This document shows, piece after piece, positions 1 to 64,000 of a DNA stretch of 64,000 nucleotides. The stretch spans positions 721,403 through 785,402 of the forward strand of contig BCHH01000005.1 in assembly GCA_001599595.1 (NCBI GenBank), read 5' to 3'. A model generated the notes under the pieces. The model was not told where the DNA came from and made no database searches. It saw only the letters and a list, made by a program, of their open reading frames with translations. Origin of the DNA: Beverwykella pulmonaria. Lineage: Eukaryota > Ascomycota > Dothideomycetes > Pleosporales > Melanommataceae. Every line of letters starts with the position of its first letter. Within the stretch, counting starts at the first letter, position 1. Both the position numbers and the translations under genes were made by a program.

Positions 1-57
1 GTATTCCATCTCCCCCAAGTTGGCACAGGTCCCGTTCGCGATTCTAACGAGACGTAG

Positions 58-1197
58 TTGATTCTCGGCCTATGGCAGGGATTTTGGCTGTTTTTCAACA
101 GCCCCCTCGACGCCTGGTGGCTTTCGGTCAGCGCCATCTTCCTCAATGCTTCGTGGTCGCTACACAATGTCATCGCATGGATGAAGATAAGGCCGTTCCT
201 ATCTCGACCTGTCAGCTTGTTTTTCATTGGTACAGTCATCCTTGTGCAACCCTATTGGGTGCTGGAAATTTATGCCAACTTTGCCTATTTCCACAATATC
301 AATGAGCTGTTTTTGAAGACGCGACCATGGGAAGCCCTGTGTCGTGATCCTTGGTGGAGTTAGCATCTCCTCAAACATGGACCGAAGATCGATATGGAAT
401 GCTAATTGGCATTAGTTTTCACGACGATAATGCTCTTTTGGACCATCAAGAGTTTATACGAAATCACCCTCAAAGAGATCATCCGAATTTCGCCCCGGTT
501 CGCCATCATGCTCGTCGCTATGGTCCTCAGTATCGTATTCATCGTTCTCGACATCTGTTCCGTGACGGGCGCTCTCCATACTGGGACGGTCGGCATAAAC
601 CCCTTCTGGAAACTTGCATTCGTCTTCAAATGTCTTACGGACACGCTGGTGCTAGACGACTTCAAAATGGCGTTGGACCGGCTGAGGGCATTCAAAATCA
701 GCCGTCTGGGGAGCTTCTCTCAGGACGTGAGCGACCGCCGATCCCGCAATAACACAAATCTTATCCACACGTGGGAAGAGGTGGCACGCGAAGCTCGCAA
801 AACTCCTGCAATCATACCCAGCCCGGACGGCGAACTTGTCAAACATTCTAACCACTTCCCCGGCTTCAACCCACGGCAAAAACACGAAGACTCGGCAGTC
901 TCTCCTCCCAACCAAATCCATCACAAGAACTCCTCAGGCGGTAGCTTCGAGCCGGAGGACTTAGTTCCAAGTGCACTGGCAGATATTCCGCTTATGAGGA
1001 CGATGGAGGTTGCACATGCATCGGAGAGGAGAAATTCGGAGATGAAACACGTTGAGTGGATTGACGACGTTGACGAGATTCAAGAGCACTTGGCAGAAGA
1101 AAACGATTATGGCCAGGCACTGAGAGAGATGGAGGGATGCAGCCCGTCTACAAGCCCTACCAAGGCGAGTTTTCCGCGCCGGTCACATCCTCCCTGA
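58..1197 (+). CDS. Multi-pass membrane protein, 5' end outside the window
   Basis: Coding pieces are 58..358 and 416..1197, joined across a 57-nt intron (GTTAGC..ATTAG, branch CTAAT) that keeps phase. A CTAAC branch site and TAG acceptor end at base 57, so base 58 opens an internal exon and the true start lies to the left. The visible part begins with four to five hydrophobic segments rich in Trp and Phe, followed by a cytosolic-looking tail of about 180 residues that is polar, Ser/Pro-rich and acidic. It resembles fungal integral membrane proteins of unknown function; I recognise no catalytic motif. The joined frame reads smoothly through the splice (DPWW then I, then FTTIML). The exon structure is well supported; the function is unknown. 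Confidence 0.7.
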
Positions 1198-3518
1198 GAC
1201 CACCATGCGATATTTAGAAACCCGAATTCAATGCACACCGGTATATACCACGAAATCGCCAGGACCGTATCTATTAGACCATGATTAGAACACGACGAGG
1301 CGCCATGGAAAGATCTGAGCATCAACCCTATTGAAAGCTCCATGCCCGGGGCTGAACAGCGTCTGCCTACCAAGGCCACACCTCTCGGCGCCCGACCCAC
1401 TTCGTGACGTCATATCTAGAGGGCACGCACAATGCTGTCAATTGAGCACGAGCTGATCCTTGTGACTCGTCTCGAATCTAACTCGCAGACATGTCGCCCT
1501 GGATTATTGTAGACAGACTTGATGAAAGGAGAGAAGAAAGTTAGAATTGGGGGAAGGTCTTGGCAGGATCATTTGTGGCATTTCCTGCGTTGAAGTAGCT
1601 TGAAATTTGTGAATACTACCGGTAGGAAGGTATCACATCAATTTGTACGATATTTGCATAAATGTTGTTTCTATATCACGTGGTTGATGCCAAGTCCCGA
1701 CACGGGCCTTGGTGCCTCAGGGCAGAACTTCCTCGTCCTTCTCCTCCACCTTGTCCATCTCTCCTCAGCCATCATCAACAGCCTCATTGTACGCTCAATA
1801 GGCTAATATGGCTCGATTTCTATCCCCACCCACCATCCCAACAAGTTCGACACGAACCCAAACCACTTGCGTTGTTTTTTGCATTTATTTTGATTCTTTG
1901 CTTTTCTGTATATAGTCCGAAGCCGGGTGGCCAGCTCCCACTCAGAGTACTACGTACTACGTACTCTCCAATATCTGTAGGCCCCTGAGTACCCTCGGAG
2001 GGTATCTCATCGCTCGCACGTGACTGGGCCATGAGAGTTCTCACACGAGACTCAACTACGGGAGCTGCCCCTGAGCTTACGCCCCCAAATCAAGCGTTAC
2101 AAACAAGATAAACACCTACTTCCCTGATGATGATGCGTGAGAGATAGATCATGTCATAATTCCAAAGTTGTTCGATGCGATCATTCTACTTCATGCACTT
2201 GAACAGTGTTCACATGTCTAGTTGCCTACTCATTTCATGCTAGCCTACTGTCCCCTGCCCTTATCCTCCGTTATTCCCCTATTTTCACCGGGAGACCAGC
2301 AAAACCGAAGCGTTCATGCATGCCTTTACCAAGGCCGAGGTGGTGGGATTTCGCGGGTCAGGCTTAGCGTGCAAAACGGGAATCCCTACGTCGATCTTAG
2401 TTTTATCTCTCCCTGTCAATCAGTGCGGAACTTGAAACAACTTTTGACGGTCTTGGCACATCTGAATGCGGCGTTAATGATCGAAGGATGTTGAAGTTCC
2501 CAATAACAGGGCTGGGAGCCACGCCAGGGTCCTGTTGAGCAGATCGATCAATTCCTTTCTGCCCTTTGCGCGCATTTCCATTTCATTGTTCTGTTCGGCT
2601 AGTCGAATATGGATTTTAGGCCGAGTATTTGGTGCCTCTTAGCTGCAATCTGTCCTAGAAGAATCCTAAGAAGACCTCTATGGAATGTAGCGGCGCTCAC
2701 AAAGAGGCAGAAGAACTATTTTATGTACGAACTACGTACAGGAGAATTGGCTTGAACCTGAGAGCGATAAGCATACCTACTTCCCTTCCGATGTTTCCTT
2801 AGGCTCGCATAGACCCTCCCGCCGTTAAGCCATAGGCTGCCAAACAGTGAGCTATTACCCATCAATCAGTGCGCCGAGATCCGCCATAACCTTATTGTCT
2901 CTCCTAGAGCTCAGATAGCATAGATATAAGCAATAATTGTATTATTGAAATTTTATTTGAGATCTCCCAGACTTCACACTTTTTTAAATACCTGAACCTT
3001 CCACTCGTTCATTTCTTCATCCTCCTGCGGGCTGCCATTCTTTCAAACAACCATCATCATGTTTTCCCTCGGTTCTTGCGTCTATTGCCGCAGCGGCGGG
3101 TGTAGTGGGAAAACTAACAAGTTTTGCGGGAGCTTCGACGGGTGGTGGATCGGCGAGGCCTCTACAACCTAAAGGCTCAAAGTCCGCGTTTTCTCCAGCC
3201 CCGTTGTTCTCCCCCCAACAACAAAACTCATATCCACCATACTAACTACCCAAGCTCTCCTATTGCTCCTCACCAAAGCTGAAGTTGGCACTACCCGCTG
3301 CATCGGCTTCAACTACGGCGACGACACCGCAGAAGTGAATGTGGCAATCCCCTCCCACTCTCTTGCTTCTTTGATATGAATACTATCTAAACACAGACTT
3401 AATTACAACTCGGAGTGGTAACCTGTAGAATGACAATTAGAAAACCTGTCTATATATGATCCTGTCGATTTCGCAGAGCCACAAAAGATAATCTGGCTTA
3501 CTCCACGAACCCATTGCA
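1198..3518. other. Gene-free stretch with a possible decayed secreted-protein start
   Basis: I see no convincing gene. At 3061-3380 an ATG is followed, after a one-base shift, by a signal-peptide-like run (VLASIAAAAGVV) and a short Ser/Gly/Pro-rich frame that soon hits stops. It may be the relic of a secreted protein. Around 1950-1970 there is a short run of ACGTACTACGTACT repeats. The rest is ordinary intergenic sequence. Confidence 0.5.
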
Positions 3519-4485
3519 ATGATGAAAGGTTTTCTTGCACTCCTTGCAGCATCTCTGGTTCTTGCGCACTGTAGGTGAATTCAGGGCCTACTCTACCCCA
3601 TGGTCTCTAACATACATCCTAGATGTCTTCAGACATCTCATTTTGAACGGCAAACAAACAGACCAGTGGCAGTACATCCGGTAGGTCCCTACGAACCATC
3701 GATCTTCTTCCCTCTCACAGCAGCAGCGAGGTTGCCGGCGATCCAAGCTACCCAGCTCCACCCTCCGACCAATTCGCAAAAGTCATCCCCCAGTACAATT
3801 TGTCCTCGCCAGATATTGTCTGTGGACAACAAGCCTGGTTATCAGGCCCAAATACCCAGACCGCAAATGTAGCTGCTGGGGACGAAATTGGAATTAGGTT
3901 TGCAACTGATATACCGTATGCGTATACTACCATCGGTCACTAAGGACCGGTACATGTATATTTATCGAAGGCGCCTAACGGTGGCATTGAGGGATACTCT
4001 GGCATCGATGAGGATTGGTTTAAGATTGCGTATGGTGGGCCAAGGAATAGGACGCAGTTCATACCTTAGCAGGCAACCGAGGTCAGCGCCACTTCCCTAT
4101 CGATGAACCGCATTCATGGTCTCACGCTGAACAATTCCAGTACAACTTCACCATCCCTCTCACCACACCGCCAGGCCAATATCTTGTCCGTATTGAGTCC
4201 ATTTTCATCATGGACACGGAATTCTCCACGCAGTATTATGTAAGCTGTGGTCAGATCAATGTCAGCGGCAAAGGAGGCGGCTTTCCAAGACCTTACATCA
4301 AGTTTCCGGACGGATATAAGTCTAATGATCCCGGTAAGTTTTCTTTGTCGTTTAAATATTTGCTGCTGATGTGTTCTTTTGAAGGACTCGTGGTACCTAG
4401 GAAATACATGAATTGGTATGTTTGGGGTGAAGCGGAGGATTTTACGGGGTATGTGGCGCCGGGACCGGCGGTTTGGGAGGGATAG
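3519..4485 (+). pseudogene. AA9 lytic polysaccharide monooxygenase gene with two internal stops
   Basis: Exons 3519..3570, 3623..3680, 3721..4081, 4141..4333 and 4385..4485 join in phase to about 254 codons, the usual size of a small AA9 (copper-dependent cellulose/hemicellulose oxidase, secreted). Codons 1-16 form a signal peptide (MMKGFLALLAASLVLA). The next residue is His17, the expected N-terminal histidine of the copper brace, completed only after removal of intron 1. Further family marks are PDIVCG, the GH-x-GPVHVYLSKAP segment around the second copper histidine, FTIPLTTPPGQYLVRIES and the C-terminal PGPAVW. Two in-frame stops break the gene: TAA at 3941 (codon 111), in the x of GH-x-GPV, and TAG at 4067 (codon 153). 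An apparent frameshift near 4082 is explained by a 59-nt intron (4082..4140). Sequencing error is possible but would have to occur twice. Confidence 0.8.
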
Positions 4486-4749
4486 GTAAAGGGAGTGTAG
4501 GGGGAAAAGAAGCGCAATGACGCGGAGAGCTTTTGAGCTTTCAAACAGATGATGTTGTAGCGGAGAGTAGCGCGGTTCAGTGAATCAAAAATTCATTTTC
4601 AACGCCAGTCATTTGGTCGTTTTGCGTAGTTTTACTTCAACTTCACGTAATGCATTCAACCTTCACAAAAAAGCAAAAGAAACAAACAAAGACGGAAGAG
4701 TTTATTTTTACAAGTAGAGGTAATCTTCCAGAAATACATAAAGGGGTGT

Positions 4750-6534
4750 TTAGTACAGGGGGAGTTTATAAGCATCAAAAGTGTAGTCCCAAGTATTAAA
4801 CGAGGCTTGATCAAAGACACAACTCTGTGTAGTCCCATTATCCGTCCACAACGGGCGTTTTGGCCAGGCACAAATCTGAGCGTTTGCTCCCATATTATCA
4901 CCAGCAAGGTGCGTTGCATTGAGCGTCGAAGGCGTAATTCCATTCTCTACCCAATCGATCATAACAGCAAAATTTGTCTGCGGCCAGGGACCGTTCGGCT
5001 GAGCAGAGTCGGGCCCGCAATGAGCAGCGCCTGGAACGAGATAGAATTGGTACCAGTCCGCGAGCTTAGCGCTAGACTCATTGAGAGAGAGGCCAGGGTA
5101 CATGATCTTGCGGACGGATTCGTGGTAGTGCACGGATGAGCCAGCCGGGATAGAGCTGTCTGATTCGCCATGGAAGTGCAGGATCTTGCCGCCGTTGCTT
5201 TGGATGGTAGTAAGGTCGGGATTAGTGGTTTGTAGGGAGTCAGCGAACTTATACCAGCCCTCAACCATCCAGTCGCGCACAGTGTCGTAAGTTACGTTTG
5301 CCAGGGTTTCGAGGTTGTTCGCATCTAACTCTTCGAGGAAACGGGCGATCCACTCGCCGCCCATGGAATTGATGCTGAGACCCCAAGTTCCAGTGGTATT
5401 GTCATAGGTTGTAGCGGCGTCGGCAAAACCCGCGCTGGGCTGGTAGGAAATATAGGCTCTCTTTCCTTCGCTATCATGAAGACCATCTAGAATAGCTTGT
5501 GCCACTGCGATGCCCTGAGCAGTCACAGTTCCGTTCTGGGCGGGGTTGTTTGACGCACCACCGGGGCCCATCTGTCTCTTGGCCTTGCCCGGGCCTCCGA
5601 AACTGATTCCGGTGGAGGAGCTGGCGGCGCAGTAATAGGCCATTCCAAGGGTGGCATTGATATTGTAGTGAAGTTGGCAGAGATCAGTTCTAGAAACCAC
5701 TCCATCTACTTTCCCATCTAGTGCATCGCAGTTTGAAATGGTCTCGTTAACAATCTTCTCGAACTCACAGGGTGATGGGTAGTAGCTCAGTGTCTGCTCG
5801 ACAACGTTCGAGAAGATGTGATTGACTTGTTGCTGGCCGTATCTGAAAGCGGGTGCACCAGCAATGATGCCGTCATAAATGTCACCGTAGTGCTGAGCCT
5901 GAGACCAACCTCCATGGCCGCCTTCAGAGCACCCTTGATAATACGCATAGAGCTTGTCGCTGCCCATGTCGAAGAAGTTCGTGGTGAAGGCCTTGCCGAT
6001 CGTTGTGCATTCGCCGAGGCCCTTGTAGCCAAACATGTATACCGAATCCCAGTTTACGGATCCATTGGCATCGAGGAACACAGCATCGAAGTTAGTCGAG
6101 AAGCTGCCAAAGCCCCCATCTGTCGCCCCAGTGGCAGCGCCATAGCTGACGCCAGCTCCTCCAGAATTTTGTGAGTTGATAGCGTAGCCTCCTCCTCCTT
6201 GTGTTTGGTAGCGGTTTTTGAAGTTGGCGGGGGCGGGCATCCAGTATTGAACTAGCACTCTGTCATTTTTCCCATTGTGGCTGTAGGCGAAGGTTACGTT
6301 GCAATAGTCATAATTAGAGTCGGGGAACATGTTCTGGCCAGTGGAAGAGGCGTTGTATACGGCATTGGCAGAGACCGATGTTGGATCCACCGTGATTCCA
6401 AAGATAGTGCCATCGGCTGGTAGTGCGGAGGTAACATAGGATGTCGTGCATACGCTGGCAAGTGAAGTCGAGTTGCTGGCAGCAGCCGCTCCGGTAGCAA
6501 CGGTGGCGCCGATTACTAGAGTTGGAGTGCGCAT
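4750..6534 (-). CDS. Secreted tannase / feruloyl esterase family hydrolase
   Basis: A single uninterrupted frame of 594 residues of the tannase family (Pfam PF07519), secreted enzymes that cleave ester bonds of gallotannins or of ferulic acid on plant cell-wall polysaccharides. An Ala-rich signal peptide covers roughly residues 1-19. The catalytic CS-D-HC arrangement is visible: Cys202-Ser203 in GCSEGG, Asp459 in GESDSS and His505-Cys506 in AAHCGPD; the two cysteines normally form a disulfide next to the active site. Several N-glycosylation sequons fit secretion. Length matches fungal family members, and all key residues are present, so it should be active. It lies tail to tail with the broken AA9 gene, suggesting a small plant-biomass locus. 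Substrate cannot be told from sequence; feruloyl esterase B or tannase are both possible. Confidence 0.93.
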   Translation of the reverse strand: MRTPTLVIGATVATGAAAASNSTSLASVCTTSYVTSALPADGTIFGITVDPTSVSANAVYNASSTGQNMFPDSNYDYCNVTFAYSHNGKNDRVLVQYWMPAPANFKNRYQTQGGGGYAINSQNSGGAGVSYGAATGATDGGFGSFSTNFDAVFLDANGSVNWDSVYMFGYKGLGECTTIGKAFTTNFFDMGSDKLYAYYQGCSEGGHGGWSQAQHYGDIYDGIIAGAPAFRYGQQQVNHIFSNVVEQTLSYYPSPCEFEKIVNETISNCDALDGKVDGVVSRTDLCQLHYNINATLGMAYYCAASSSTGISFGGPGKAKRQMGPGGASNNPAQNGTVTAQGIAVAQAILDGLHDSEGKRAYISYQPSAGFADAATTYDNTTGTWGLSINSMGGEWIARFLEELDANNLETLANVTYDTVRDWMVEGWYKFADSLQTTNPDLTTIQSNGGKILHFHGESDSSIPAGSSVHYHESVRKIMYPGLSLNESSAKLADWYQFYLVPGAAHCGPDSAQPNGPWPQTNFAVMIDWVENGITPSTLNATHLAGDNMGANAQICAWPKRPLWTDNGTTQSCVFDQASFNTWDYTFDAYKLPLY

Positions 6535-8890
6535 ATTTGACAGGATAGCAGAAAGTGAATGGATTTTGGATGAAAAATCAGTCCAAGCAGGGATGAGAAA
6601 CCAAGAGCTAGGTGAGCTGGTATGAAGAAGACCGCAAGGGTGGTCTTCCTCTAGTGGGAATCATGCCTCTACATATATGAATTCGTTCGATATACACACC
6701 AGGGATATTCTACGGATATTTCCTGATGTCGTGTATACTGACGCGGCTCCGAGAAGCTGCAGTGTGGCTAGGCCGTGCCATGTCAACCGTTTAGGGTGGA
6801 AATCCCGTCGAATATCGGCAAGAGTCTAGGAAACAAGTGGCTGATGTACAAAACAATGGCACCGCCAAAGATAGATCCAAGTAAACAGGCAGATGAAAGG
6901 TTAATTGAGGGGCAATGACGACGTGCCGAAGCTTCGCCGGGTGAAGTCTTGTTCATCCGTAAGGCTAATTGGTGACGTTGTACGATGGAAACGAAACTAT
7001 TTTCGATGGCCTTAACAGCTAAGTTAAACTTTTCAGCGGTTCCAAGCTTTTCCGGGGGAACCCCTTCCATCCTTGAAAATAATGTTTCATGTTAAAGAGG
7101 TTATTTAATGAGGTAGTTGACGATGGATTCTCTGTTTATTGACGGCCTGCAGATTCTGCCAAAGATGGGTAGACGCCCAACCAAAAATCTGGATGGGTTT
7201 TTTTAAATATAATGTATAACATTATGTTCTAGCTTTTCTTGTTGTTCATCGCTGTATCTCGGGTTTCTGTCCAACAGATATCAAGGTACCGATCCCAAAG
7301 CAGGCCTCAGGGCATTGCGCGAAATTAGGTAACCAGAAATCAGAAGACGGATTGGCTGCGATCGCCCGTTCGTTTAAAGGTGCATCCGATCATCCAAGAG
7401 AGGGGTGGTGGGGACGATCTAGGATTACGTTGTTTGTTGTACGATCCACGCGTCTCAGCCCGCAGGGTTGGGCAGCCTTGGTAGTAGTCAGCCTATAACT
7501 GGCGGAGAAGCGCCGGCATCATGTACGATAAGTATTCGCAACTCGAAGTCATCGTCCTCGAATTTCCACAGTTCTTAATCTGAAGCATTTAGTAAGTTTC
7601 TTCTGTTATTGGGACTGTTTAGACAGTTCATTGTGGCGAATATCATCTAATGAGGGGTTCTCCGGAGTGTTGAGTCTGATTCATTACGCTCGCCAATGCG
7701 TGCTCTGAAATATCGCTACCGTGGGGCGCGCTGTTGGTTTTAATAGTCAGTGAATCGCATCAAGATAATAGCGTCTCTCCATAGTTTTTCCTGTTCAATT
7801 AACGATAGAAGCAGGCTGGCGCGTTCTTCCACGGAGAAAGCCGATCGTGCATTCGTAATTTCGGAAAAGAGAGGAGGTGAAGCCGCCTAGAACCTGCCTC
7901 TTCATGGCGCGTCTTTTGTGCCTACCGCCGCGCAGTTACTGTACTTTCGCCACTGAACCTACGCTATTGGAAGATAGCAAAAAGCTCTTCGTCTCTCATA
8001 ATGAAGGCCCTTCTAGTCCCTATACGGTCATTTGGGAATTGAGTGATGGAAACTGTTGGATAGATGTTGTGAAATGGTCACCGGCGGATTGGTTAATGAA
8101 CTTTTCTTCCTGGGCTTCTTCATTCATTATGATTCCATATTCAAAGAATGTCATTGATCGCGCAATGTAAGCCTTTTCATCAATAGCGACCGCCGAACGC
8201 GATCGCCTTAAAAAGCAAGCACACTTACTTTAGCTCCACGTTCCAAAGATGATGAAATACATTGGTGCAATTGCGCGCAACAACTCCATTCATTTTACGA
8301 TATCGAATGTTTTGTTCTCTCGCCTTTTTAGACCAGTCACAATGGTTCGCAGGCGATGATGGGGACGCCACGCTTCGATTAAGGACTTTGTGGCGCCCTA
8401 AGATTCGGTAATCCTCAAGCACGTGCTTGGTAAAAAGCAAGTCTGGCGCGAATTACTGACAACACGATTCTACTTTGAGGTGAAATGTCACTGCTGCATT
8501 TCGCACGCTTCGAGGTCTAATCCACCTTCCTAGGCCTGGTCCCTCTCGGACGATATTCAAACGAATCGGGCGAAATAAGCGATCATTTTGTAGTCGCTCA
8601 TGAGCCATGATTGGTTCACAAGTCGGAATGGTCGCAAATCTGTGCTTCTGGAAGCCACATCAGGCAAAGATTTTCTGTTTGGCGTTCATTGAGGCTCGTA
8701 TGTGGATGAAATCTGATCAACATGCAGTATGGCGACCCCGAAATGCGATGGTATAAGAGGACGGCCGGTTCGCCGCAACGTATCCATCCACACTCACACA
8801 TTACCCACTACCCACTACCCACTACCCACTGTCCACTATCCACTATCCACTATCCACTACCCTCCCACGTTCAGCAACCAATAATTCAAA
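6535..8890. other. Long gene-free stretch
   Basis: I see no supportable gene over 2.3 kb. Short open frames (for example 7877..8170) lack start context, splice logic or any recognisable family. A TATA-like GGTATAAGAGG at about 8750 and a heptamer repeat at 8801-8862 belong to the promoter of the gene starting at 8891. Confidence 0.5.
8801..8862. repeat. Heptamer microsatellite in a 5' leader
   Basis: About eight imperfect tandem copies of a 7-base unit, ACTACCC shifting to ACTATCC. It lies between the TATA-like box and the start codon of the GPI-protein gene at 8891, so it is probably transcribed as part of the 5' UTR and could vary in copy number between strains. Confidence 0.8.
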
Positions 8891-9361
8891 ATGCGTGTCT
8901 CAACCATCATTCTCTCCTGCGTCGCAACGGGTGCCATGGCCCAAAGCTCGGTATGTCCGCACTTCTGTTACAGCCGGTGGACGACACTGGACACAGTCGA
9001 GTAGACTCTTGATACTAACAGTGGCTGGTAGACCATCCGAACGACCTCTAGTGCTATCGCTGCAAACGCGACCTCTTCCCGAGCCTCGACCTCTTCCAGC
9101 GTCGCGGCTGTGGTGACCTCGCGCTCTAGCTCCACATCTGCTCCCGTCGTCGTTGTTGGATCTACCTCCGCCAGGACCTCGTCTGCTACTGGAGCTTCCG
9201 TCACCACCAGGGCTGCCAATGCCACATCTACCACCAGAGCTGCAACTTCCACCCCGGCTCAAGTCACTAAGAGCGGTGCCAATGAGGGTGTTGTTGCTGG
9301 CCAGCTGGTCAAATACCTTGCTTACGCCGGACTCTCGGGTGCATTGATCATGTTCTTGTAA
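8891..9361 (+). CDS. Small Ser/Thr-rich GPI-anchored cell-surface protein
   Basis: Exons 8891..8950 and 9032..9361 (intron GTATGT..TAG, 81 nt, phase 0) give 129 residues. Residues 1-17 form a signal peptide ending at AMA-Q. The middle is a low-complexity Ser/Thr/Ala/Val tract with a few NAT/NAS-type sites, typical of heavily O-mannosylated wall proteins. The C-terminus has a small-residue region (SGANEG) followed by a hydrophobic tail ending in GALIMFL, the pattern of a GPI-attachment signal. It would be displayed on the plasma membrane or cell wall. No enzymatic domain is seen; such proteins diverge fast, so no closer family can be named. A TATA-like box and a heptamer repeat precede it. Confidence 0.75.
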
Positions 9362-10121
9362 GGAGAAAAATAATTGATTGAGATTAAGGTTTGGGGGTGG
9401 TGATAATGGGACGTAGTGCTTTGGTGGACTGGACGAGTGGTTGGGATTAATTTAGTATAGATCGCGTTGAAGGGTAGTCTAGGAGAACATTATATCATAA
9501 GCTCTTCTGTATATAATCGAGAATATTTAATTCACTGTAGGTTTCAATATGAGAGACACGTGTCAAACCAAGATTTCTTTCTCAATGTCTCTTTTCGAAG
9601 GGGTCTATAAAGAAACATTTCAAGCAAAATGTAGAAAATATGACAAACTCATCTTGAGAAGCAATCGCATCCCGAAGGTATGTTATATCACATTTTGTGC
9701 CGTCCTTTGGATTGAGGATTATAGTGTCTTCATGCCATAATGAACAGGTGTTACCCCATCTTCACCTAATATCTTCGTTCAACTATGTGGTTTTAAACAG
9801 CTACTAAGACTTACTAAGCACGCAGGAAGCATGGATAGCATAATTTGCGGACCCTCTACTTTCTTCTCGTTTCCAATATAGAGAAATTTGAGTACAATGA
9901 CACGGTAAACCGGAGGTCTCGACGTACCTAGAAAGACGGTGCAGAAGAGCTTGTACACGGGCTCTTGAGATTGGTTCAAGAGGTCTTGGGACTGGGATTG
10001 GAATTGGAGTGTCCAACCGAATGCACAGATGCTCGAGATCCCTTAGGTGACTTTGAAGAAGTGGGTGTAGAGTGGGGCTTTGGTCTCGATGTCGAGGAGA
10101 CGCACTTGCTGCGAGGTACGT

Positions 10122-10556
10122 AGTGCGCCGTAGCGAAGAGCTATTTTGCCCGAATCCACCTCTGACAATCGTCGAACGCTTGGATACATGGTGAAAGGAA
10201 GGGTTCTTAGCTCTCATTCAGCTGCTCGCTTCGTCACCATCCAATATAATATATACTTAGCTGGGACCCATCATCGAGGGGGCATCAAACAACGATCCGG
10301 CAACCAACACCTTGCCCCACCAACAATGACCACACGAAGAGGACCCCGAGGGGGGTGACCACAATCATTCTTCTATTTTCTTTTCATAGGTACAACGAAA
10401 TTGCAATAGTCTACTACCAAACCTCATCATCTTCTTTGTGAACGTCACTCGAGACTTTTGATCTTCTTCTTCAGTGCATTGCTACTTCGGACATCGCACG
10501 GCTGCGAGTCACCCTTTACCCTCTGATTTATATATCACCCCTTTACTCTACCCAAG
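10122..10556 (+). repeat. Dispersed repeat, copy A (diverged)
   Basis: Starts at AGTGCGCCGTAGCGAAGAGC and ends near CTTTACTCTACCCAAG. It aligns over its whole length with copy B at 11751..12206. Shared blocks include CCGTAGC-AAGAGCTA, TACAACGAAA-TGCAATAGTCTACT and CTTCGGACATCGCA-GGCTG. Many differences between the copies are C/T or G/A transitions, with a few indels. It looks like a fragment of an old, point-mutated mobile element; I see no terminal repeats or target-site duplication. Confidence 0.75.
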
Positions 10557-11750
10557 TAGGTAGAAGGACTGGGAGATGTAGAGAACGAGGATGAGGCAAA
10601 CTACGGCCCCGCGAGGTACTTTCCGATAGCGCAGAGGATGACAGGCGTATGAAACAGACAATAATGGCGGTCAAGGATTGGATAGGATCCAATGGTAAAG
10701 CCGTACCGATGAGCTCTAGGTTCTGTTCGAATCGATTGGTTGTGACACCCGAACCAATTTCTAGAGTGCACGATCGGAGCTTGTAGTACCGTCTTCAAAA
10801 GCTCCGAATTCATGGTGACAGAACTATTGTTCGAAACCATAATTATTAGAGCCCAGCATCCACATATCACACCTACTAAGGACATAGCAAAATCAAGCCG
10901 TAGATTCAGAGATACAACTGCAGATGCTGGCTAGGCTTACGCTCATTTGTCTCCACCCACTGTTGAAGCCATAGCGTACGGAGGGCAATATTCTGGCATT
11001 TTTCATCGAAAATAAAGGACTTTGTGAAGATTAAGGTATCTGCCAGCGTTGCAGTTCGATTCCCACTCGTGCAGCATTCTGGTGTAAGTGATCTGAATGG
11101 GTCGGCGACGAAGTAGTTCCAACTTCCTGTAAGCTGGAGTGTGGAGGAAGAGGTGTCAAGATGTGTATTGTATGTGATGTATGTACAGCTGATGTATATA
11201 TGACGGACTGATTAGTCAGTGGCATATCCACGTGACATTATGGTGTCCTCGGCTTACACTTCCTTTAGACAGTACTCTTTGATACAAGCGAAACACGCGA
11301 CGACTTGAAAGAGGGTAGCTAATTTCTGGGAAAATTTAAGAAGAGGGTTTGTGAGAAGGGAAAGTCAAAGAAGTGAAGGCCCTAGCTGCAAGATTAGTCT
11401 CGTCGCCAAAAAGACTGAAATGGCGGCATATACTCCGAACATCGCGAAAAGAGCCAGATGAATAGGTATTTTTGCTATTTATGATGTCAGCGTCGCGTCC
11501 TTTAGGTGAATAAATCCTGTCTTGACTTACATATCTAGACTTGCCAGATGAACAAATTTTGGAGCCGTATCGAAGGATTTTTCGTACTTACTAAGCGTAT
11601 TTATATACAATCCATCGCCAGGACCAAATGTTTGTACGAGCTTCATGTCTTTCAGCATACTTAACCTCACTGCGAGGCGCTTTTGCACGCGTTTGATCTA
11701 TTGTTTCTGGGCATCTCTAGATCGCACAATATTGGAATGACCGCGAACAC

Positions 11751-12206
11751 AGTGCGCCGTAGCAAAGAGCTACTTTGCTCAAATCCACCTCAGGCACGGG
11801 TTGAAGGCTTGGGTGCATGGTGCAGGGAACGGGTCTTGGTTTCTCTGTCAGCTGCTTGTTTCGTCTTCACTCAATACGGTATATATATGGGTACCCGAAC
11901 ACCACGCCCATCGATCATCAATCATCGACACCATGAACTGAGCAATCACCCACCATCGAACCGACCACCGAACACACGACCCCCACCCCAACGAGATTAC
12001 GAACATTTTCTTCTATCTTTCTTCACACATCTCTTTTTCGTTCTTTTGATAGCTAGATACAACGAAACTGCAATAGTCTACTGCCCAACCTCACTTTGAT
12101 CATCCTCTTTTCTCAGTGCATTGCTGCTTCGGACATCGCATGGCTGTGAGTTGCCTTCCACCCTCGTGATTTTCTATATCACACCCTTTTACTCCACCCC
12201 AACAGA
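11751..12206 (+). repeat. Dispersed repeat, copy B (diverged)
   Basis: Partner of copy A at 10122..10556, same orientation, slightly longer through small insertions. For example GCTGCTTCGGACATCGCATG here corresponds to GCTACTTCGGACATCGCACG in copy A, differing only by transitions. Confidence 0.75.
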
Positions 12207-12654
12207 TGCTGAGATACGACGACAGCAATTTCCTAACGAACTCGAGTGAAGGATGGATGTTTTTCATACCGACTCAAATGACAAGATGTCACGTGCCACA
12301 CATGTTCTACCATATGTCCCATTTTAGCTAGCTCCCCTTCATGGGTGTGCGAACAGTCAGCTCGACACGGAGGTTCTTCATGTGCTAAACAGTACGCTCA
12401 ACTTCGTTCCCCATGAGAGCGATAGTAGCGGCGTCGCCCAAGTCTTTCCCCTGCAAGATTAGGGTTTTATCCTATATCATTGTGATCAATCCGAATAAAA
12501 TAACGGTAATAAACATGTACATCTAATGCCAGTGGATTTGTTTTATAGGTTTCTCTTTGTGTCAGAGTGGGAATCAGAAGAATTATTGTGCCGGTAAACT
12601 CACTACCAAACCCACATAAACGAAGGCATGTGCTACAATCAGCGCCGCGAGATT

Positions 12655-13212
12655 TCAGTCATGGGACTCGCATGTACTGTATAATTGTGGGTTATCAGAA
12701 AAGGCTGCACAAAAGTGAAGCAGAAACAACGAAGGGTATGTGCAAGGGGCAGCAATCGATGCTTTCCTGTTGTGATTGAACAAATGCTGTGAAGATTTGT
12801 GAGATTGAAGAAATATGATGATATTGATGATTATGTGTCCCCCGGACATGTATGCGTACCGGAGGGTTCCGGTCGCGGGTGAGCTATAACCACATTCACG
12901 TGATATATTTATGTACATGTATATAGTCCGACAAGATTCGCCCCGGCAACCTGGACCTGAAGGTTTTGATCCAACGGCTGGCACTTCTTCTAGCTCCGGC
13001 ATGCTCGAAAATCCAGCTCGGAAAAGGGGGATAGTGTAGACAAAGAAGGTTCGCCCCCGAAGCCCTTGCAACTCCTCTTTGATGATACTCTGATGTTGTT
13101 GTCGCAGGAAATTAGCCTTGGTAAAGTACTCAAGTATCAATGAAGTCATTGTCAGCACAACGATGTAGGTCCAAAGGGCTCGCGACAGGCTGACATAGGT
13201 GGAATGGGCCAC
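12655..13212 (-). CDS. Unrecognised reading frame carrying an LTR insertion
   Basis: A minus-strand frame of 185 codons with no ATG at its head. A TAG acceptor just upstream (CATTTAG followed by CATACT) suggests it may be an internal or last exon. The first ~90 codons contain one probable membrane helix (about TYIVVLTMTSLILEYF) and a basic segment. A solo LTR (12798..12933) with its 5-bp target duplication sits inside. The insert of 141 bp is 47 codons long, so the frame stays open through it on this strand. I do not recognise the protein. It could be a remnant gene bordering the UstYa cluster or chance open sequence. Confidence 0.25.
   Translation of the reverse strand: MAHSTYVSLSRALWTYIVVLTMTSLILEYFTKANFLRQQHQSIIKEELQGLRGRTFFVYTIPLFRAGFSSMPELEEVPAVGSKPSGPGCRGESCRTIYMYINISRECGYSSPATGTLRYAYMSGGHIIINIIIFLQSHKSSQHLFNHNRKASIAAPCTYPSLFLLHFCAAFSDNPQLYSTCESHD
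12798..12933. mobile_element. Solo LTR, 136 bp, copy 1
   Basis: Begins TGTGAGATTG and ends TAGTCCGACA, the TG..CA ends of an LTR. It is flanked by a perfect 5-bp direct repeat AGATT (12793..12797 and 12934..12938), as left by a retroelement integrase. A second copy of the same 136-bp length is at 62957..63092, 50 kb away, differing at only a handful of positions. Each copy has its own flanking duplication, which fixes the element ends. No internal retroelement genes are adjacent, so it is a solo LTR or a very short nonautonomous element. Confidence 0.85.
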
Positions 13213-13632
13213 AGAATGCGGAGGCAGGCCAGAGAGAGTATGCTAAATGCGAAAAATTAGATCAAAAGATCGCGAGGATCACTAGTTTTCCTTGAAAGAA
13301 GCATATATGACAGCAAATGTGGTAATCGTTTGGATGGTGTCGGCGGGCAATGACACTTTCGTGCGAAGCGCGGGTGTCTGCGATCGAAAAGCCAGTTTGC
13401 ATCTTCGAATGGGCTTGTGCACCACGCTATCCCGTTTGGAATCTCTGGATCTGGAGGCCTCACGCCAGGCTCTTATTAAAGAACGCAGCTTCTTGGTATT
13501 CAATAAACGATTTCTGCTATCAAGAAAAATCTTCAGGTGCTAACAATTGAATATTGAATTCATTAGTCATCTATAGGTAGAATAATTCGGGTTCCGTCTG
13601 CAATCTCGCCTGCTCAATGTTAATCCCTGTAA

Positions 13633-14576
13633 TTAAAGTGGATTGGGTTCACTCTCACCTTCCAGGTAGCTGATGACTTTGGTGTAGTCCTTGCAGACTG
13701 CAAATTGGTCAGCACACTGACCCTCATTATTATAAAGGTTTAATCTCACCATGGTGACCACTCCACCCGCCGTCCTGAGGGCCAAAATCATCCGAGTCCG
13801 CAGGCTCATGGACCTCGACCGCTAGATCTGCCGAGCACATGATCCCTTGTCGGATGTAGTCAACGCAGTGCATGAAATGGAAGTGGTAGTCCGTAGGAAT
13901 GGCTTGCATGTTGTTCGAAACAATCCCAGAGAATATGCGAGCCATCATGTACTATGTGAAAGTTAGGAGATGTCAAGGGGGCGTACTGGGAGAGCTACTT
14001 ACAACGCAATGTAGCTGATGGGTCATAGACGTTGTGGCAAATATTTTGCCGGGACCTGGGAATCCCGTACCAGCTAGACAGAAGTCAGCGAAGTATTCAA
14101 ACAGTGATAAAAAACCTTACCGGGCATAATGGTGTTCCATTTGGCAAGAGTCGCATCCGTGAAAAATTCAGATGAATTCATAGGCACGAATGACATGTCT
14201 GGATCGAACTTCTCAACCTTTGTTGGAACTGCACGTTGTCAAACTCTGTGAACAAATTCAAGTAGAGTGACTTACGCTCTAGGCGCGCTGCCGTGAAGTC
14301 TCCACCAACCTGCCACGATGCCGTTGAAGCTTTGCTCCATGGGTCCCTCCGCAGGAGTACTGTCATAAGCCCAATGATGATGAGTAGTAACGAGGTGTCG
14401 ATCAGCCACCGGTATGATGTGATGGTTGTTATGATTGACTTCCTTCCGGCCTGTTTTTCTGTATAGATAATTTCTGCTGGGTTCCATCCTTTGTTGTCTG
14501 CGATTTGCATATTAGGGTTAGATTTTGTCGGAAGGAGCGATTCCTCGTCGTCCTTGGTAGATACGCTGTGATACAT
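13633..14576 (-). CDS. UstYa-family (DUF3328) oxidase-like membrane protein 1
   Basis: Five exons (14276..14576, 14121..14228, 14003..14073, 13750..13951, 13633..13697), all with GT..AG introns and matching phase, give 248 residues. The N-terminus is cytosolic and acidic; one membrane helix lies at about residues 58-75. The lumenal part carries the two family-defining HxxHC motifs, HQLHC (155-159) and HFMHC (185-189), followed by DYIRQGIMCSAD and a late CKDY. UstYa proteins act in fungal RiPP and related mycotoxin pathways; they catalyse oxidative cyclisation, halogenation or hydroxylation and are thought to bind metal through HxxHC. Both motifs are intact. A second family member lies 1.1 kb upstream on the same strand. 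The substrate is unknown; the family assignment is firm. Confidence 0.92.
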
Positions 14577-15663
14577 TGTTCCGTTTGGTGGTGGCTACTC
14601 CAAAATGATCGATATGGGTAGTAAACGTATGCGAGTTTGGCAGATCGAAGATTTTGTAAAATAATGACGGGGAAGTAAGGAAGAAAAGGAAATATGAGGC
14701 ACGAAATATTCTGGAGGACTACTGTGTTCCCCACGATAGGTGGGATTGTTTCATATACCGCGTTAACCGGAGACCATACGGAGAAAGCTTGCGCGTAGTG
14801 TTTCATCGTCCAACATGTAACATTTTCATCAGACGATCAATCGCTAGACTGCACTCACAGGCCTCTGATACCTCTCGAAACTCCTGAGGCAGCAAGAATT
14901 AGCGGCCGGCATGTCTGTGTCGGCATTCCTTCGATCGGGTGACGACCGTTCAACACCTTGGGTACTTCGGTAGATGCTTAAGTAACAACTAAGATCTAAC
15001 ATGAGTCCAAATTTTTTTCTTTGAAGTGCGAAGAACAGATTCTAGAGGCGATCTAATGATATGGAAATGAGATGGAGATTAGAAAGGTCGGAATGAGAAT
15101 ACCGGTATTAAGGTCGCGACGCGATTGATGTCACGCTAACTGATCTCGGTACACTAGTAATGCCGCACAGACGTTTCTTGTATGGTTCTGAGGCACTCCA
15201 ACTAATGCTGTTAACGGCTCATACGCGTACGCCTTCTTTAGAAGCCACTCCATGTTGCTCCTGAAGCAAGCAAAATTTCACCAAAGTATGCCGCCTAGGT
15301 TGGGGTCAAGAGATTCAATCTCATAAGTGCTGGCATTCTAGCTATTGGTGTTGAGCGGTTCCATGTGACAGTGCGTCGTGGATTAGTAACAACCTTACTC
15401 CTAAGATTTGGAGACTGAAGAAAGCTTTAGGTACAGCATCACATTTTCTGGTTCTTTATCTCCGCATACTCCGCATTTAGGTTTCCACACAGTTTTGTAA
15501 TCGAGAAAAAGCATGATCAATTGTAACCTTGAAAGATACCCTATATTTTCATGCATCAGGCACCACCTTCTTACTTTGCTGCATCGTGATATACAAGTAT
15601 ATGTGCGCAAGTTTTGTACAAATTTGTTCATTTTAGGTCAATTCTCTAGTGGCTGGCCGCGAA
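14577..15663. other. Intergenic region between the two UstYa genes
   Basis: I see no gene in these 1.1 kb. It should hold the promoter of UstYa gene 1 and the 3' end of UstYa gene 2. The open frames seen here have no start context or family resemblance. Confidence 0.5.
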
Positions 15664-16601
15664 TTACTCCTCGAATGGATTTTTATGACCCCATTTGTTG
15701 AAATAGCTTTCCATGACACTCTTATAATGACTTCCTTCTGGACAGAACGCAAACTCCTCGAGAGAGTTCGGCACTCTCCTATACTCGTCTATCATTTTAA
15801 AGCATGCTTGTCTTTTGGGTGCTTGTGTCCAGCTCACTAGCGCATTCCAATCCTTGCACATACGAATCTGACCGTCTCCGATCCTGTGCCTTTCGTTTAT
15901 GGTTGGCATTGGTGTATCGTCAGCGTGGCACATTATATCTTGACGGATAGTGTCTAGACAATGTGCGATATGGCTTGGAGGTATCAACGGCTCGGAGGAT
16001 GGATTGGCAGTAAGTGCTTCAAGATATGCGTGGCGGATATTTTTCTTTCCAACGTCAGCTAAATTAGTCAACGTAATATTAAGGTTTCACTCACGAGACA
16101 ATGAATGTGGTGGAAGGCTTTGATATGAAAAAGGCCTTTGGAATGATCCCAAGGAAAAGGAATTGACGGTTTCAAATTGTGAGAGTTTATGTAGTTTTCG
16201 TCTAAAGCAACCATGATTGGACTGGAATCAAGAGATTCCCACAACGGGTCCGATATTGATCGGTTCGCGTGGAGGAAGTCAGTGTACACTTGATAAGGGG
16301 AGGGTTTGTCGTAGCCGAGATTTGCTACAAGGTAATTAATATTAGCTTTCCGAGTAGGAACAATTGGAGTTATCTTACTGAACTCTGATGTACAAGAAGT
16401 ACGTTGGTTGGATAAGATGCGTATAGTTTTGAGAAAGGCAGCATTGAGGATGAGGGAAACAATCAGAAGACAAACGGCAACGATCAACACGGGTGAAATA
16501 TTCTTGTTGTCTGTGGGAAAATTGCGATTAGCTTTGAGCTTTTCGTCCAGCTCTTCATTTTTGTATACAAGAGGTTGTTTCTCTAAATTTTCAATGTCCA
16601 T
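15664..16601 (-). CDS. UstYa-family (DUF3328) oxidase-like membrane protein 2
   Basis: Three exons (16379..16601, 16095..16324, 15664..16044) give 277 residues. The second intron uses the AAAG acceptor just before AAAAAT, the only choice that keeps the family frame. There is one membrane helix at about residues 36-57 after a charged N-terminus. The two HxxHC motifs are HHIHC (146-150) and HIAHC (176-180), followed by LDTIRQDIMCHADD and MCKDWNALVSW, which match the second motif region and the C-terminal signature of UstYa. Pairs of UstYa proteins often work together (UstYa/UstYb in ustiloxin), so gene 1 and gene 2 may act on the same substrate. It is divergent from the small secreted peptide gene at 17403, with ~800 bp between them. 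Confidence 0.92.
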
Positions 16602-17402
16602 TTTGCTTTGACAGAATGTTTCTCCCGTCCAAATCGAGAAACTCGCTCATACACTCAGAAAACGCAGGAATGAGAGGAAATCGTAGTCAATATGTTTCGT
16701 CCTACATTATTTAGTATATTTCGGACTCCGATGGCATGTGCGTGCAGTCGCACAGAGCGATGTTTGATGGTGCATGACCCCGCTCTCCAACTTTGGGGCC
16801 AAATTCATAATTACTTACGTATAGGCAACAGGAGAACGTCGGCGTTCTTCGAGTGTGGCGTAGTGCAGATCAAGCACACCGTTGCGCTAATGCATGCGCT
16901 GTGTTTCTGGATCATCCGCTATATTGTACCCAAAGGGAGTCCAACTCAAGATGGCAAGATGAGACGGCTAAAATTCATGTCATGCGCCCTTCCGGGCATT
17001 CAACGTGTATCTAGAATCTTTATCGAACAATATCAAATGTTGGACTCAGTGTTGGGTTGGCCTATTATATGCCATGCTCGATGACCCCAAATGTTATATT
17101 TGAAAGAAAGATTCAATATCTCTCAGTGGGCGACATGAAGTTTCATTTTATTGGCCTTCTAAAATTCAGCACTGCATGGCCGTACTACATTAAAAGGCCA
17201 AGTTGTCCAGCAGTCCCCAAGAACGCTACTAGACCTTCCCATCCTCAGCCGACTTTTCCAACTCCCAAGTCCCTCACCAGAGATTCTTCGAACGACCGAA
17301 TCCAATAAACAACTTCCCCACAAGACAGTTCATCCGAAAGAGTGAGGGCCTATTAACCAAAGCAAGAAATTGAACTGAGTATATTGTAGATCCACGACCA
17401 CT

Positions 17403-17642
17403 ATGAAACTTACATTTGTTCTGGGGCTTAGCGCAGTGCTGTTTGGACAACTTAGTCTCAGCGCTCCAATGCAAATTTCGGGCAGCCGTTTCGCTCCTTT
17501 CGCGCAGCGTTATGAAGTTGAATCAGGTCAAAGAGCGAACGTTCAGTTGGAGAACCCAACGATTCTAAACGAAAGGGATGTACTCGCCGCTCCAGATGAA
17601 GAAATAGAGCAGTTGGGGGATCCGGCAGTTCTAAATTCATGA
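17403..17642 (+). CDS. Small secreted peptide, candidate RiPP precursor
   Basis: One exon of 79 codons. Residues 1-20 form a clear signal peptide (MKLTFVLGLSAVLFGQLSLS, cleavage after SLS-A or SAP). The mature part of about 58 residues is acidic, has no cysteine and contains a single tyrosine at residue 37 in the segment QR-YEVESG-QR, so that one Tyr lies between two Gln-Arg pairs. No KR/RR Kex2 sites and no core repeats are present, unlike classical UstA-type precursors. It stands between two UstYa genes on one side and a 7TM and an MFS gene on the other. That position, not its sequence, is the reason to consider a RiPP precursor; a small effector-like secreted protein is the main alternative. 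Downstream splicing could not be excluded. Confidence 0.6.
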   Translation: MKLTFVLGLSAVLFGQLSLSAPMQISGSRFAPFAQRYEVESGQRANVQLENPTILNERDVLAAPDEEIEQLGDPAVLNS

Positions 17643-18204
17643 GTGTAATTGAGTCTTAGAGACTTTATCGGAGTAAATGCGTCCGCTACGCCCCCCATCT
17701 GCTTCAATCATTATCAGTGAACATAAGGAATGCGAACTCCGTTTGCCTTTTACAAGAATCCAACGCGTTATTACCCGTGATGCTTAAAGTCCGACAATTT
17801 ATTTTGCGTGCTGCATCAGCCAATCAACTGCCAGATGCGATCTTCAAGTGAATTTGTATTCGCATTCTTGTGGGAACTTCAGCATGTTTGACCGATTTTC
17901 GTGTCACTTATCAACGTCAAACTACACATGCGATCTCTATCTTGCCTATCGTGAGCCTCGATATCAAAATCCAACACCAATCTATTCCTCGTTTTTGGTA
18001 CTCACCTACCTGCATGAAGTGGGATGCGCATTCCGCGTTCCTTGCTCGAGGACAAATACATGCTCCAAATGTTTTGTGTCATGTTGGGAGCATAGGTACT
18101 AAATTACCATAGGCTTTCTCGGGATATGAAAAGCCTAGCGTGTCTCTTTTGTTTTTTCTCGTTATTCTCGAACTTCTCTTCTTTTGACCAAAATTCTTGG
18201 AACG

Positions 18205-19603
18205 ATGTCACAATCTGTGGTACCCCCCTCACCAGGTGCAACCATAGCCGCTGGCACTGTCTTTCCCACAGTTTGTGCTATCCTGGTGGCCGCTCGATTC
18301 CACGCAAAGAGACATCTTGGATCTGCATTGTTGGTTGACGATTGGCTGACACTTCCGGCTCTGGCAAGTGTGCAATACCACATTTTCGATGATTGTGACT
18401 GACTTGAGTAGCTATGTACTACTGGGATGGGGATTGCTCTTGTTGTTGGTGAGTTAATACATAAAAACTCATCCCATTCTGCCAAGTCTGATTTATGTTC
18501 CAGGTGTTGTGTACGAAGGGCTTGGATACCCAACTCCACAACCATCTGACCCAAGGTCAAGCTCAAACTTCATTTCGGCCCAGACGGTCATCACTCGAAA
18601 GGTAGATAGCCCAGAGACTCTAGCTACAGCATCATAACACTTAATATTCAGGTCGAAATCTCTATGGAACTTCTTCAATTTCCTGCCTTGACTTGTACGA
18701 AACTGAGTCTGTTATTCTTCTACCGTCGAGTATTCTGCTCACCATGGAGGGTCTTCCTCAGAGTAATGTTCACAGTACTGATTACTCTTTGTATTATCTG
18801 GGGACTGGGATTCTTCTTCTCCATGACGATCATTTGTGGAACCCATTTCTCCGCGTACTGGTCTTCAATAAGAGAATTGCGGACCCATTGTCCTAATCTG
18901 CATATGCAACAAACGTGGCTTGCTATAAGCGACTCCGCGATTGACATAATCATTTTTATAATCCCGATTCCATTGGTACGTGCGAACTGGTTGGATATTT
19001 GACGTCAACTAAAAGGTTCATAGGTATTTCGGCTACAAATGACCATCAGTCGGAAACTTGCAATACTAGTCGTTTTCCTTTTCGCAGCAGTGTAAGTTAT
19101 TGCCATGTATTCCGAAGAAACACACTGAATTGTCCAAGAACTGTAGCGGCGTCAATCACGAGAATGGCAATCTGGTTGATAGCCATCAAAACTCTGAAGA
19201 AAAGCTACGCGATAGGGATATATGATAACGGTAAGATCCTAGCACCATACCTAGCGCAGAAGATAACACCAAAGTAGAAACTGTCACTGCTGGTTTATAT
19301 TGGACAATGTTCGAGACTGGCCTTGGCCTCATCGTCGCCACTCTTCCAAGTCTTTACGTCCTTGTTCGAGCAATGTGTAAACCATGTTGGAAGGACAAAT
19401 CGGGATTCAAACAACCCAACATTATCATCAACACCGACACCGACACCAGCTTAGCCGATCCAATGGGATCATTTATGGATGCCATTTCTAGTTTCCAAAG
19501 TCAAAGCCACATAGTCCATACAAGTGATCCCGAGAAGACACCGGAGGAACTACCAGGAAGGACTTTGCCCCCTTTCACGATTGATGCGGCTATGATCGGA
19601 TGA
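18205..19603 (+). CDS. Fungal 7TM (rhodopsin-like domain) membrane protein
   Basis: Seven exons (18205..18363, 18412..18448, 18504..18601, 18652..18975, 19024..19091, 19139..19230, 19275..19603) give 368 residues with about seven hydrophobic helices. The pattern matches the large ascomycete family of rhodopsin-domain (PTH11-related) integral membrane proteins: an early DDWLTLPALL, a central LTCTKLSLLFFYRRVF, a helix containing DSAIDIIIFIIPIPLV, then RKLAILVVFLFAAV and ASITRMAIW. The cytosolic tail is polar. The first intron begins with GC rather than GT (CTG then GCAAGT), the only choice that keeps the frame. Such proteins are often found in metabolite clusters and may sense ligands. It is co-oriented with the peptide gene upstream and the MFS gene downstream. 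Confidence 0.85.
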
Positions 19604-20362
19604 AACAAACGAACGAATGAGATAGATTATGATGATATTAAAACATGGTAGACTGTTGGAAGTGGCACAGAATAAACAGCTTCATCATTTCTACGTCCGT
19701 AACAGCTGCAGCTCAACTACAAGCGGCGCAGCACAGCTATAATCAACCTTTAGCCTTCTTTTCCTTGCTTGTGCCACAGGCACCCCGGGAAGAGATTTTC
19801 AGCCCGGCTCATGACTCTGCCCACTTGAATTAGCCGTGACGTCCGTGCCACGAACGACTTGTTCAAGAAAGACCCCAAAAAGTTGATGCCAAGCCCCCGA
19901 GCTGACTGCAGCACACAACCCAGCAAATGCTAGACACTATCGGCATTAAGACTTAAGCACTGAAAATGTGACTTGATATATTGAATTCAGTTGCATTCTC
20001 TTGCTTCTGCTTAGGTTTGCAAGCATTACGCACGCATGTTTGAGAAGCATGCACGCGTCCCTCGGACTTTTAATCTAACAATTCACGATAACAGCAGTTC
20101 CAAATCGTCGAAAGGGCATCAAGTCGTTATCAATACATGTTAATATGTCTTTGATTGACGTATGCAGTTGGATTTAGTGACAGGGAGGCGTAGCTACCCG
20201 CTATGGTGGCACCGTACAGTAATCTTCACAGGAACTATCACGTGTGTGAGCATCGATTTGTGTAACAGGAACGACTGTCTCATCAGTGTTGTAAGAGACG
20301 TTCCTTCCCTCGACACGTCAATCATTTATATCTCTTGAAATTCCTTCTTCTATATCTCCAGA
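19604..20362. other. Intergenic region, promoter side of the MFS gene
   Basis: I see no gene in these 760 bases. A CACGTG E-box-like site lies near 20240, within an AACTATCACGTGTGTG context, upstream of the MFS start at 20363. Confidence 0.45.
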
Positions 20363-22051
20363 ATGACTGTGAACTCTGCTCTTAAGAGGGACGAAATCGT
20401 ACTTTTTGAGAAAGAGTCTTTCCGCGAGTATGAGAACAGTGTCAGCAGCGCTTCTATCAACAGCACAGTCGATTTTGAGGGTGGAGATGACCTAGAAGAT
20501 CCATACAACTGGTCTCCGTTGTACAAATGGACTTTGGTGATTTTGATCTCGTTGCTCAGCTTGGTCGTGTGAGTTCCTGGATGAGCTCAGTTCTTCGGCG
20601 TACTTACTTAATCCAGGAATCTCTCCATCTTGATGTGTGCTCCAGCAACATCGCAGATTCTCGAACAGCTTCATTCTACGAATAAGCTACATGCCACCAT
20701 TCTCGTATCTATATGGGAGTTGGGCGAAGTTGTAGGCCCGTTTCTCCTGGCACCTCTGTCGGAAGTATATGGCAGACTTCCGGTTTTCCACAGGTCTGTG
20801 TCATGTTCTCGCTGCTCAACAATACTCATTATTAATTCAGTTTCAACATAATGTTCATTCTCTTCGCCGTGGGTGCAGCAATGAGCAAGAACATAGAAAC
20901 GCTCATAACAATGCGCTTCTTCCTGGGGCTTTCCGTTGCATCCACAATACTCAACCCTTGCATCGTCGGTGACATGTTTAAAGAAGAAGAGCGAGGCAGA
21001 GCTCTAGGAATAATGGGCATGATACCCTTCATTGCACCAGTTCTCGGCCCCACAGTCGGTGGTCTAGTCTCGCATGCCAAGGGGTGGAGGTGGACATTCT
21101 GGCTGATCGTCATTATTGCGTCTCCCCTTCAGTTATTGTTCTCCATCATCTACCGCGAGAGCTACCGGGTCAGGATCTTAGATCGCAAGGTTAAGATGCT
21201 ACGGAAGCGAACAGGAAACCTTTTCCTTCGCTCACGATACGAGTCTGATAAGCGACCCATACTCATTATCAAGGACGCCGTATTTAGGCCCATCTTACTA
21301 CTTCTTAGGTCGCGGGCTGTGCTTTTAGTTGGGCTCTGCAGCGCCTTGAATATGAGCCTTGTATATGTTGTCATCACATCGCTAGGCACGATCTACGATG
21401 AGCGATATCACATTCGGAAAGATTTGCTTGGCCTCACGTACCTCGGACTCGGTGCATAGTTTCCCCTTTAACAATCGAATATGAAGCTTACTTATATCTA
21501 GGTTTCGGTATGATCTTCGGTGTCCAGCTCTGCGGCCAGTTCCTCGACAGATATCTCCAACGCAAAATCAAAGCCGGCGATGGAAAGCCAGAGCACCGAT
21601 TGCCACCAATGATTCTCGGAAGCATTCTTGTGCCACTTGGACTTCTAGCCTTCGGGTGGACAGTGCAGACAAACACACACTGGGTTGTCCCGATTGTGGT
21701 TTCTACCTTCATTGGATTCGGTTTCGTGGCAAATTCCATCTCAGCATGGAGCTATCTTGTTGATGCTTTTGGTATATACTCTGCCTCTGCCACAGCAGGC
21801 AATATCGTTCTGAGAAATGCTGCATCAGCAGCATTGCCGTTGGCTGGTCCTGCACTGAGTGGAAAGCTTGGATATGGATGGGCGTATACTGTCCTCGCAT
21901 TGATTGGACTTCTTGCAGTACCGATTTCATTGGTTCTGTGGTATTTGGGAGAAAGGATTCGAATTAAAGGTAAGCTTTACTATATTAAGTAGCGGTGAAC
22001 TGTGACACTCACTCCATAGATTCGATCGGTCGAACCACTCAAGACAAATGA
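20363..22051 (+). CDS. MFS (DHA1-type) drug or metabolite exporter
   Basis: Five exons (20363..20568, 20617..20793, 20841..21451, 21502..21969, 22020..22051) give 497 residues. An acidic N-terminus with DPYNWS, the usual fungal DHA1 lead-in, is followed by 12 predicted helices. Family marks are PLSEVYGRLPVF after helix 2, the RFFLGLSVAS helix, and the motif-C-like PFIAPVLGPTVGG (helix 5), which is typical of exporters. The middle loop is basic. The last, 11-codon exon is reached by a good GTAAGC donor; without that splice the protein would simply end at 21992. As the exporter beside two UstYa genes and a secreted peptide it may move the product or protect the cell; this is inference from position. 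Confidence 0.88.
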
Positions 22052-22910
22052 CGACGAGAGCGAAACTCTATTCATAGATAAGAACATTGATCTCTTCGTT
22101 CAGGAGAAAAATTGCGTTCCATCTTTGATATCTCACTTGGGATATCAATTGTGTTACAGTATGGTCATGTAATATTTTCATTCGCGGTTATGAACATAAT
22201 TTTTTCTCCAGAATATTAAGGCATATAGTAACCCACAATCCTTGATCTCGTTAAAGTTTAAGTTTTGTCTGACTCAACGTACGTAAATCCACCCTCATCC
22301 AGCCCGCGCCTGCACCCAGAAGAGCCCCGCCCACTCCTCTTTACCAATCTAACCAACACATCCTTGAATCTCTACCTCCTCACCCACTCGTAATCTGAAA
22401 GAGCGCCTGCGTTTCATCAAAACATAAAAAAGTCATATCGCTAAGAGCAACACACTCGGTGCCGTACTATGGCACTTGAATCTCCTCCTTCCAAACTGCA
22501 CAATTTTCAATGCTGTTGTATTCGCCGCTTTGACGGTGGCTCAGGTGGTTCGCATAACCGGCTCCCTTAAAACATCAATTTCTGGGTCAATGTTGTTGTG
22601 TCGGTATACCCGCCCGTGAAATGGGAAGGTATCTTGGACGCTGTTAATCGACTGCCCGTGGGTTTCGCGGAACGCTAATCCACGGCCGTGCAAGAGCGCA
22701 GGTACGGTAGAAAGAGTATAGATTGCTTGTGACCACGAATCTCCTACGTAGCAAGGGCTAGCAGCGACGTCGAAGTCAACTACTAGCTTGCCAGTTGTAG
22801 GTTTAGATTCTCGGGTTCGTCCCCCTTCTAAATTGTCGGGGCCGTATATTTAGGCCTGTGCGGATCTCGCTCGCTTAATCCACACAGTCCCCCTTCTGAG
22901 TCATTGTTAT
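22052..22910. other. Intergenic region with a possible signal-peptide relic
   Basis: No complete gene is seen. At about 22500-22600 (plus strand) a start-less frame reads like a signal peptide (FNAVVFAALTVAQV) but soon meets stops; it may be a decayed secreted-protein gene. Confidence 0.35.
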
Positions 22911-23060
22911 CTACAGTGCAACCCACCGTAATACCAACATGTTGACTGTAATGAGTATGTTGATCTGTAAAAAATTGGCCACCCTCGTGTTTGACGAGTT
23001 CGCGCGATGCGCGATGCGGATAGTCATGAGAGTAAGAATGAGAAAGCTGAAGTACTTCAT
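22911..23060 (-). CDS. Very small secreted-like ORF, uncertain
   Basis: 49 codons beginning MKYFSFLILTLMTIRIAHRA, which looks like a signal peptide, followed by a short hydrophobic tail. An in-frame upstream extension to 23162 exists but reads as leader sequence (Ser/Pro-rich, low complexity). It lies inside the UstYa region. With no repeat, no cysteine pattern and no known relative, this may be chance. Confidence 0.2.
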   Translation of the reverse strand: MKYFSFLILTLMTIRIAHRANSSNTRVANFLQINILITVNMLVLRWVAL

Positions 23061-23342
23061 CTTGGGTGGACTCGAATTGGAGGTGTGCGGAGAGGTAATT
23101 AGAGAGGAGAATGTATGGTGGGAGAAATAAAATGGGGTCGAGACAGGGACGAAGAGAGGCAATTGTGGGGCTTCAGTAGTCTCATTGTTGTGGGTGCGGG
23201 AGTGATAACGAAGAAGAACAAGCCCGGAAATGCTGATTGTAGATTGTTTTAAGAACGGAGAGAAGAAAATATTTGAAGAGTTATCGGAAAACTTTAGAAA
23301 ATGCTGCGAATATTACCTCGATCATCGTCTCAGTCCCACCAT

Positions 23343-24506
23343 TTAGGTATCCTCGTCTTGGACCTTTACAACATTCTTCCCCTGCGCATGCCCACCCAAT
23401 ATCATCTTATAAGCCTGCCACAAGTTAGCCGTCTTACTGTCCCCATTCTCACCCTCTCCTTACCAATCACTTACCTCCATCGCTTCCCCCATGTCCACCA
23501 CGGTCCCCACATGCACCTTCAACCTTCCCTCCTCTACCATTCTCCCTAAATTCTCCAAAGCTTCTAAGTTTGCAATCCCAGTAATTTGGACATACTCTCT
23601 CGGCACACCGCCGAGAAAACGGGGCCATAGCATATTCTTCGCCATGAGACCAATCGTCGCAAGTAAACCGCTATACGTGTAGCTCTTAGCTCTCGGGCCA
23701 ATCGAGACGAAAGGTTTTCCTTCTGCAAGGAAAGATGGGCAATCATTAAACAAATCCTGTATCCCGACAGCATCGATGACCGCACTGAACCTTGACCCTC
23801 CGAATCTGTCTGCCAAGTCGGCGTACACGAAGCCATGTACTTTGTAGTCGATGACCTACTTTGGTTAACTCTGCTTATCAACAGCAAGCAATGAAACACT
23901 CACTTCATCAACCCCAAGTTCACTAACCCACTCTACATTCCCCGTCGAACACACAGCGACTACCTGCCCGCTCTCTCCCACCTCATCCCGGCACATCTGC
24001 AGCACCAGGTGACCGATCCCTCCACTCGCCCCATTGACCAGTACACTATCCCCCTTCTTCAGCTTCGCATGCTGGATCAATTCCAGCGCCGACGCGCCCG
24101 CGATCCCCAGACCCGCTGCACTTTCCAGGGTTATTGCGTTTGGCTTCCTCATCACTGATGTATGTTCAACGACTACGTACTCCGCCAACGCGCCGGATGT
24201 ACATTTAACATGTTGACCCACGGGAATACTGCCAAAGACCTTCGTCCTAGACTCGAGGTTTCTCTCTATAGGAACTTCGGTGCCGCACTCAACGACAGTG
24301 CCGGAGAAGTCCATTTCTGGGATCGCGGGTGAGGCGCGGAAGAGGAAGGGAAGGAGTTGCATGACTATGCTCGCGCCGGGGTTGAGGGCACAATATGTGA
24401 CGCGGATTAGGACTTGGGTTGGTGATGTGAGAGTTGGGATGGGAACATTTGAGAGGCTGAGGACGGATGAGGGGGGGCCACGACTCTTGTGTGTCCATGC
24501 TTGCAT
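23343..24506 (-). CDS. MDR-family NAD(P)H-dependent oxidoreductase (quinone reductase-like)
   Basis: Three exons (23904..24506, 23475..23855, 23343..23414), all phase 0, give 351 residues, the normal length of zinc-independent medium-chain reductases. The N-terminal GroES-like half contains YCALNPGASIVMQ and PEMDFSGTVVECG. The Rossmann half has the nucleotide-binding NGASGGIGH (158-166) and IDAVG. Cysteine/histidine zinc ligands of alcohol dehydrogenases are absent, so it should act as a quinone or enone reductase using NADPH in the cytosol. In polyketide clusters such enzymes serve as trans-acting enoyl reductases, but no PKS is visible here. It faces the MFS gene tail to tail and is a plausible but unproven member of the UstYa cluster. 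Confidence 0.9.
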
Positions 24507-25179
24507 GTTTTTGATTATTGTGATGGAGATGCGAGGACGAAATGTGCTAAACGAGATGAAAGAAACGGAGAGCTCAAGTGTTTCAAATTGTTAATAAGAG
24601 GGACCGAAGAAGGGAAGGCCACGTTGATAAATCAAAACATGAGGAAGCAAGACAATACCTGCGCTTGTGATGCAGTTGCGGCTGAAGATACGATGCACCA
24701 CATAAATGTTTCTGGACTAGCGCAGCCGTTAAGTAATCCGCTGTGAATTTTCCCTTTCAGAAATGAAAGGCGTTGAAATGCCTTCTTGGTTCGGATTTTT
24801 GGTGCCAGTGGCTGCTCAGGCGGCCTCAGACTGACTTACAAAATATCCAAAGAAACTACGGGACCTAATGACAGGTCTTCAATTACACTGCGTGGAGACT
24901 TAGTCAAATACGAGAGTGGTGGCATGCCAAGCCTAGGCGTCGACACATAGTCCGTCATGGCCCACCTACAAGCTCTTCTATATTGTAATGTGTCTTGCTT
25001 GTCGCGGTAAATGTGGGAAAGACAAGCAACAAGACAAAAAAAAAATTATGAATCGGCGATCTTCTTGAGCGTCCGCGCCATTCCGCAAGCCGATTCTAAA
25101 GTACGAAGCCCCTACTTCGTAACAGTCTCCCAGCGTGAAAGGCCGAAGCGAAATAACGGCACTTCTGCACACCAAGCCA

Positions 25180-26230
25180 CTATCGGTTCAATACATCGAC
25201 AAAGAGGGAACGGGTGACAACTAACGCTTCCAATACGATAAGGGTATACACTTCGAGCGTTTGCCAGTATAGAGACCAGGTGTATGCATATCCCATGTAG
25301 CCATTCGTCACACTAACGCGAAGCGCCGCCATCCCGACATGCGCCACGAAAAGACAAAGCGCTGTAAGGAAGGTTGATTTGGACAGAGGTGGCGTTGTTG
25401 AAGAAGTACACGCAAGGATGGCGATACTAAGGACTAATGGAAGTTCAGCACAAGTCGGGCTTAGGACGCACCAGACGTACTCAGGATATCCGACAAAATG
25501 TCCAGTTGACCAGAGGTCGAGTTGAGAAAAAGATTGTGCGGCTCGTTATCTTGATTCATCGGAAAAGTCGTTAGGCACTCCACTAGGGACAGTTAGCAGG
25601 CTGACCTCCGTTCACGGTCTTAGCACTCACGAGCTTCCCCGTCCATGTGCGGACACGCACTAGCCATGTACAAGCTCTGATATATCCAGCAGATAACCGT
25701 GAACCCAGTAACTCCCCAGAAGTAGGACTTAAAATTCCGCGACAGACGGGAGACGAGGCCATAGAGAGCCGAAAGACACGCCAATTTAATCGCGAAGATA
25801 GAAGACCACAAGATTGGGATAAGAAACTGGGTCCACCCTACCAGTCCCACAAGCGACTCCATTTCATCGGGCTTCAGCGATATGCGGCGTCGGTTGGCGG
25901 CTTCCATGAGATACATCGTGGGTAGCTTGTAGTAGAGCATTGCCGTCCCGAAAAATGCACCATGTGCGGCAAGGAGGGCCAGGTAATCTGCTGTGGCTAG
26001 TCGCTTGCGAGGAGCACCTCGAGTCCGGAAACGAGATATGACGGAAAGTAAGGTAATACAGAAGAAAAGACCAAGAGAATACTGGGGAGCTATTTAGCAC
26101 AAAGCGAATGAGCGCGAAATTGCTGGCTCACCTGGAAGACGGCCTTTGGTAATATTCCGGCATGATCGATTTTCGCCCGCCTTGCAGGGTCTCGGGAAGA
26201 AGTCGGTAAAGGGTTCAACATATCAGCCAT
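25180..26230 (-). CDS. Fungal 7TM (rhodopsin-like domain) membrane protein, second copy
   Basis: Four exons (26132..26230, 25631..26081, 25481..25582, 25180..25433) give 301 residues with about seven hydrophobic segments. Exon 3 ends in the family hallmark LDILSDIL, and removing the 47-nt intron that follows (GTACGT..CATTAG) restores the frame into ILSIAIL and then AALRVSVTNGY and WSLYWQTLEVYTLIVLEALVV, which match the last helices of fungal rhodopsin-domain proteins. The start ATG at 26230 was chosen because the first intron then joins in phase; an upstream in-frame ATG exists. The protein is shorter than the 7TM protein at 18205 and has almost no C-terminal tail. Function is unknown; these proteins may act as surface receptors. 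Confidence 0.8.
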
Positions 26231-26413
26231 TTTCGCAAAAGGTGGGTACAATATAGTTTTAAAAAAAAAAAGGCTGTGAATTCGGAAGCTCAAGACCGTT
26301 GTTGCTTTGATTTCTTCGAGTTGAGGGCTGATTCCTCGTGCAATGTGGGCCACATCCCTGCTGCAGATCGCTCAATTTGTGGCCGAACATTTGTGCTAGC
26401 GGCATCAGCTTAG

Positions 26414-28078
26414 TCAGGCTGGGTGTCGCTCCCAAACAACAATGCTCTTTTCCATCCCAGTGTGAACTGGCAGGTCCTGTCGTCCTCGTACACGAATTTT
26501 GCGACGCACCTCAGTACCAGCATGTAGATATTCTACCTTTCGCAAGGATTGCAAGTGTGGTAGTGTAACCGCATATTCCAACATACTCCTCCATTCCCTC
26601 CTCTGTTCTATGCGCAGAGGCCGAATATACTTGTCCCAACGCCTATGAGGTATTGATACATCTTCACGGTCGACCGGATCAACGGTTTTGCGATCACGTT
26701 CTACCCTTTTGCGAAGTAGATTCCAGATTTTGTGTTCTCCAGAAGTGGTGAAGTGCATATCGCGAGGAAGCGCTGAATAATCCGGTGTAGGGCCAGGGTC
26801 AGAGAAAGGAGGAGTCTCAAAGGATATATATATACCCAAATATTCCAGCGTGTATGGAAGAATGCGCGTTAAAAGGCGTGCAACTGTTTCAATTGGGCTG
26901 GTGTCCCACATAGTTGTCTCGCTGGACTGGTGAGATCGCCATTCAGGAATACGAAGCGACCTCAAGTTTACCATATGCCGGAATCCCTTTCCGAGGGCGG
27001 TGGGACGGCCGATCGCAGGCTCGTAGAGATTAGGTGCGGAGCATATATTGAGTTCTTGGATCGTGGGGATATCGTAATCCACTCCTCCCGGGTCGGCATG
27101 CATGACATGAAGAGTATGAAGGCGAGAAAAATTGTGGAAGAACGTTTCCTGTTCCCAGACACGACACATTCTCCAATCCACGTTTTGAATTTGCAATTCA
27201 GAGAGCAAGCACTGGAGACGACCAGGACCAGGTTGTAGTCTACTTAGGGATGGAAGGTGGAATACATTGCTGAGGATGACCATCTGGAGAGATGGGATGG
27301 AAATAATGCGCAGTAAGTCTTGTGTACTAGGTGCATTGGAAACTCTTTCGGTAACATCGAAATGCGGACTTTCCCAAAAATTGGAAACTTGATTCTTGAA
27401 AGCAGAAAGATCCAGAGACAAAACCCTCAGCTTGGAAAAGGTATGAAGGCCAGGGTTCGGCGACGCTGCCCGCAGGAGAGGGCCAAGAGAGTGCATCGTA
27501 TTCTCATTGATAGAAACGTCTAACGCCGAGGATACTGCAAAATGTATGCTCTCAACATTAGGGCACATAACCAATAAAAGTGCTGTGTGAGCCTGGAAAA
27601 TTTCGGCTTCCAGTGTGTCCCGAACTTGCATTTGCTCAAGACAGGCGAGAGTCCTGGATACGACCGTTTCCATGGCCTCCGCCGCTTTCTTGGCCAGTGT
27701 TTGTGTTGGGAGATGCACTTGGCGGAATTCCCCCCTAGTAAATGGTTGACCAGCAAGAGAATTAGCGGCTCCTAGAGTATCAAACAGCTGGGGTACATAT
27801 GCTCGCTCGTCGATGCAGATATCCCTAACGTACTGACGGATAACGGGACGGCGACGCAGAGCGCGCGTGAAGTTTCCTAGTAGTACATCCGGAGGAAGGC
27901 TCTGGTCCACATACTGGAAGCTGCGATATATGACCTTGCTAGTCACCTGGTTGAGCCGTTCAGAGACCAGTGCAAGGCTGAGCACAGCGGTGCGGTCCAG
28001 ATACTCAGTGATGGAAAGTAAGAGCTCCGTAGGAAGAGTCGAGAGGAAGTCATGCGCATCATGAACTGTCTCTTCCAT
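26414..28078 (-). CDS. F-box protein
   Basis: A single frame of 554 residues without introns. Residues ~10-55 match an F-box (FLSTLPTELLLSITEYLDRTA, continuing SLALVSERLNQVTSKVIYRSF), the segment that binds Skp1 in SCF ubiquitin ligases. The remainder is a leucine-rich, irregular region with several LRSL/LQSL-type stretches like the degenerate LRR part of ascomycete F-box proteins, presumably the substrate-binding part. No kinase or WD40 domain is seen. Ascomycete genomes carry dozens of such fast-evolving F-box genes, so the target cannot be named. Confidence 0.85.
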   Translation of the reverse strand: MEETVHDAHDFLSTLPTELLLSITEYLDRTAVLSLALVSERLNQVTSKVIYRSFQYVDQSLPPDVLLGNFTRALRRRPVIRQYVRDICIDERAYVPQLFDTLGAANSLAGQPFTRGEFRQVHLPTQTLAKKAAEAMETVVSRTLACLEQMQVRDTLEAEIFQAHTALLLVMCPNVESIHFAVSSALDVSINENTMHSLGPLLRAASPNPGLHTFSKLRVLSLDLSAFKNQVSNFWESPHFDVTERVSNAPSTQDLLRIISIPSLQMVILSNVFHLPSLSRLQPGPGRLQCLLSELQIQNVDWRMCRVWEQETFFHNFSRLHTLHVMHADPGGVDYDIPTIQELNICSAPNLYEPAIGRPTALGKGFRHMVNLRSLRIPEWRSHQSSETTMWDTSPIETVARLLTRILPYTLEYLGIYISFETPPFSDPGPTPDYSALPRDMHFTTSGEHKIWNLLRKRVERDRKTVDPVDREDVSIPHRRWDKYIRPLRIEQRREWRSMLEYAVTLPHLQSLRKVEYLHAGTEVRRKIRVRGRQDLPVHTGMEKSIVVWERHPA

Positions 28079-30234
28079 CTTAAGGCGAGATGAGTAGCGA
28101 TATGTGTTTTGGTGGGGATGACACTTATGATGAGTGAGAGTGCGTTAACTCGATGCGTGCAAGGCGATCATGCGGCGCTAAACAAGCGAGCCAATCATGA
28201 GCCCAACATTCCACAACCTCCAGATTTCTTTTTCTCTTCCTCCTTTTCCAATGCATCAGGCTTCGTCATGAAATTTGCACCTCTTACTGTAGCCTGGTAC
28301 TCGAAGACACGAATAAAAATTAACTCCTTTGAATCTCCCTCCCTCCACCCGTTGTTCAGATTAGCGAGCGATCACCCAAGGCACCAAAATCCGCGTGGAG
28401 TTCAAGCCTAGCCACGATATCAACACTCATAAACAGCATCCGGGTGGAAGACTTATCACACCCAATTCAACGGAACACGTTAGAATCATTGTAGTTTGGG
28501 TACCTAAATCATCACTCTACCTGATCACGGTTGATCTTAAACCTCTCCACAATCTTCTCGCCCATACTAGCGGCATCCAAATCTTTATCGGTAAGCATCA
28601 TCCCAGAAATACTTTAACGAACGAATGTTTCCTAGAATTTGCATGCCCTATTTTAGAAGTTCTGCCGTATCCGACATGTAAAGCCTTATCCAGACGATGT
28701 TGCTCGGCTGGAAGCCACATTAGGTACCGATTCGGAAAATATGGTGGCGAGGCCAAAGTTCAAGATTAGCCTCAAATCTGAGGCTTACAGTCTGTTGCTA
28801 GAAACGAAGGATTGGATGAATGACAGGCATTTACGACTTAGCCACTACAAGCTACATGCTATAGTTCGGACAGCTTGTCATATTTAAGTGGAGGAACTTG
28901 ACGGACTCATGCTGCTCGCCGAAATGATGATCGTAGGTCAAGCTTCGCATTGTGTTTCGATAAACCTTTGTACCATTGTCTTGACGGCCGGCGGCTCCTT
29001 TGCGAGCGCATAGACCATGTTCCGGATTTCGCATGGAAGGGAAATGAATTTGGACACATTGGGGCCATTCGCAGGCTTAATCGTCCTCACCTTCTTCAGA
29101 GGTTGACTATTATCGACGTTTTCATCAATACTGTCCAATCGTTTGGGGGAGGGGCTACCAAATCAGCCGTCGGATCAAAGCTCTTCGTAGTTGAGTCAGT
29201 GTCTTTACCATCTTCTCCATCTCGCTATTACTTCGCCCTAGGGACTTAGGAGTACTTGACAAGAACGACGAGAAACTTAGAGTCCGGTTTCACATACTTT
29301 TTGGGTAGGATCTATCCAGAATGAGAGTTTGCGACAGATTGTGGTTCGTAAATAACTGGGACCGTGCGGAGCTTGGAGGCGGCGGGTATTGAGGAATCGA
29401 GGATTACTGACGAAATTGCAGCGCCGTACAATGGACTTTATGCCTAGAATCTCTTGTACCATGTATTTGTTTTCTTTATGGTGCTGTTGACTTGTAGCGC
29501 AGTCACCAGAGACTTTGTTCAATGAGACGGGGATGCTTTTAACGTGGAGCTTACAGGTTGTTTGCGTTGTCTTCGAATCTTAAGATTGCCGAAGAGGCTA
29601 GGGGTTTTGAGGAAATTGGAAGCTTCCAGCTAGACTTCTTGACAGGAACATCCTGCTGGGTATTCTCCATATTTGTTGCGTCAGGGTGTGGTGCGGGCTC
29701 AGTAGTGTGGCTCAACGGTAAACAACGCACGAATAACTAGGGGAAAAATAGAAGATTAAGCGAAGGCTGGTGACAATATGAATGACTTCCTAGACCGTTA
29801 TTACTTCACGGCCCTTCGGTAACATCTCTATTGTAAAGGATACATGTCTTTGCTTTGAAGCATGAAAGACTCATGAGCATTCCAAGAAGTGCTTGAACGT
29901 ACCTGACTGTCTGAACGCATTCTTCGGAGGTCAGGTCTGGTAGTCGAGGATGCAGATCCAAGTACTGCTCCTAAATGGACTTTTACTTGTGCTGTATGCC
30001 CTCATGTGAAGAATATATCGCTTTGAGAAAGCATGGGTCGATATATCTCATTAAGCGTCAATGGAGGAACTCAAGAAATTGAAATCTGGTTGATGAACAT
30101 TTGATTTAAATTGAATAATACCTCTCAGTAAAGTAACAGCAGCCACCAGATCCTCCGCAACACTTATGCTTACAAAAACACTCACAAATCGCATTATCCA
30201 AAGCTAGTATCTTCTCACTAATTCTACCATATCA
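28079..30234. other. Gene-poor stretch with one gene fragment
   Basis: Apart from the small 2EXR-like fragment at 28938..29138 I see no coding sequence. The AT-rich part at 29750-30230 probably holds the 3' end of the MFS gene that follows. Confidence 0.45.
28938..29138 (-). pseudogene. Fragment of a 2EXR-type fungal protein
   Basis: A 66-codon frame begins with a short polar leader and then reads KFISLPCEIRNMVYALAKE, the typical start of the 2EXR domain (F-x-x-LP-x-EIR-x-x-IY) of many ascomycete proteins of unknown function. The frame stops soon after and nothing matching the rest of the domain follows. Either a truncated copy or an unrecognised exon. Confidence 0.4.
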
Positions 30235-31898
30235 TTAGATAAGTTCCTCCATCCGATGCAACTCTGAATTCCTTGTCCAAGTTCGGATCTTCTTTCCCAG
30301 CCCATAATATAACGGTAAAGCAAAAATAGCCGGTCCAATTGCACAAGCAAATATCACCATTATCGGAGTAATCCACCCATCCTTGCTTGTATGGGCGAGA
30401 TCAAAGATCCAGTACGAGTAACTGAAGCCAATGAAATTCTTGCAGACCGTGGCAACAACCATGATCTCTCCAGAAATAGGTTTGTAGCAGTCGATGGCGT
30501 AAGCAATGGAGATAGTCGGCACGGAAGTGACTGCTAAGCCAGAAAGGCCGAAGCCCCAAACAATGATGTGGCCCCACGCCCATTGGCGCTGGTATGCGAG
30601 GCCGCCAAGAATGAAGGATAGGATCATGACAATCACGTAGGGCCACAATGCTGTTAGTCGCATCTCAGCTTCGCGAATGCCATTGTTTTTCTTCGTTGCT
30701 CGCGCGGCTACCCAGTCGGAGAATGGTCCAGCGGTGGCAAGCCCAATCAGCGCGCCCACGACGAATGCGAAGTTTGTGTAGCCGACTTGCTGTGGGTTCA
30801 ATAGATAGGGCGGCGTGGCGAAGACGACAGACTCGGTCATGTTGAAGAAGAGAACGAGGTCCGCAGGACCAGCGAGCATGAGACCTGCCCAGAGAACGAT
30901 GGGGTTGAAGAACACTTTGATTGGGGTCCAGGTATCGCGGACGATGAACATCTTCCAACGTGAGTCCGCCTTCTGAAACGGCATGAATTGCGCACGAGAT
31001 GGTCGGCCTTTTCCAACAGGTGGTTCAGCGACTGAGCTATTGTCCGAATCTACACCGGTGTGAGAGGCCTGCTTCTCCATCTCTCCGCCCTCAACACTGT
31101 TCGCCACGCCGGTGGGTTGTTGGGTAGAGTTCAAAGTCTCAATATTATTTCCACGATTGGCGCGATGATATTTTGTCTCTGGGAAGGTGAAGGCGATCAT
31201 AAAAATTGCGAAAGCGGAGAGTGCGGTCTCGAGCCAGAAGAAAGATTTCCATCCGTGGTGAGCAGCAATAGAACCACTCATGACAGGCCCAAGGAAGGCA
31301 CCAAGGAAGTAACCCGTGAAGTAGACGCCAGTCCATAGACCACGCTCATGGAGGAAGAATACATCCGCAATCATCTGAACAGGGATGGACTCGCTGGTTG
31401 CACAAACTAGACCGTTCAAGGCCCTGGCAGCGAGAAGACTGCGATGCGAAGTAGCGAGCGCCTCCCAGATACACGTCAGCATGATCAAAACTGAGAAGAC
31501 CAAGCTGACGGCTCGACGCCCAAAAATGTTGCTGAGGGGGACAATGATAAAGTTCGCGAAACCGAGCGTGATGACCGTGATACCCGTTAGGAAGGCCAGT
31601 TGAGAGTTGTTGAGATGAAATTCTTGACCGAGAAGAGGGAACATGGGGGCGATGGATAGAGCACCAGTGACGGAGATCCAAGTGAACAGCCACTGGCTGG
31701 CCATGACGGTAACTGATATTCTTATTAACCCTTGAATCTTCGCAGATGAGGGGCATACGAACGCTTCCATGTGGTGGACCAATTGAGAGGGTCCTGAGGA
31801 TCTTGCGAAGGGGATGGAATGAGGGCTTTCTTCACATCTTTCTTCTCACTCATGATTTCAGTGCCCGGCACTGGATCGACAATCTCGTGTGATGCCAT
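30235..31898 (-). CDS. MFS transporter
   Basis: Exons 31763..31898 and 30235..31712 (intron of 50 nt, GTTCGT..ATATCAG) give 537 residues. ATG at 31898 sits in a good CACC-ATG-G context. The N-terminus carries DPQDPLNWSTTWK, the standard fungal MFS lead-in. Twelve helices follow, with IVPLSNIFGRRAVSL after helix 2, the RALNGLVCATSESIPVQMIADVFF helix region and GYFLGAFLGPVMSG in helix 5. A loop of about 85 residues (rich in Ser, Glu and Lys) separates the halves. The DHA1-like layout suggests export of drugs or metabolites, but the substrate is not visible. It lies head to tail with the acyl-CoA dehydrogenase gene upstream on the same strand. Confidence 0.88.
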
Positions 31899-33075
31899 GG
31901 TGAGAACAAATGATGTCGTATCGAGTCTCTTAACAGAGACTTGAGGGAAGAGGACGAAAGGGCCACACAGAATCGATGCTAATACTTCGGAGTGCGACAT
32001 CGAGCGTCTTATATGTTCTTCCAGTCACTTACTCTCCCCAATCCGGAGCACCGGGAAAATCCTGTATTGGCTTCATTCCAGCATGCCGTGCTCACACAGT
32101 AGCCTGCCACGCGACAATATGGCGTCCCAAACAGATAGTTTCAGCTATCCGTCTGCCAAACACTAGTCAGCGCAAGAGGAGCCATGGTTTCGACGGTCAG
32201 CCAGGTGAAGATCCCGGACCAGAAGTTGTATAAAGCTCAGATAAGCTTTGATATAAAAAGCAAGCAGTACAGTGCGTGATTGGTTCTGATCGATCTGAGG
32301 CCATGGATAAGGGTTTTCTCAAGTCATGGATGAATGCGCCAGCATACATTTATCGCTAAGTTGAGCGAATCAAACTCCCAGAACTTGGGATTATGGTGAG
32401 CATCACTATCTGATGGTTGCACTACATAATCATACCCGAAAAACCTATCGTGTATAATTAGTTAAGCAGATAAAGAAAAATTCATGTAAGCGCTTCCCTG
32501 TCCCTTCAATGCTCACTTGCTCTTGCTTGTCCGGAAGATCTTATAAGAGGGAGCAATTTCCACTGCGCAGAATCCACCATCATCTCGCCTCGTTTCCCAT
32601 ACCCCAATTGGACAAATCTAGCCCTAGTGTTCTGCATAATGATCGGAGGTCCTGTGGGGCTGAAGTTTCATCTGCTACGGTCCGAGTGGAGTTCCAGTGG
32701 GGACCCCGTCGGACATTGCGGGGAGGCGCCGCCAATTATTTGCGCTACTCAACGACCATAGCGGAAAGACTCTCAGCGCAACGCTCGCAATGCGATTCGC
32801 ATGACATTATCGTTAGATGGAGCCGTTGTGGATAAGGAGAATCACAGGGCCGGTGCGGGTCTAGTTTAGAGCCAGAGGCCGAAGACAGGGCCCAGCGAAA
32901 CTGCAGCCAAATATAAGTAGACAGAACATTAGATGTGGGCCCAAGCCTCTTCTTATTCGCTATCTTTAGATAATACTACTTTAAATCCTTCGTTTAGTAG
33001 AGGTGTCGTGTGCGTATTCTCTACAGACAGAGCATATCTAACAGGAATGCTTCGACCCACCCACCCATGGTGCGA
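31899..33075. other. Intergenic region upstream of the MFS gene
   Basis: No gene seen in these ~1.2 kb between the MFS start and the end of the acyl-CoA dehydrogenase gene. It presumably contains the MFS promoter. Confidence 0.45.
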
Positions 33076-35121
33076 TCATAGCTTTCCTTGCATCCGTGCA
33101 AGAGCATCACCATCACCTAGAAAGATTTTCCTATCTAATAGCACTTTCTGCTGCCATGGGTCTTGCCCTTGAGTTCTGGGGTCCACCAAAGCTTTGGACT
33201 GAGCCCACCGGGTGGCAGCCTCGACAGCGACCTCATCGCGGCTGACAGTAGCATCGTACATGAGCAAACAGCTACAGGCCACCGCCTCGATATGTTCTAG
33301 AACCTCTCGTCCACGATATAAAAGCTCTTCCTTATCCGCTTCCCCTGTCAAATCCAGCAAAGTTTTCAATCTACCTTCAACAACGAGGGTATCTTCCTCG
33401 AAATCTTGGGTGCAGCTCTGCAAGACGGACTGCACCCAGGGGGCAAAAACATTCTCGAGCACCTTGCCATTGCCTAGGCGTTTGTCGACCAAAACTCGTA
33501 CAACGTCGTCGGCCATCACGCTGACAGTCCCTTCCCAGATTGGGTTCACGAGATTGTCGCGATAGATCTTTGCGATGTTCATCAAGCCGCCGTCTTCGTT
33601 ATTCTCGCAGTATCCTACGCCTCCAAGTGATTCTATACAATTGCGCAGGCCATTGACAGATGCGACACTGACTTGCGCTTTCATCACCGGAGTGAGGAGT
33701 CGTAACAGAGTTTGAACAGTAGTTTTATCTTTTGGAATCAGCTTGTTGGCTTTCGTATTCGCCACCATCTCTTCCCAATTCTGCTCTGCGGCTCCCTGGA
33801 GTGCAACGCCGAAGAAAGCGAAATGCGCAGCGGCCCAGTACTTCACGGTCTCGTCGGCCATCCAGCGAAGATGCGTCGGGTTATCTTGCAGCAGGCTACC
33901 CTGCACCTTCCGAACCTTCGTGTACGCACGACTGATCGCTAAACCGCGCGCCCAGTTCCCTGCAGAGCCAGCAGCAGTGTGGAGGCGAGTAATATTGAGA
34001 ATGGCGGAAATTTCTTTGACGCCTTGACCTTCCTTGCCGATCAGCCAAGCTCGAGTCCCTTTGAGCTCTAATTCTGCCGTAGGAAGGGATTTAGTGCCTA
34101 GTTTGTTCTTCAACCGCTGGATGCGGATGCCGTTGAGCTCGGTCCGGGGCGTTTCATTCACAAGATTATCGATCGTTCCGGTCGCGTGTGTTTCTCTTCG
34201 GCGCATAGGAGCGTAGAAAGCGCTGAGCCTTCCCTTTGAGGTCCGAGCAAGTAGAACAGCCATCTCGGAATCAGTTGCGCTACTGAACCACTTGAATCCA
34301 TCGATCCTCCATGGGCCTAAGGGCATACCGACGGCATCGTAGCCCTCCTGATTGGTGGCGAGTCTCTGGGCCACAGTTTCCGTCTCGCTGACGTCGCTTC
34401 CTCCGGTTCTTTCTGTCATCCACTGTCCACTCGTCCATGCCACCTCCGGGTCTCGACTTGTCAATCTTTTATAGGCTTCCTCCATGATCTTCTTCCTTCC
34501 TGGTTGGTCCCCATCTTCATCTCCAAGATGTTTCAATAGCAAGGTCGCAGCACCATCGGTCACTACCAAGATCAGATGTTAGCACGCAAATATTACCCAG
34601 CCGAACGGAATTGTCTCACTAGCCATCGGGCAACCGGTCATGGTGGCTGTAGATATCCACATATGCCCGATCGCAAACTCATGGATACGCCGATTCCAAC
34701 TCCTGTTTTTCTTCTCATACGCAACCGCTACAACCCCCTCTTTGTACCCAATTTCTTTGAGCGTTTGCCATCCCGTCGTCGTCCAAAGTGGGTCATTACG
34801 ATTCTCTGCTCCGAATGTAGTGAGAGGTCGCAGAACTGGGTGATTTGTCTCTGCATCTGTAGAATGTTTGAGGACCGATGGGTCTAAGGCGACGCGTGCA
34901 ATGCGGTGAATGTCGTCGGTCACGTGAGTCGTGTTGGGAGGGATATATAGGTCGACGATCCGAGCAAGGACTGTGTCGTCGGATAAACTGATAGCGCTTT
35001 CATGCTGAGATCGAATTCGGGATGGAAGAGATGTCGGAGAGGTGTACTGGGGTGGGAAGGTTGGCAATGTCTGAAAGAAACCTGCGGTGGATGACGACGC
35101 CGTAAGCGGCTTATCCGCCAT
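33076..35121 (-). CDS. AidB-like acyl-CoA dehydrogenase family protein
   Basis: Exons 34620..35121 and 33076..34562 (57-nt intron, GTGAGA..TTGGTAG, phase 1) give 662 residues. The second exon holds the FAD/acyl-CoA dehydrogenase fold: WMTERTGGSDVS is the conserved segment next to the flavin, FKWFSSATDSEMAVLLART follows, and LGGVGYCE with WEGTVSVMADDVVR near the end match the C-terminal helical domain of the AidB/ACAD branch. AidB-like enzymes are flavoproteins linked to alkylation-stress response in bacteria; fungal members are poorly studied and may oxidise unusual acyl-CoAs in peroxisomes or mitochondria. I see no strong targeting signal; the C-terminal GKL is not a canonical PTS1 but is close to one. 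The N-terminal ~165 residues match the extension seen in AidB. Confidence 0.9.
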
Positions 35122-35433
35122 GGTACAAGGATAAATTCTAAGCGTATGAATGAATGAGATATCTCTGTATTACTTCTCCAGCGAAACAAGTGGTGATGGG
35201 GTAATCGACTGTGAAGTCTAAAGAATGTGATGGTTCTCACACGCTAATTTTATGCCTCGGTCCATCAGCCAACCCCGCTTACTTAGGCAATATGAAACCA
35301 TTTACAGATCCAAGCCTTACGAAACCATACAAGCATCACTTATTGTAACCAAAAAGACATCTGAATTATATATTTCTAGAATAGACATATATGTATACTG
35401 CTTACACACACACCTCAGTTTCGAACGCTTGAA

Positions 35434-35507
35434 GCTGATGTGATTGATGCTGTGTGATTGATGCTGGTGTGATTGATGCTGATGTGATCGATGCTGATGT
35501 GATTAAG
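35434..35507. repeat. 15-bp tandem repeat, about five units
   Basis: Five imperfect copies of GCTGATGTGATTGAT, one of them 14 bases long and the last ending GATTAAG. It sits just beyond the 3' end of the small minus-strand ORF at 35510. Confidence 0.9.
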
Positions 35508-35509
35508 GA

Positions 35510-35863
35510 CTAAATGCTAATGAGAATACCGCAAATGTCTATGTCGTGTCCTCGTCTACGACGTCGAGCACCACTCTTAGCAGATCTAGGCTGCAGATCA
35601 CGGAGCTTTCGTGAGCTCCTAGTTTCTTGACGGTGCCGTTTGTCGTGTGGATGGGGATGAATCTTTTTGTCCTCTTCGTGGATACAGGTGTCGGATGTGT
35701 CGAGGTTCATGCGGAAATCGGAAACGGGATTCATGTCGGTCGTCATTGTGGCATCAGAGCTCTCCGCAGCATCTGTGATAACAGTATCTTCGCTAATGCA
35801 TTCCGAAGATTCATCCGCTTGAGCATCAATAAGATCTTCATTAAGAAAATGCGTCTCATCCAT
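35510..35863 (-). CDS. Hypothetical polar protein, uncertain
   Basis: A frame of 117 codons. The first half is acidic and Ser/Asp/Glu-rich (DESSECISEDTVITDAAESSD); the second half is strongly basic, with KRHRQETRSSRKLRD and a GARRRRRG run that could be a nuclear localisation signal. No domain is recognised. The frame immediately upstream on the same strand is also open in other phases without a clean splice, so the gene model is doubtful. It could be a small nuclear protein or a relic. Confidence 0.3.
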   Translation of the reverse strand: MDETHFLNEDLIDAQADESSECISEDTVITDAAESSDATMTTDMNPVSDFRMNLDTSDTCIHEEDKKIHPHPHDKRHRQETRSSRKLRDLQPRSAKSGARRRRRGHDIDICGILISI

Positions 35864-36340
35864 TTAAGCATCCATAGAACCCTCTTCGGGGCGAAAGGGC
35901 TTTGCAACGTGTTGCAATCTTCGTTCCGACTGGAGAGGATCTGGCGCAGATCTTCTCCAAATCGTAGCTGGGGACCAGTGAGATTTCCATCCATTTTTCT
36001 CATGCACGAGCGCAAGCTAACTGTATTGTGCGTAGAATTTTGAGTTTCCTGTAAAGGAGTAGAATCTCGTCCCGTATAGTGGTGGGTAGTTGCTCAGCGT
36101 TAATTCCTTAGCAGGTTAAGCTTGAAGGGAATGTTGGAGAAGCCCATGCCCATGCATATCCCTAGCGCTAGGACGTGGAAGAGCTGTGCTGCAAAATCCA
36201 GTATCCTGATGTTTGTTGATTGACTAGTGTATACACAGGTTACTTGGATACCTGTTCGCTGTCATCGACATTACAACAGTGCCGTGTAGCAACCTAACTC
36301 ATTCCACGCTCCCCGGATAATTACATGGACAATAAACCCA

Positions 36341-36359
36341 ATATATATATATATATATA
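36341..36359. repeat. AT dinucleotide microsatellite
   Basis: An uninterrupted (AT)n run of 19 bases just past the 3' end of the HET-domain gene. Confidence 0.9.
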
Positions 36360-36425
36360 GTAAGATACAAGGAAAGCGATACCATCACTCCCAGGTCTCA
36401 ACAAAAAGAAAACAGCGCTAGGTGT

Positions 36426-38454
36426 CTAGATAATCTTCACAACTGCACCTTGCTCAACAAACTTTGGCTTAAACCACTCTTCCACGGGCCACGTCACATC
36501 TTCTCTATATCTCAGCAGCCCCACCCGCTCATAAACCCGTCCTTCTCCCTCGAAACCAGCAACCGGCCTAAGAACAAGACACCACAGGTACTGATACACC
36601 GGCTTATCTGGCGGCACTTTAAGCGATATAAGCTGCAGACACCAGAGCGATTCCCCATTCCCAATATAATGTGCACCCGCGACCGAGAAATCGTAGTCGG
36701 GGCTAAAGTCAGGAAAGTAAGAGCGAGATTGGCCGTGCACACTTAGATCACTATGATCGAAGGTGGCTACTAGCAGCGGTCCTGAGAGCACAACAGACGC
36801 GGAAGAAATCGGGCCTGTGACATCCGGCCCCTTGAGCTCGTAGCTGAAGTCTTTCAACTCGGTGTGCAGAGTAAGAAGGCTTGGATCAATAAGTTCTTCC
36901 CCGGGCCGGACAGCCTCATCGAAAATACCCATGGCGCCATAAACAACTCGCCCACGGCTGCCACAAGCAACCGACATCCACGAGAACGTCGGTGCCTGCC
37001 ACACTTCTGGTCTTGATGGTACCACGCCAATGGACGTAGAAATACTCCATAGACAGTCTTCAACAAACCAGCAATCCCACATACCCACGAGATACGTGGC
37101 CCATATCCCCTTTCCGCGCAAGCATTGCGCGATAACCTTTGCCGCCCCAGAAACCGCAGGCAGTACATCCGTGCGATACGTGAGTTTCATTGTAGAGAAG
37201 TCTTCTGCCAATCTGCGCCAGGCGTGGGCTGCATGGCGTGGTGGGAAAGCCGCTAGCATCGTAGGATGAAACTTGCCTTTGGCATCGTACCAGAAGAGTT
37301 TTGTGGGGACGCGGCCGCATGAGCAGTCCCGCTTCTCCATGCACTCCCAAATAAGCTCGAAGGCGCCGAAATGTAGCGTCCTGGGAGAGAGGAGGCGTTC
37401 CTGCAGCACCCAACCTCGGCCTAGCAGCGGATGTTGCTTGCTATCATGCGGGAGGGGAGAGCGAGTGAAGAACCTTGAGCTGTTTCCGTCGTGGAAAGGT
37501 AGTGGTACCTCTGTCGCCATGTGTCGCAGTGGAGTCTCGATGAAGAAGCCGTCGTTGGGGCCCTTGGACGCTGCCGCGGAGAGTGTGATGATTGCGTTCC
37601 GATATATATCGGCCATTTGAGCGGACTGCACCATCCAGTCCTCATCGTCGTCTTGAATGATGCAAAGGGAGTCAATCCAGAGGTACTGAACAAATAAGCG
37701 GCGAGCGTAGGAAACGGCGTCTTGAAATGTCTTCGGCAACGCATCCCATGCAATCCCTTCTTTATGTTGCTCCAGTGTTTTCTTTTTTGTAGTCAGAGGC
37801 TGAAATCCACCCCATGAGTGACTCAGACATGCGTATTTCCCAGTCTGGTTCTGCGTCTCTCTTAGCAAAATAGCTGCTCCAGGATCACCGGATCCGAGAT
37901 CTAAGACTCGAGACGGGAGATTCGAGTTTGTGGACATGCCATTGCAAAGTGTACGGTGAGTGTTCAAGCACTCGAGAAACCAAGCAGCGATTTGTCTAAA
38001 TGCAGCTTCTGATCGGGTGGTATCGGACACTGCTCTAGCTTTAGGGATGAAGCCTCCGCACTCTACAAAATATGTTAGCAAATACTCCACATTCATCTTC
38101 AGTAAAATCCAGTTGATCATCTTACCTTCCAACTAGAGCCGACACACCACCTTGTCAGCCCCTACAGAATCAATAAGAGAAGGACCAACCTTCGCTAAAA
38201 ACCTCGGTGTCAAGATACCCATCGGGTAAACGCCCCGATATCCCAAGACCAGAGCCCTGCCCGTGGAATCTGAGGGTGAACAAGTCACTATCTTTTCCCT
38301 CTACCTTCGGTTGAATGACCGCCCAAAGAACCACACATAGCGCGCATCCTTCAGCAGCAGCTTCCTGCACAGCCCGAACGCTGAAGTCGCCGTAAACGTG
38401 TCCGTCTTGAAAGTTAACAACGTGCTGACATTGGGAGGCAGGTGTAGAGCCCAT
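36426..38454 (-). CDS. HET-domain (heterokaryon incompatibility) protein
   Basis: Exons 38190..38454 and 36426..38062 give 633 residues. One 127-nt intron (GTTGGT..TTTTGTAG) is the only join without a stop; a micro-exon of seven bases inside it was tested and fails. The N-terminal exon has the GCALCVVLW cysteine pattern typical of the region before HET. The HET domain starts near residue 165 with YACLSHSWGG, continues with LPKTFQDAVSYAR and the signature LWIDSLCIIQDDDEDW, and then MADIYRNAIITLSAAAS. HET proteins trigger cell death when genetically different hyphae fuse, or act in related immunity. The C-terminal ~350 residues are of the common variable type with no recognisable repeat. The gene appears intact. 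Confidence 0.92.
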
Positions 38455-39415
38455 GAAGACTCAGGCACACTGATGTAATCAGCAGCCACAATCTTCGAAA
38501 CATATATTTCGACTTAATCGTGTATTTAAATAGTGCCGGTCGACAGGTTGAAGGTAAAGCTGTCTGATGCGGGATATCACGCCACGCCGGGGGCGTTTTC
38601 GCTAAGAAAGATAAACAGGCATCCTGCGCAGGATGACGATTAATTGGATGGTACCCAAGAACGAAAACTGCGGTTGTTAACGAACCAGAAAGAGTTTTAA
38701 ACTGAGAATATAAGGGAAAACTGAGACAGCGCAACTAATGCAAGAGCGCCCTCTACCAGATAAATAGCAAATCCGATCCATTTGTAAAACTCATACTCAT
38801 CTACCTAATTCTAACATCAATAAGAAGAGCGAGAGGACTTGTACCAGTAATTTGAATACATCATTGCCTGGGCCAACCTTCGATAACATACAGGAACCCG
38901 ATACAAACATAATAAGCTTTATCTTTTCTATTCTTAGTCACGTTACTTGGATACATGCTCATACGATTGGACTCTCCTCGCTAGTTCCCTCCTTCCCCTC
39001 TACCAGCGAGCTATCCCTAGACAATGTGCTAGTCCTAGCCAAAGCCTGGATCTGCTCTCGGTCCTGGCGCTCCTTCTTTGAGCTCGCAATCCCGCATATA
39101 TTGGATTTTAGGGGTATCGTACGCCTCACCGCCTCGTGCGGGAGTAATCGGAACAAGAGTAAGATTCGAGTTAGCGTTAGGGCCGATGTTTCTAGAGAAC
39201 ATGCAGGATCCATATATAGGAGTTGGCGTAGTGGCGAGTGGACGAGAAGGGAAAAGGTTCGCGGTAGACTTGTGTGGGACAAATTTGCGGATAACAATGT
39301 TGTATGTGGTGCGCAAGTTGTCTGACTGATCTGAAGCGGCCATACTGGGGCCGATGTGGCGAATGGTTCCGCTGCGGGAGGATTTGAGGTAGGCTGACCT
39401 GTCGTGGATTAAGGC
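38455..39415. other. Intergenic region upstream of the HET gene
   Basis: Holds the HET promoter. Open frames on both strands at 38852-39410 have no recognised family; the minus-strand one could belong to the decayed gene that begins to its right. Confidence 0.4.
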
Positions 39416-40615
39416 GTTGAAGCAGTATTTTCGCGCGCTGAAAGCTTTCGACACGTAGCTTCCGCCTCCTCTTCCAACTCCTTCATGACCTCATTTTTAC
39501 GCTCCGTTTCGGCCTGATTATCTGCTAAAATGTCGACTTATTGCTCCTTGAACCGCTTATTATCTTTCTTATACAGCACGTTAAGACATTTCCGGGCTGT
39601 AGAAAATACGGCCTTCCATCTCTCGCTTAGCACTGGTTGGAAGTTGCCTGCTCAGAATGTTAGTAACATTTATCTGGGAACAATGGGATGAAAATCGAAT
39701 CACTACCAATACCGGTCGGATGTAGCTCCTTCAGTATCTTAGTCTCTGCCATTCTGTAAAAGATGTGGCTATTTCTAGGTGATTTCAGCCCCTCTAGCCT
39801 GGGTGCTTTGGACGTATGGAAGAATTTAGCTTTCTGCTTCTTCCTTGGATGACCCTCACTAGACGACGCAGTGAAAGCATGCTTATTGACGGAGGCCAGC
39901 TTTAGAAAGACTGCTTGCACAGTGCTGTCTACTATCGTTAGACACGGTACCTGAAAGATTGATTATCAGCAAACTTCAAACGCCTAAATATTGGCAAACT
40001 CAGCTGCGGTGGGCAGCTTCATACTTTGACTATGATGGTGCGTCTTTGTCTGCAGCGACGTTGCCTTCTAGTTCATGCTCAGGCTATGGCAGTTCGTCAC
40101 TCTCATGTCTCATTCCTCTCATACTTTGGTCGTGGAAGTCTATCAAGCTCTACTTTGCCATTTATTTCGTCCTCCGCCTATGGTATTCCCTCGCTACCTA
40201 TTTCAGCACTCGCCTCAGGTCCCAATTGTAGCGCCTGCTTCTTCCTAACGGCGCCATCCTGCTGGTCCACGCTCGCGAAGTCTTGGGCTCGAACAAATAT
40301 CTCATCGAAGATGCGGCGCATGATCTCTCCGCTCCGAGCCGCCAACGCTGGGACATCAGTGCCTTTGATAGCTACTCGGAACAATGGTGCACCAAGTAGT
40401 CCGCCGGATTGAAAACTTAGACGAGCGCGTTTAAAGATTTCAGCGAGCGCATTGCCGGCAGGGGCCTCTTCAGCACCGAGAGCGCACGCCAGTGTTCTGT
40501 GTCTTCGGAGTCGAGTGTCATAGTAAAGTACCGTGATGGAGGAAGGAAGTAGTGAATGTGGAGTATGAAGGGCATAAGTTGCCCGTTGTTGAAAGACTGT
40601 TAGTTTTGTGAGAAT
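39416..40615 (-). pseudogene. Decayed gene with several in-frame stops, function unknown
   Basis: A chain of minus-strand frames with splice logic but broken by stops. From the right: a start-less frame of ~145 codons (about 40178..40612), ending GSEGIP-stop-AEDEINGK; then ELP-stop-PEHELEGNVAADKDAPS-stop; then, after an intron, a basic region with EGHPRKKQKAKFFH and AETKILKELHPTGIG, and a clean phase-1 intron into NFQPVLSERWKAVFSTARKC; then KEQ-stop-VDILADNQAETERK and a Glu-rich coiled-coil end (about 39416). The four stops are TAG, TAG, TAG and TAA, each one C-to-T step from CAG or CAA. I do not recognise the protein; it looks nuclear (basic patch plus coiled coil). Confidence 0.45.
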
Positions 40616-40821
40616 TTATCGACGGCGGGAGGTAAAGAACAGTCTGCGCTGAAGGATGTTTCCGCCACTTTCACCCACTGGGGTCCCTTCTCATTTAACA
40701 ACACCTAATTTTGAGATTCTCAGAGGAAAATGTGGCTTGCCTACATAGGTAGAGAGCCTGTAATGATACTCCAGCATCGTCCGAAATTTGTCTGCATTCA
40801 CTATGCGCGCCCCTCTCAGCG

Positions 40822-42577
40822 CTACACCTGCTCGATTTCCTCATCACTGTCACCTCTCCGAGGCTTCCCTTCTGCCTTCTCCGGTAATAGCCTCAGCAAA
40901 ACCCGTAGCCCACACGCGATGATAATGAGTATGATCCAAAACATTTGTCCTCCTAAGATACGATACTTGACACCGGTAGCATATACGCTGGTCGCTAGTG
41001 CTGGAATAACGGCGCGCAAGGCACAAGAAATGGTCAATACGATGGCGTTTAATTCGCCTAGCGTCTCATGGGAGGGTGCGATGTCATTTACGGCAAGCTG
41101 GCATGAAACTGATGCATGTTAGTAAAGGATCGAGTGCAGGGAATCCGATATCTTACTAAACGCCATGGCAACTCCACTCCCGATTACCAAAGCCGTAGGT
41201 GCCAATATCCAAAATGGTACCCTGAGGTCGTAGCGTAGGAGTACGTTGCCAATCGGGGCCGTCAGAAAGAAGAACGGCCAGACTGTTGCGCATAAACGAA
41301 AGATGAAGCCGGTTCCAAAGCGACGCTGAAGCGGCGGAAACATGACGAGCAGCCAAAATGCCTGAGAGACCCCGCCAACTCCTAACGTTAAAGCAATGAG
41401 TCCAGGTGGAAACCCAGTTCCACCTCGACCGACGGGCTCGAACAGGAACACCGGTATGACCGCGGTGTAGGCAAAGGCTAGGAGGGATACATAGTTGTAT
41501 ATTATAATTACCTGCTTAACGCCAGGAGCTTGAACTAGCTCCCAAGTCGTCATCGGCGGCTGACCGGTCTTCTTACCATGGTGGAGATGCAGGGTCTAGT
41601 TCAAATGTCAACTCTTGGCCAACTTTGAATGAAAAGCGGCACGAACCTCGTTGACGAAGACAGAAGTCAAGATTGCGGTTGTGAGGCCAATCGATGCAAC
41701 GACGAAACCAGGAAAGGCATAAGGGTACTCATGAAAGAATTGTATGCGACCAAATGTGGAAGGAAATTTCTTTGCTGGATTCTCAAGAGTGCCACCTCCA
41801 CATATGTCAGTTGAGATGTCTGATGGGGCAGAGGCATGCTGCACATACCAATGGTCGTTCCTATAAATATACCCAGATTTCCAGCAAATGCAAAGTAGCT
41901 GAAAGCTCGGGCTTGCGTCTTTTTGGTGCTAATCTCTGTGAACATAGCACGGATGGTACTAGGCTAATCAGCATCCCGCTTCAAGGAATCAAATACCCCA
42001 GATGCTTACACGAAAGTGCCTGCAAATACTCCAGAGAGACATCGAAAGATGATCATTTGCCATATCGTCGTGCTCATTCCGAATAATGCAGTGGCAATGG
42101 TTACCCCAAAAAGAGAGATGGCAAGAACTGGTTTCCTTCCAAAGTGGTCGGCTGCCTAAGCACTTGTTAACACGGCTTTTGACATCCTCAGCAGAAATAG
42201 TTGCATACCTTGCCCCAGGATATCATGACACACATCTGGGTCGCCGAGAACAAACTTTCGATAAGTCCTGAGTAGAAGCCTACGTCTTCTGTAGCAATTC
42301 CAGTGTCTTCGACCATCTGATTGATGTACGGAAGAATAGTAAAGAACGCAACTGGCTCTACGACTCTCGCAAAGCAAAGGAGGAATATTTGAGCCTTCGG
42401 GAGTGGTGCGTCCTCATCGTTGTCAATTCCATCAACTTGAGGCGACGCTTCGATGGGGTCAGCTGTTGCACCTGAGGCGATGGCGGCAAGCAATGGCGTG
42501 CTCTCGTCGCTGACTTTGATCGTGGGCTCCTCGCAGCTAGACGACGAGGAGCTCGACGAGGAGCTTGATGAAGGCAT
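40822..42577 (-). CDS. MFS multidrug-type transporter with poly-Ser N-terminus
   Basis: Six exons (42209..42577, 42010..42155, 41849..41958, 41647..41795, 41157..41595, 40822..41108) join in phase to 499 residues. The N-terminus starts MP followed by 12 serines and an acidic stretch with STPLLAAI. Helix 1 follows with LLCFARVVEPVAFFTILPYI, the fungal MFS type also seen in Zrt/vacuolar-like and multidrug carriers. Then come AADHFGRKPVLAISLFG after helix 2, FRCLSGVFAGTFVTIRAMFTEI and helix 5 GNLGIFIGTTIGG. The second half has PPGLIALTLGVGG and the last helices up to RVLLRLLP, followed by a short acidic tail. Introns are 48-53 nt. The Ser run, coded by TCG/TCC/AGC-type codons, could vary in length. 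Substrate is unknown. Confidence 0.88.
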
Positions 42578-43147
42578 GGTCTCAAATGCCTCGAAGATGC
42601 AAGGCAGTGTAATCGAGGTGAGACAAACGAAGCATTCCCCGCGACAATGATTAGATCGCGAAACGGCCCGGCTTCGCAGCGCAAAGAACAAAGCTTAACC
42701 CAACGCTTGCAGATGCAGAACGAAAGAGGCGCGAGATCAAATATTTATGAGCTGTCGCACCATCCGTCAGCAGGCGTCAAGAAAACGCGTCTTGCGTCTA
42801 ACCCCGAATGGGTGCTAGCTCGAACGCCTTCCCACTGCATGGGAACGCATCGAGAAGTCAACCGAGTTTCTTTGTGTGGACATAGCCGTCTTTGGGTTAC
42901 GTGGACGGCACAGCCTACGATACTGGTACTGTATGTCGTGAGCTGAAGTAAACTCTCAAGCCAGTTATTCAATGGTAATAAATTCTTCACGTTTGATATA
43001 CTACGCAACTGCGAACGAAGAACTTCTATATTTGGGCTCTAAGAATGATGTGAAGCCGTTCTCCAAATTCTCCCCATAACTCCTTTCTTTTGGAGCGAAT
43101 CCATGCCCTTAACTCCTGTAAATGCATTCAAAATATCGGCCAAGGGA

Positions 43148-43838
43148 TCAGCGAATCCGGGCGGCCTCATCCCTCAACAAATTTATCAGGCTGTCTACAG
43201 AGTCCATGTCCCCAGCATCCAGTTTTTGCGTCGGCTTGAAATGTGAGGGTACGTGGTCCACGACGACATCGAGAGCGGGCTGGAAGTTCCGTGAAGCGCA
43301 AGAAAGAGCGCGAACGGCTTTCTTTCGCACGTCCTTATGTTCGTCTTCGATTGCGAGTTTGACGAGGGTTGGGATTGCTCCGACAACGAGTAGCTACGAT
43401 GTGTCAGTCCTGGATCTATATGGATGAAAAGAAGGGGCTCGGACTTACTCTCTCTTGCGTGCGCTCATTGTTCTCGACCGCGGTGCCTATACACCATGCA
43501 GCATACTTCCTCAGATCGGCCTCTGCACTCTCCAAGTGGTTTACCAGCCTTGTCCACAGCTGCAAGGGCCCTAGATTGTTTGCGTTGTCCAGGTTCTCGA
43601 CGAGCTGCTCAAAGTCATCGAAGGCGCCTATCCTGGCCGCCAAACTGGCCTTATCGTCGTCGATGATGTCCATCCTGTCCTGCATCAATTCGGCGTCGGA
43701 TTTGGGAGCTGCCCCGAACAGAGCAGCAAGTGCATTGGGATCGAGGGCAGTTTTGGGGGCATCTGCGTTGCCCGTTCGCGACACTTCTGAGTTTTCGATG
43801 CCCCATTTGAGGATGTTGTTGATCTGTGGGTCGTTCAT
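43148..43838 (-). CDS. FES1: Hsp70 nucleotide exchange factor Fes1
   Basis: Exons 43449..43838 and 43148..43393 (55-nt intron, phase 0) give 211 residues, the normal fungal Fes1/HspBP1 length. The N-terminus NNILKWGIENSE is the Fes1 signature; after it come LDPNALAALFGAAPKSDAELMQ and armadillo-like helices (FEQLVENLDNANNLGPL, KYAAWCIGTAVENNERTQ, IPTLVKLAIEDEHKDVRKKAVRALS). Fes1 releases ADP from cytosolic Hsp70 (Ssa class) and helps send misfolded proteins to degradation. It sits upstream of actin, and the two genes are divergent with about 1 kb between the starts. A run of about a dozen G bases at 43869-43880 lies in its leader. Confidence 0.95.
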
Positions 43839-44881
43839 TTTACCGTCTGCTGTATTTCGAGAGGGATGGGGGGGGGGGGGATAGAGTTTTGGGTTGAAAG
43901 AGACTGAGGCAGTTCGTGCGCCGTTCTATTTAGGCGTCCGGGACATTTTTTTTGGGTACATGCAACATGACGGAGGTTGGTTCGAGATGGCACCACGGCA
44001 TTCGACGGGCTTCCATCACGACTTGTCAACACCACAACAACAACTAATAATAATATGACTGGAATGACAACAGGAAGAAGAGGTGTAGCGAGAACCTTGG
44101 AAAGGTTTATTCCCGCAATTCCATTCTAATCTCCACGATCCATAAATGTCGTACGGTCCCCGCTACCCCTCATTCCACGTGATATGCGGCGGAGTGTCCG
44201 TGCTTGGGCTGGCATTCAACGGGCATCTCGAGTTGGCGGTGAGCAGCGGATGAGATGGCTGGCCAAAATGCCACACCACGGACTCCACGCACTTCAGGTA
44301 TCAGAGCAGCGAGGCGAAGACCCGCCGAACGCGTAGTACCGAGGGGAGACAGCTCCATTGCCAAGCGGTTAATGGAGCTGCCTGGCGAGCGGTACTAGGC
44401 GTGACAGGCGCGGACAGAGCTTCCTGTGGTGCTGTGGCGGAGAAGCTTGCGTACACACTGTGAAGACCGTAATAGTGCAGCCTGCGCTGATGTGATGCCG
44501 TGTATAAAGAGATGTTCGTACGCGTCCAATGCCAGAATTTAGGTATTGAATGCCACTGCGCCTGCTAATCGCCGCCTCGCCTTCACCTTACCTCGCTCCT
44601 GCCGCCGCCCCGCTAACCCTGGGCAAGAGTTGGCGCATCCTCTCCCGCTTATTTAGCAGCACCCACCGACTTTGCCCTTCGCACAGAACCTGAACCTCAC
44701 CACCGCCGCCCGCACTTGTAAGCCTCCTCTAAACCCCTACATCTCCGCGATCTCCCTCGACGGCCACAACCGCGAGCATTCTCCTGCACCCGGCTAACAA
44801 TCGACTCCCACAGCGATTCCCACTCGCCTATCCGCCACCCCTCGCCGCCAACTCCCCAATCTCGCTCCCTAATCAGTCAAC
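43839..44881. promoter_or_regulatory. Divergent FES1/actin promoter region
   Basis: About 1 kb without a gene. The plus-strand half nearest actin (44560-44880) is strongly pyrimidine-rich, typical of highly expressed fungal genes, with long runs of CTC/CCT before the start codon. Confidence 0.55.
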
Positions 44882-46488
<1,607 letters not shown>

Positions 46489-46916
46489 GGTACCTCCGCC
46501 TCGCCGGCTTCGAGACGAATTTGCGACTGACAATTGTTACGTTCAGCGTGTTCCTGCGTGCGGTCCTAGACGGTATCATGGCAAGCCTAGTAGCGGAGGC
46601 ATCATTTCGTTGGCGCTCTGTTATGCCCGGGGTTCTCAAACGATGGTTGTTCACAAAATGGCATATCGTGCCGGAGGTTGGGTGGTGCACTTATGGGGGA
46701 GCTTGGGCTCGTTCGTAGGGGCGTGACCATGGATCTTAAAGACTGTAGCTTAGAGCCTGGACACCTTTTTCCATCCCCTACAATTGGCCGATTTTTTATT
46801 CTAAAACTTGTTCTTTTCTTCAGTCGCATGCTCGTCGTAATTTCGTGAATGCTCTAACTCTACTCATGCCAACCATTCCCTTTCTATGATTACCGACTTG
46901 ATGTACGTTCCAGGTA

Positions 46917-47458
46917 TCACAGCACTCCTAAGACCAATCCCACAAGCTCGCTAAACTCTTCCCTTCCACCCATGCCTTTGTCGAGCCCCATGCCTACTAC
47001 CACCATCCTCGTCTCCCTCGCATCCCGTGTCTTGATTGCGCTCGCAACCTGCGTTGCTAGTGTCTGGCCAAGCACTTCTAGCTCGGGTATTGTACCGCCA
47101 AGAATAGTCGTAGCTGTAAGGTGGTGCATAGGTAGCAGGTCTGAGTTTGGAATGTCCTCATCCTGCTCGTAGTACGGGTTCGAGGTGAGCGAGTTGTCAG
47201 TTGCGGAGATGTCGAGGGGGACGTGTACCTAGATATGGAAATTTTGAATTAGCTCATTGTCTTCGGAGCATAAACTATGGAAGAATAGCCTACCCAGTGC
47301 GCTAACCGCCCATTCTGGGTTACGGTTATGAGGATCTTATTGGCGAAGTAGTGGGTCGTTGCTGTGGTGTCTGCGCCTTTTATTGTTGTCGATGAGGATT
47401 GTATGCGTGCTGGGTAGGGCGTGGGCGTTACCGTGTATTCTGCGAGTGGCGCTGACAT
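46917..47458 (-). CDS. Proteasome assembly chaperone 3 (PAC3/Psmg3-like)
   Basis: Exons 47294..47458 and 46917..47228 (65-nt intron, phase 0) give 158 residues. The reading contains ILITVTQNGRLAHWVHVPLD, SDLLPMHHLTATTILGGT, LGQTLATQVASAIKTRDARETR and MVVVGMGLDKG, the order seen in fungal PAC3 homologues. PAC3 (with PAC4; Irc25 and Poc4 in yeast) guides assembly of the 20S alpha ring in the cytosol. The start MSAPLAEYT was chosen over an upstream in-frame ATG (47608) because that extension is unlike the family and overlaps the presumed promoter. It is divergent from DHR1, and the ~235 bp between starts must serve both. Confidence 0.8.
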
Positions 47459-47693
47459 ACTTTCGAGCCCCCTGCAGCCGCGAGTAGACAAGAAGTTGTT
47501 CAGAGAGCTTCCTGGACGCTCGAACGTGCAGTAGTCGCTATTCTGCCACTGCACTCCGCCCTCGGGCAAACCAATACCGGTTCCCCGCCAAAAATTTCCT
47601 CTTGGCATTCCCTATGCATCTGGATCTCAAGAAACTTCCCTTATTATGAGCTTCTAACCTGCTCGTGCATTCTCTCTCTGGCGAGGCTTCACA

Positions 47694-50600
47694 ATGCCGA
47701 AATTTGTGCCCCGACAGCGCAAGCACCGCACGCTTGCGCGGCAAAAACTCGAAGCCAATGCGCCAATAGAAGACACGAGCGGCCAAGATGCGAATGCGAC
47801 GGAAATCTTGCCGACGGAGAAGCGGGAGAGAGAGGAGAGGAAAGCGGCAATAAAGGAGGAGTTGGGGAGGGAGAGCATCGCGAAGATGAGTGGGAAGAAA
47901 AAGAAGAGGTTGGATAAGTATATTGTGCGTTCCCTGCCTCCATCCAGAAGTCACTCTCAACTCCTCTACCTATCCAATTTGCAGAAACGCAGGCTCATGA
48001 TCATGTGGGACGTAGGATACCAAGCTCAAGAAAGAAGAAAACCTCGCCCTCCTCAAGAAACTCGCCGCACAGAAAGTCGACACGAGTCTATTCCAGAGCT
48101 CGAAGAAATTAGGCCGGGGAGAGGGGACGAAGAGGGAGATTTTGAGGCGGGCGATGTTGGAGAGGAATGCGGGGATTGATGTGGAGAGAAATGAGGGGTT
48201 GTTGCTGGAAGAGAGGAGGGCTCCCACAGGCCCAGAGCCCAGGAGAAAGATTACTGAGGAAGAGGTAGCGCCAAAGGAAAAGCCGAAGAAACAACATGCA
48301 AGTGGGGTTGCTGAACAGAACCTGTCACGTAAATGCCCATCACCCACCGAGGATGAACTCGCGCAAACAAGAGCACAGCAGCCGGCAAGGAATTCCCTAC
48401 AAGGTATTGGAGCGTTTGGAGCTGGGCTGAAGAGGCCGCTAGAGTTAGATGAGTCGGGCAGACCGGTCATACAGACACGGAAACGCCGGAAAACGCAGAA
48501 AAAGGCTGTCATAGTCGAAGAAGAGGTCGAATGGGAAGGATTCAGCTCAGACGAGGGGGATGCGGAAGATCCATCTGACGCTGCGATCTCAGACTCGGCT
48601 GAAGAGGGCGATTTAGGGAGCGACGCGGGAGAGTCGGGTTCGGAGAGTTCTGAAGTCGATACTGAAGAAGACGAAAGCGATACGAGTCTAGACGAAGAGA
48701 CCAAAGCCTCACGGAGAAATCGAGTATCTGCCTTCAAATCGTGGGTTACACAGCAAAGGAACGAAGTTGTTGGGTTTACGCCCACTACTAATCTAGAATA
48801 CGCGATGCCTCCCAAACCTGTAAATTTCGAGCCCCGCGCACCAGAACTGGATCCACTACCTCCTGAGCTGGAGACGAACACTGCCACAGATGCGACAAGG
48901 AAAGCTTTCAGCGTAACCGTGAATAGACCCCCCGAAATGCAGGAGTCGAGATTGCAGCTCCCCATTGTTGCTGAAGAACAAAAGATCATGGAAGCTATAC
49001 ACAATAATGATGTGGTCGTGGTCTGGGGAGCTACCGGCAGTGGTAAGACCACTCAGGTGCCACAATTCTTGTTCGAAGCTGGATACGGTGCGCCTGACGG
49101 ACCAACACCAGGCATGGTCGGCGTCACACAGCCTAGGCGAGTCGCCGCTGTCAGTATGTCGAAGCGTGTAGGCGACGAGCTGGGAGATGCCAGCTCGAAG
49201 GTCGCATATCAGATTCGTTTCGATACCACGACAAGCCCGAAGACGGCCATCAAGTTCATGACAGATGGGGTTCTGCTTCGTGAAATCGCCCAAGATTTTA
49301 TCTTGACAAAATACTCTGCCATCGTCATCGATGAAGCTCACGAGCGGAGCGTCAATACTGACATTTTGATCGGAATGCTTAGCAGGATTGTCGACCTTCG
49401 AGCAGAGATGGCCCGAGATGATCCTAAGCAAAAACCGCTGAAACTTGTCATTATGTCTGCTACACTTAGAATATCGGACTTCACGGGGAACAAGCGACTC
49501 TTCAGGAACAACACACCACCTCTAATAAAGGCGGAAGGGCGCCAGTTCGCAGTCACCAACCACTTCTCGCGCCGCACACAGCGGGACTACGTCGAGGAAA
49601 CATTCCGAAAGATATGTCGAGGTCATCGAAAACTTCCCCGGGGAGGCATGTTGGTCTTCCTAACGGGGCAAAACGAGATAGCACATCTCGCAAAGAGATT
49701 GAAGGAGACATTTGCTTCTACACAGGGACACGAAGCGAAAGTTGGCCAAGTGCAGATCTCACCTGCAGAGGCCCCTTTGGAGACTGAGGACATCGACCTG
49801 GGTAAAAAGGTCTCAGATTACCAGGATGAAGACGGCTCTGATTCCGATGACTCCATAATCACAGGTCTGGATGGCGAAGACGATGGAGAATTCGATATAG
49901 GGGAAGAGAAAGCTGAGACTTCAGTCTTGAAAATCCACGTCCTGCCACTCTACTCCCAGCTGCCAACGAACCAGCAACTACGCGTTTTCGATCCACCTCC
50001 GGAGGGCTCCCGCCTCATCGTTCTCGCTACCAACGTCGCGGAAACCAGTTTAACAATCCCCGGTATCAGATACGTCTTCGACTGTGGTCGGGCAAAGGAG
50101 AAACATTACGATCTCCTCACCGGTGTTCAGAGCTTTGAAGTCGGCTGGATCAGCAAAGCAAGCGCAAGCCAGAGAGCCGGTCGAGCTGGCAGAACAGGTC
50201 CCGGACACTGCTACCGCCTCTATTCCTCTGCGGTCTTCGAGCGCGACTTCGAAGAGTACGCCGCCCCAGAAATCCTCCGAACACCCCTCGAAAGTGTTGT
50301 CCTTCAACTCAAGAGCATGGGCGCCCCAGTCGTCGGCTTCCCCTTCCCAACGCCCCCCGACCGCGACCATCTCCGCAAAGCCGAAAACCTTCTCTCGTAC
50401 CTCGGCGCCCTGTCCCCCGCAGGCAAAGTAACATCCCTAGGCCACGAGCTCTCTCTCTACCCCCTCAACCCGCGCTTCGCCCGCATGCTTGTACTAGGCA
50501 TCGCGCAAAATCTCACTGCTGAAACAATCGCCCTTGTAGCGGCCCTCTCCGTCCCCGAACTGCTCATCCCAGAAAACAAACTGGGACTGCGTGAACCCGT

Positions 50601-51513
50601 TCAAGTCCTTGACGCCATCCGCACAGAAGATGACAATCTCGAGGCCGCCGAGCGATCCCGCCTGCGGAAAGCATATAACGCCGCGCAAGCCAAACTCGCT
50701 ATAAATGCCAAACAGGCCGACTGCGTGAAGCTCAACAACGCGATATGCGCGTATGCCTACGAAGACAATCAGCAAAACTTCTGCGACGACATGTTCCTGA
50801 ATGCCAAGTCCATGCAGGAAGCCTCCCTCCTCCGCCAGCAGCTCACGAACATCGTGCGCGCGCACCGTCCTACCGCCATGGAGTCATACCAAGCGCGCCT
50901 CCCTCCCCAGACAGAAAGGGGTATCAATCTGCTTACGCAGATCTGCGCCGCGGGCTTCATCGACCAGATTGCCATGCGCGCCGACCTCGCACCTGTCCCT
51001 CCCTCACTCCCCCGAAAGCCCAAATCTGCCATCGACGTCCCCTACATTACGCTCTTCCCGTCCACGTACGGTCGTCCCCAGTCCAACGATCCGGGCGCGG
51101 CGTACGTGTACATCCACCCTTCCTCCCTCTTAGCCCGCACGCCTCCTGCAAAGCTCCCCGGGTTCCTCATCTACTCGCACCTCCAGCGCGCATCCCCGTC
51201 TTCCATCAACGGCTCGCGGGTACCGAAAACGCGTCTGCACCCTTTGACACCGGTGACGCGGAACCAAGTAGTGAACATCGCGCTAGGGACGCCGTTGTTG
51301 AGCGTGAGTAAGCCGAAGGGGAAAATTGTTGATCTTGCACGGGAGAGCGGGAAGGAGAGGAGGGAGGTAGAGGTCGAGGTTAGTCTTGTTGGGGAGAGCG
51401 GTGGGCAGGGGTGGGGAATGGGTGTTAGGAGAGTGGTACAGAGGAAGGAGGGTGGGGAATGGGTGGTGGAGAGGATTGTCGGGGTAGTTGGGGGATATAA
51501 TGTTTTGAAGTAG
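47694..51513 (+). CDS. ECM16: DEAH-box RNA helicase Dhr1/Ecm16 (DHX37 homologue)
   Basis: Exons 47694..47924 and 48016..51513 (91-nt intron, phase 0) give 1242 residues. The N-terminus PKFVPRQRKHR is typical of Dhr1; a long charged region with basic patches and an acidic Ser/Glu/Asp stretch (about residues 260-310) follows. The helicase core shows Walker A GATGSGKTTQVPQF (about 415), DEAH (about 516), SATL, TNVAETSLTIPGI and QRAGRAGRTGPG (about 796), then the ratchet/HA2 and OB-fold regions. An acidic insert between the RecA domains is present, as in Dhr1. The enzyme removes U3 snoRNA from pre-rRNA in 40S ribosome assembly in the nucleolus. The gene is complete and well conserved. Confidence 0.95.
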
Positions 51514-53589
51514 AGACTGAATTGAAGGTGTCACTATCAAGAGTTTTGCATATCCTAAGCTTGTATTTTCAAGGCTGCGAATGATCGGCTGTGATATGGT
51601 ATAGAGCGACATAACGTATAGCAAAAGAGCACAGGAAAGAGGAAATTGTGGTGTGGTAAGTTACCTCATCCTCCGATACGAAGAAAACCTTACAGTAGAG
51701 TAATGGGTGTCATTGTTAGCGATGACGCGTGATAGCGAGAAGCGATGTAAGACTAAGTGTTCTTGGACAGCAAACAGCATTGAAATCAGCACCTGTATCC
51801 ATTCTTTCCGTCAACCCACCTCGAACGCCATTGAAAGCAGTGATACCTATGTATGCTTTCCATATCATTGTGCTGACCAGCAACACCATTAACGCCAGTA
51901 AACACAACCTCTTCCATGCACTCTGACAATAGCAACGGAGCAATCTCATTAACACCATACTGTCTATGAGTCAACCCTAAACCGACCCCTTTTGGAACGG
52001 TGCTGATGACTTTCTGTGTGCCAGTGGGAGTCCCGTCTTCCATTGAGATGTTGGTCCGATTATGAGTAAATGTAGTGTGTGAGCTGTCCTTTATAGCCTC
52101 CATGTTAGTCTAGTGACCGTTGAATTTGTCCACGTCGCTCGAGTGGGTCTGTTGATGGAAATTGCCCCAACCCTCAAGTTTCTAGACAGGCTAAGTAGAT
52201 CGAGGAGCAGGCTGTAGGCTAGATTGAGATCTTTTATGTAGGGCCTGTTGGCCACGACGATTATTTCCACTATTGCGTCCATGGCTTCGGACGTTAATCT
52301 AATATTGAGGAAAGCGTCCATGGATCAGAGCAGCTGAAGCGTTGTCGACTGCAGGAACTGAAGCCTGAGGGCATGATAGAAGTAACGACCTTAGCGACAG
52401 GAGGTTCAATGATGTTGGTGATACTGGGGAATGGTGGCTCTGCGGCGCCGCTCCCTCTCACACAGCCCTAGAATATTCGCTCTGAGGCGAAGGCATATAA
52501 ACAGTACATCTACTCTCGAACCGATTGATATAATTCCTTCATCCCAACACTTTTGGACAGTGTTGCGCCATTTACTGCATTTTGACCTTCCAGCTTCATC
52601 TCAGGACGTCTCATCGTAGCGCACGGGCCACTAGAGGAATAGAGACAGTTCCAATATCAACATCATCTCTACCAAAGAGTATGTGCCCATTTTGGCAGAT
52701 ACAGCCGGAAATGATCGATCTGTACCCACCGTTTTAACCTCATCCTGGAATCGCGTTGTTCGTCAGCGGGGATTGCTGCATCGTGTGCGCGTTTCAGATC
52801 CGGGGTTGCGTATGCGGCGAGTCAAGACCACAAAGCTGCGTTGAGAGAGCCTGAATCAAGCACATGAAGGTCCCAACAACGTTGCCACCAAACCGAGCAG
52901 TCACGGCTGGTATCGTGTCGCCCAGCGACTGATGCGGCATTAGATAAGCCTACACACACCACGCTAACCCAAACCCCTCTTCAAGATCTGCGCTGATTCA
53001 TGACCGCTTAAACCCCAACACAATACGATGTACTCCATGTTTCCCCAGCTTTCATTCTCGATAGCGTAGGGGCTAAGGGCTTGACTCACGACCTTGGCAT
53101 CGGCAGTGTCCATGTGAAGTCTGAGTGTGGCCATGTCTTCTCTAAAGGATGAGGCTCGAGCCCACGCTCGCAAGAGACGATATCGCGAACCTTTTCTGAC
53201 GGGAGTGAATAGCCACATGTACCCTGCGATGGTCCTCATGCGCCACTCCAGGAATCCGGGACCACATTGTAGTTAATCTACGCAATCTGCGGTCCAACGG
53301 CCATGCACCTCCCGTACGAAAATCACGTCTAAACAACCACATCGCCTTTCGCCCTTCCAAATACCTCCCCACATGGAAAGTGGAATAAAGTGCCAAGCTC
53401 TTTCCGTCCTTGGCCTTTTGCGCCTCTCATTTGTGGGGTCCCCTCTCCCGCCCAAGTTGGTGACTTGGCAGGGCGTTCGGCACTTGGATAATTGCAATTG
53501 CCCGTCACCCTCAACGGCTATAAGGGTCCCTGGCTGTGGATCAAAATGTTTGCTGTAACGACACCTGTTGCTCACCTCGAGACGAAACC
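51514..53589. other. Gene-free stretch, promoter side of the sugar transporter
   Basis: Over 2 kb with no supportable gene on either strand. The 3' end of DHR1 lies at the left and the transporter promoter, with two CreA-type sites, at the right. Confidence 0.5.
53367..53438. promoter_or_regulatory. Two CreA-type (SYGGRG) motifs upstream of a sugar transporter
   Basis: CCCCAC at 53367..53372 (GTGGGG on the other strand) and GTGGGG at 53433..53438 both fit the SYGGRG consensus bound by the carbon-catabolite repressor CreA/CRE1. They are 66 bases apart and 150-225 bases before the ATG. Six-base motifs are frequent, so only their pairing and position are suggestive. Confidence 0.35.
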
Positions 53590-55336
53590 ATGGCAGACCC
53601 CGTGGGAGAATCGTGGCTCGCCCACAGAAATCTGTTCATAGCATGTGGTGTCATGATCCTGTCGCCTTTCCAGTATGGCATTGATTTCGGCATGATTGGG
53701 GGTGAGTCTTGCGGCACCTACCATACCTACCGGAACAACAGCGAGATGCTGACTTTGCTAGGTCTCCAGGCCATGGTTGGATTTCTTAAAGTTTTCGGCT
53801 ACCCGACCACCAAAACCGTCATCGGATGGAACCTTACGACTGAACGGCAACAGCTCATCTCGTCGCTCATGACATTGGGTGCCTTCATCAGCTCTGGTTT
53901 CGCCGGTGTCGCTGCCAACAAGTTTGGACGTCGGCAATGCCTAGGCCTGGCCTGTGTTATCTGCTGCATTGCTAATATAATCATGATGACTACTGAGAAC
54001 ATCATCGCGCTTTACATCGGGCGGTTGACTATCGGGATCGCCAACGGCTACTTCATGTGTTTCTCCCAACTCTACATCCAGGAGAGCAGTGTTGCCAAGT
54101 ACCGTGGTCTATTCCTCACTGGCTTCCAGTTCTTCACCTCGTTTGTAAGTATTGCAATTGCGACTGTGGAGATTATGGGAATAACCAAGCATCAGGGTAC
54201 CTTGATCGGAACAATTGTGGACTGGGCTACAGCGAAGCGACCTGATAAATCAGCCTACCTCATTCCTCTCGGCCTCATCTACGTTGTACCTTCAATCCTG
54301 ATTGTCAGCATGTTCCTTATCCCCGAATCGCCTCGATGGCTCATTCTGCAAGATCGGTATGAAGAAGGCGTTGAATCGCTTCGCTGGCTCCGACCCGAAG
54401 GGACCGATGTTGAGGCAGAGGCTTTCGAGATTCGAGCTGCCATTCAACGGGAGAAGGAGATGAGTTCTGGGATCGGACCTCTAGATATGATCAAAAACCC
54501 TGTAGATCGGCGACGGACAATTCTCGCAGTGTGCGCTGTTACGCTACAGGCTTCTTCCGGATCTATGTTCATTATCGGTGAGCTCCTCATCCCTGCAAGT
54601 TGTACCAGTATCGAAGTTCTAATCCACGTTCACAGCATATAAAGCTTACTTCTTCACCATCGCCAAAGTGTCGGATCCCTTCGCCATGACCAACGTACTC
54701 AGCTGCATAGGAATTCTCGCCATCATTGCCAACTCCTTGATCATCGTTAAATACGGACGCCGCCGCGTCCTCTTGATGGTCGGCCTTCTCCTCTGCGGTA
54801 TATTGCAACTCATCATCGCCATTGCATACGACAAGAAGCCCGGCACCAAGAAAACTGGCCGTGTTATTGTTGCGCTATCCTGTGTCTACATGTTCAGCTA
54901 CAACGGTATGATCTCGACATATGCATGGCTGGCGGGCGGCGAAATCCCCACCCAGCGCTTGCGCTCGCACACATTCGGTCTTGCAGCTGCTGTCGGGTTC
55001 TTCTTTGCTTGGCTCACCACATTCACAGCACCGTACTTCATCAACCCCGCGGCGCTGGGCTGGGGTCCACGTTACGGATTCATATGGTTCCCGTCGTGCG
55101 TGATTGCAGCTACGTGGGTGTTCTTCTTCTTACCCGAAGTCAAGAACCGCACGCTCGAGGAGATTGACGAGATGTTTGAGGCGAGGTTGTCGGCAAGGAA
55201 ATTCGCGGCGTACAAATGTGTGGGCGTTGCGAATAACATTGATGCGGAGGGACGGAATAGCATTGGGAAAGAGGATGATATCCAGGTGCTGAGAAGCGAG
55301 AAGGTCATGACAGAAACAGCTATAACTCAGGAGTAG
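53590..55336 (+). CDS. MFS sugar porter
   Basis: Four exons (53590..53701, 53762..54144, 54196..54577, 54636..55336) give 525 residues. The 51-nt intron at 54145..54195 is a multiple of three with no stop, so it could be read through by mistake. Twelve helices with sugar-porter marks are present: FGRRQC in the first cytosolic loop, the YIGRLTIGIANGYFMCFSQLYIQE segment of helices 4-5, PESPRWLILQDR after helix 6, YGRRRVLLM, GGEIPTQRLRS and the terminal FFFLPEVKNRTLEEIDEMF. This belongs to the fungal maltose/hexose-type transporter group in the plasma membrane; the exact sugar is not evident. CreA-type sites upstream fit glucose repression. Confidence 0.92.
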
Positions 55337-55839
55337 GAGAATGATGGGTGGACGAGGAGCGGGAAGGGGGCGGGTAGTTTGGCAAGCGAGTTGCATTTGG
55401 ACGAGGAAGCTAGCGGAATGACACCTACTGAATGATTTACTTTTTTTGAAGTTGCGTGTAATTGCATGACACGGGCATTCATCTTTTCAATAACACATGC
55501 CCCTTATCTTGTGTACTTGCTAGTATTGATGATGATATAAGCGTTATTGTGAGAACGCTAAGCTAGTCCTTTGGGAGGGACTGTTCCACCTCCCGTCTTT
55601 AGTGGTGCTTCGCCGTGAACCTTAAAACGACACCTCCCGACATCAATATTGCTCAATGACGACAGACATTACTTATTAAGGGGCTCTTCGATAGCTCAAA
55701 ATACGTGTGATCTGAATGCACATCGCACAAAAGAACTAACGCGGCTTGCCTAGCTACACGTCCTGCATCGCGATACCCCAGACACCGTACCACCACTCTC
55801 CCGCCGGACCTCCGCCATGAGGATGCGATTGCGATTGCC

Positions 55840-57142
55840 ATGCCACGTCTTCCAACCGCGCTGCTACGAAAAGCGTATGCGATAAATCCACTCCTCCCGC
55901 CGCTTCTTAGGCCCTGCCGCGACCTGGCCTCCGCACAGAATGAGCTGTGCTGGCTACGTGAACACGTTCAGAAGGTCACGAAAGCCCGGCGTGCCAAAGG
56001 CGATATACTAGCCCGGGGCGAATTCTTGAGGACGCTGGTTCAGAAAAGAGCAAAAGGGTACCCGCTGCAGTATGGGCTCGGGACCGAGTTCTTCGGGGAC
56101 CTGGAGATTGAGTGCAGGCCTGGTGTACTTATACCGAGGTGTGTTCGGTGATGGCTTCGAGAAGGTGTGTTTGGTGATGGCTGATGAGTACATTAGACCG
56201 GAGACGGCGGCTTCTGTGACCCATCTCGTGAGGTTGGTGACCGCAGCGCAAGACCTTCCCACCGATCTTCGTATGCTGGATCTCTGCACGGGTACCGGCT
56301 GCATCCCTCTCCTCTTCCATTATGAATTCTATTCTATCCGCAACGATGTCGAGCTGCGCTTCCTCGGCGTCGACATCTCCAGGAAAGCCCTTGCGCTTGC
56401 AAATCACAACCTCCAGCGGTTGCGCCATAGCGACAAAAACGTGGCTAAAGGCGTCATCGAATTCATGATGGCCGACATCCTCATCAATCCATTCGCAGAT
56501 CAGAGCTACAAGACCCATGAACCACCCTCGCTCAAATCTGCCCTCAACCTCGGCAGGAAGCCTATGTTTTGGGACATTCTCATCTCTAATCCCCCATATA
56601 TCTCGCCCTCAGCGTTTTGGACCACCACTGCGCGCTCTGTCCGCGGCTTCGAGCCACGACTTGCTCTCGTGCCTCCCCGTGGTGCTGGAAAAACCGACAC
56701 AGAACAGGGCGACGCGTTCTACCCCATGCTTCTGGTCACTGCGAGAGAAACCGAAGCGAAGATTGTATTGTTGGAGGTTGCGGATCTGGGTCAAGCCCTC
56801 CGGGTTGCGCGCATGGCCCGCAACATGCATTTTTACGACGGTGTTGAGATATGGTGCGACCAACCCGATCAACCCGGTGAATCGCAATTGCCAACATCAC
56901 AAGAGTTTCCCATCATCGGCCAAGGCAATGGTCGGTCAGTTCTTTGTTGGCGAGGCCAAGGAGCGACCTGGCTGGGAAAGGCCAAAGTGGTTGCGAAAGA
57001 TGCAGGTCCACGATTTGGGAAACCAGAATATACTCTGGATACCAAGTTGAACCATGAGTGTATCCACTTGTTTCAAAAAGGGTGCACTGAGATATTACGA
57101 ACCCGACCGTCGGGTAAACACTTTCCTTCATCTGTCAAATAA
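55840..57142 (+). CDS. HemK/MTQ1-type release-factor glutamine methyltransferase
   Basis: Exons 55840..56138 and 56197..57142 (58-nt intron GTGTGT..CATTAG that completes IPRPETAAS) give 414 residues. The N-terminal helical domain includes a GYPLQYGLGTEFF segment. The SAM-binding motif I is LDLCTGTGCIPLL (about 126-138), and the catalytic NPPY (about 230) binds the glutamine side chain of a release-factor GGQ loop. The basic, Leu/Arg-rich first ~40 residues fit mitochondrial targeting, so this is most likely the mitochondrial enzyme (Mtq1) that methylates mitochondrial release factors. It is ~100 residues longer than the yeast protein, with an insert and C-terminal extension. An overlapping out-of-frame upstream ATG (55817, 22 codons) could dampen translation. 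Confidence 0.88.
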
Positions 57143-58559
57143 AGCAGATCATCAAACGTATAAAGATCCCGCCGTTTCGTTTGGCGCTTGTGTTTTCACA
57201 CACAAGAAAAGATTTGCTGATCAACCCGAGGAATGTGGCTGTTCTCAGCCATCCGGAGATTCACTCAGGCATCTTGTTTTCATATTCTCCTTGGCGGTTC
57301 CAGATGGCTGTGCAAGACCGGCATTGGATAGGCAGCTACAGAGCAAGCCCTTGTACCATGTGACAAGATGCGGCATAGTGTATACCCGGAATTCTAACGC
57401 TCCTTAGATAGTATAATCGCCCTGGCCCCGATATTCTGAACGCAGCTCATTTTACGACGCGGTGCAGCACGCTGAGTGGCCAGATGTGAGATGAGGTAAG
57501 ATAAACAGTTTCCGCTACGAACTTCGCCCCAATCGGACATTTGATGTCGCGCCTTTATTTCAACCCCGAGGGATTCCTTAGGCTCATATCTTTCTTACCC
57601 ATCCGAATGAGGAAATATGTATGGTTACCTTCGATTCAAGTGCGAATACAGCGTTTTAAGCATTGCTGGCTAATTAAGTTGGCTGCAGATACAGCGAGAA
57701 ACCATCATTCGACCACTCTTCTTCCTAGGGATAACACTGTTGTTTGGTACGTACTCGACTATCGATTAATATGACTCAAGTGTCTATTTCGTTGCTTGAA
57801 GTTGCAACGAAGCGGCGACTTTTAATTTTTCAGACATGCGCTTCGAATAAACATGTCATGCTCACATTTGTTCCAACCATACCCATCTGCTCCCAAACTA
57901 CTGTCGCACTCCGCAAATCTTAGCCTCGAGCTCTCCGCTCACTTTCCGAGTCGAAATGCCCAGAAGAAGGTAACGGAGCGCTCGCCCAACGCCTTAGCTG
58001 CTTTGTCTCTACTTCGCGGAGACAACTGGACTCCAGTGCGAGAAGGCTGTCCAGTAAGAAATACTTCATGCTCGTGCTAACCTCGCTGCGGCAATGCCCA
58101 GCGTAATACCGCCCACCGGACCGAACGCCTAGTATTGGTAGAAATTTCTTACCGATACATCCATCTACCAAAGCAAAAGCTGCGCCCTCTATGCTTGCTG
58201 ATATGCCAAGATGTACGTTGTGGCAGAATCAGCTTACTTCCAAAGTCCGTCCAGCTCAGCGCCTTCCCCGGTAATGTAAACGCCAAGGCCTGAAGTCCGA
58301 TTGCATTGGATTGCAAAATGCGATGCTGCGGAGGACAATTTCAACCGCTGTATATAATTATCAAGCGACGCCTTGACGGAAGTATTCATTTGCTTTCGTT
58401 TCTTCATACATTCTTTTCTTCAATTCTACAGTCACTCCTTTACACATTCGTTTCGCATACACACTATCTTTAACGCCTTCTGGATATACAATGCTTTTTT
58501 GGATATCCAACTTGGTCAACATTTGAGCATAGCCATTCTTTGACCGACCCATTTTCACC
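57143..58559. other. Gene-free stretch
   Basis: I see no gene in these 1.4 kb. It includes the promoter of the secreted protein at 58560, with a TATA-like TGTATATAATTA near 58350. Confidence 0.5.
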
Positions 58560-60402
58560 ATGCGGGCGGCTGGCCTATCCGCCCTCGCAGCTCTGCTGCT
58601 TTCTGCCAACGCAGAAACCAAATGCCACACCGATAACCCCCTCACCAACTGGTCCGTCGCCGACCTCTCCGCGCTTCAGGAAGCGCTCGCGGGCCCCGTC
58701 GCCGACCTCTGCGCCCAGGGTCTGACACCCGATGAGAACGAAGTCATCAGCCACTCCGTAGGAGACGTAACATTCGAGATTGTCCGCGAAGACGTGGCTC
58801 AGAGCGCCGAGGACTGTAAGACTGCGTTCTCTACTATCATTTCGCAGTGCATCAGAGGCCAGAATGTTGGCGGTGGGGAGATCGATGTGAACAATGTTTT
58901 GTATGAGATTTTTCATACTAATGCTGCTGAGGATGTGGACTTCAGCTTGGAATTGAGAGATGACGGGTTTGATACTGAGGGTGACGTTTTGGACGATTTT
59001 CTGGAAATCGTCGGAAGGGATGAAGGGTTGGAGGCAAGGGCCCCAAAGGGGGGGAGGAAGCCAAAGCCAAAGCCAAAGCCAAAGCCGAAGCCAAAGCCAA
59101 AGCCAAAGCCAACTCCTAAGCCCAAGCCGACTCCTAAGCCCAAGCCGACTCCCAAGCCCAAGCCGACTCCCAAGCCCAAGCCGACTCCCAAGCCCAAACC
59201 CACACCAAAGTCCAAATCCAAATCTGTCAGGGCCTCCAAGACCTCGAGCTCCGCCAAAGCCGGCCCCACGGAGAACTGCAAGCAGATCTACGCCTTGGCC
59301 CTGAAATCCGTTCAATCGGAAGTCAGGAATGGTAAGAGAGATGAGGATATGGCTGAGCGCGGAGAGTTTGTCGGTGGTATGGTGCATGTGGAGAAGAGGG
59401 GGAAAAAGGAGGGGAGTGGGTGTGGAATTAAACCTTTTGATGCACTGAATTATCCGGATAACCTGGTATGTGTAAAATTCTAGGTGCCAATGGGAAGGTT
59501 TGCTAATTACTGGATAGACTGGAAAGAAGTACTACGGCTTCAAGCAACCCGCCGTCTGCGCCAACGTGCTCTTCCCCGCCGGCATGACCACACGGCCCGC
59601 CGGCACCGTCAAAGCAAACTACGAAGTCGAGCACATTCTCGAATGGCAGCTCGTAACCAAATTCTTCGAGTGGGTCAAAGAAAAGGAGAAGCCTGGCGCC
59701 GTCTTCGACAACCCGGACGCCAATGCCGCGACCAAGAAGGTCGACTTCTGCCAGTACTTCAAGGCGATGTGGGAGGGCGCACCGACGTTCAAGATTGGGA
59801 ATAGTCAGGCACTGTCCCCTCTAGACCATCTCGTGCATGCATATCCTGGAAAGAGTAACTTCGAGGATGAATTTGTGTGGCTGCAGAAACCGATTAATGC
59901 GCCCGCGAAGTCCAACATGTGGGCCCCCAAGTCGGCCGCCAGCGCCGGCATCTACACGGCGTCCAAGATCCGCAAGGAGATCAACGGCGACATAACCACT
60001 GCGCGCGTCGCCCTAATGAAGCTCAAATATCTCATGGGCGCACGCATGTACATGCGCGACAAGACGATTGCCAATTTGTTTAAGAAGCAGAAAGTTCGTA
60101 TCGGCAACATACTCGAGGACGTTGATACGTCTCTCTCACAACACCCCAAGCCCGGGCAGACAGCGTGGAAGAAACAGAATCTAAGGGCGGCCTGGAATAA
60201 GTACATGGATGCAAAGTTCTTGGAAGCGGGCACGAGGACTAATCGCGATATGGATGCGTTTTTGAAGTTGTTGGATTCGAAGTGGCTTAAGGGGAAGAAA
60301 CCGGCCAGCGCGGATTTGACAAAGTTTAAGGAGGAAATTAAGACAGTTAAGGCGGCGTGGGTGAAGGAGAAGAGAACGGCATGGACGAAGCCTTGGGCTT
60401 AG
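58560..60402 (+). CDS. Secreted protein with Lys-Pro hinge and an uncharacterised C-terminal domain
   Basis: Exons 58560..59465 and 59518..60402 (52-nt intron, phase 0) give 596 residues. Residues 1-18 form a signal peptide. Residues ~20-155 form an acidic domain with four cysteines (one pair close together). Residues ~167-219 are a pure KP/TPKPKP repeat, likely a rigid extended hinge. The C-terminal ~330 residues start with a Cys-bearing segment and contain [33 protein letters not shown] and a helical, Lys/Trp-rich end. The EHILE segment recalls regions found beside class V chitinases of the killer-toxin type in filamentous fungi, but I cannot name a domain. No chitin-binding or GH18 motif is present. 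Likely secreted; activity is unknown, and a competition or effector role is speculation. Confidence 0.75.
59059..59216. repeat. Minisatellite coding for (KP)n and (TPKPKP)n
   Basis: The first part repeats CCAAAG (Pro-Lys); the second repeats an 18-base unit of the form CCGACTCCCAAGCCCAAG, about six copies. It lies inside the coding sequence and keeps frame. Copy number may vary between strains. Confidence 0.9.
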
Positions 60403-61440
60403 GGGGGCTAGATTAAAGGGTGACTGATAAATGGAGAGTGGAAGTTGTATTTGAAGGGGTTACTTGTGGTGGTTTATGGAAGAGGAGGAATGATATGCGG
60501 GTGGGATGTTGGAAGGAGTTCTTGTCTATATTGTTTTATTGGTGTTGACGGTAGGAGCGGGTAGATGCAGTATTAGTGAATGAACTCGGAATTGTCTTGA
60601 TTCTTGAGCATCACCTATCCATTTAAGCCCACCCAGAAGTGATTTCTATAAGTGGTTCAACCATGCTCATGAGACCTGTTCAATCGACCACGAGTAACTG
60701 CACTGTAGATGCGTACCCCGATTTGAGGGATCCTAAGCTATGTAATATCCCTCACCACGTAGCGAGAAGTACTCCGTAGCGAGAAAATTACAGGCACTTA
60801 GACTTCAAAGTAGTAGACTTTTATCCACATCTAGATATCTGTGCTATACTGTTTAGAGTATATGCCAGGGGCCTTCCTCTACCTAGTAAAATTACCAATC
60901 TTGTCGTCGCCTTAGCGCCTTAAAAGTGGGGGCCTTTTTTGATCGCGTAGCACGACTTTTCCACCACAGCTCCAATACTAGATCCTCGTCACTCATAGAG
61001 TAATAATAATGCAGTATTGGTACCTTGTAACCTGACTAGTACGCTGATAAGTTTTTATCAGCCCTATAGTAGGTGTTTAAGGATAATTCATGCAACATTG
61101 TCACGTTGATTAGTACTTTCCCATCCTAAGCAAAGTAACAATGTCTGTGGCTAGTAGCCTGTGTTAGCAGCCTAGAATAGATTAAAGCAGGTCACGTGCT
61201 CTTATTCATCTAAGGTTCCCCCGTGTGGATCGTTAGAGAAGGTATTGAGACCCACGATGTGGAGTCGACTTCCAGTCAACTTAGTGAGAACACCTACAGA
61301 ATCGCCACCTCACAAGGTCAGGTTCATTACGGGTCGGCTGTCCTCCCTGCTAGCGTGATCAAGGTGTTCGTGTCATGCGTATATATGCTATTCTATGCAC
61401 AGTTCACCTATCAGGTTCACTGCACCTTTTTGGTAGTTCA

Positions 61441-61481
61441 TGGCCGAGTGGTATAGAGCTTGATCGTGACAGTTCGTCTCC
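61441..61481 (+). other. tRNA-like fragment (A box and B box), possible SINE head
   Basis: TGGCCGAGTGG (61441..61451) fits the RNA polymerase III A-box consensus exactly. AGTTCGTCTCC (61471..61481) fits the B-box GGTTCGANTCC at 9 of 11 bases. The 19-base gap is too short for a normal tRNA anticodon arm, so this is a tRNA relic or the head of a tRNA-derived SINE, not a working tRNA gene. Confidence 0.35.
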
Positions 61482-62462
61482 CACTACATCAGCAAAATGT
61501 AAATTAGAATCTGGTTACTGTAGTAAACCATAGTTAACCATAGTTAGCTAAGTTAGTGAGATTACAAAAGCCTCATTTGGCGGGTCGCGATTACTGTGAT
61601 TAGCCATGAGCAATCTATATAAGTATCTAGTTACCCCGATTACTTAGGTTAACTTTACTTGCTATTATAGTTTCAGGACTTCGTGTCACAAACGTATATA
61701 TAATGTCCTACACACATGTTCGATCAGTCAGATTGAACATTTGTTCCTTTTGGTTGTCATAGCGTTGTGGTGTAGTGGGACGTCTTGACACCTTGATCCC
61801 TGCCATGCCTCCAACGTTGCCAATGTGCCAATACCAAGTCGCCTTATTGCACGAGCACCCAATGCCCTCAATGTTTTCCCAATGCTCCTAACGTCCTTAA
61901 TGTCCTTAACGCCTGCCATAACCGCCGTACAACCATTATGCCTGCTGTTCAATGCCGCTATTCTATAGTAGCGCCGTTGCCCAAGTCGCCTAGAATTAAT
62001 GTCCTAGTAATTCCTGCTTGTTCAGGTTTACTTTTGTCTAGGTTGTATGCTGTGTGGCGTCTTATGCTGCGTGTATTAGCTGTGTTCTAAACAAGACAGG
62101 TTGTTTCTGCAACTGCACTATGTTATACTCTTGCTCACAGTACAATGGGTCTCCTTAACTTGCGTGCTCTATACTTGCTGCGTCTAGAACCTAAGTGGTG
62201 TGCTCCTGTCGCGCGCCTGCCTAGGCAAAATGAACAACTCCTTAGTGGTCGCGAACTATGGGTCAACAGTTACCACAAGAGGCTATTAGTAGTCTGTGAT
62301 TAGGGCTTAATTCGCTATTGAAGGCTAGAGATACAATCTTAGGTGTGATATTACAAGACGTTGCGTAAGGAGCTCAACCAGAGGTCCTACGTGTTTAATA
62401 AGTACTTGGTATGGTTCGTGTGTTAGGGGTCTGTTTTGTGTATATTCTAGGTTAGGTCAGTT

Positions 62463-62725
62463 AGTTGCCGAGCTCGTTGTTTAGAAGGTACTGTGTCTGT
62501 AATGACGAGCGCGTTTATCACTATTGTGGATGCAGTGGGTGGAATAACAGGATAAGTTATAGAGAGAGAAGAGTTGAGCTAAACGTGCGCCACTGTCACA
62601 TCTAATACGTGTTTATGTGATGCGTTGTTACTTGTTAAGCTCGTCGTTTGGAGGTTACTGTGTTGCAGAATGCAGTTACTTGTCAAGCTTGTCGTTCAGA
62701 GGGTACTGTGTTGTAGAGTACAGTA
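62463..62725. repeat. 48-bp tandem repeat and an outlying copy
   Basis: Two adjoining units, 62630..62677 and 62678..62725, both begin ACTTGT-AAGCT-GTCGTT and carry GTACTGTGTTG-AGA or a close variant. They differ mostly by C/T and G/A. A third, less similar copy lies at about 62463..62505. Probably remnants of a mobile element. Confidence 0.7.
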
Positions 62726-62956
62726 CATGGTTTGTACGATTTGTATGGTTTGTCTGGTAACTGGTGGTTAACTATGGTTCGGAAAATTTAACCGAATTCT
62801 CGATGTAAGCGGCTTGCGAATTCGCCTTCTGCTGAAGTCTGACCGCTGCATCTCAGCCTTACCGCACCGCACTGTGGGCTGTGCAGTCAGCAGCACCCTA
62901 CCCCGAGCTGAGCGTGTTTTAACTCCCTCACGAAACCAAGAATTGGTAAGGCACAT

Positions 62957-63092
62957 TGTGAGATTGAAGAAATATGATGATATTGATGATGATGTGTCCT
63001 GGGACATGTATGCGTACCGGAGGGATTCCGGTCGCGGGTGAGCTATGACCACATTCACGTGATATATTTATGTACATGTATATAGTCCGACA
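62957..63092. mobile_element. Solo LTR, 136 bp, copy 2
   Basis: Same length, ends (TGTGAGATTG..TAGTCCGACA) and nearly the same sequence as the copy at 12798..12933. It is flanked by CACAT (62952..62956) and CGCAT (63093..63097), a 5-bp target duplication with one transition. The near-identity of copies 50 kb apart suggests recent activity or little RIP on so short a unit. Confidence 0.82.
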
Positions 63093-63633
63093 CGCATATC
63101 AAGTCACAGAGAGCCTAAGCACAGCCTCCCAAGGCAGCCTGGTGTGCTGCCGTGACTATCGTTCCAACAAGAAATATATCCACTTATTGGTCGGCAGGAC
63201 GGACCAGCCGGTAATTTCAAGCGAATCAAAAGCCATCGTTGATAATCACTCAATGTGTTGGGAGTATACAGAACGTGGTGATCACGTGGTAATCATGTGA
63301 GGCACTAGCCATGCTTGGCGGCAGAGGGGTTGTATGATTCCCTCAGCCGCACCTCTCGTCTAGATATACATGAATCAACAAGTCATTTAGAACCCCCCAT
63401 TGCAATTACAATAGCCTTGTGATGCTTACACAATGAAAGCTAGCTTTGCAAGCGCTTACCATGCATATTAAGATATAGTGTAGTAAGGCTGAACGGCGTA
63501 TGAGATCATCATAAGTGCTCGATATCGAGCATAAAACGCCGAAGAAACTCAGGGTCGATGAATGGTTTGAGATCCTTTCGTGCCAAACCTCACCCAACAG
63601 CATAGAACCAGCACTGTAACAAGTAAAGAAAGA

Positions 63634-64000
63634 ATGTCTTCCGTCTTTCGTAAGTACTGTTGTCGAAGGGCTAGACCGTCTAGCAGGTAAACAACCCGAA
63701 TTGTACAAATCGAACAAGCAATTTAACTAAAACAACTACAACAGATACCGACAAACAGGAAACGTGGCGGATCTAGACACAGCGATTCAACGGTACCAAT
63801 GCGCATCACAACTTCAGAACCTTGGAATTGGATATGGAGATAGATATCAACGAACTGGAAACACAGCCGATCTAGACAGGACGATTCAACAGTACCAAAA
63901 ATCTGTCAACCAGACACCATCAGATCATTCTGAACGCGCATCACGACTTCGAAGTCTTGGAGCTGGATATCATGATAGATACATGCGAACAGGAAACACA
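63634..64000 (+). CDS. TPR-repeat protein (fungal NLR/CHAT type), cut by the window edge
   Basis: From 63743 to the last base the frame is open and codes for tandem TPR units of the kind YQRTGNTADLDRTIQQYQKS then DHSERASRLRSLGAGYHDRY. This ~45-residue repeat (RTGN-x-ADLD..AIQ-x-YQ) is typical of fungal proteins with TPR arrays and CHAT or NACHT domains. The first unit lacks ~15 residues between RYQ and CASQLQ, so repeats have been lost or joined. A possible start is ATG at 63634 with a 16-base exon (63634..63649) and an intron 63650..63758 that joins in phase to NVADLD; otherwise the exon at 63745 is internal. The rest lies beyond 64000, so no effector domain can be seen. Confidence 0.7.

What the first reader, a model, noticed from the sequence alone, without database searches (positions are those of the whole stretch)
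13633..26230. Possible undescribed UstYa-centred cluster without a tyrosinase
Two intact UstYa-family genes, both with paired HxxHC motifs, lie next to a 79-residue secreted peptide, two 7TM proteins, an MFS exporter and an MDR reductase, all within ~12.6 kb. UstYa pairs are the hallmark of fungal RiPP (dikaritin) clusters such as ustiloxin, where a secreted precursor is cut and cyclised. Here the tyrosinase, peptidase and methyltransferase often seen are absent, and the precursor would be non-repetitive. The combination may mark a new type of modified peptide, or a UstYa role outside RiPPs. The cluster limits (LTR to the left, F-box gene to the right) are inference.
Basis: partly seen in the sequence, partly recalled or inferred. 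Interest (0 to 1): 0.82.

Follow-up and report, generated by a model that had tools for sequence, protein, structure and literature searches.

The report
Fungal UstYa–peptide–receptor gene locus
A filamentous fungus carries two intact genes for peptide-modifying UstYa enzymes next to a small secreted-type peptide gene and a receptor-like gene, an arrangement that recurs elsewhere in its genome and suggests, without proving it, that the fungus makes and perhaps senses a modified peptide.

Summary
Both UstYa genes are intact, each with two HxxHC motifs. A 79-aa secreted-type peptide, an MFS transporter, an ADH/quinone-reductase-like enzyme, one clear 7TM (Fung_rhodopsin, class XIV Pth11-like) and one weak 7TM lie within 12.7 kb. 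The missing tyrosinase is not new (asperipin-2a; lichen Clan R2), and a single-core precursor has been suspected before.

The same genome adds two things. The best paralogue of UstYa2 sits beside a tyrosinase and a repeat precursor. The order [UstYa ←][→ small secreted-peptide candidate][→ Pth11-like 7TM] is seen in 5 of 6 divergent intervals read, window included. A listed 7TM gene lies within 10 kb of 9 of 31 UstYa loci (about 2 expected).

Best reading: a dikaritin-like RiPP locus with a single-core precursor and a linked orphan receptor-like 7TM.

Against it: the two UstYa genes are not co-conserved in other species. The peptide has no homologue found, no repeat and no dibasic Kex2 site; its coding signal is inconclusive. 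The 7TM genes form no clade and are also enriched near P450s. MFS, reductase and second 7TM belong by proximity only. Boldest open reading: the peptide is the 7TM's ligand.

The parts
13563..14576 (-). UstYa gene 1 (255 aa, 6 exons; HQLHC and HFMHC motifs)
15664..16601 (-). UstYa gene 2 (295 aa, 2 exons; HHIHC and HIAHC motifs)
   Evidence: PF11807 90.4 bits; 75% to a Zopfia rhizophila protein; best own-genome paralogue C20:14.0-14.7 kb
17403..17642 (+). 79-aa secreted-type peptide, candidate precursor; no repeats, no dibasic site, one Tyr
   Evidence: single ORF; signal-peptide-like start; the only hit of the stricter precursor-start motif in the 64-kb window; no homologue or paralogue found; codon score inconclusive
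18205..19603 (+). 7TM protein 1, fungal rhodopsin domain (class XIV, Pth11-like)
   Evidence: PF20684 113.4 bits; several relatives lie beside other UstYa genes
20363..22051 (+). MFS transporter, multidrug-efflux-like (3' end uncertain)
   Evidence: PF07690 132.5 bits; weak Bcr/CflA-type efflux match 98.6 bits, below its cut-off; role in cluster inferred from proximity only
23343..24506 (-). MDR/ADH-type reductase (quinone-reductase-like)
   Evidence: PF13602, PF00107, PF08240; NCBIfam matches all below cut-off; membership by proximity only
25180..26230 (-). 7TM protein 2, divergent fungal rhodopsin-like
   Evidence: PF20684 19.4 bits, below cut-off; membership by proximity only

Best explanation
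This is a dikaritin-like (UstYa-type) RiPP locus of a Pleosporales-like fungus (order inferred from the nearest named homologues). The likely core is UstYa2, the 79-aa peptide and 7TM1, with UstYa1 possibly a second oxidase. The peptide enters the secretory pathway (inferred from its signal-peptide-like start). Membrane-anchored UstYa enzymes oxidise or cross-link a single core in it; the Arg-flanked, aromatic middle segment with its one Tyr is the best guess. A protease trims it without a dibasic Kex2 site, and the MFS and reductase may export or finish it. The linked Pth11-like 7TM may sense the product. Shown: gene identities and order, paralogy to loci with Kex2-repeat precursors, recurrence of the arrangement in this genome. 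Inferred: that the peptide is the substrate, the chemistry, the processing, and every function of MFS, reductase and 7TMs.
For: UstYa2's best own-genome paralogue (C20:14.0-14.7 kb) lies beside a repeat precursor and a tyrosinase. A UstYa1 paralogue (C2:704.5-705.2 kb, third by best exon score) lies beside a five-repeat precursor. The order UstYa(←) / secreted-peptide candidate(→) / 7TM(→) is seen at the window, C4:148.5-153.5 kb (repeat precursor), C12:320.5-325 kb, C2:4722-4727 kb and C10:1207-1211 kb, 5 of 6 divergent intervals read; C20:79 kb shows none, and a seventh divergent pair (C3:341-347 kb) was not fetched. In the six intervals (about 10.9 kb by my estimate) the motif scan has 4 hits against 0.11 expected. 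A listed 7TM gene lies within 10 kb of 9 of 31 UstYa loci (window's own 7TMs not in the printed list), expected 2.0, 0 of 1000 permutations; 9 of 30 without the window, 1 of 1000. Nearest PKS match about 145 kb away, no tyrosinase match on C5. Short non-repeat candidates occur beside UstYa at C2:4724.9 kb (42 aa) and C3:4547.7 kb (45 aa, tyrosinase nearby).
Against: No homologue of the peptide was found (the search needs three shared 5-residue words) and no paralogue. It has no repeat, no dibasic site and no intron, unlike several other candidates. Codon score is inconclusive: in-frame 0.022, other forward frames −0.059 and −0.100, but one reverse frame 0.123; 12.7% of 884 overlapping stop-free intergenic stretches score as high. 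The UstYa1 and UstYa2 species sets barely overlap. The precursor-start motif was designed after candidates had been seen. Second exons at C10 and C12 are unresolved. Two of the ten motif hits look like chance and a third (C11:636.6 kb) is uncertain. 7TM genes are also enriched near P450s, 16 of 91 against 5.5 expected, and UstYa-linked ones were not recovered as a clade.
Confidence: 0.5

Rival explanations
1. The two UstYa genes are real oxidases, but the 79-aa ORF is an unrelated small secreted protein or a chance ORF. The true substrate is encoded elsewhere, or UstYa acts on a non-ribosomal or other small molecule.
For: Peptide without a homologue found and without repeats or dibasic sites. 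In the KEP survey 2,991 of 9,399 DUF3328 genes (31.8%) lay near a repeat precursor (PMC7329392 section 7). UstYa-family proteins also act in the cyclochlorotine cluster (PMC12048977, passage; that this product is non-ribosomal is recalled). Codon score inconclusive.
Against: It is the only hit of the stricter precursor-start motif in 64 kb and lies in the 1.6-kb gap between UstYa2 and 7TM1 (0.016 hits expected there; motif framed post hoc). Same order at other loci. No PKS/NRPS match within 140 kb of the cluster.
Confidence: 0.33
2. The 12.7-kb stretch is not one cluster: UstYa1, MFS, reductase and second 7TM are independent neighbours, and only UstYa2-peptide-7TM1 (or nothing) is a unit.
For: UstYa1 and UstYa2 relatives occur in almost non-overlapping species. 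The best-scoring MFS paralogues are not within 10 kb of a UstYa match (nearest noticed, C15:835 kb, 15 kb away; 86 of 168 candidates scored). 7TM2 is only a weak family match.
Against: UstYa1 and UstYa2 are adjacent, same strand, about 1.1 kb apart; UstYa genes occur as pairs or groups at several loci. [quoted passage not shown]
Confidence: 0.3
3. The UstYa-7TM linkage only reflects the general crowding of Pth11-like receptor genes in secondary-metabolism regions and has no specific meaning.
For: 7TM near P450: 16 of 91, ratio 2.9. 4.2% of Pth11-like GPCRs lie in BGCs, most often near PKS and NRPS-like genes (PMC12842992, section 3.4 read). 7TM genes beside UstYa were not recovered as a clade. 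A KS match lies 2-3 kb from the C4 7TM.
Against: Ratio 4.4 for UstYa against 2.9 for P450 and 1.0 for HET genes. 7 of 12 UstYa-7TM neighbours are divergent, against 25% expected (P = 0.014; orientations tabulated by hand), and 5 of the 6 such intervals read hold a peptide candidate.
Confidence: 0.4

Closest known systems
Asperipin-2a cluster (Aspergillus flavus; dikaritin)
   Same: ustY gene, secreted precursor, multidrug transporter and reductase; cited as a cluster without tyrosinase or peptidase (PMC12048977 passages)
   Different: One ustY gene and a repeat precursor with Kex2 sites there (PMC7329392 passages); here two UstYa genes, a non-repeat peptide without dibasic sites, and 7TM genes. 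The reductase families were not compared.
Lichen Clan R2 (and R1) RiPP clusters, Parmeliaceae
   Same: UstY homologue with double HxxHC; secreted-peptide candidates in some clusters without conserved repeats; authors suggest a possible single core; R2 lacks the usual modifying enzymes (PMC12048977 passages)
   Different: R2 has one ustY gene and GNAT genes, no transporter or reductase; no 7TM named in the passages seen
Ustiloxin and phomopsin clusters
   Same: Several UstYa-family oxidases near a secreted precursor
   Different: Tyrosinase and repeat precursor with Kex2 sites; neither found at this locus
Kex2-processed repeat proteins (KEPs) with DUF3328 genes
   Same: Secreted precursor close to DUF3328 genes
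   Different: KEPs are defined by tandem repeats and Kex2 sites; absent here

Membership tests
Dikaritin (UstYa-type RiPP) | DUF3328/UstYa protein with two HxxHC motifs | tested here: met
   PF11807 over cut-off in both; motifs read from the models
Dikaritin (UstYa-type RiPP) | Precursor with N-terminal signal peptide | tested here: met
   Home-made signal-peptide rules; SignalP was not available
Dikaritin (UstYa-type RiPP) | Repeated core sequences separated by Kex2 sites (older definition, Ding et al., as quoted in PMC12048977) | tested here: not met
   No repeat in the 79-aa peptide (scan of the window; TRF of 13-30 kb) and no KR/RR/KK/RK by reading
Dikaritin (UstYa-type RiPP) | Tyrosinase, methyltransferase and peptidase or transporter in the cluster (older definition; later relaxed) | tested here: not met
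   Transporter present. No tyrosinase match on C5. No methyltransferase or peptidase among the 29 window ORFs scanned except a sub-cut-off methyltransferase match about 30 kb away; peptidases were not searched specifically
Dikaritin (UstYa-type RiPP) | Product derived from the precursor peptide | not testable with these tools
   Needs gene deletion and LC-MS/MS
KEP (Kex2-processed repeat protein) | Tandem repeats with Kex2 sites | tested here: not met
   As above
Asperipin-2a-type cluster | ustY + precursor + transporter + reductase | tested here: inconclusive
   All four kinds of gene are near, but joint function and the same reductase family were not shown
Class XIV Pth11-like GPCR (7TM1) | Fungal rhodopsin domain PF20684 | tested here: met
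   113.4 bits, cut-off 27; class assignment from PMC13308352 Table 1 (passage)
Class XIV Pth11-like GPCR (7TM2) | Fungal rhodopsin domain PF20684 | tested here: inconclusive
   19.4 bits, below cut-off
NRPS/PKS pathway with a UstYa tailoring enzyme | NRPS or PKS core gene nearby | tested here: not met
   No PF00668 or PF00109 match within 140 kb of the cluster on C5; nearest about 145 kb

The most novel reading that the evidence does not exclude
The locus is one of a set of UstYa-peptide-7TM triads in which a single-core or few-core modified secreted peptide is the cognate ligand of the neighbouring Pth11-like GPCR: a self-sensing RiPP signalling module that would give ligands to a large class of orphan fungal receptors.
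Probability: 0.12. Interest if true: 0.87.

Novelty: new variant of a known kind. Interest (0 to 1): 0.55.

Why it matters
Pth11-like receptors are a very large fungal GPCR class; most fungal GPCRs are orphans and the ligands of several well-studied Pth11-like receptors are unknown (PMC13308352, abstract and passages). Dikaritins are known chiefly as cyclic peptides of unclear role to the producer. If UstYa-modified peptides are routinely encoded between their oxidase and a Pth11-like receptor, genomes themselves name ligand-receptor pairs to test. It would also show that RiPP mining that insists on repeats or a tyrosinase misses loci such as this one. I found no report of a UstYa/DUF3328-Pth11 (PF20684) linkage in the open-access library: one search gave one paper, whose UstYa match is an author name; one search gave none; only the 15 listed papers each of 108 and 1,116 were seen. 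Subscription papers and preprints were not searched.

Tried and rejected
LTR boundary: only short direct repeats. UstYa fold: the UstYa2-family model was poor (mean pLDDT 53.7); the UstYa1-family model was fair (70.6) but no PDB fold matched at E <= 0.001, and no PDB sequence matched P0002, a UstYa2 homologue, at E <= 1; no active-site geometry was examined. Peptide homologues: none found. The three protein searches went to the peptide, UstYa2 and UstYa1, so co-occurrence of 7TM1 or MFS in other species was not tested, and I had no DNA of a fungal relative. A single UstYa-linked 7TM clade was considered and not recovered (12 genes, fragmentary alignment, weak supports). C2:4832 kb, holding one of 7TM1's closest relatives, has a P450-like reading frame (by eye, motif recalled) and no UstYa match. 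The codon-usage test was uninformative. A notebook line calling C2:704.5 kb the closest UstYa1 paralogue is superseded. Permutations assumed approximate contig lengths for contigs not fetched; the 7TM, P450 and HET lists were incomplete (150 of 294, 92 of 342 and 150 of 301 candidates scored). Adding C12:321 kb and C2:4722 kb gives 12 of 31 loci with the window, but that union was not permuted. One of the 31 UstYa loci (C9:1333 kb) is below the family cut-off.
Full report
WHAT IS THERE. The window is C5:721403-785402 of a 45.6-Mb, 31-contig fungal assembly. The nearest named homologues of UstYa2 are Pleosporales and other Dothideomycetes (order assignments are my knowledge), so a Pleosporales-like host is inferred. 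UstYa1 (−, 14576..13563) and UstYa2 (−, 16601..15664) are intact, both over the PF11807 cut-off, both with two HxxHC motifs. The 79-aa peptide (+, 17403..17642), 7TM1 (+, 18205..19603, PF20684 113.4 bits), MFS (+, 20363..22051), ADH/quinone-reductase-like enzyme (−, 24506..23343) and a weak second 7TM (−, 26230..25180, 19.4 bits) follow. An F-box gene lies to the right. The LTR at the left was not confirmed. The nearest PKS ketosynthase match on C5 is about 145 kb from the cluster, the nearest NRPS condensation match over 500 kb, and contig C5 has no tyrosinase match. Of 20 further ORFs of the window scanned against Pfam, none suggests a rival core pathway.

IS THE ABSENT TYROSINASE NEW? No. 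In the KEP survey (PMC7329392, section 7 read in full) 1,758 of 7,878 precursors had DUF3328 genes nearby, and only 341 tyrosinase genes were counted among the 15 closest genes of all 7,878. Asperipin-2a works with one ustY gene, a transporter and a reductase. A 2025 lichen study reports UstY clusters without the usual modifying enzymes whose secreted candidates lack repeats, and mentions a single core as one possibility (PMC12048977, passages).

PARALOGUES IN THE SAME GENOME. PF11807 gave 58 exon matches, which I grouped into 31 loci within 12 kb (one locus below the family cut-off). The best paralogue of UstYa2, C20:14.0-14.7 kb, sits beside a secreted precursor with Kex2-type repeats and a tyrosinase. 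For UstYa1 the closest paralogues by best exon score are C5:1500.7 kb (47%), C2:1953.7 kb (45%) and C2:704.5-705.2 kb (39%/38%). The third lies beside a five-repeat precursor; the surroundings of the first two were not fetched. I fetched 4.5 kb or more around 14 of the other 30 loci. Repeat precursors were seen in 4 of the 14: three by a repeat scan, one by eye.

THE RECURRING ORDER. Between a UstYa gene and a divergent PF20684 gene there is a small secreted-peptide candidate on the 7TM strand at the window, at C4:148.5-153.5 kb (repeat precursor), C2:4722-4727 kb (42 aa, non-repeat, one 49-bp intron), C12:320.5-325 kb and C10:1207-1211 kb (first exon only; the remainder uncertain). The sixth interval read, C20:79 kb, has none; a seventh divergent pair, C3:341-347 kb, was not fetched. 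A motif for signal peptide plus x-P-[LVIMA] gave 10 hits in 278.5 kb of fetched DNA and window, against a mean of 2.7 per 269 kb in three first-order Markov sequences. The window has exactly one hit, the 79-aa peptide; 0.016 would be expected in its interval and 0.11 in all six intervals, where 4 were seen. Two further hits are the repeat precursors on C20 and C2, one is the C3 candidate below, one (C11:636.6 kb) is uncertain, and two look like chance. The motif was framed after several candidates had been seen, so these figures are descriptive. A 45-aa non-repeat candidate lies beside a tyrosinase and a UstYa locus at C3:4547.7 kb (non-consensus donor, hand model).

7TM LINKAGE. Nine of 31 UstYa loci have a listed PF20684 gene within 10 kb (expected 2.0, 0 of 1000 permutations; 9 of 30 without the window, 1 of 1000; 6 of 31 within 5 kb, expected 1.1). 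The window's own 7TM genes were not in the printed list. Controls: UstYa near P450 3 of 31 (1.2 expected), UstYa near HET 4 of 31 (2.1), P450 near 7TM 16 of 91 (5.5), HET near 7TM 8 of 149 (8.3). So 7TM genes crowd near metabolic genes in general, and near UstYa somewhat more so. With two further 7TM relatives and the window, 12 of 31 loci have one; 7 of these 12 pairs are divergent (tabulated by hand; binomial P = 0.014). Against a single duplicated unit: in a fragmentary 12-gene comparison with weak supports, UstYa-linked and unlinked 7TM genes intermingle, and C2:4832 kb, holding one of 7TM1's closest relatives, has a P450-like frame by eye and no UstYa match.

CO-CONSERVATION. UstYa1 has relatives at 78-79% in Melanomma, Pleomassaria and Amniculicola, among 76 hits. 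UstYa2 has relatives at 75% in Zopfia and 60% in Polyplosphaeria, among 15 hits. The only named species in both lists is Lophiostoma macrostomum (37% and 50%; longest contigs 139,384 and 321,399 bases). The pair is therefore not co-inherited as far as this database shows; 5 of the 15 UstYa2 hits and 16 of the 76 UstYa1 hits carry no species name, and each hit stands for a 90%-identity cluster. The peptide has no homologue found, although that search needs three shared 5-residue words and would miss a fast-evolving precursor.

HOW IT PROBABLY WORKS. Secretory entry of the peptide, oxidation by membrane-anchored UstYa enzymes, trimming, and export. DUF3328 proteins of ustiloxin, asperipin-2a and phomopsin are considered to form ether bonds on the Tyr ring (PMC7329392, passage); UstYa homologues of phomopsin also desaturate residues (PMC10512285, passage). 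The single Tyr between Arg residues in the middle of the 79-aa protein is my guess for the core. All of this is inference from family knowledge; the sequence shows only the parts and their order. PF20684 marks class XIV Pth11-like receptors; ligands of several studied ones are unknown (PMC13308352, passages). 327 Pth11-like GPCRs (4.2%) are reported within biosynthetic clusters, most often near PKS and NRPS-like genes (PMC12842992, section 3.4 read). A putative T. reesei RiPP cluster lists a PTH11-type GPCR among its genes (PMC7099791, passage). Self-perception of Kex2-repeat peptides by unknown GPCRs has been speculated on before (PMC6339444, passage). A specific UstYa-peptide-Pth11 arrangement was not found (listings; the one hit of 42 checked).

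VERDICT. A credible, incomplete RiPP-like locus; tyrosinase absence ordinary; the single-core precursor and the linked 7TM are the interesting parts. New variant of a known kind.

Noticed in passing
G000:C20:10.5-16.0 kb (L023): Clear dikaritin-type cluster: tyrosinase, Kex2-repeat precursor with ADY-type cores, UstYa, and a convergent PF20684 7TM gene within about 6 kb.
   Followed up: partly
G000:C2:698.8-705.2 kb (L029, L030): Three UstYa matches around a five-repeat secreted precursor of unusually long repeat unit.
   Followed up: partly
L033 around 5694 (−), C3:4547.7 kb: Possible 45-aa non-repeat precursor with two Tyr near its C-terminus beside a tyrosinase and a UstYa gene; intron donor is non-consensus.
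   Followed up: partly
G000:C4:148.5-156.3 kb (L042 and beyond): UstYa, repeat precursor with FF cores and a Pth11-like 7TM lie 2-3 kb from a PKS ketosynthase match, so two pathway types may adjoin.
   Followed up: no
G000, whole genome: 31 UstYa loci in one genome, one of them below the family cut-off; several are pairs or groups.
   Followed up: partly
window 10387-10523 and 12054-12165: Two direct-repeat pairs about 1.65 kb apart (85-90% identical), possibly remnants of a mobile element; no LTR shown.
   Followed up: no
window 18364-18411: First intron of 7TM1 fits a GC-AG intron in the hand-made gene model.
   Followed up: no
window 4753-6660 (−): Tannase/feruloyl esterase gene, 366.8 bits.
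   Followed up: no
G000:C29:21.0-57.5 kb: Two condensation-domain matches within an open frame of 12,878 codons, a very large NRPS.
   Followed up: no
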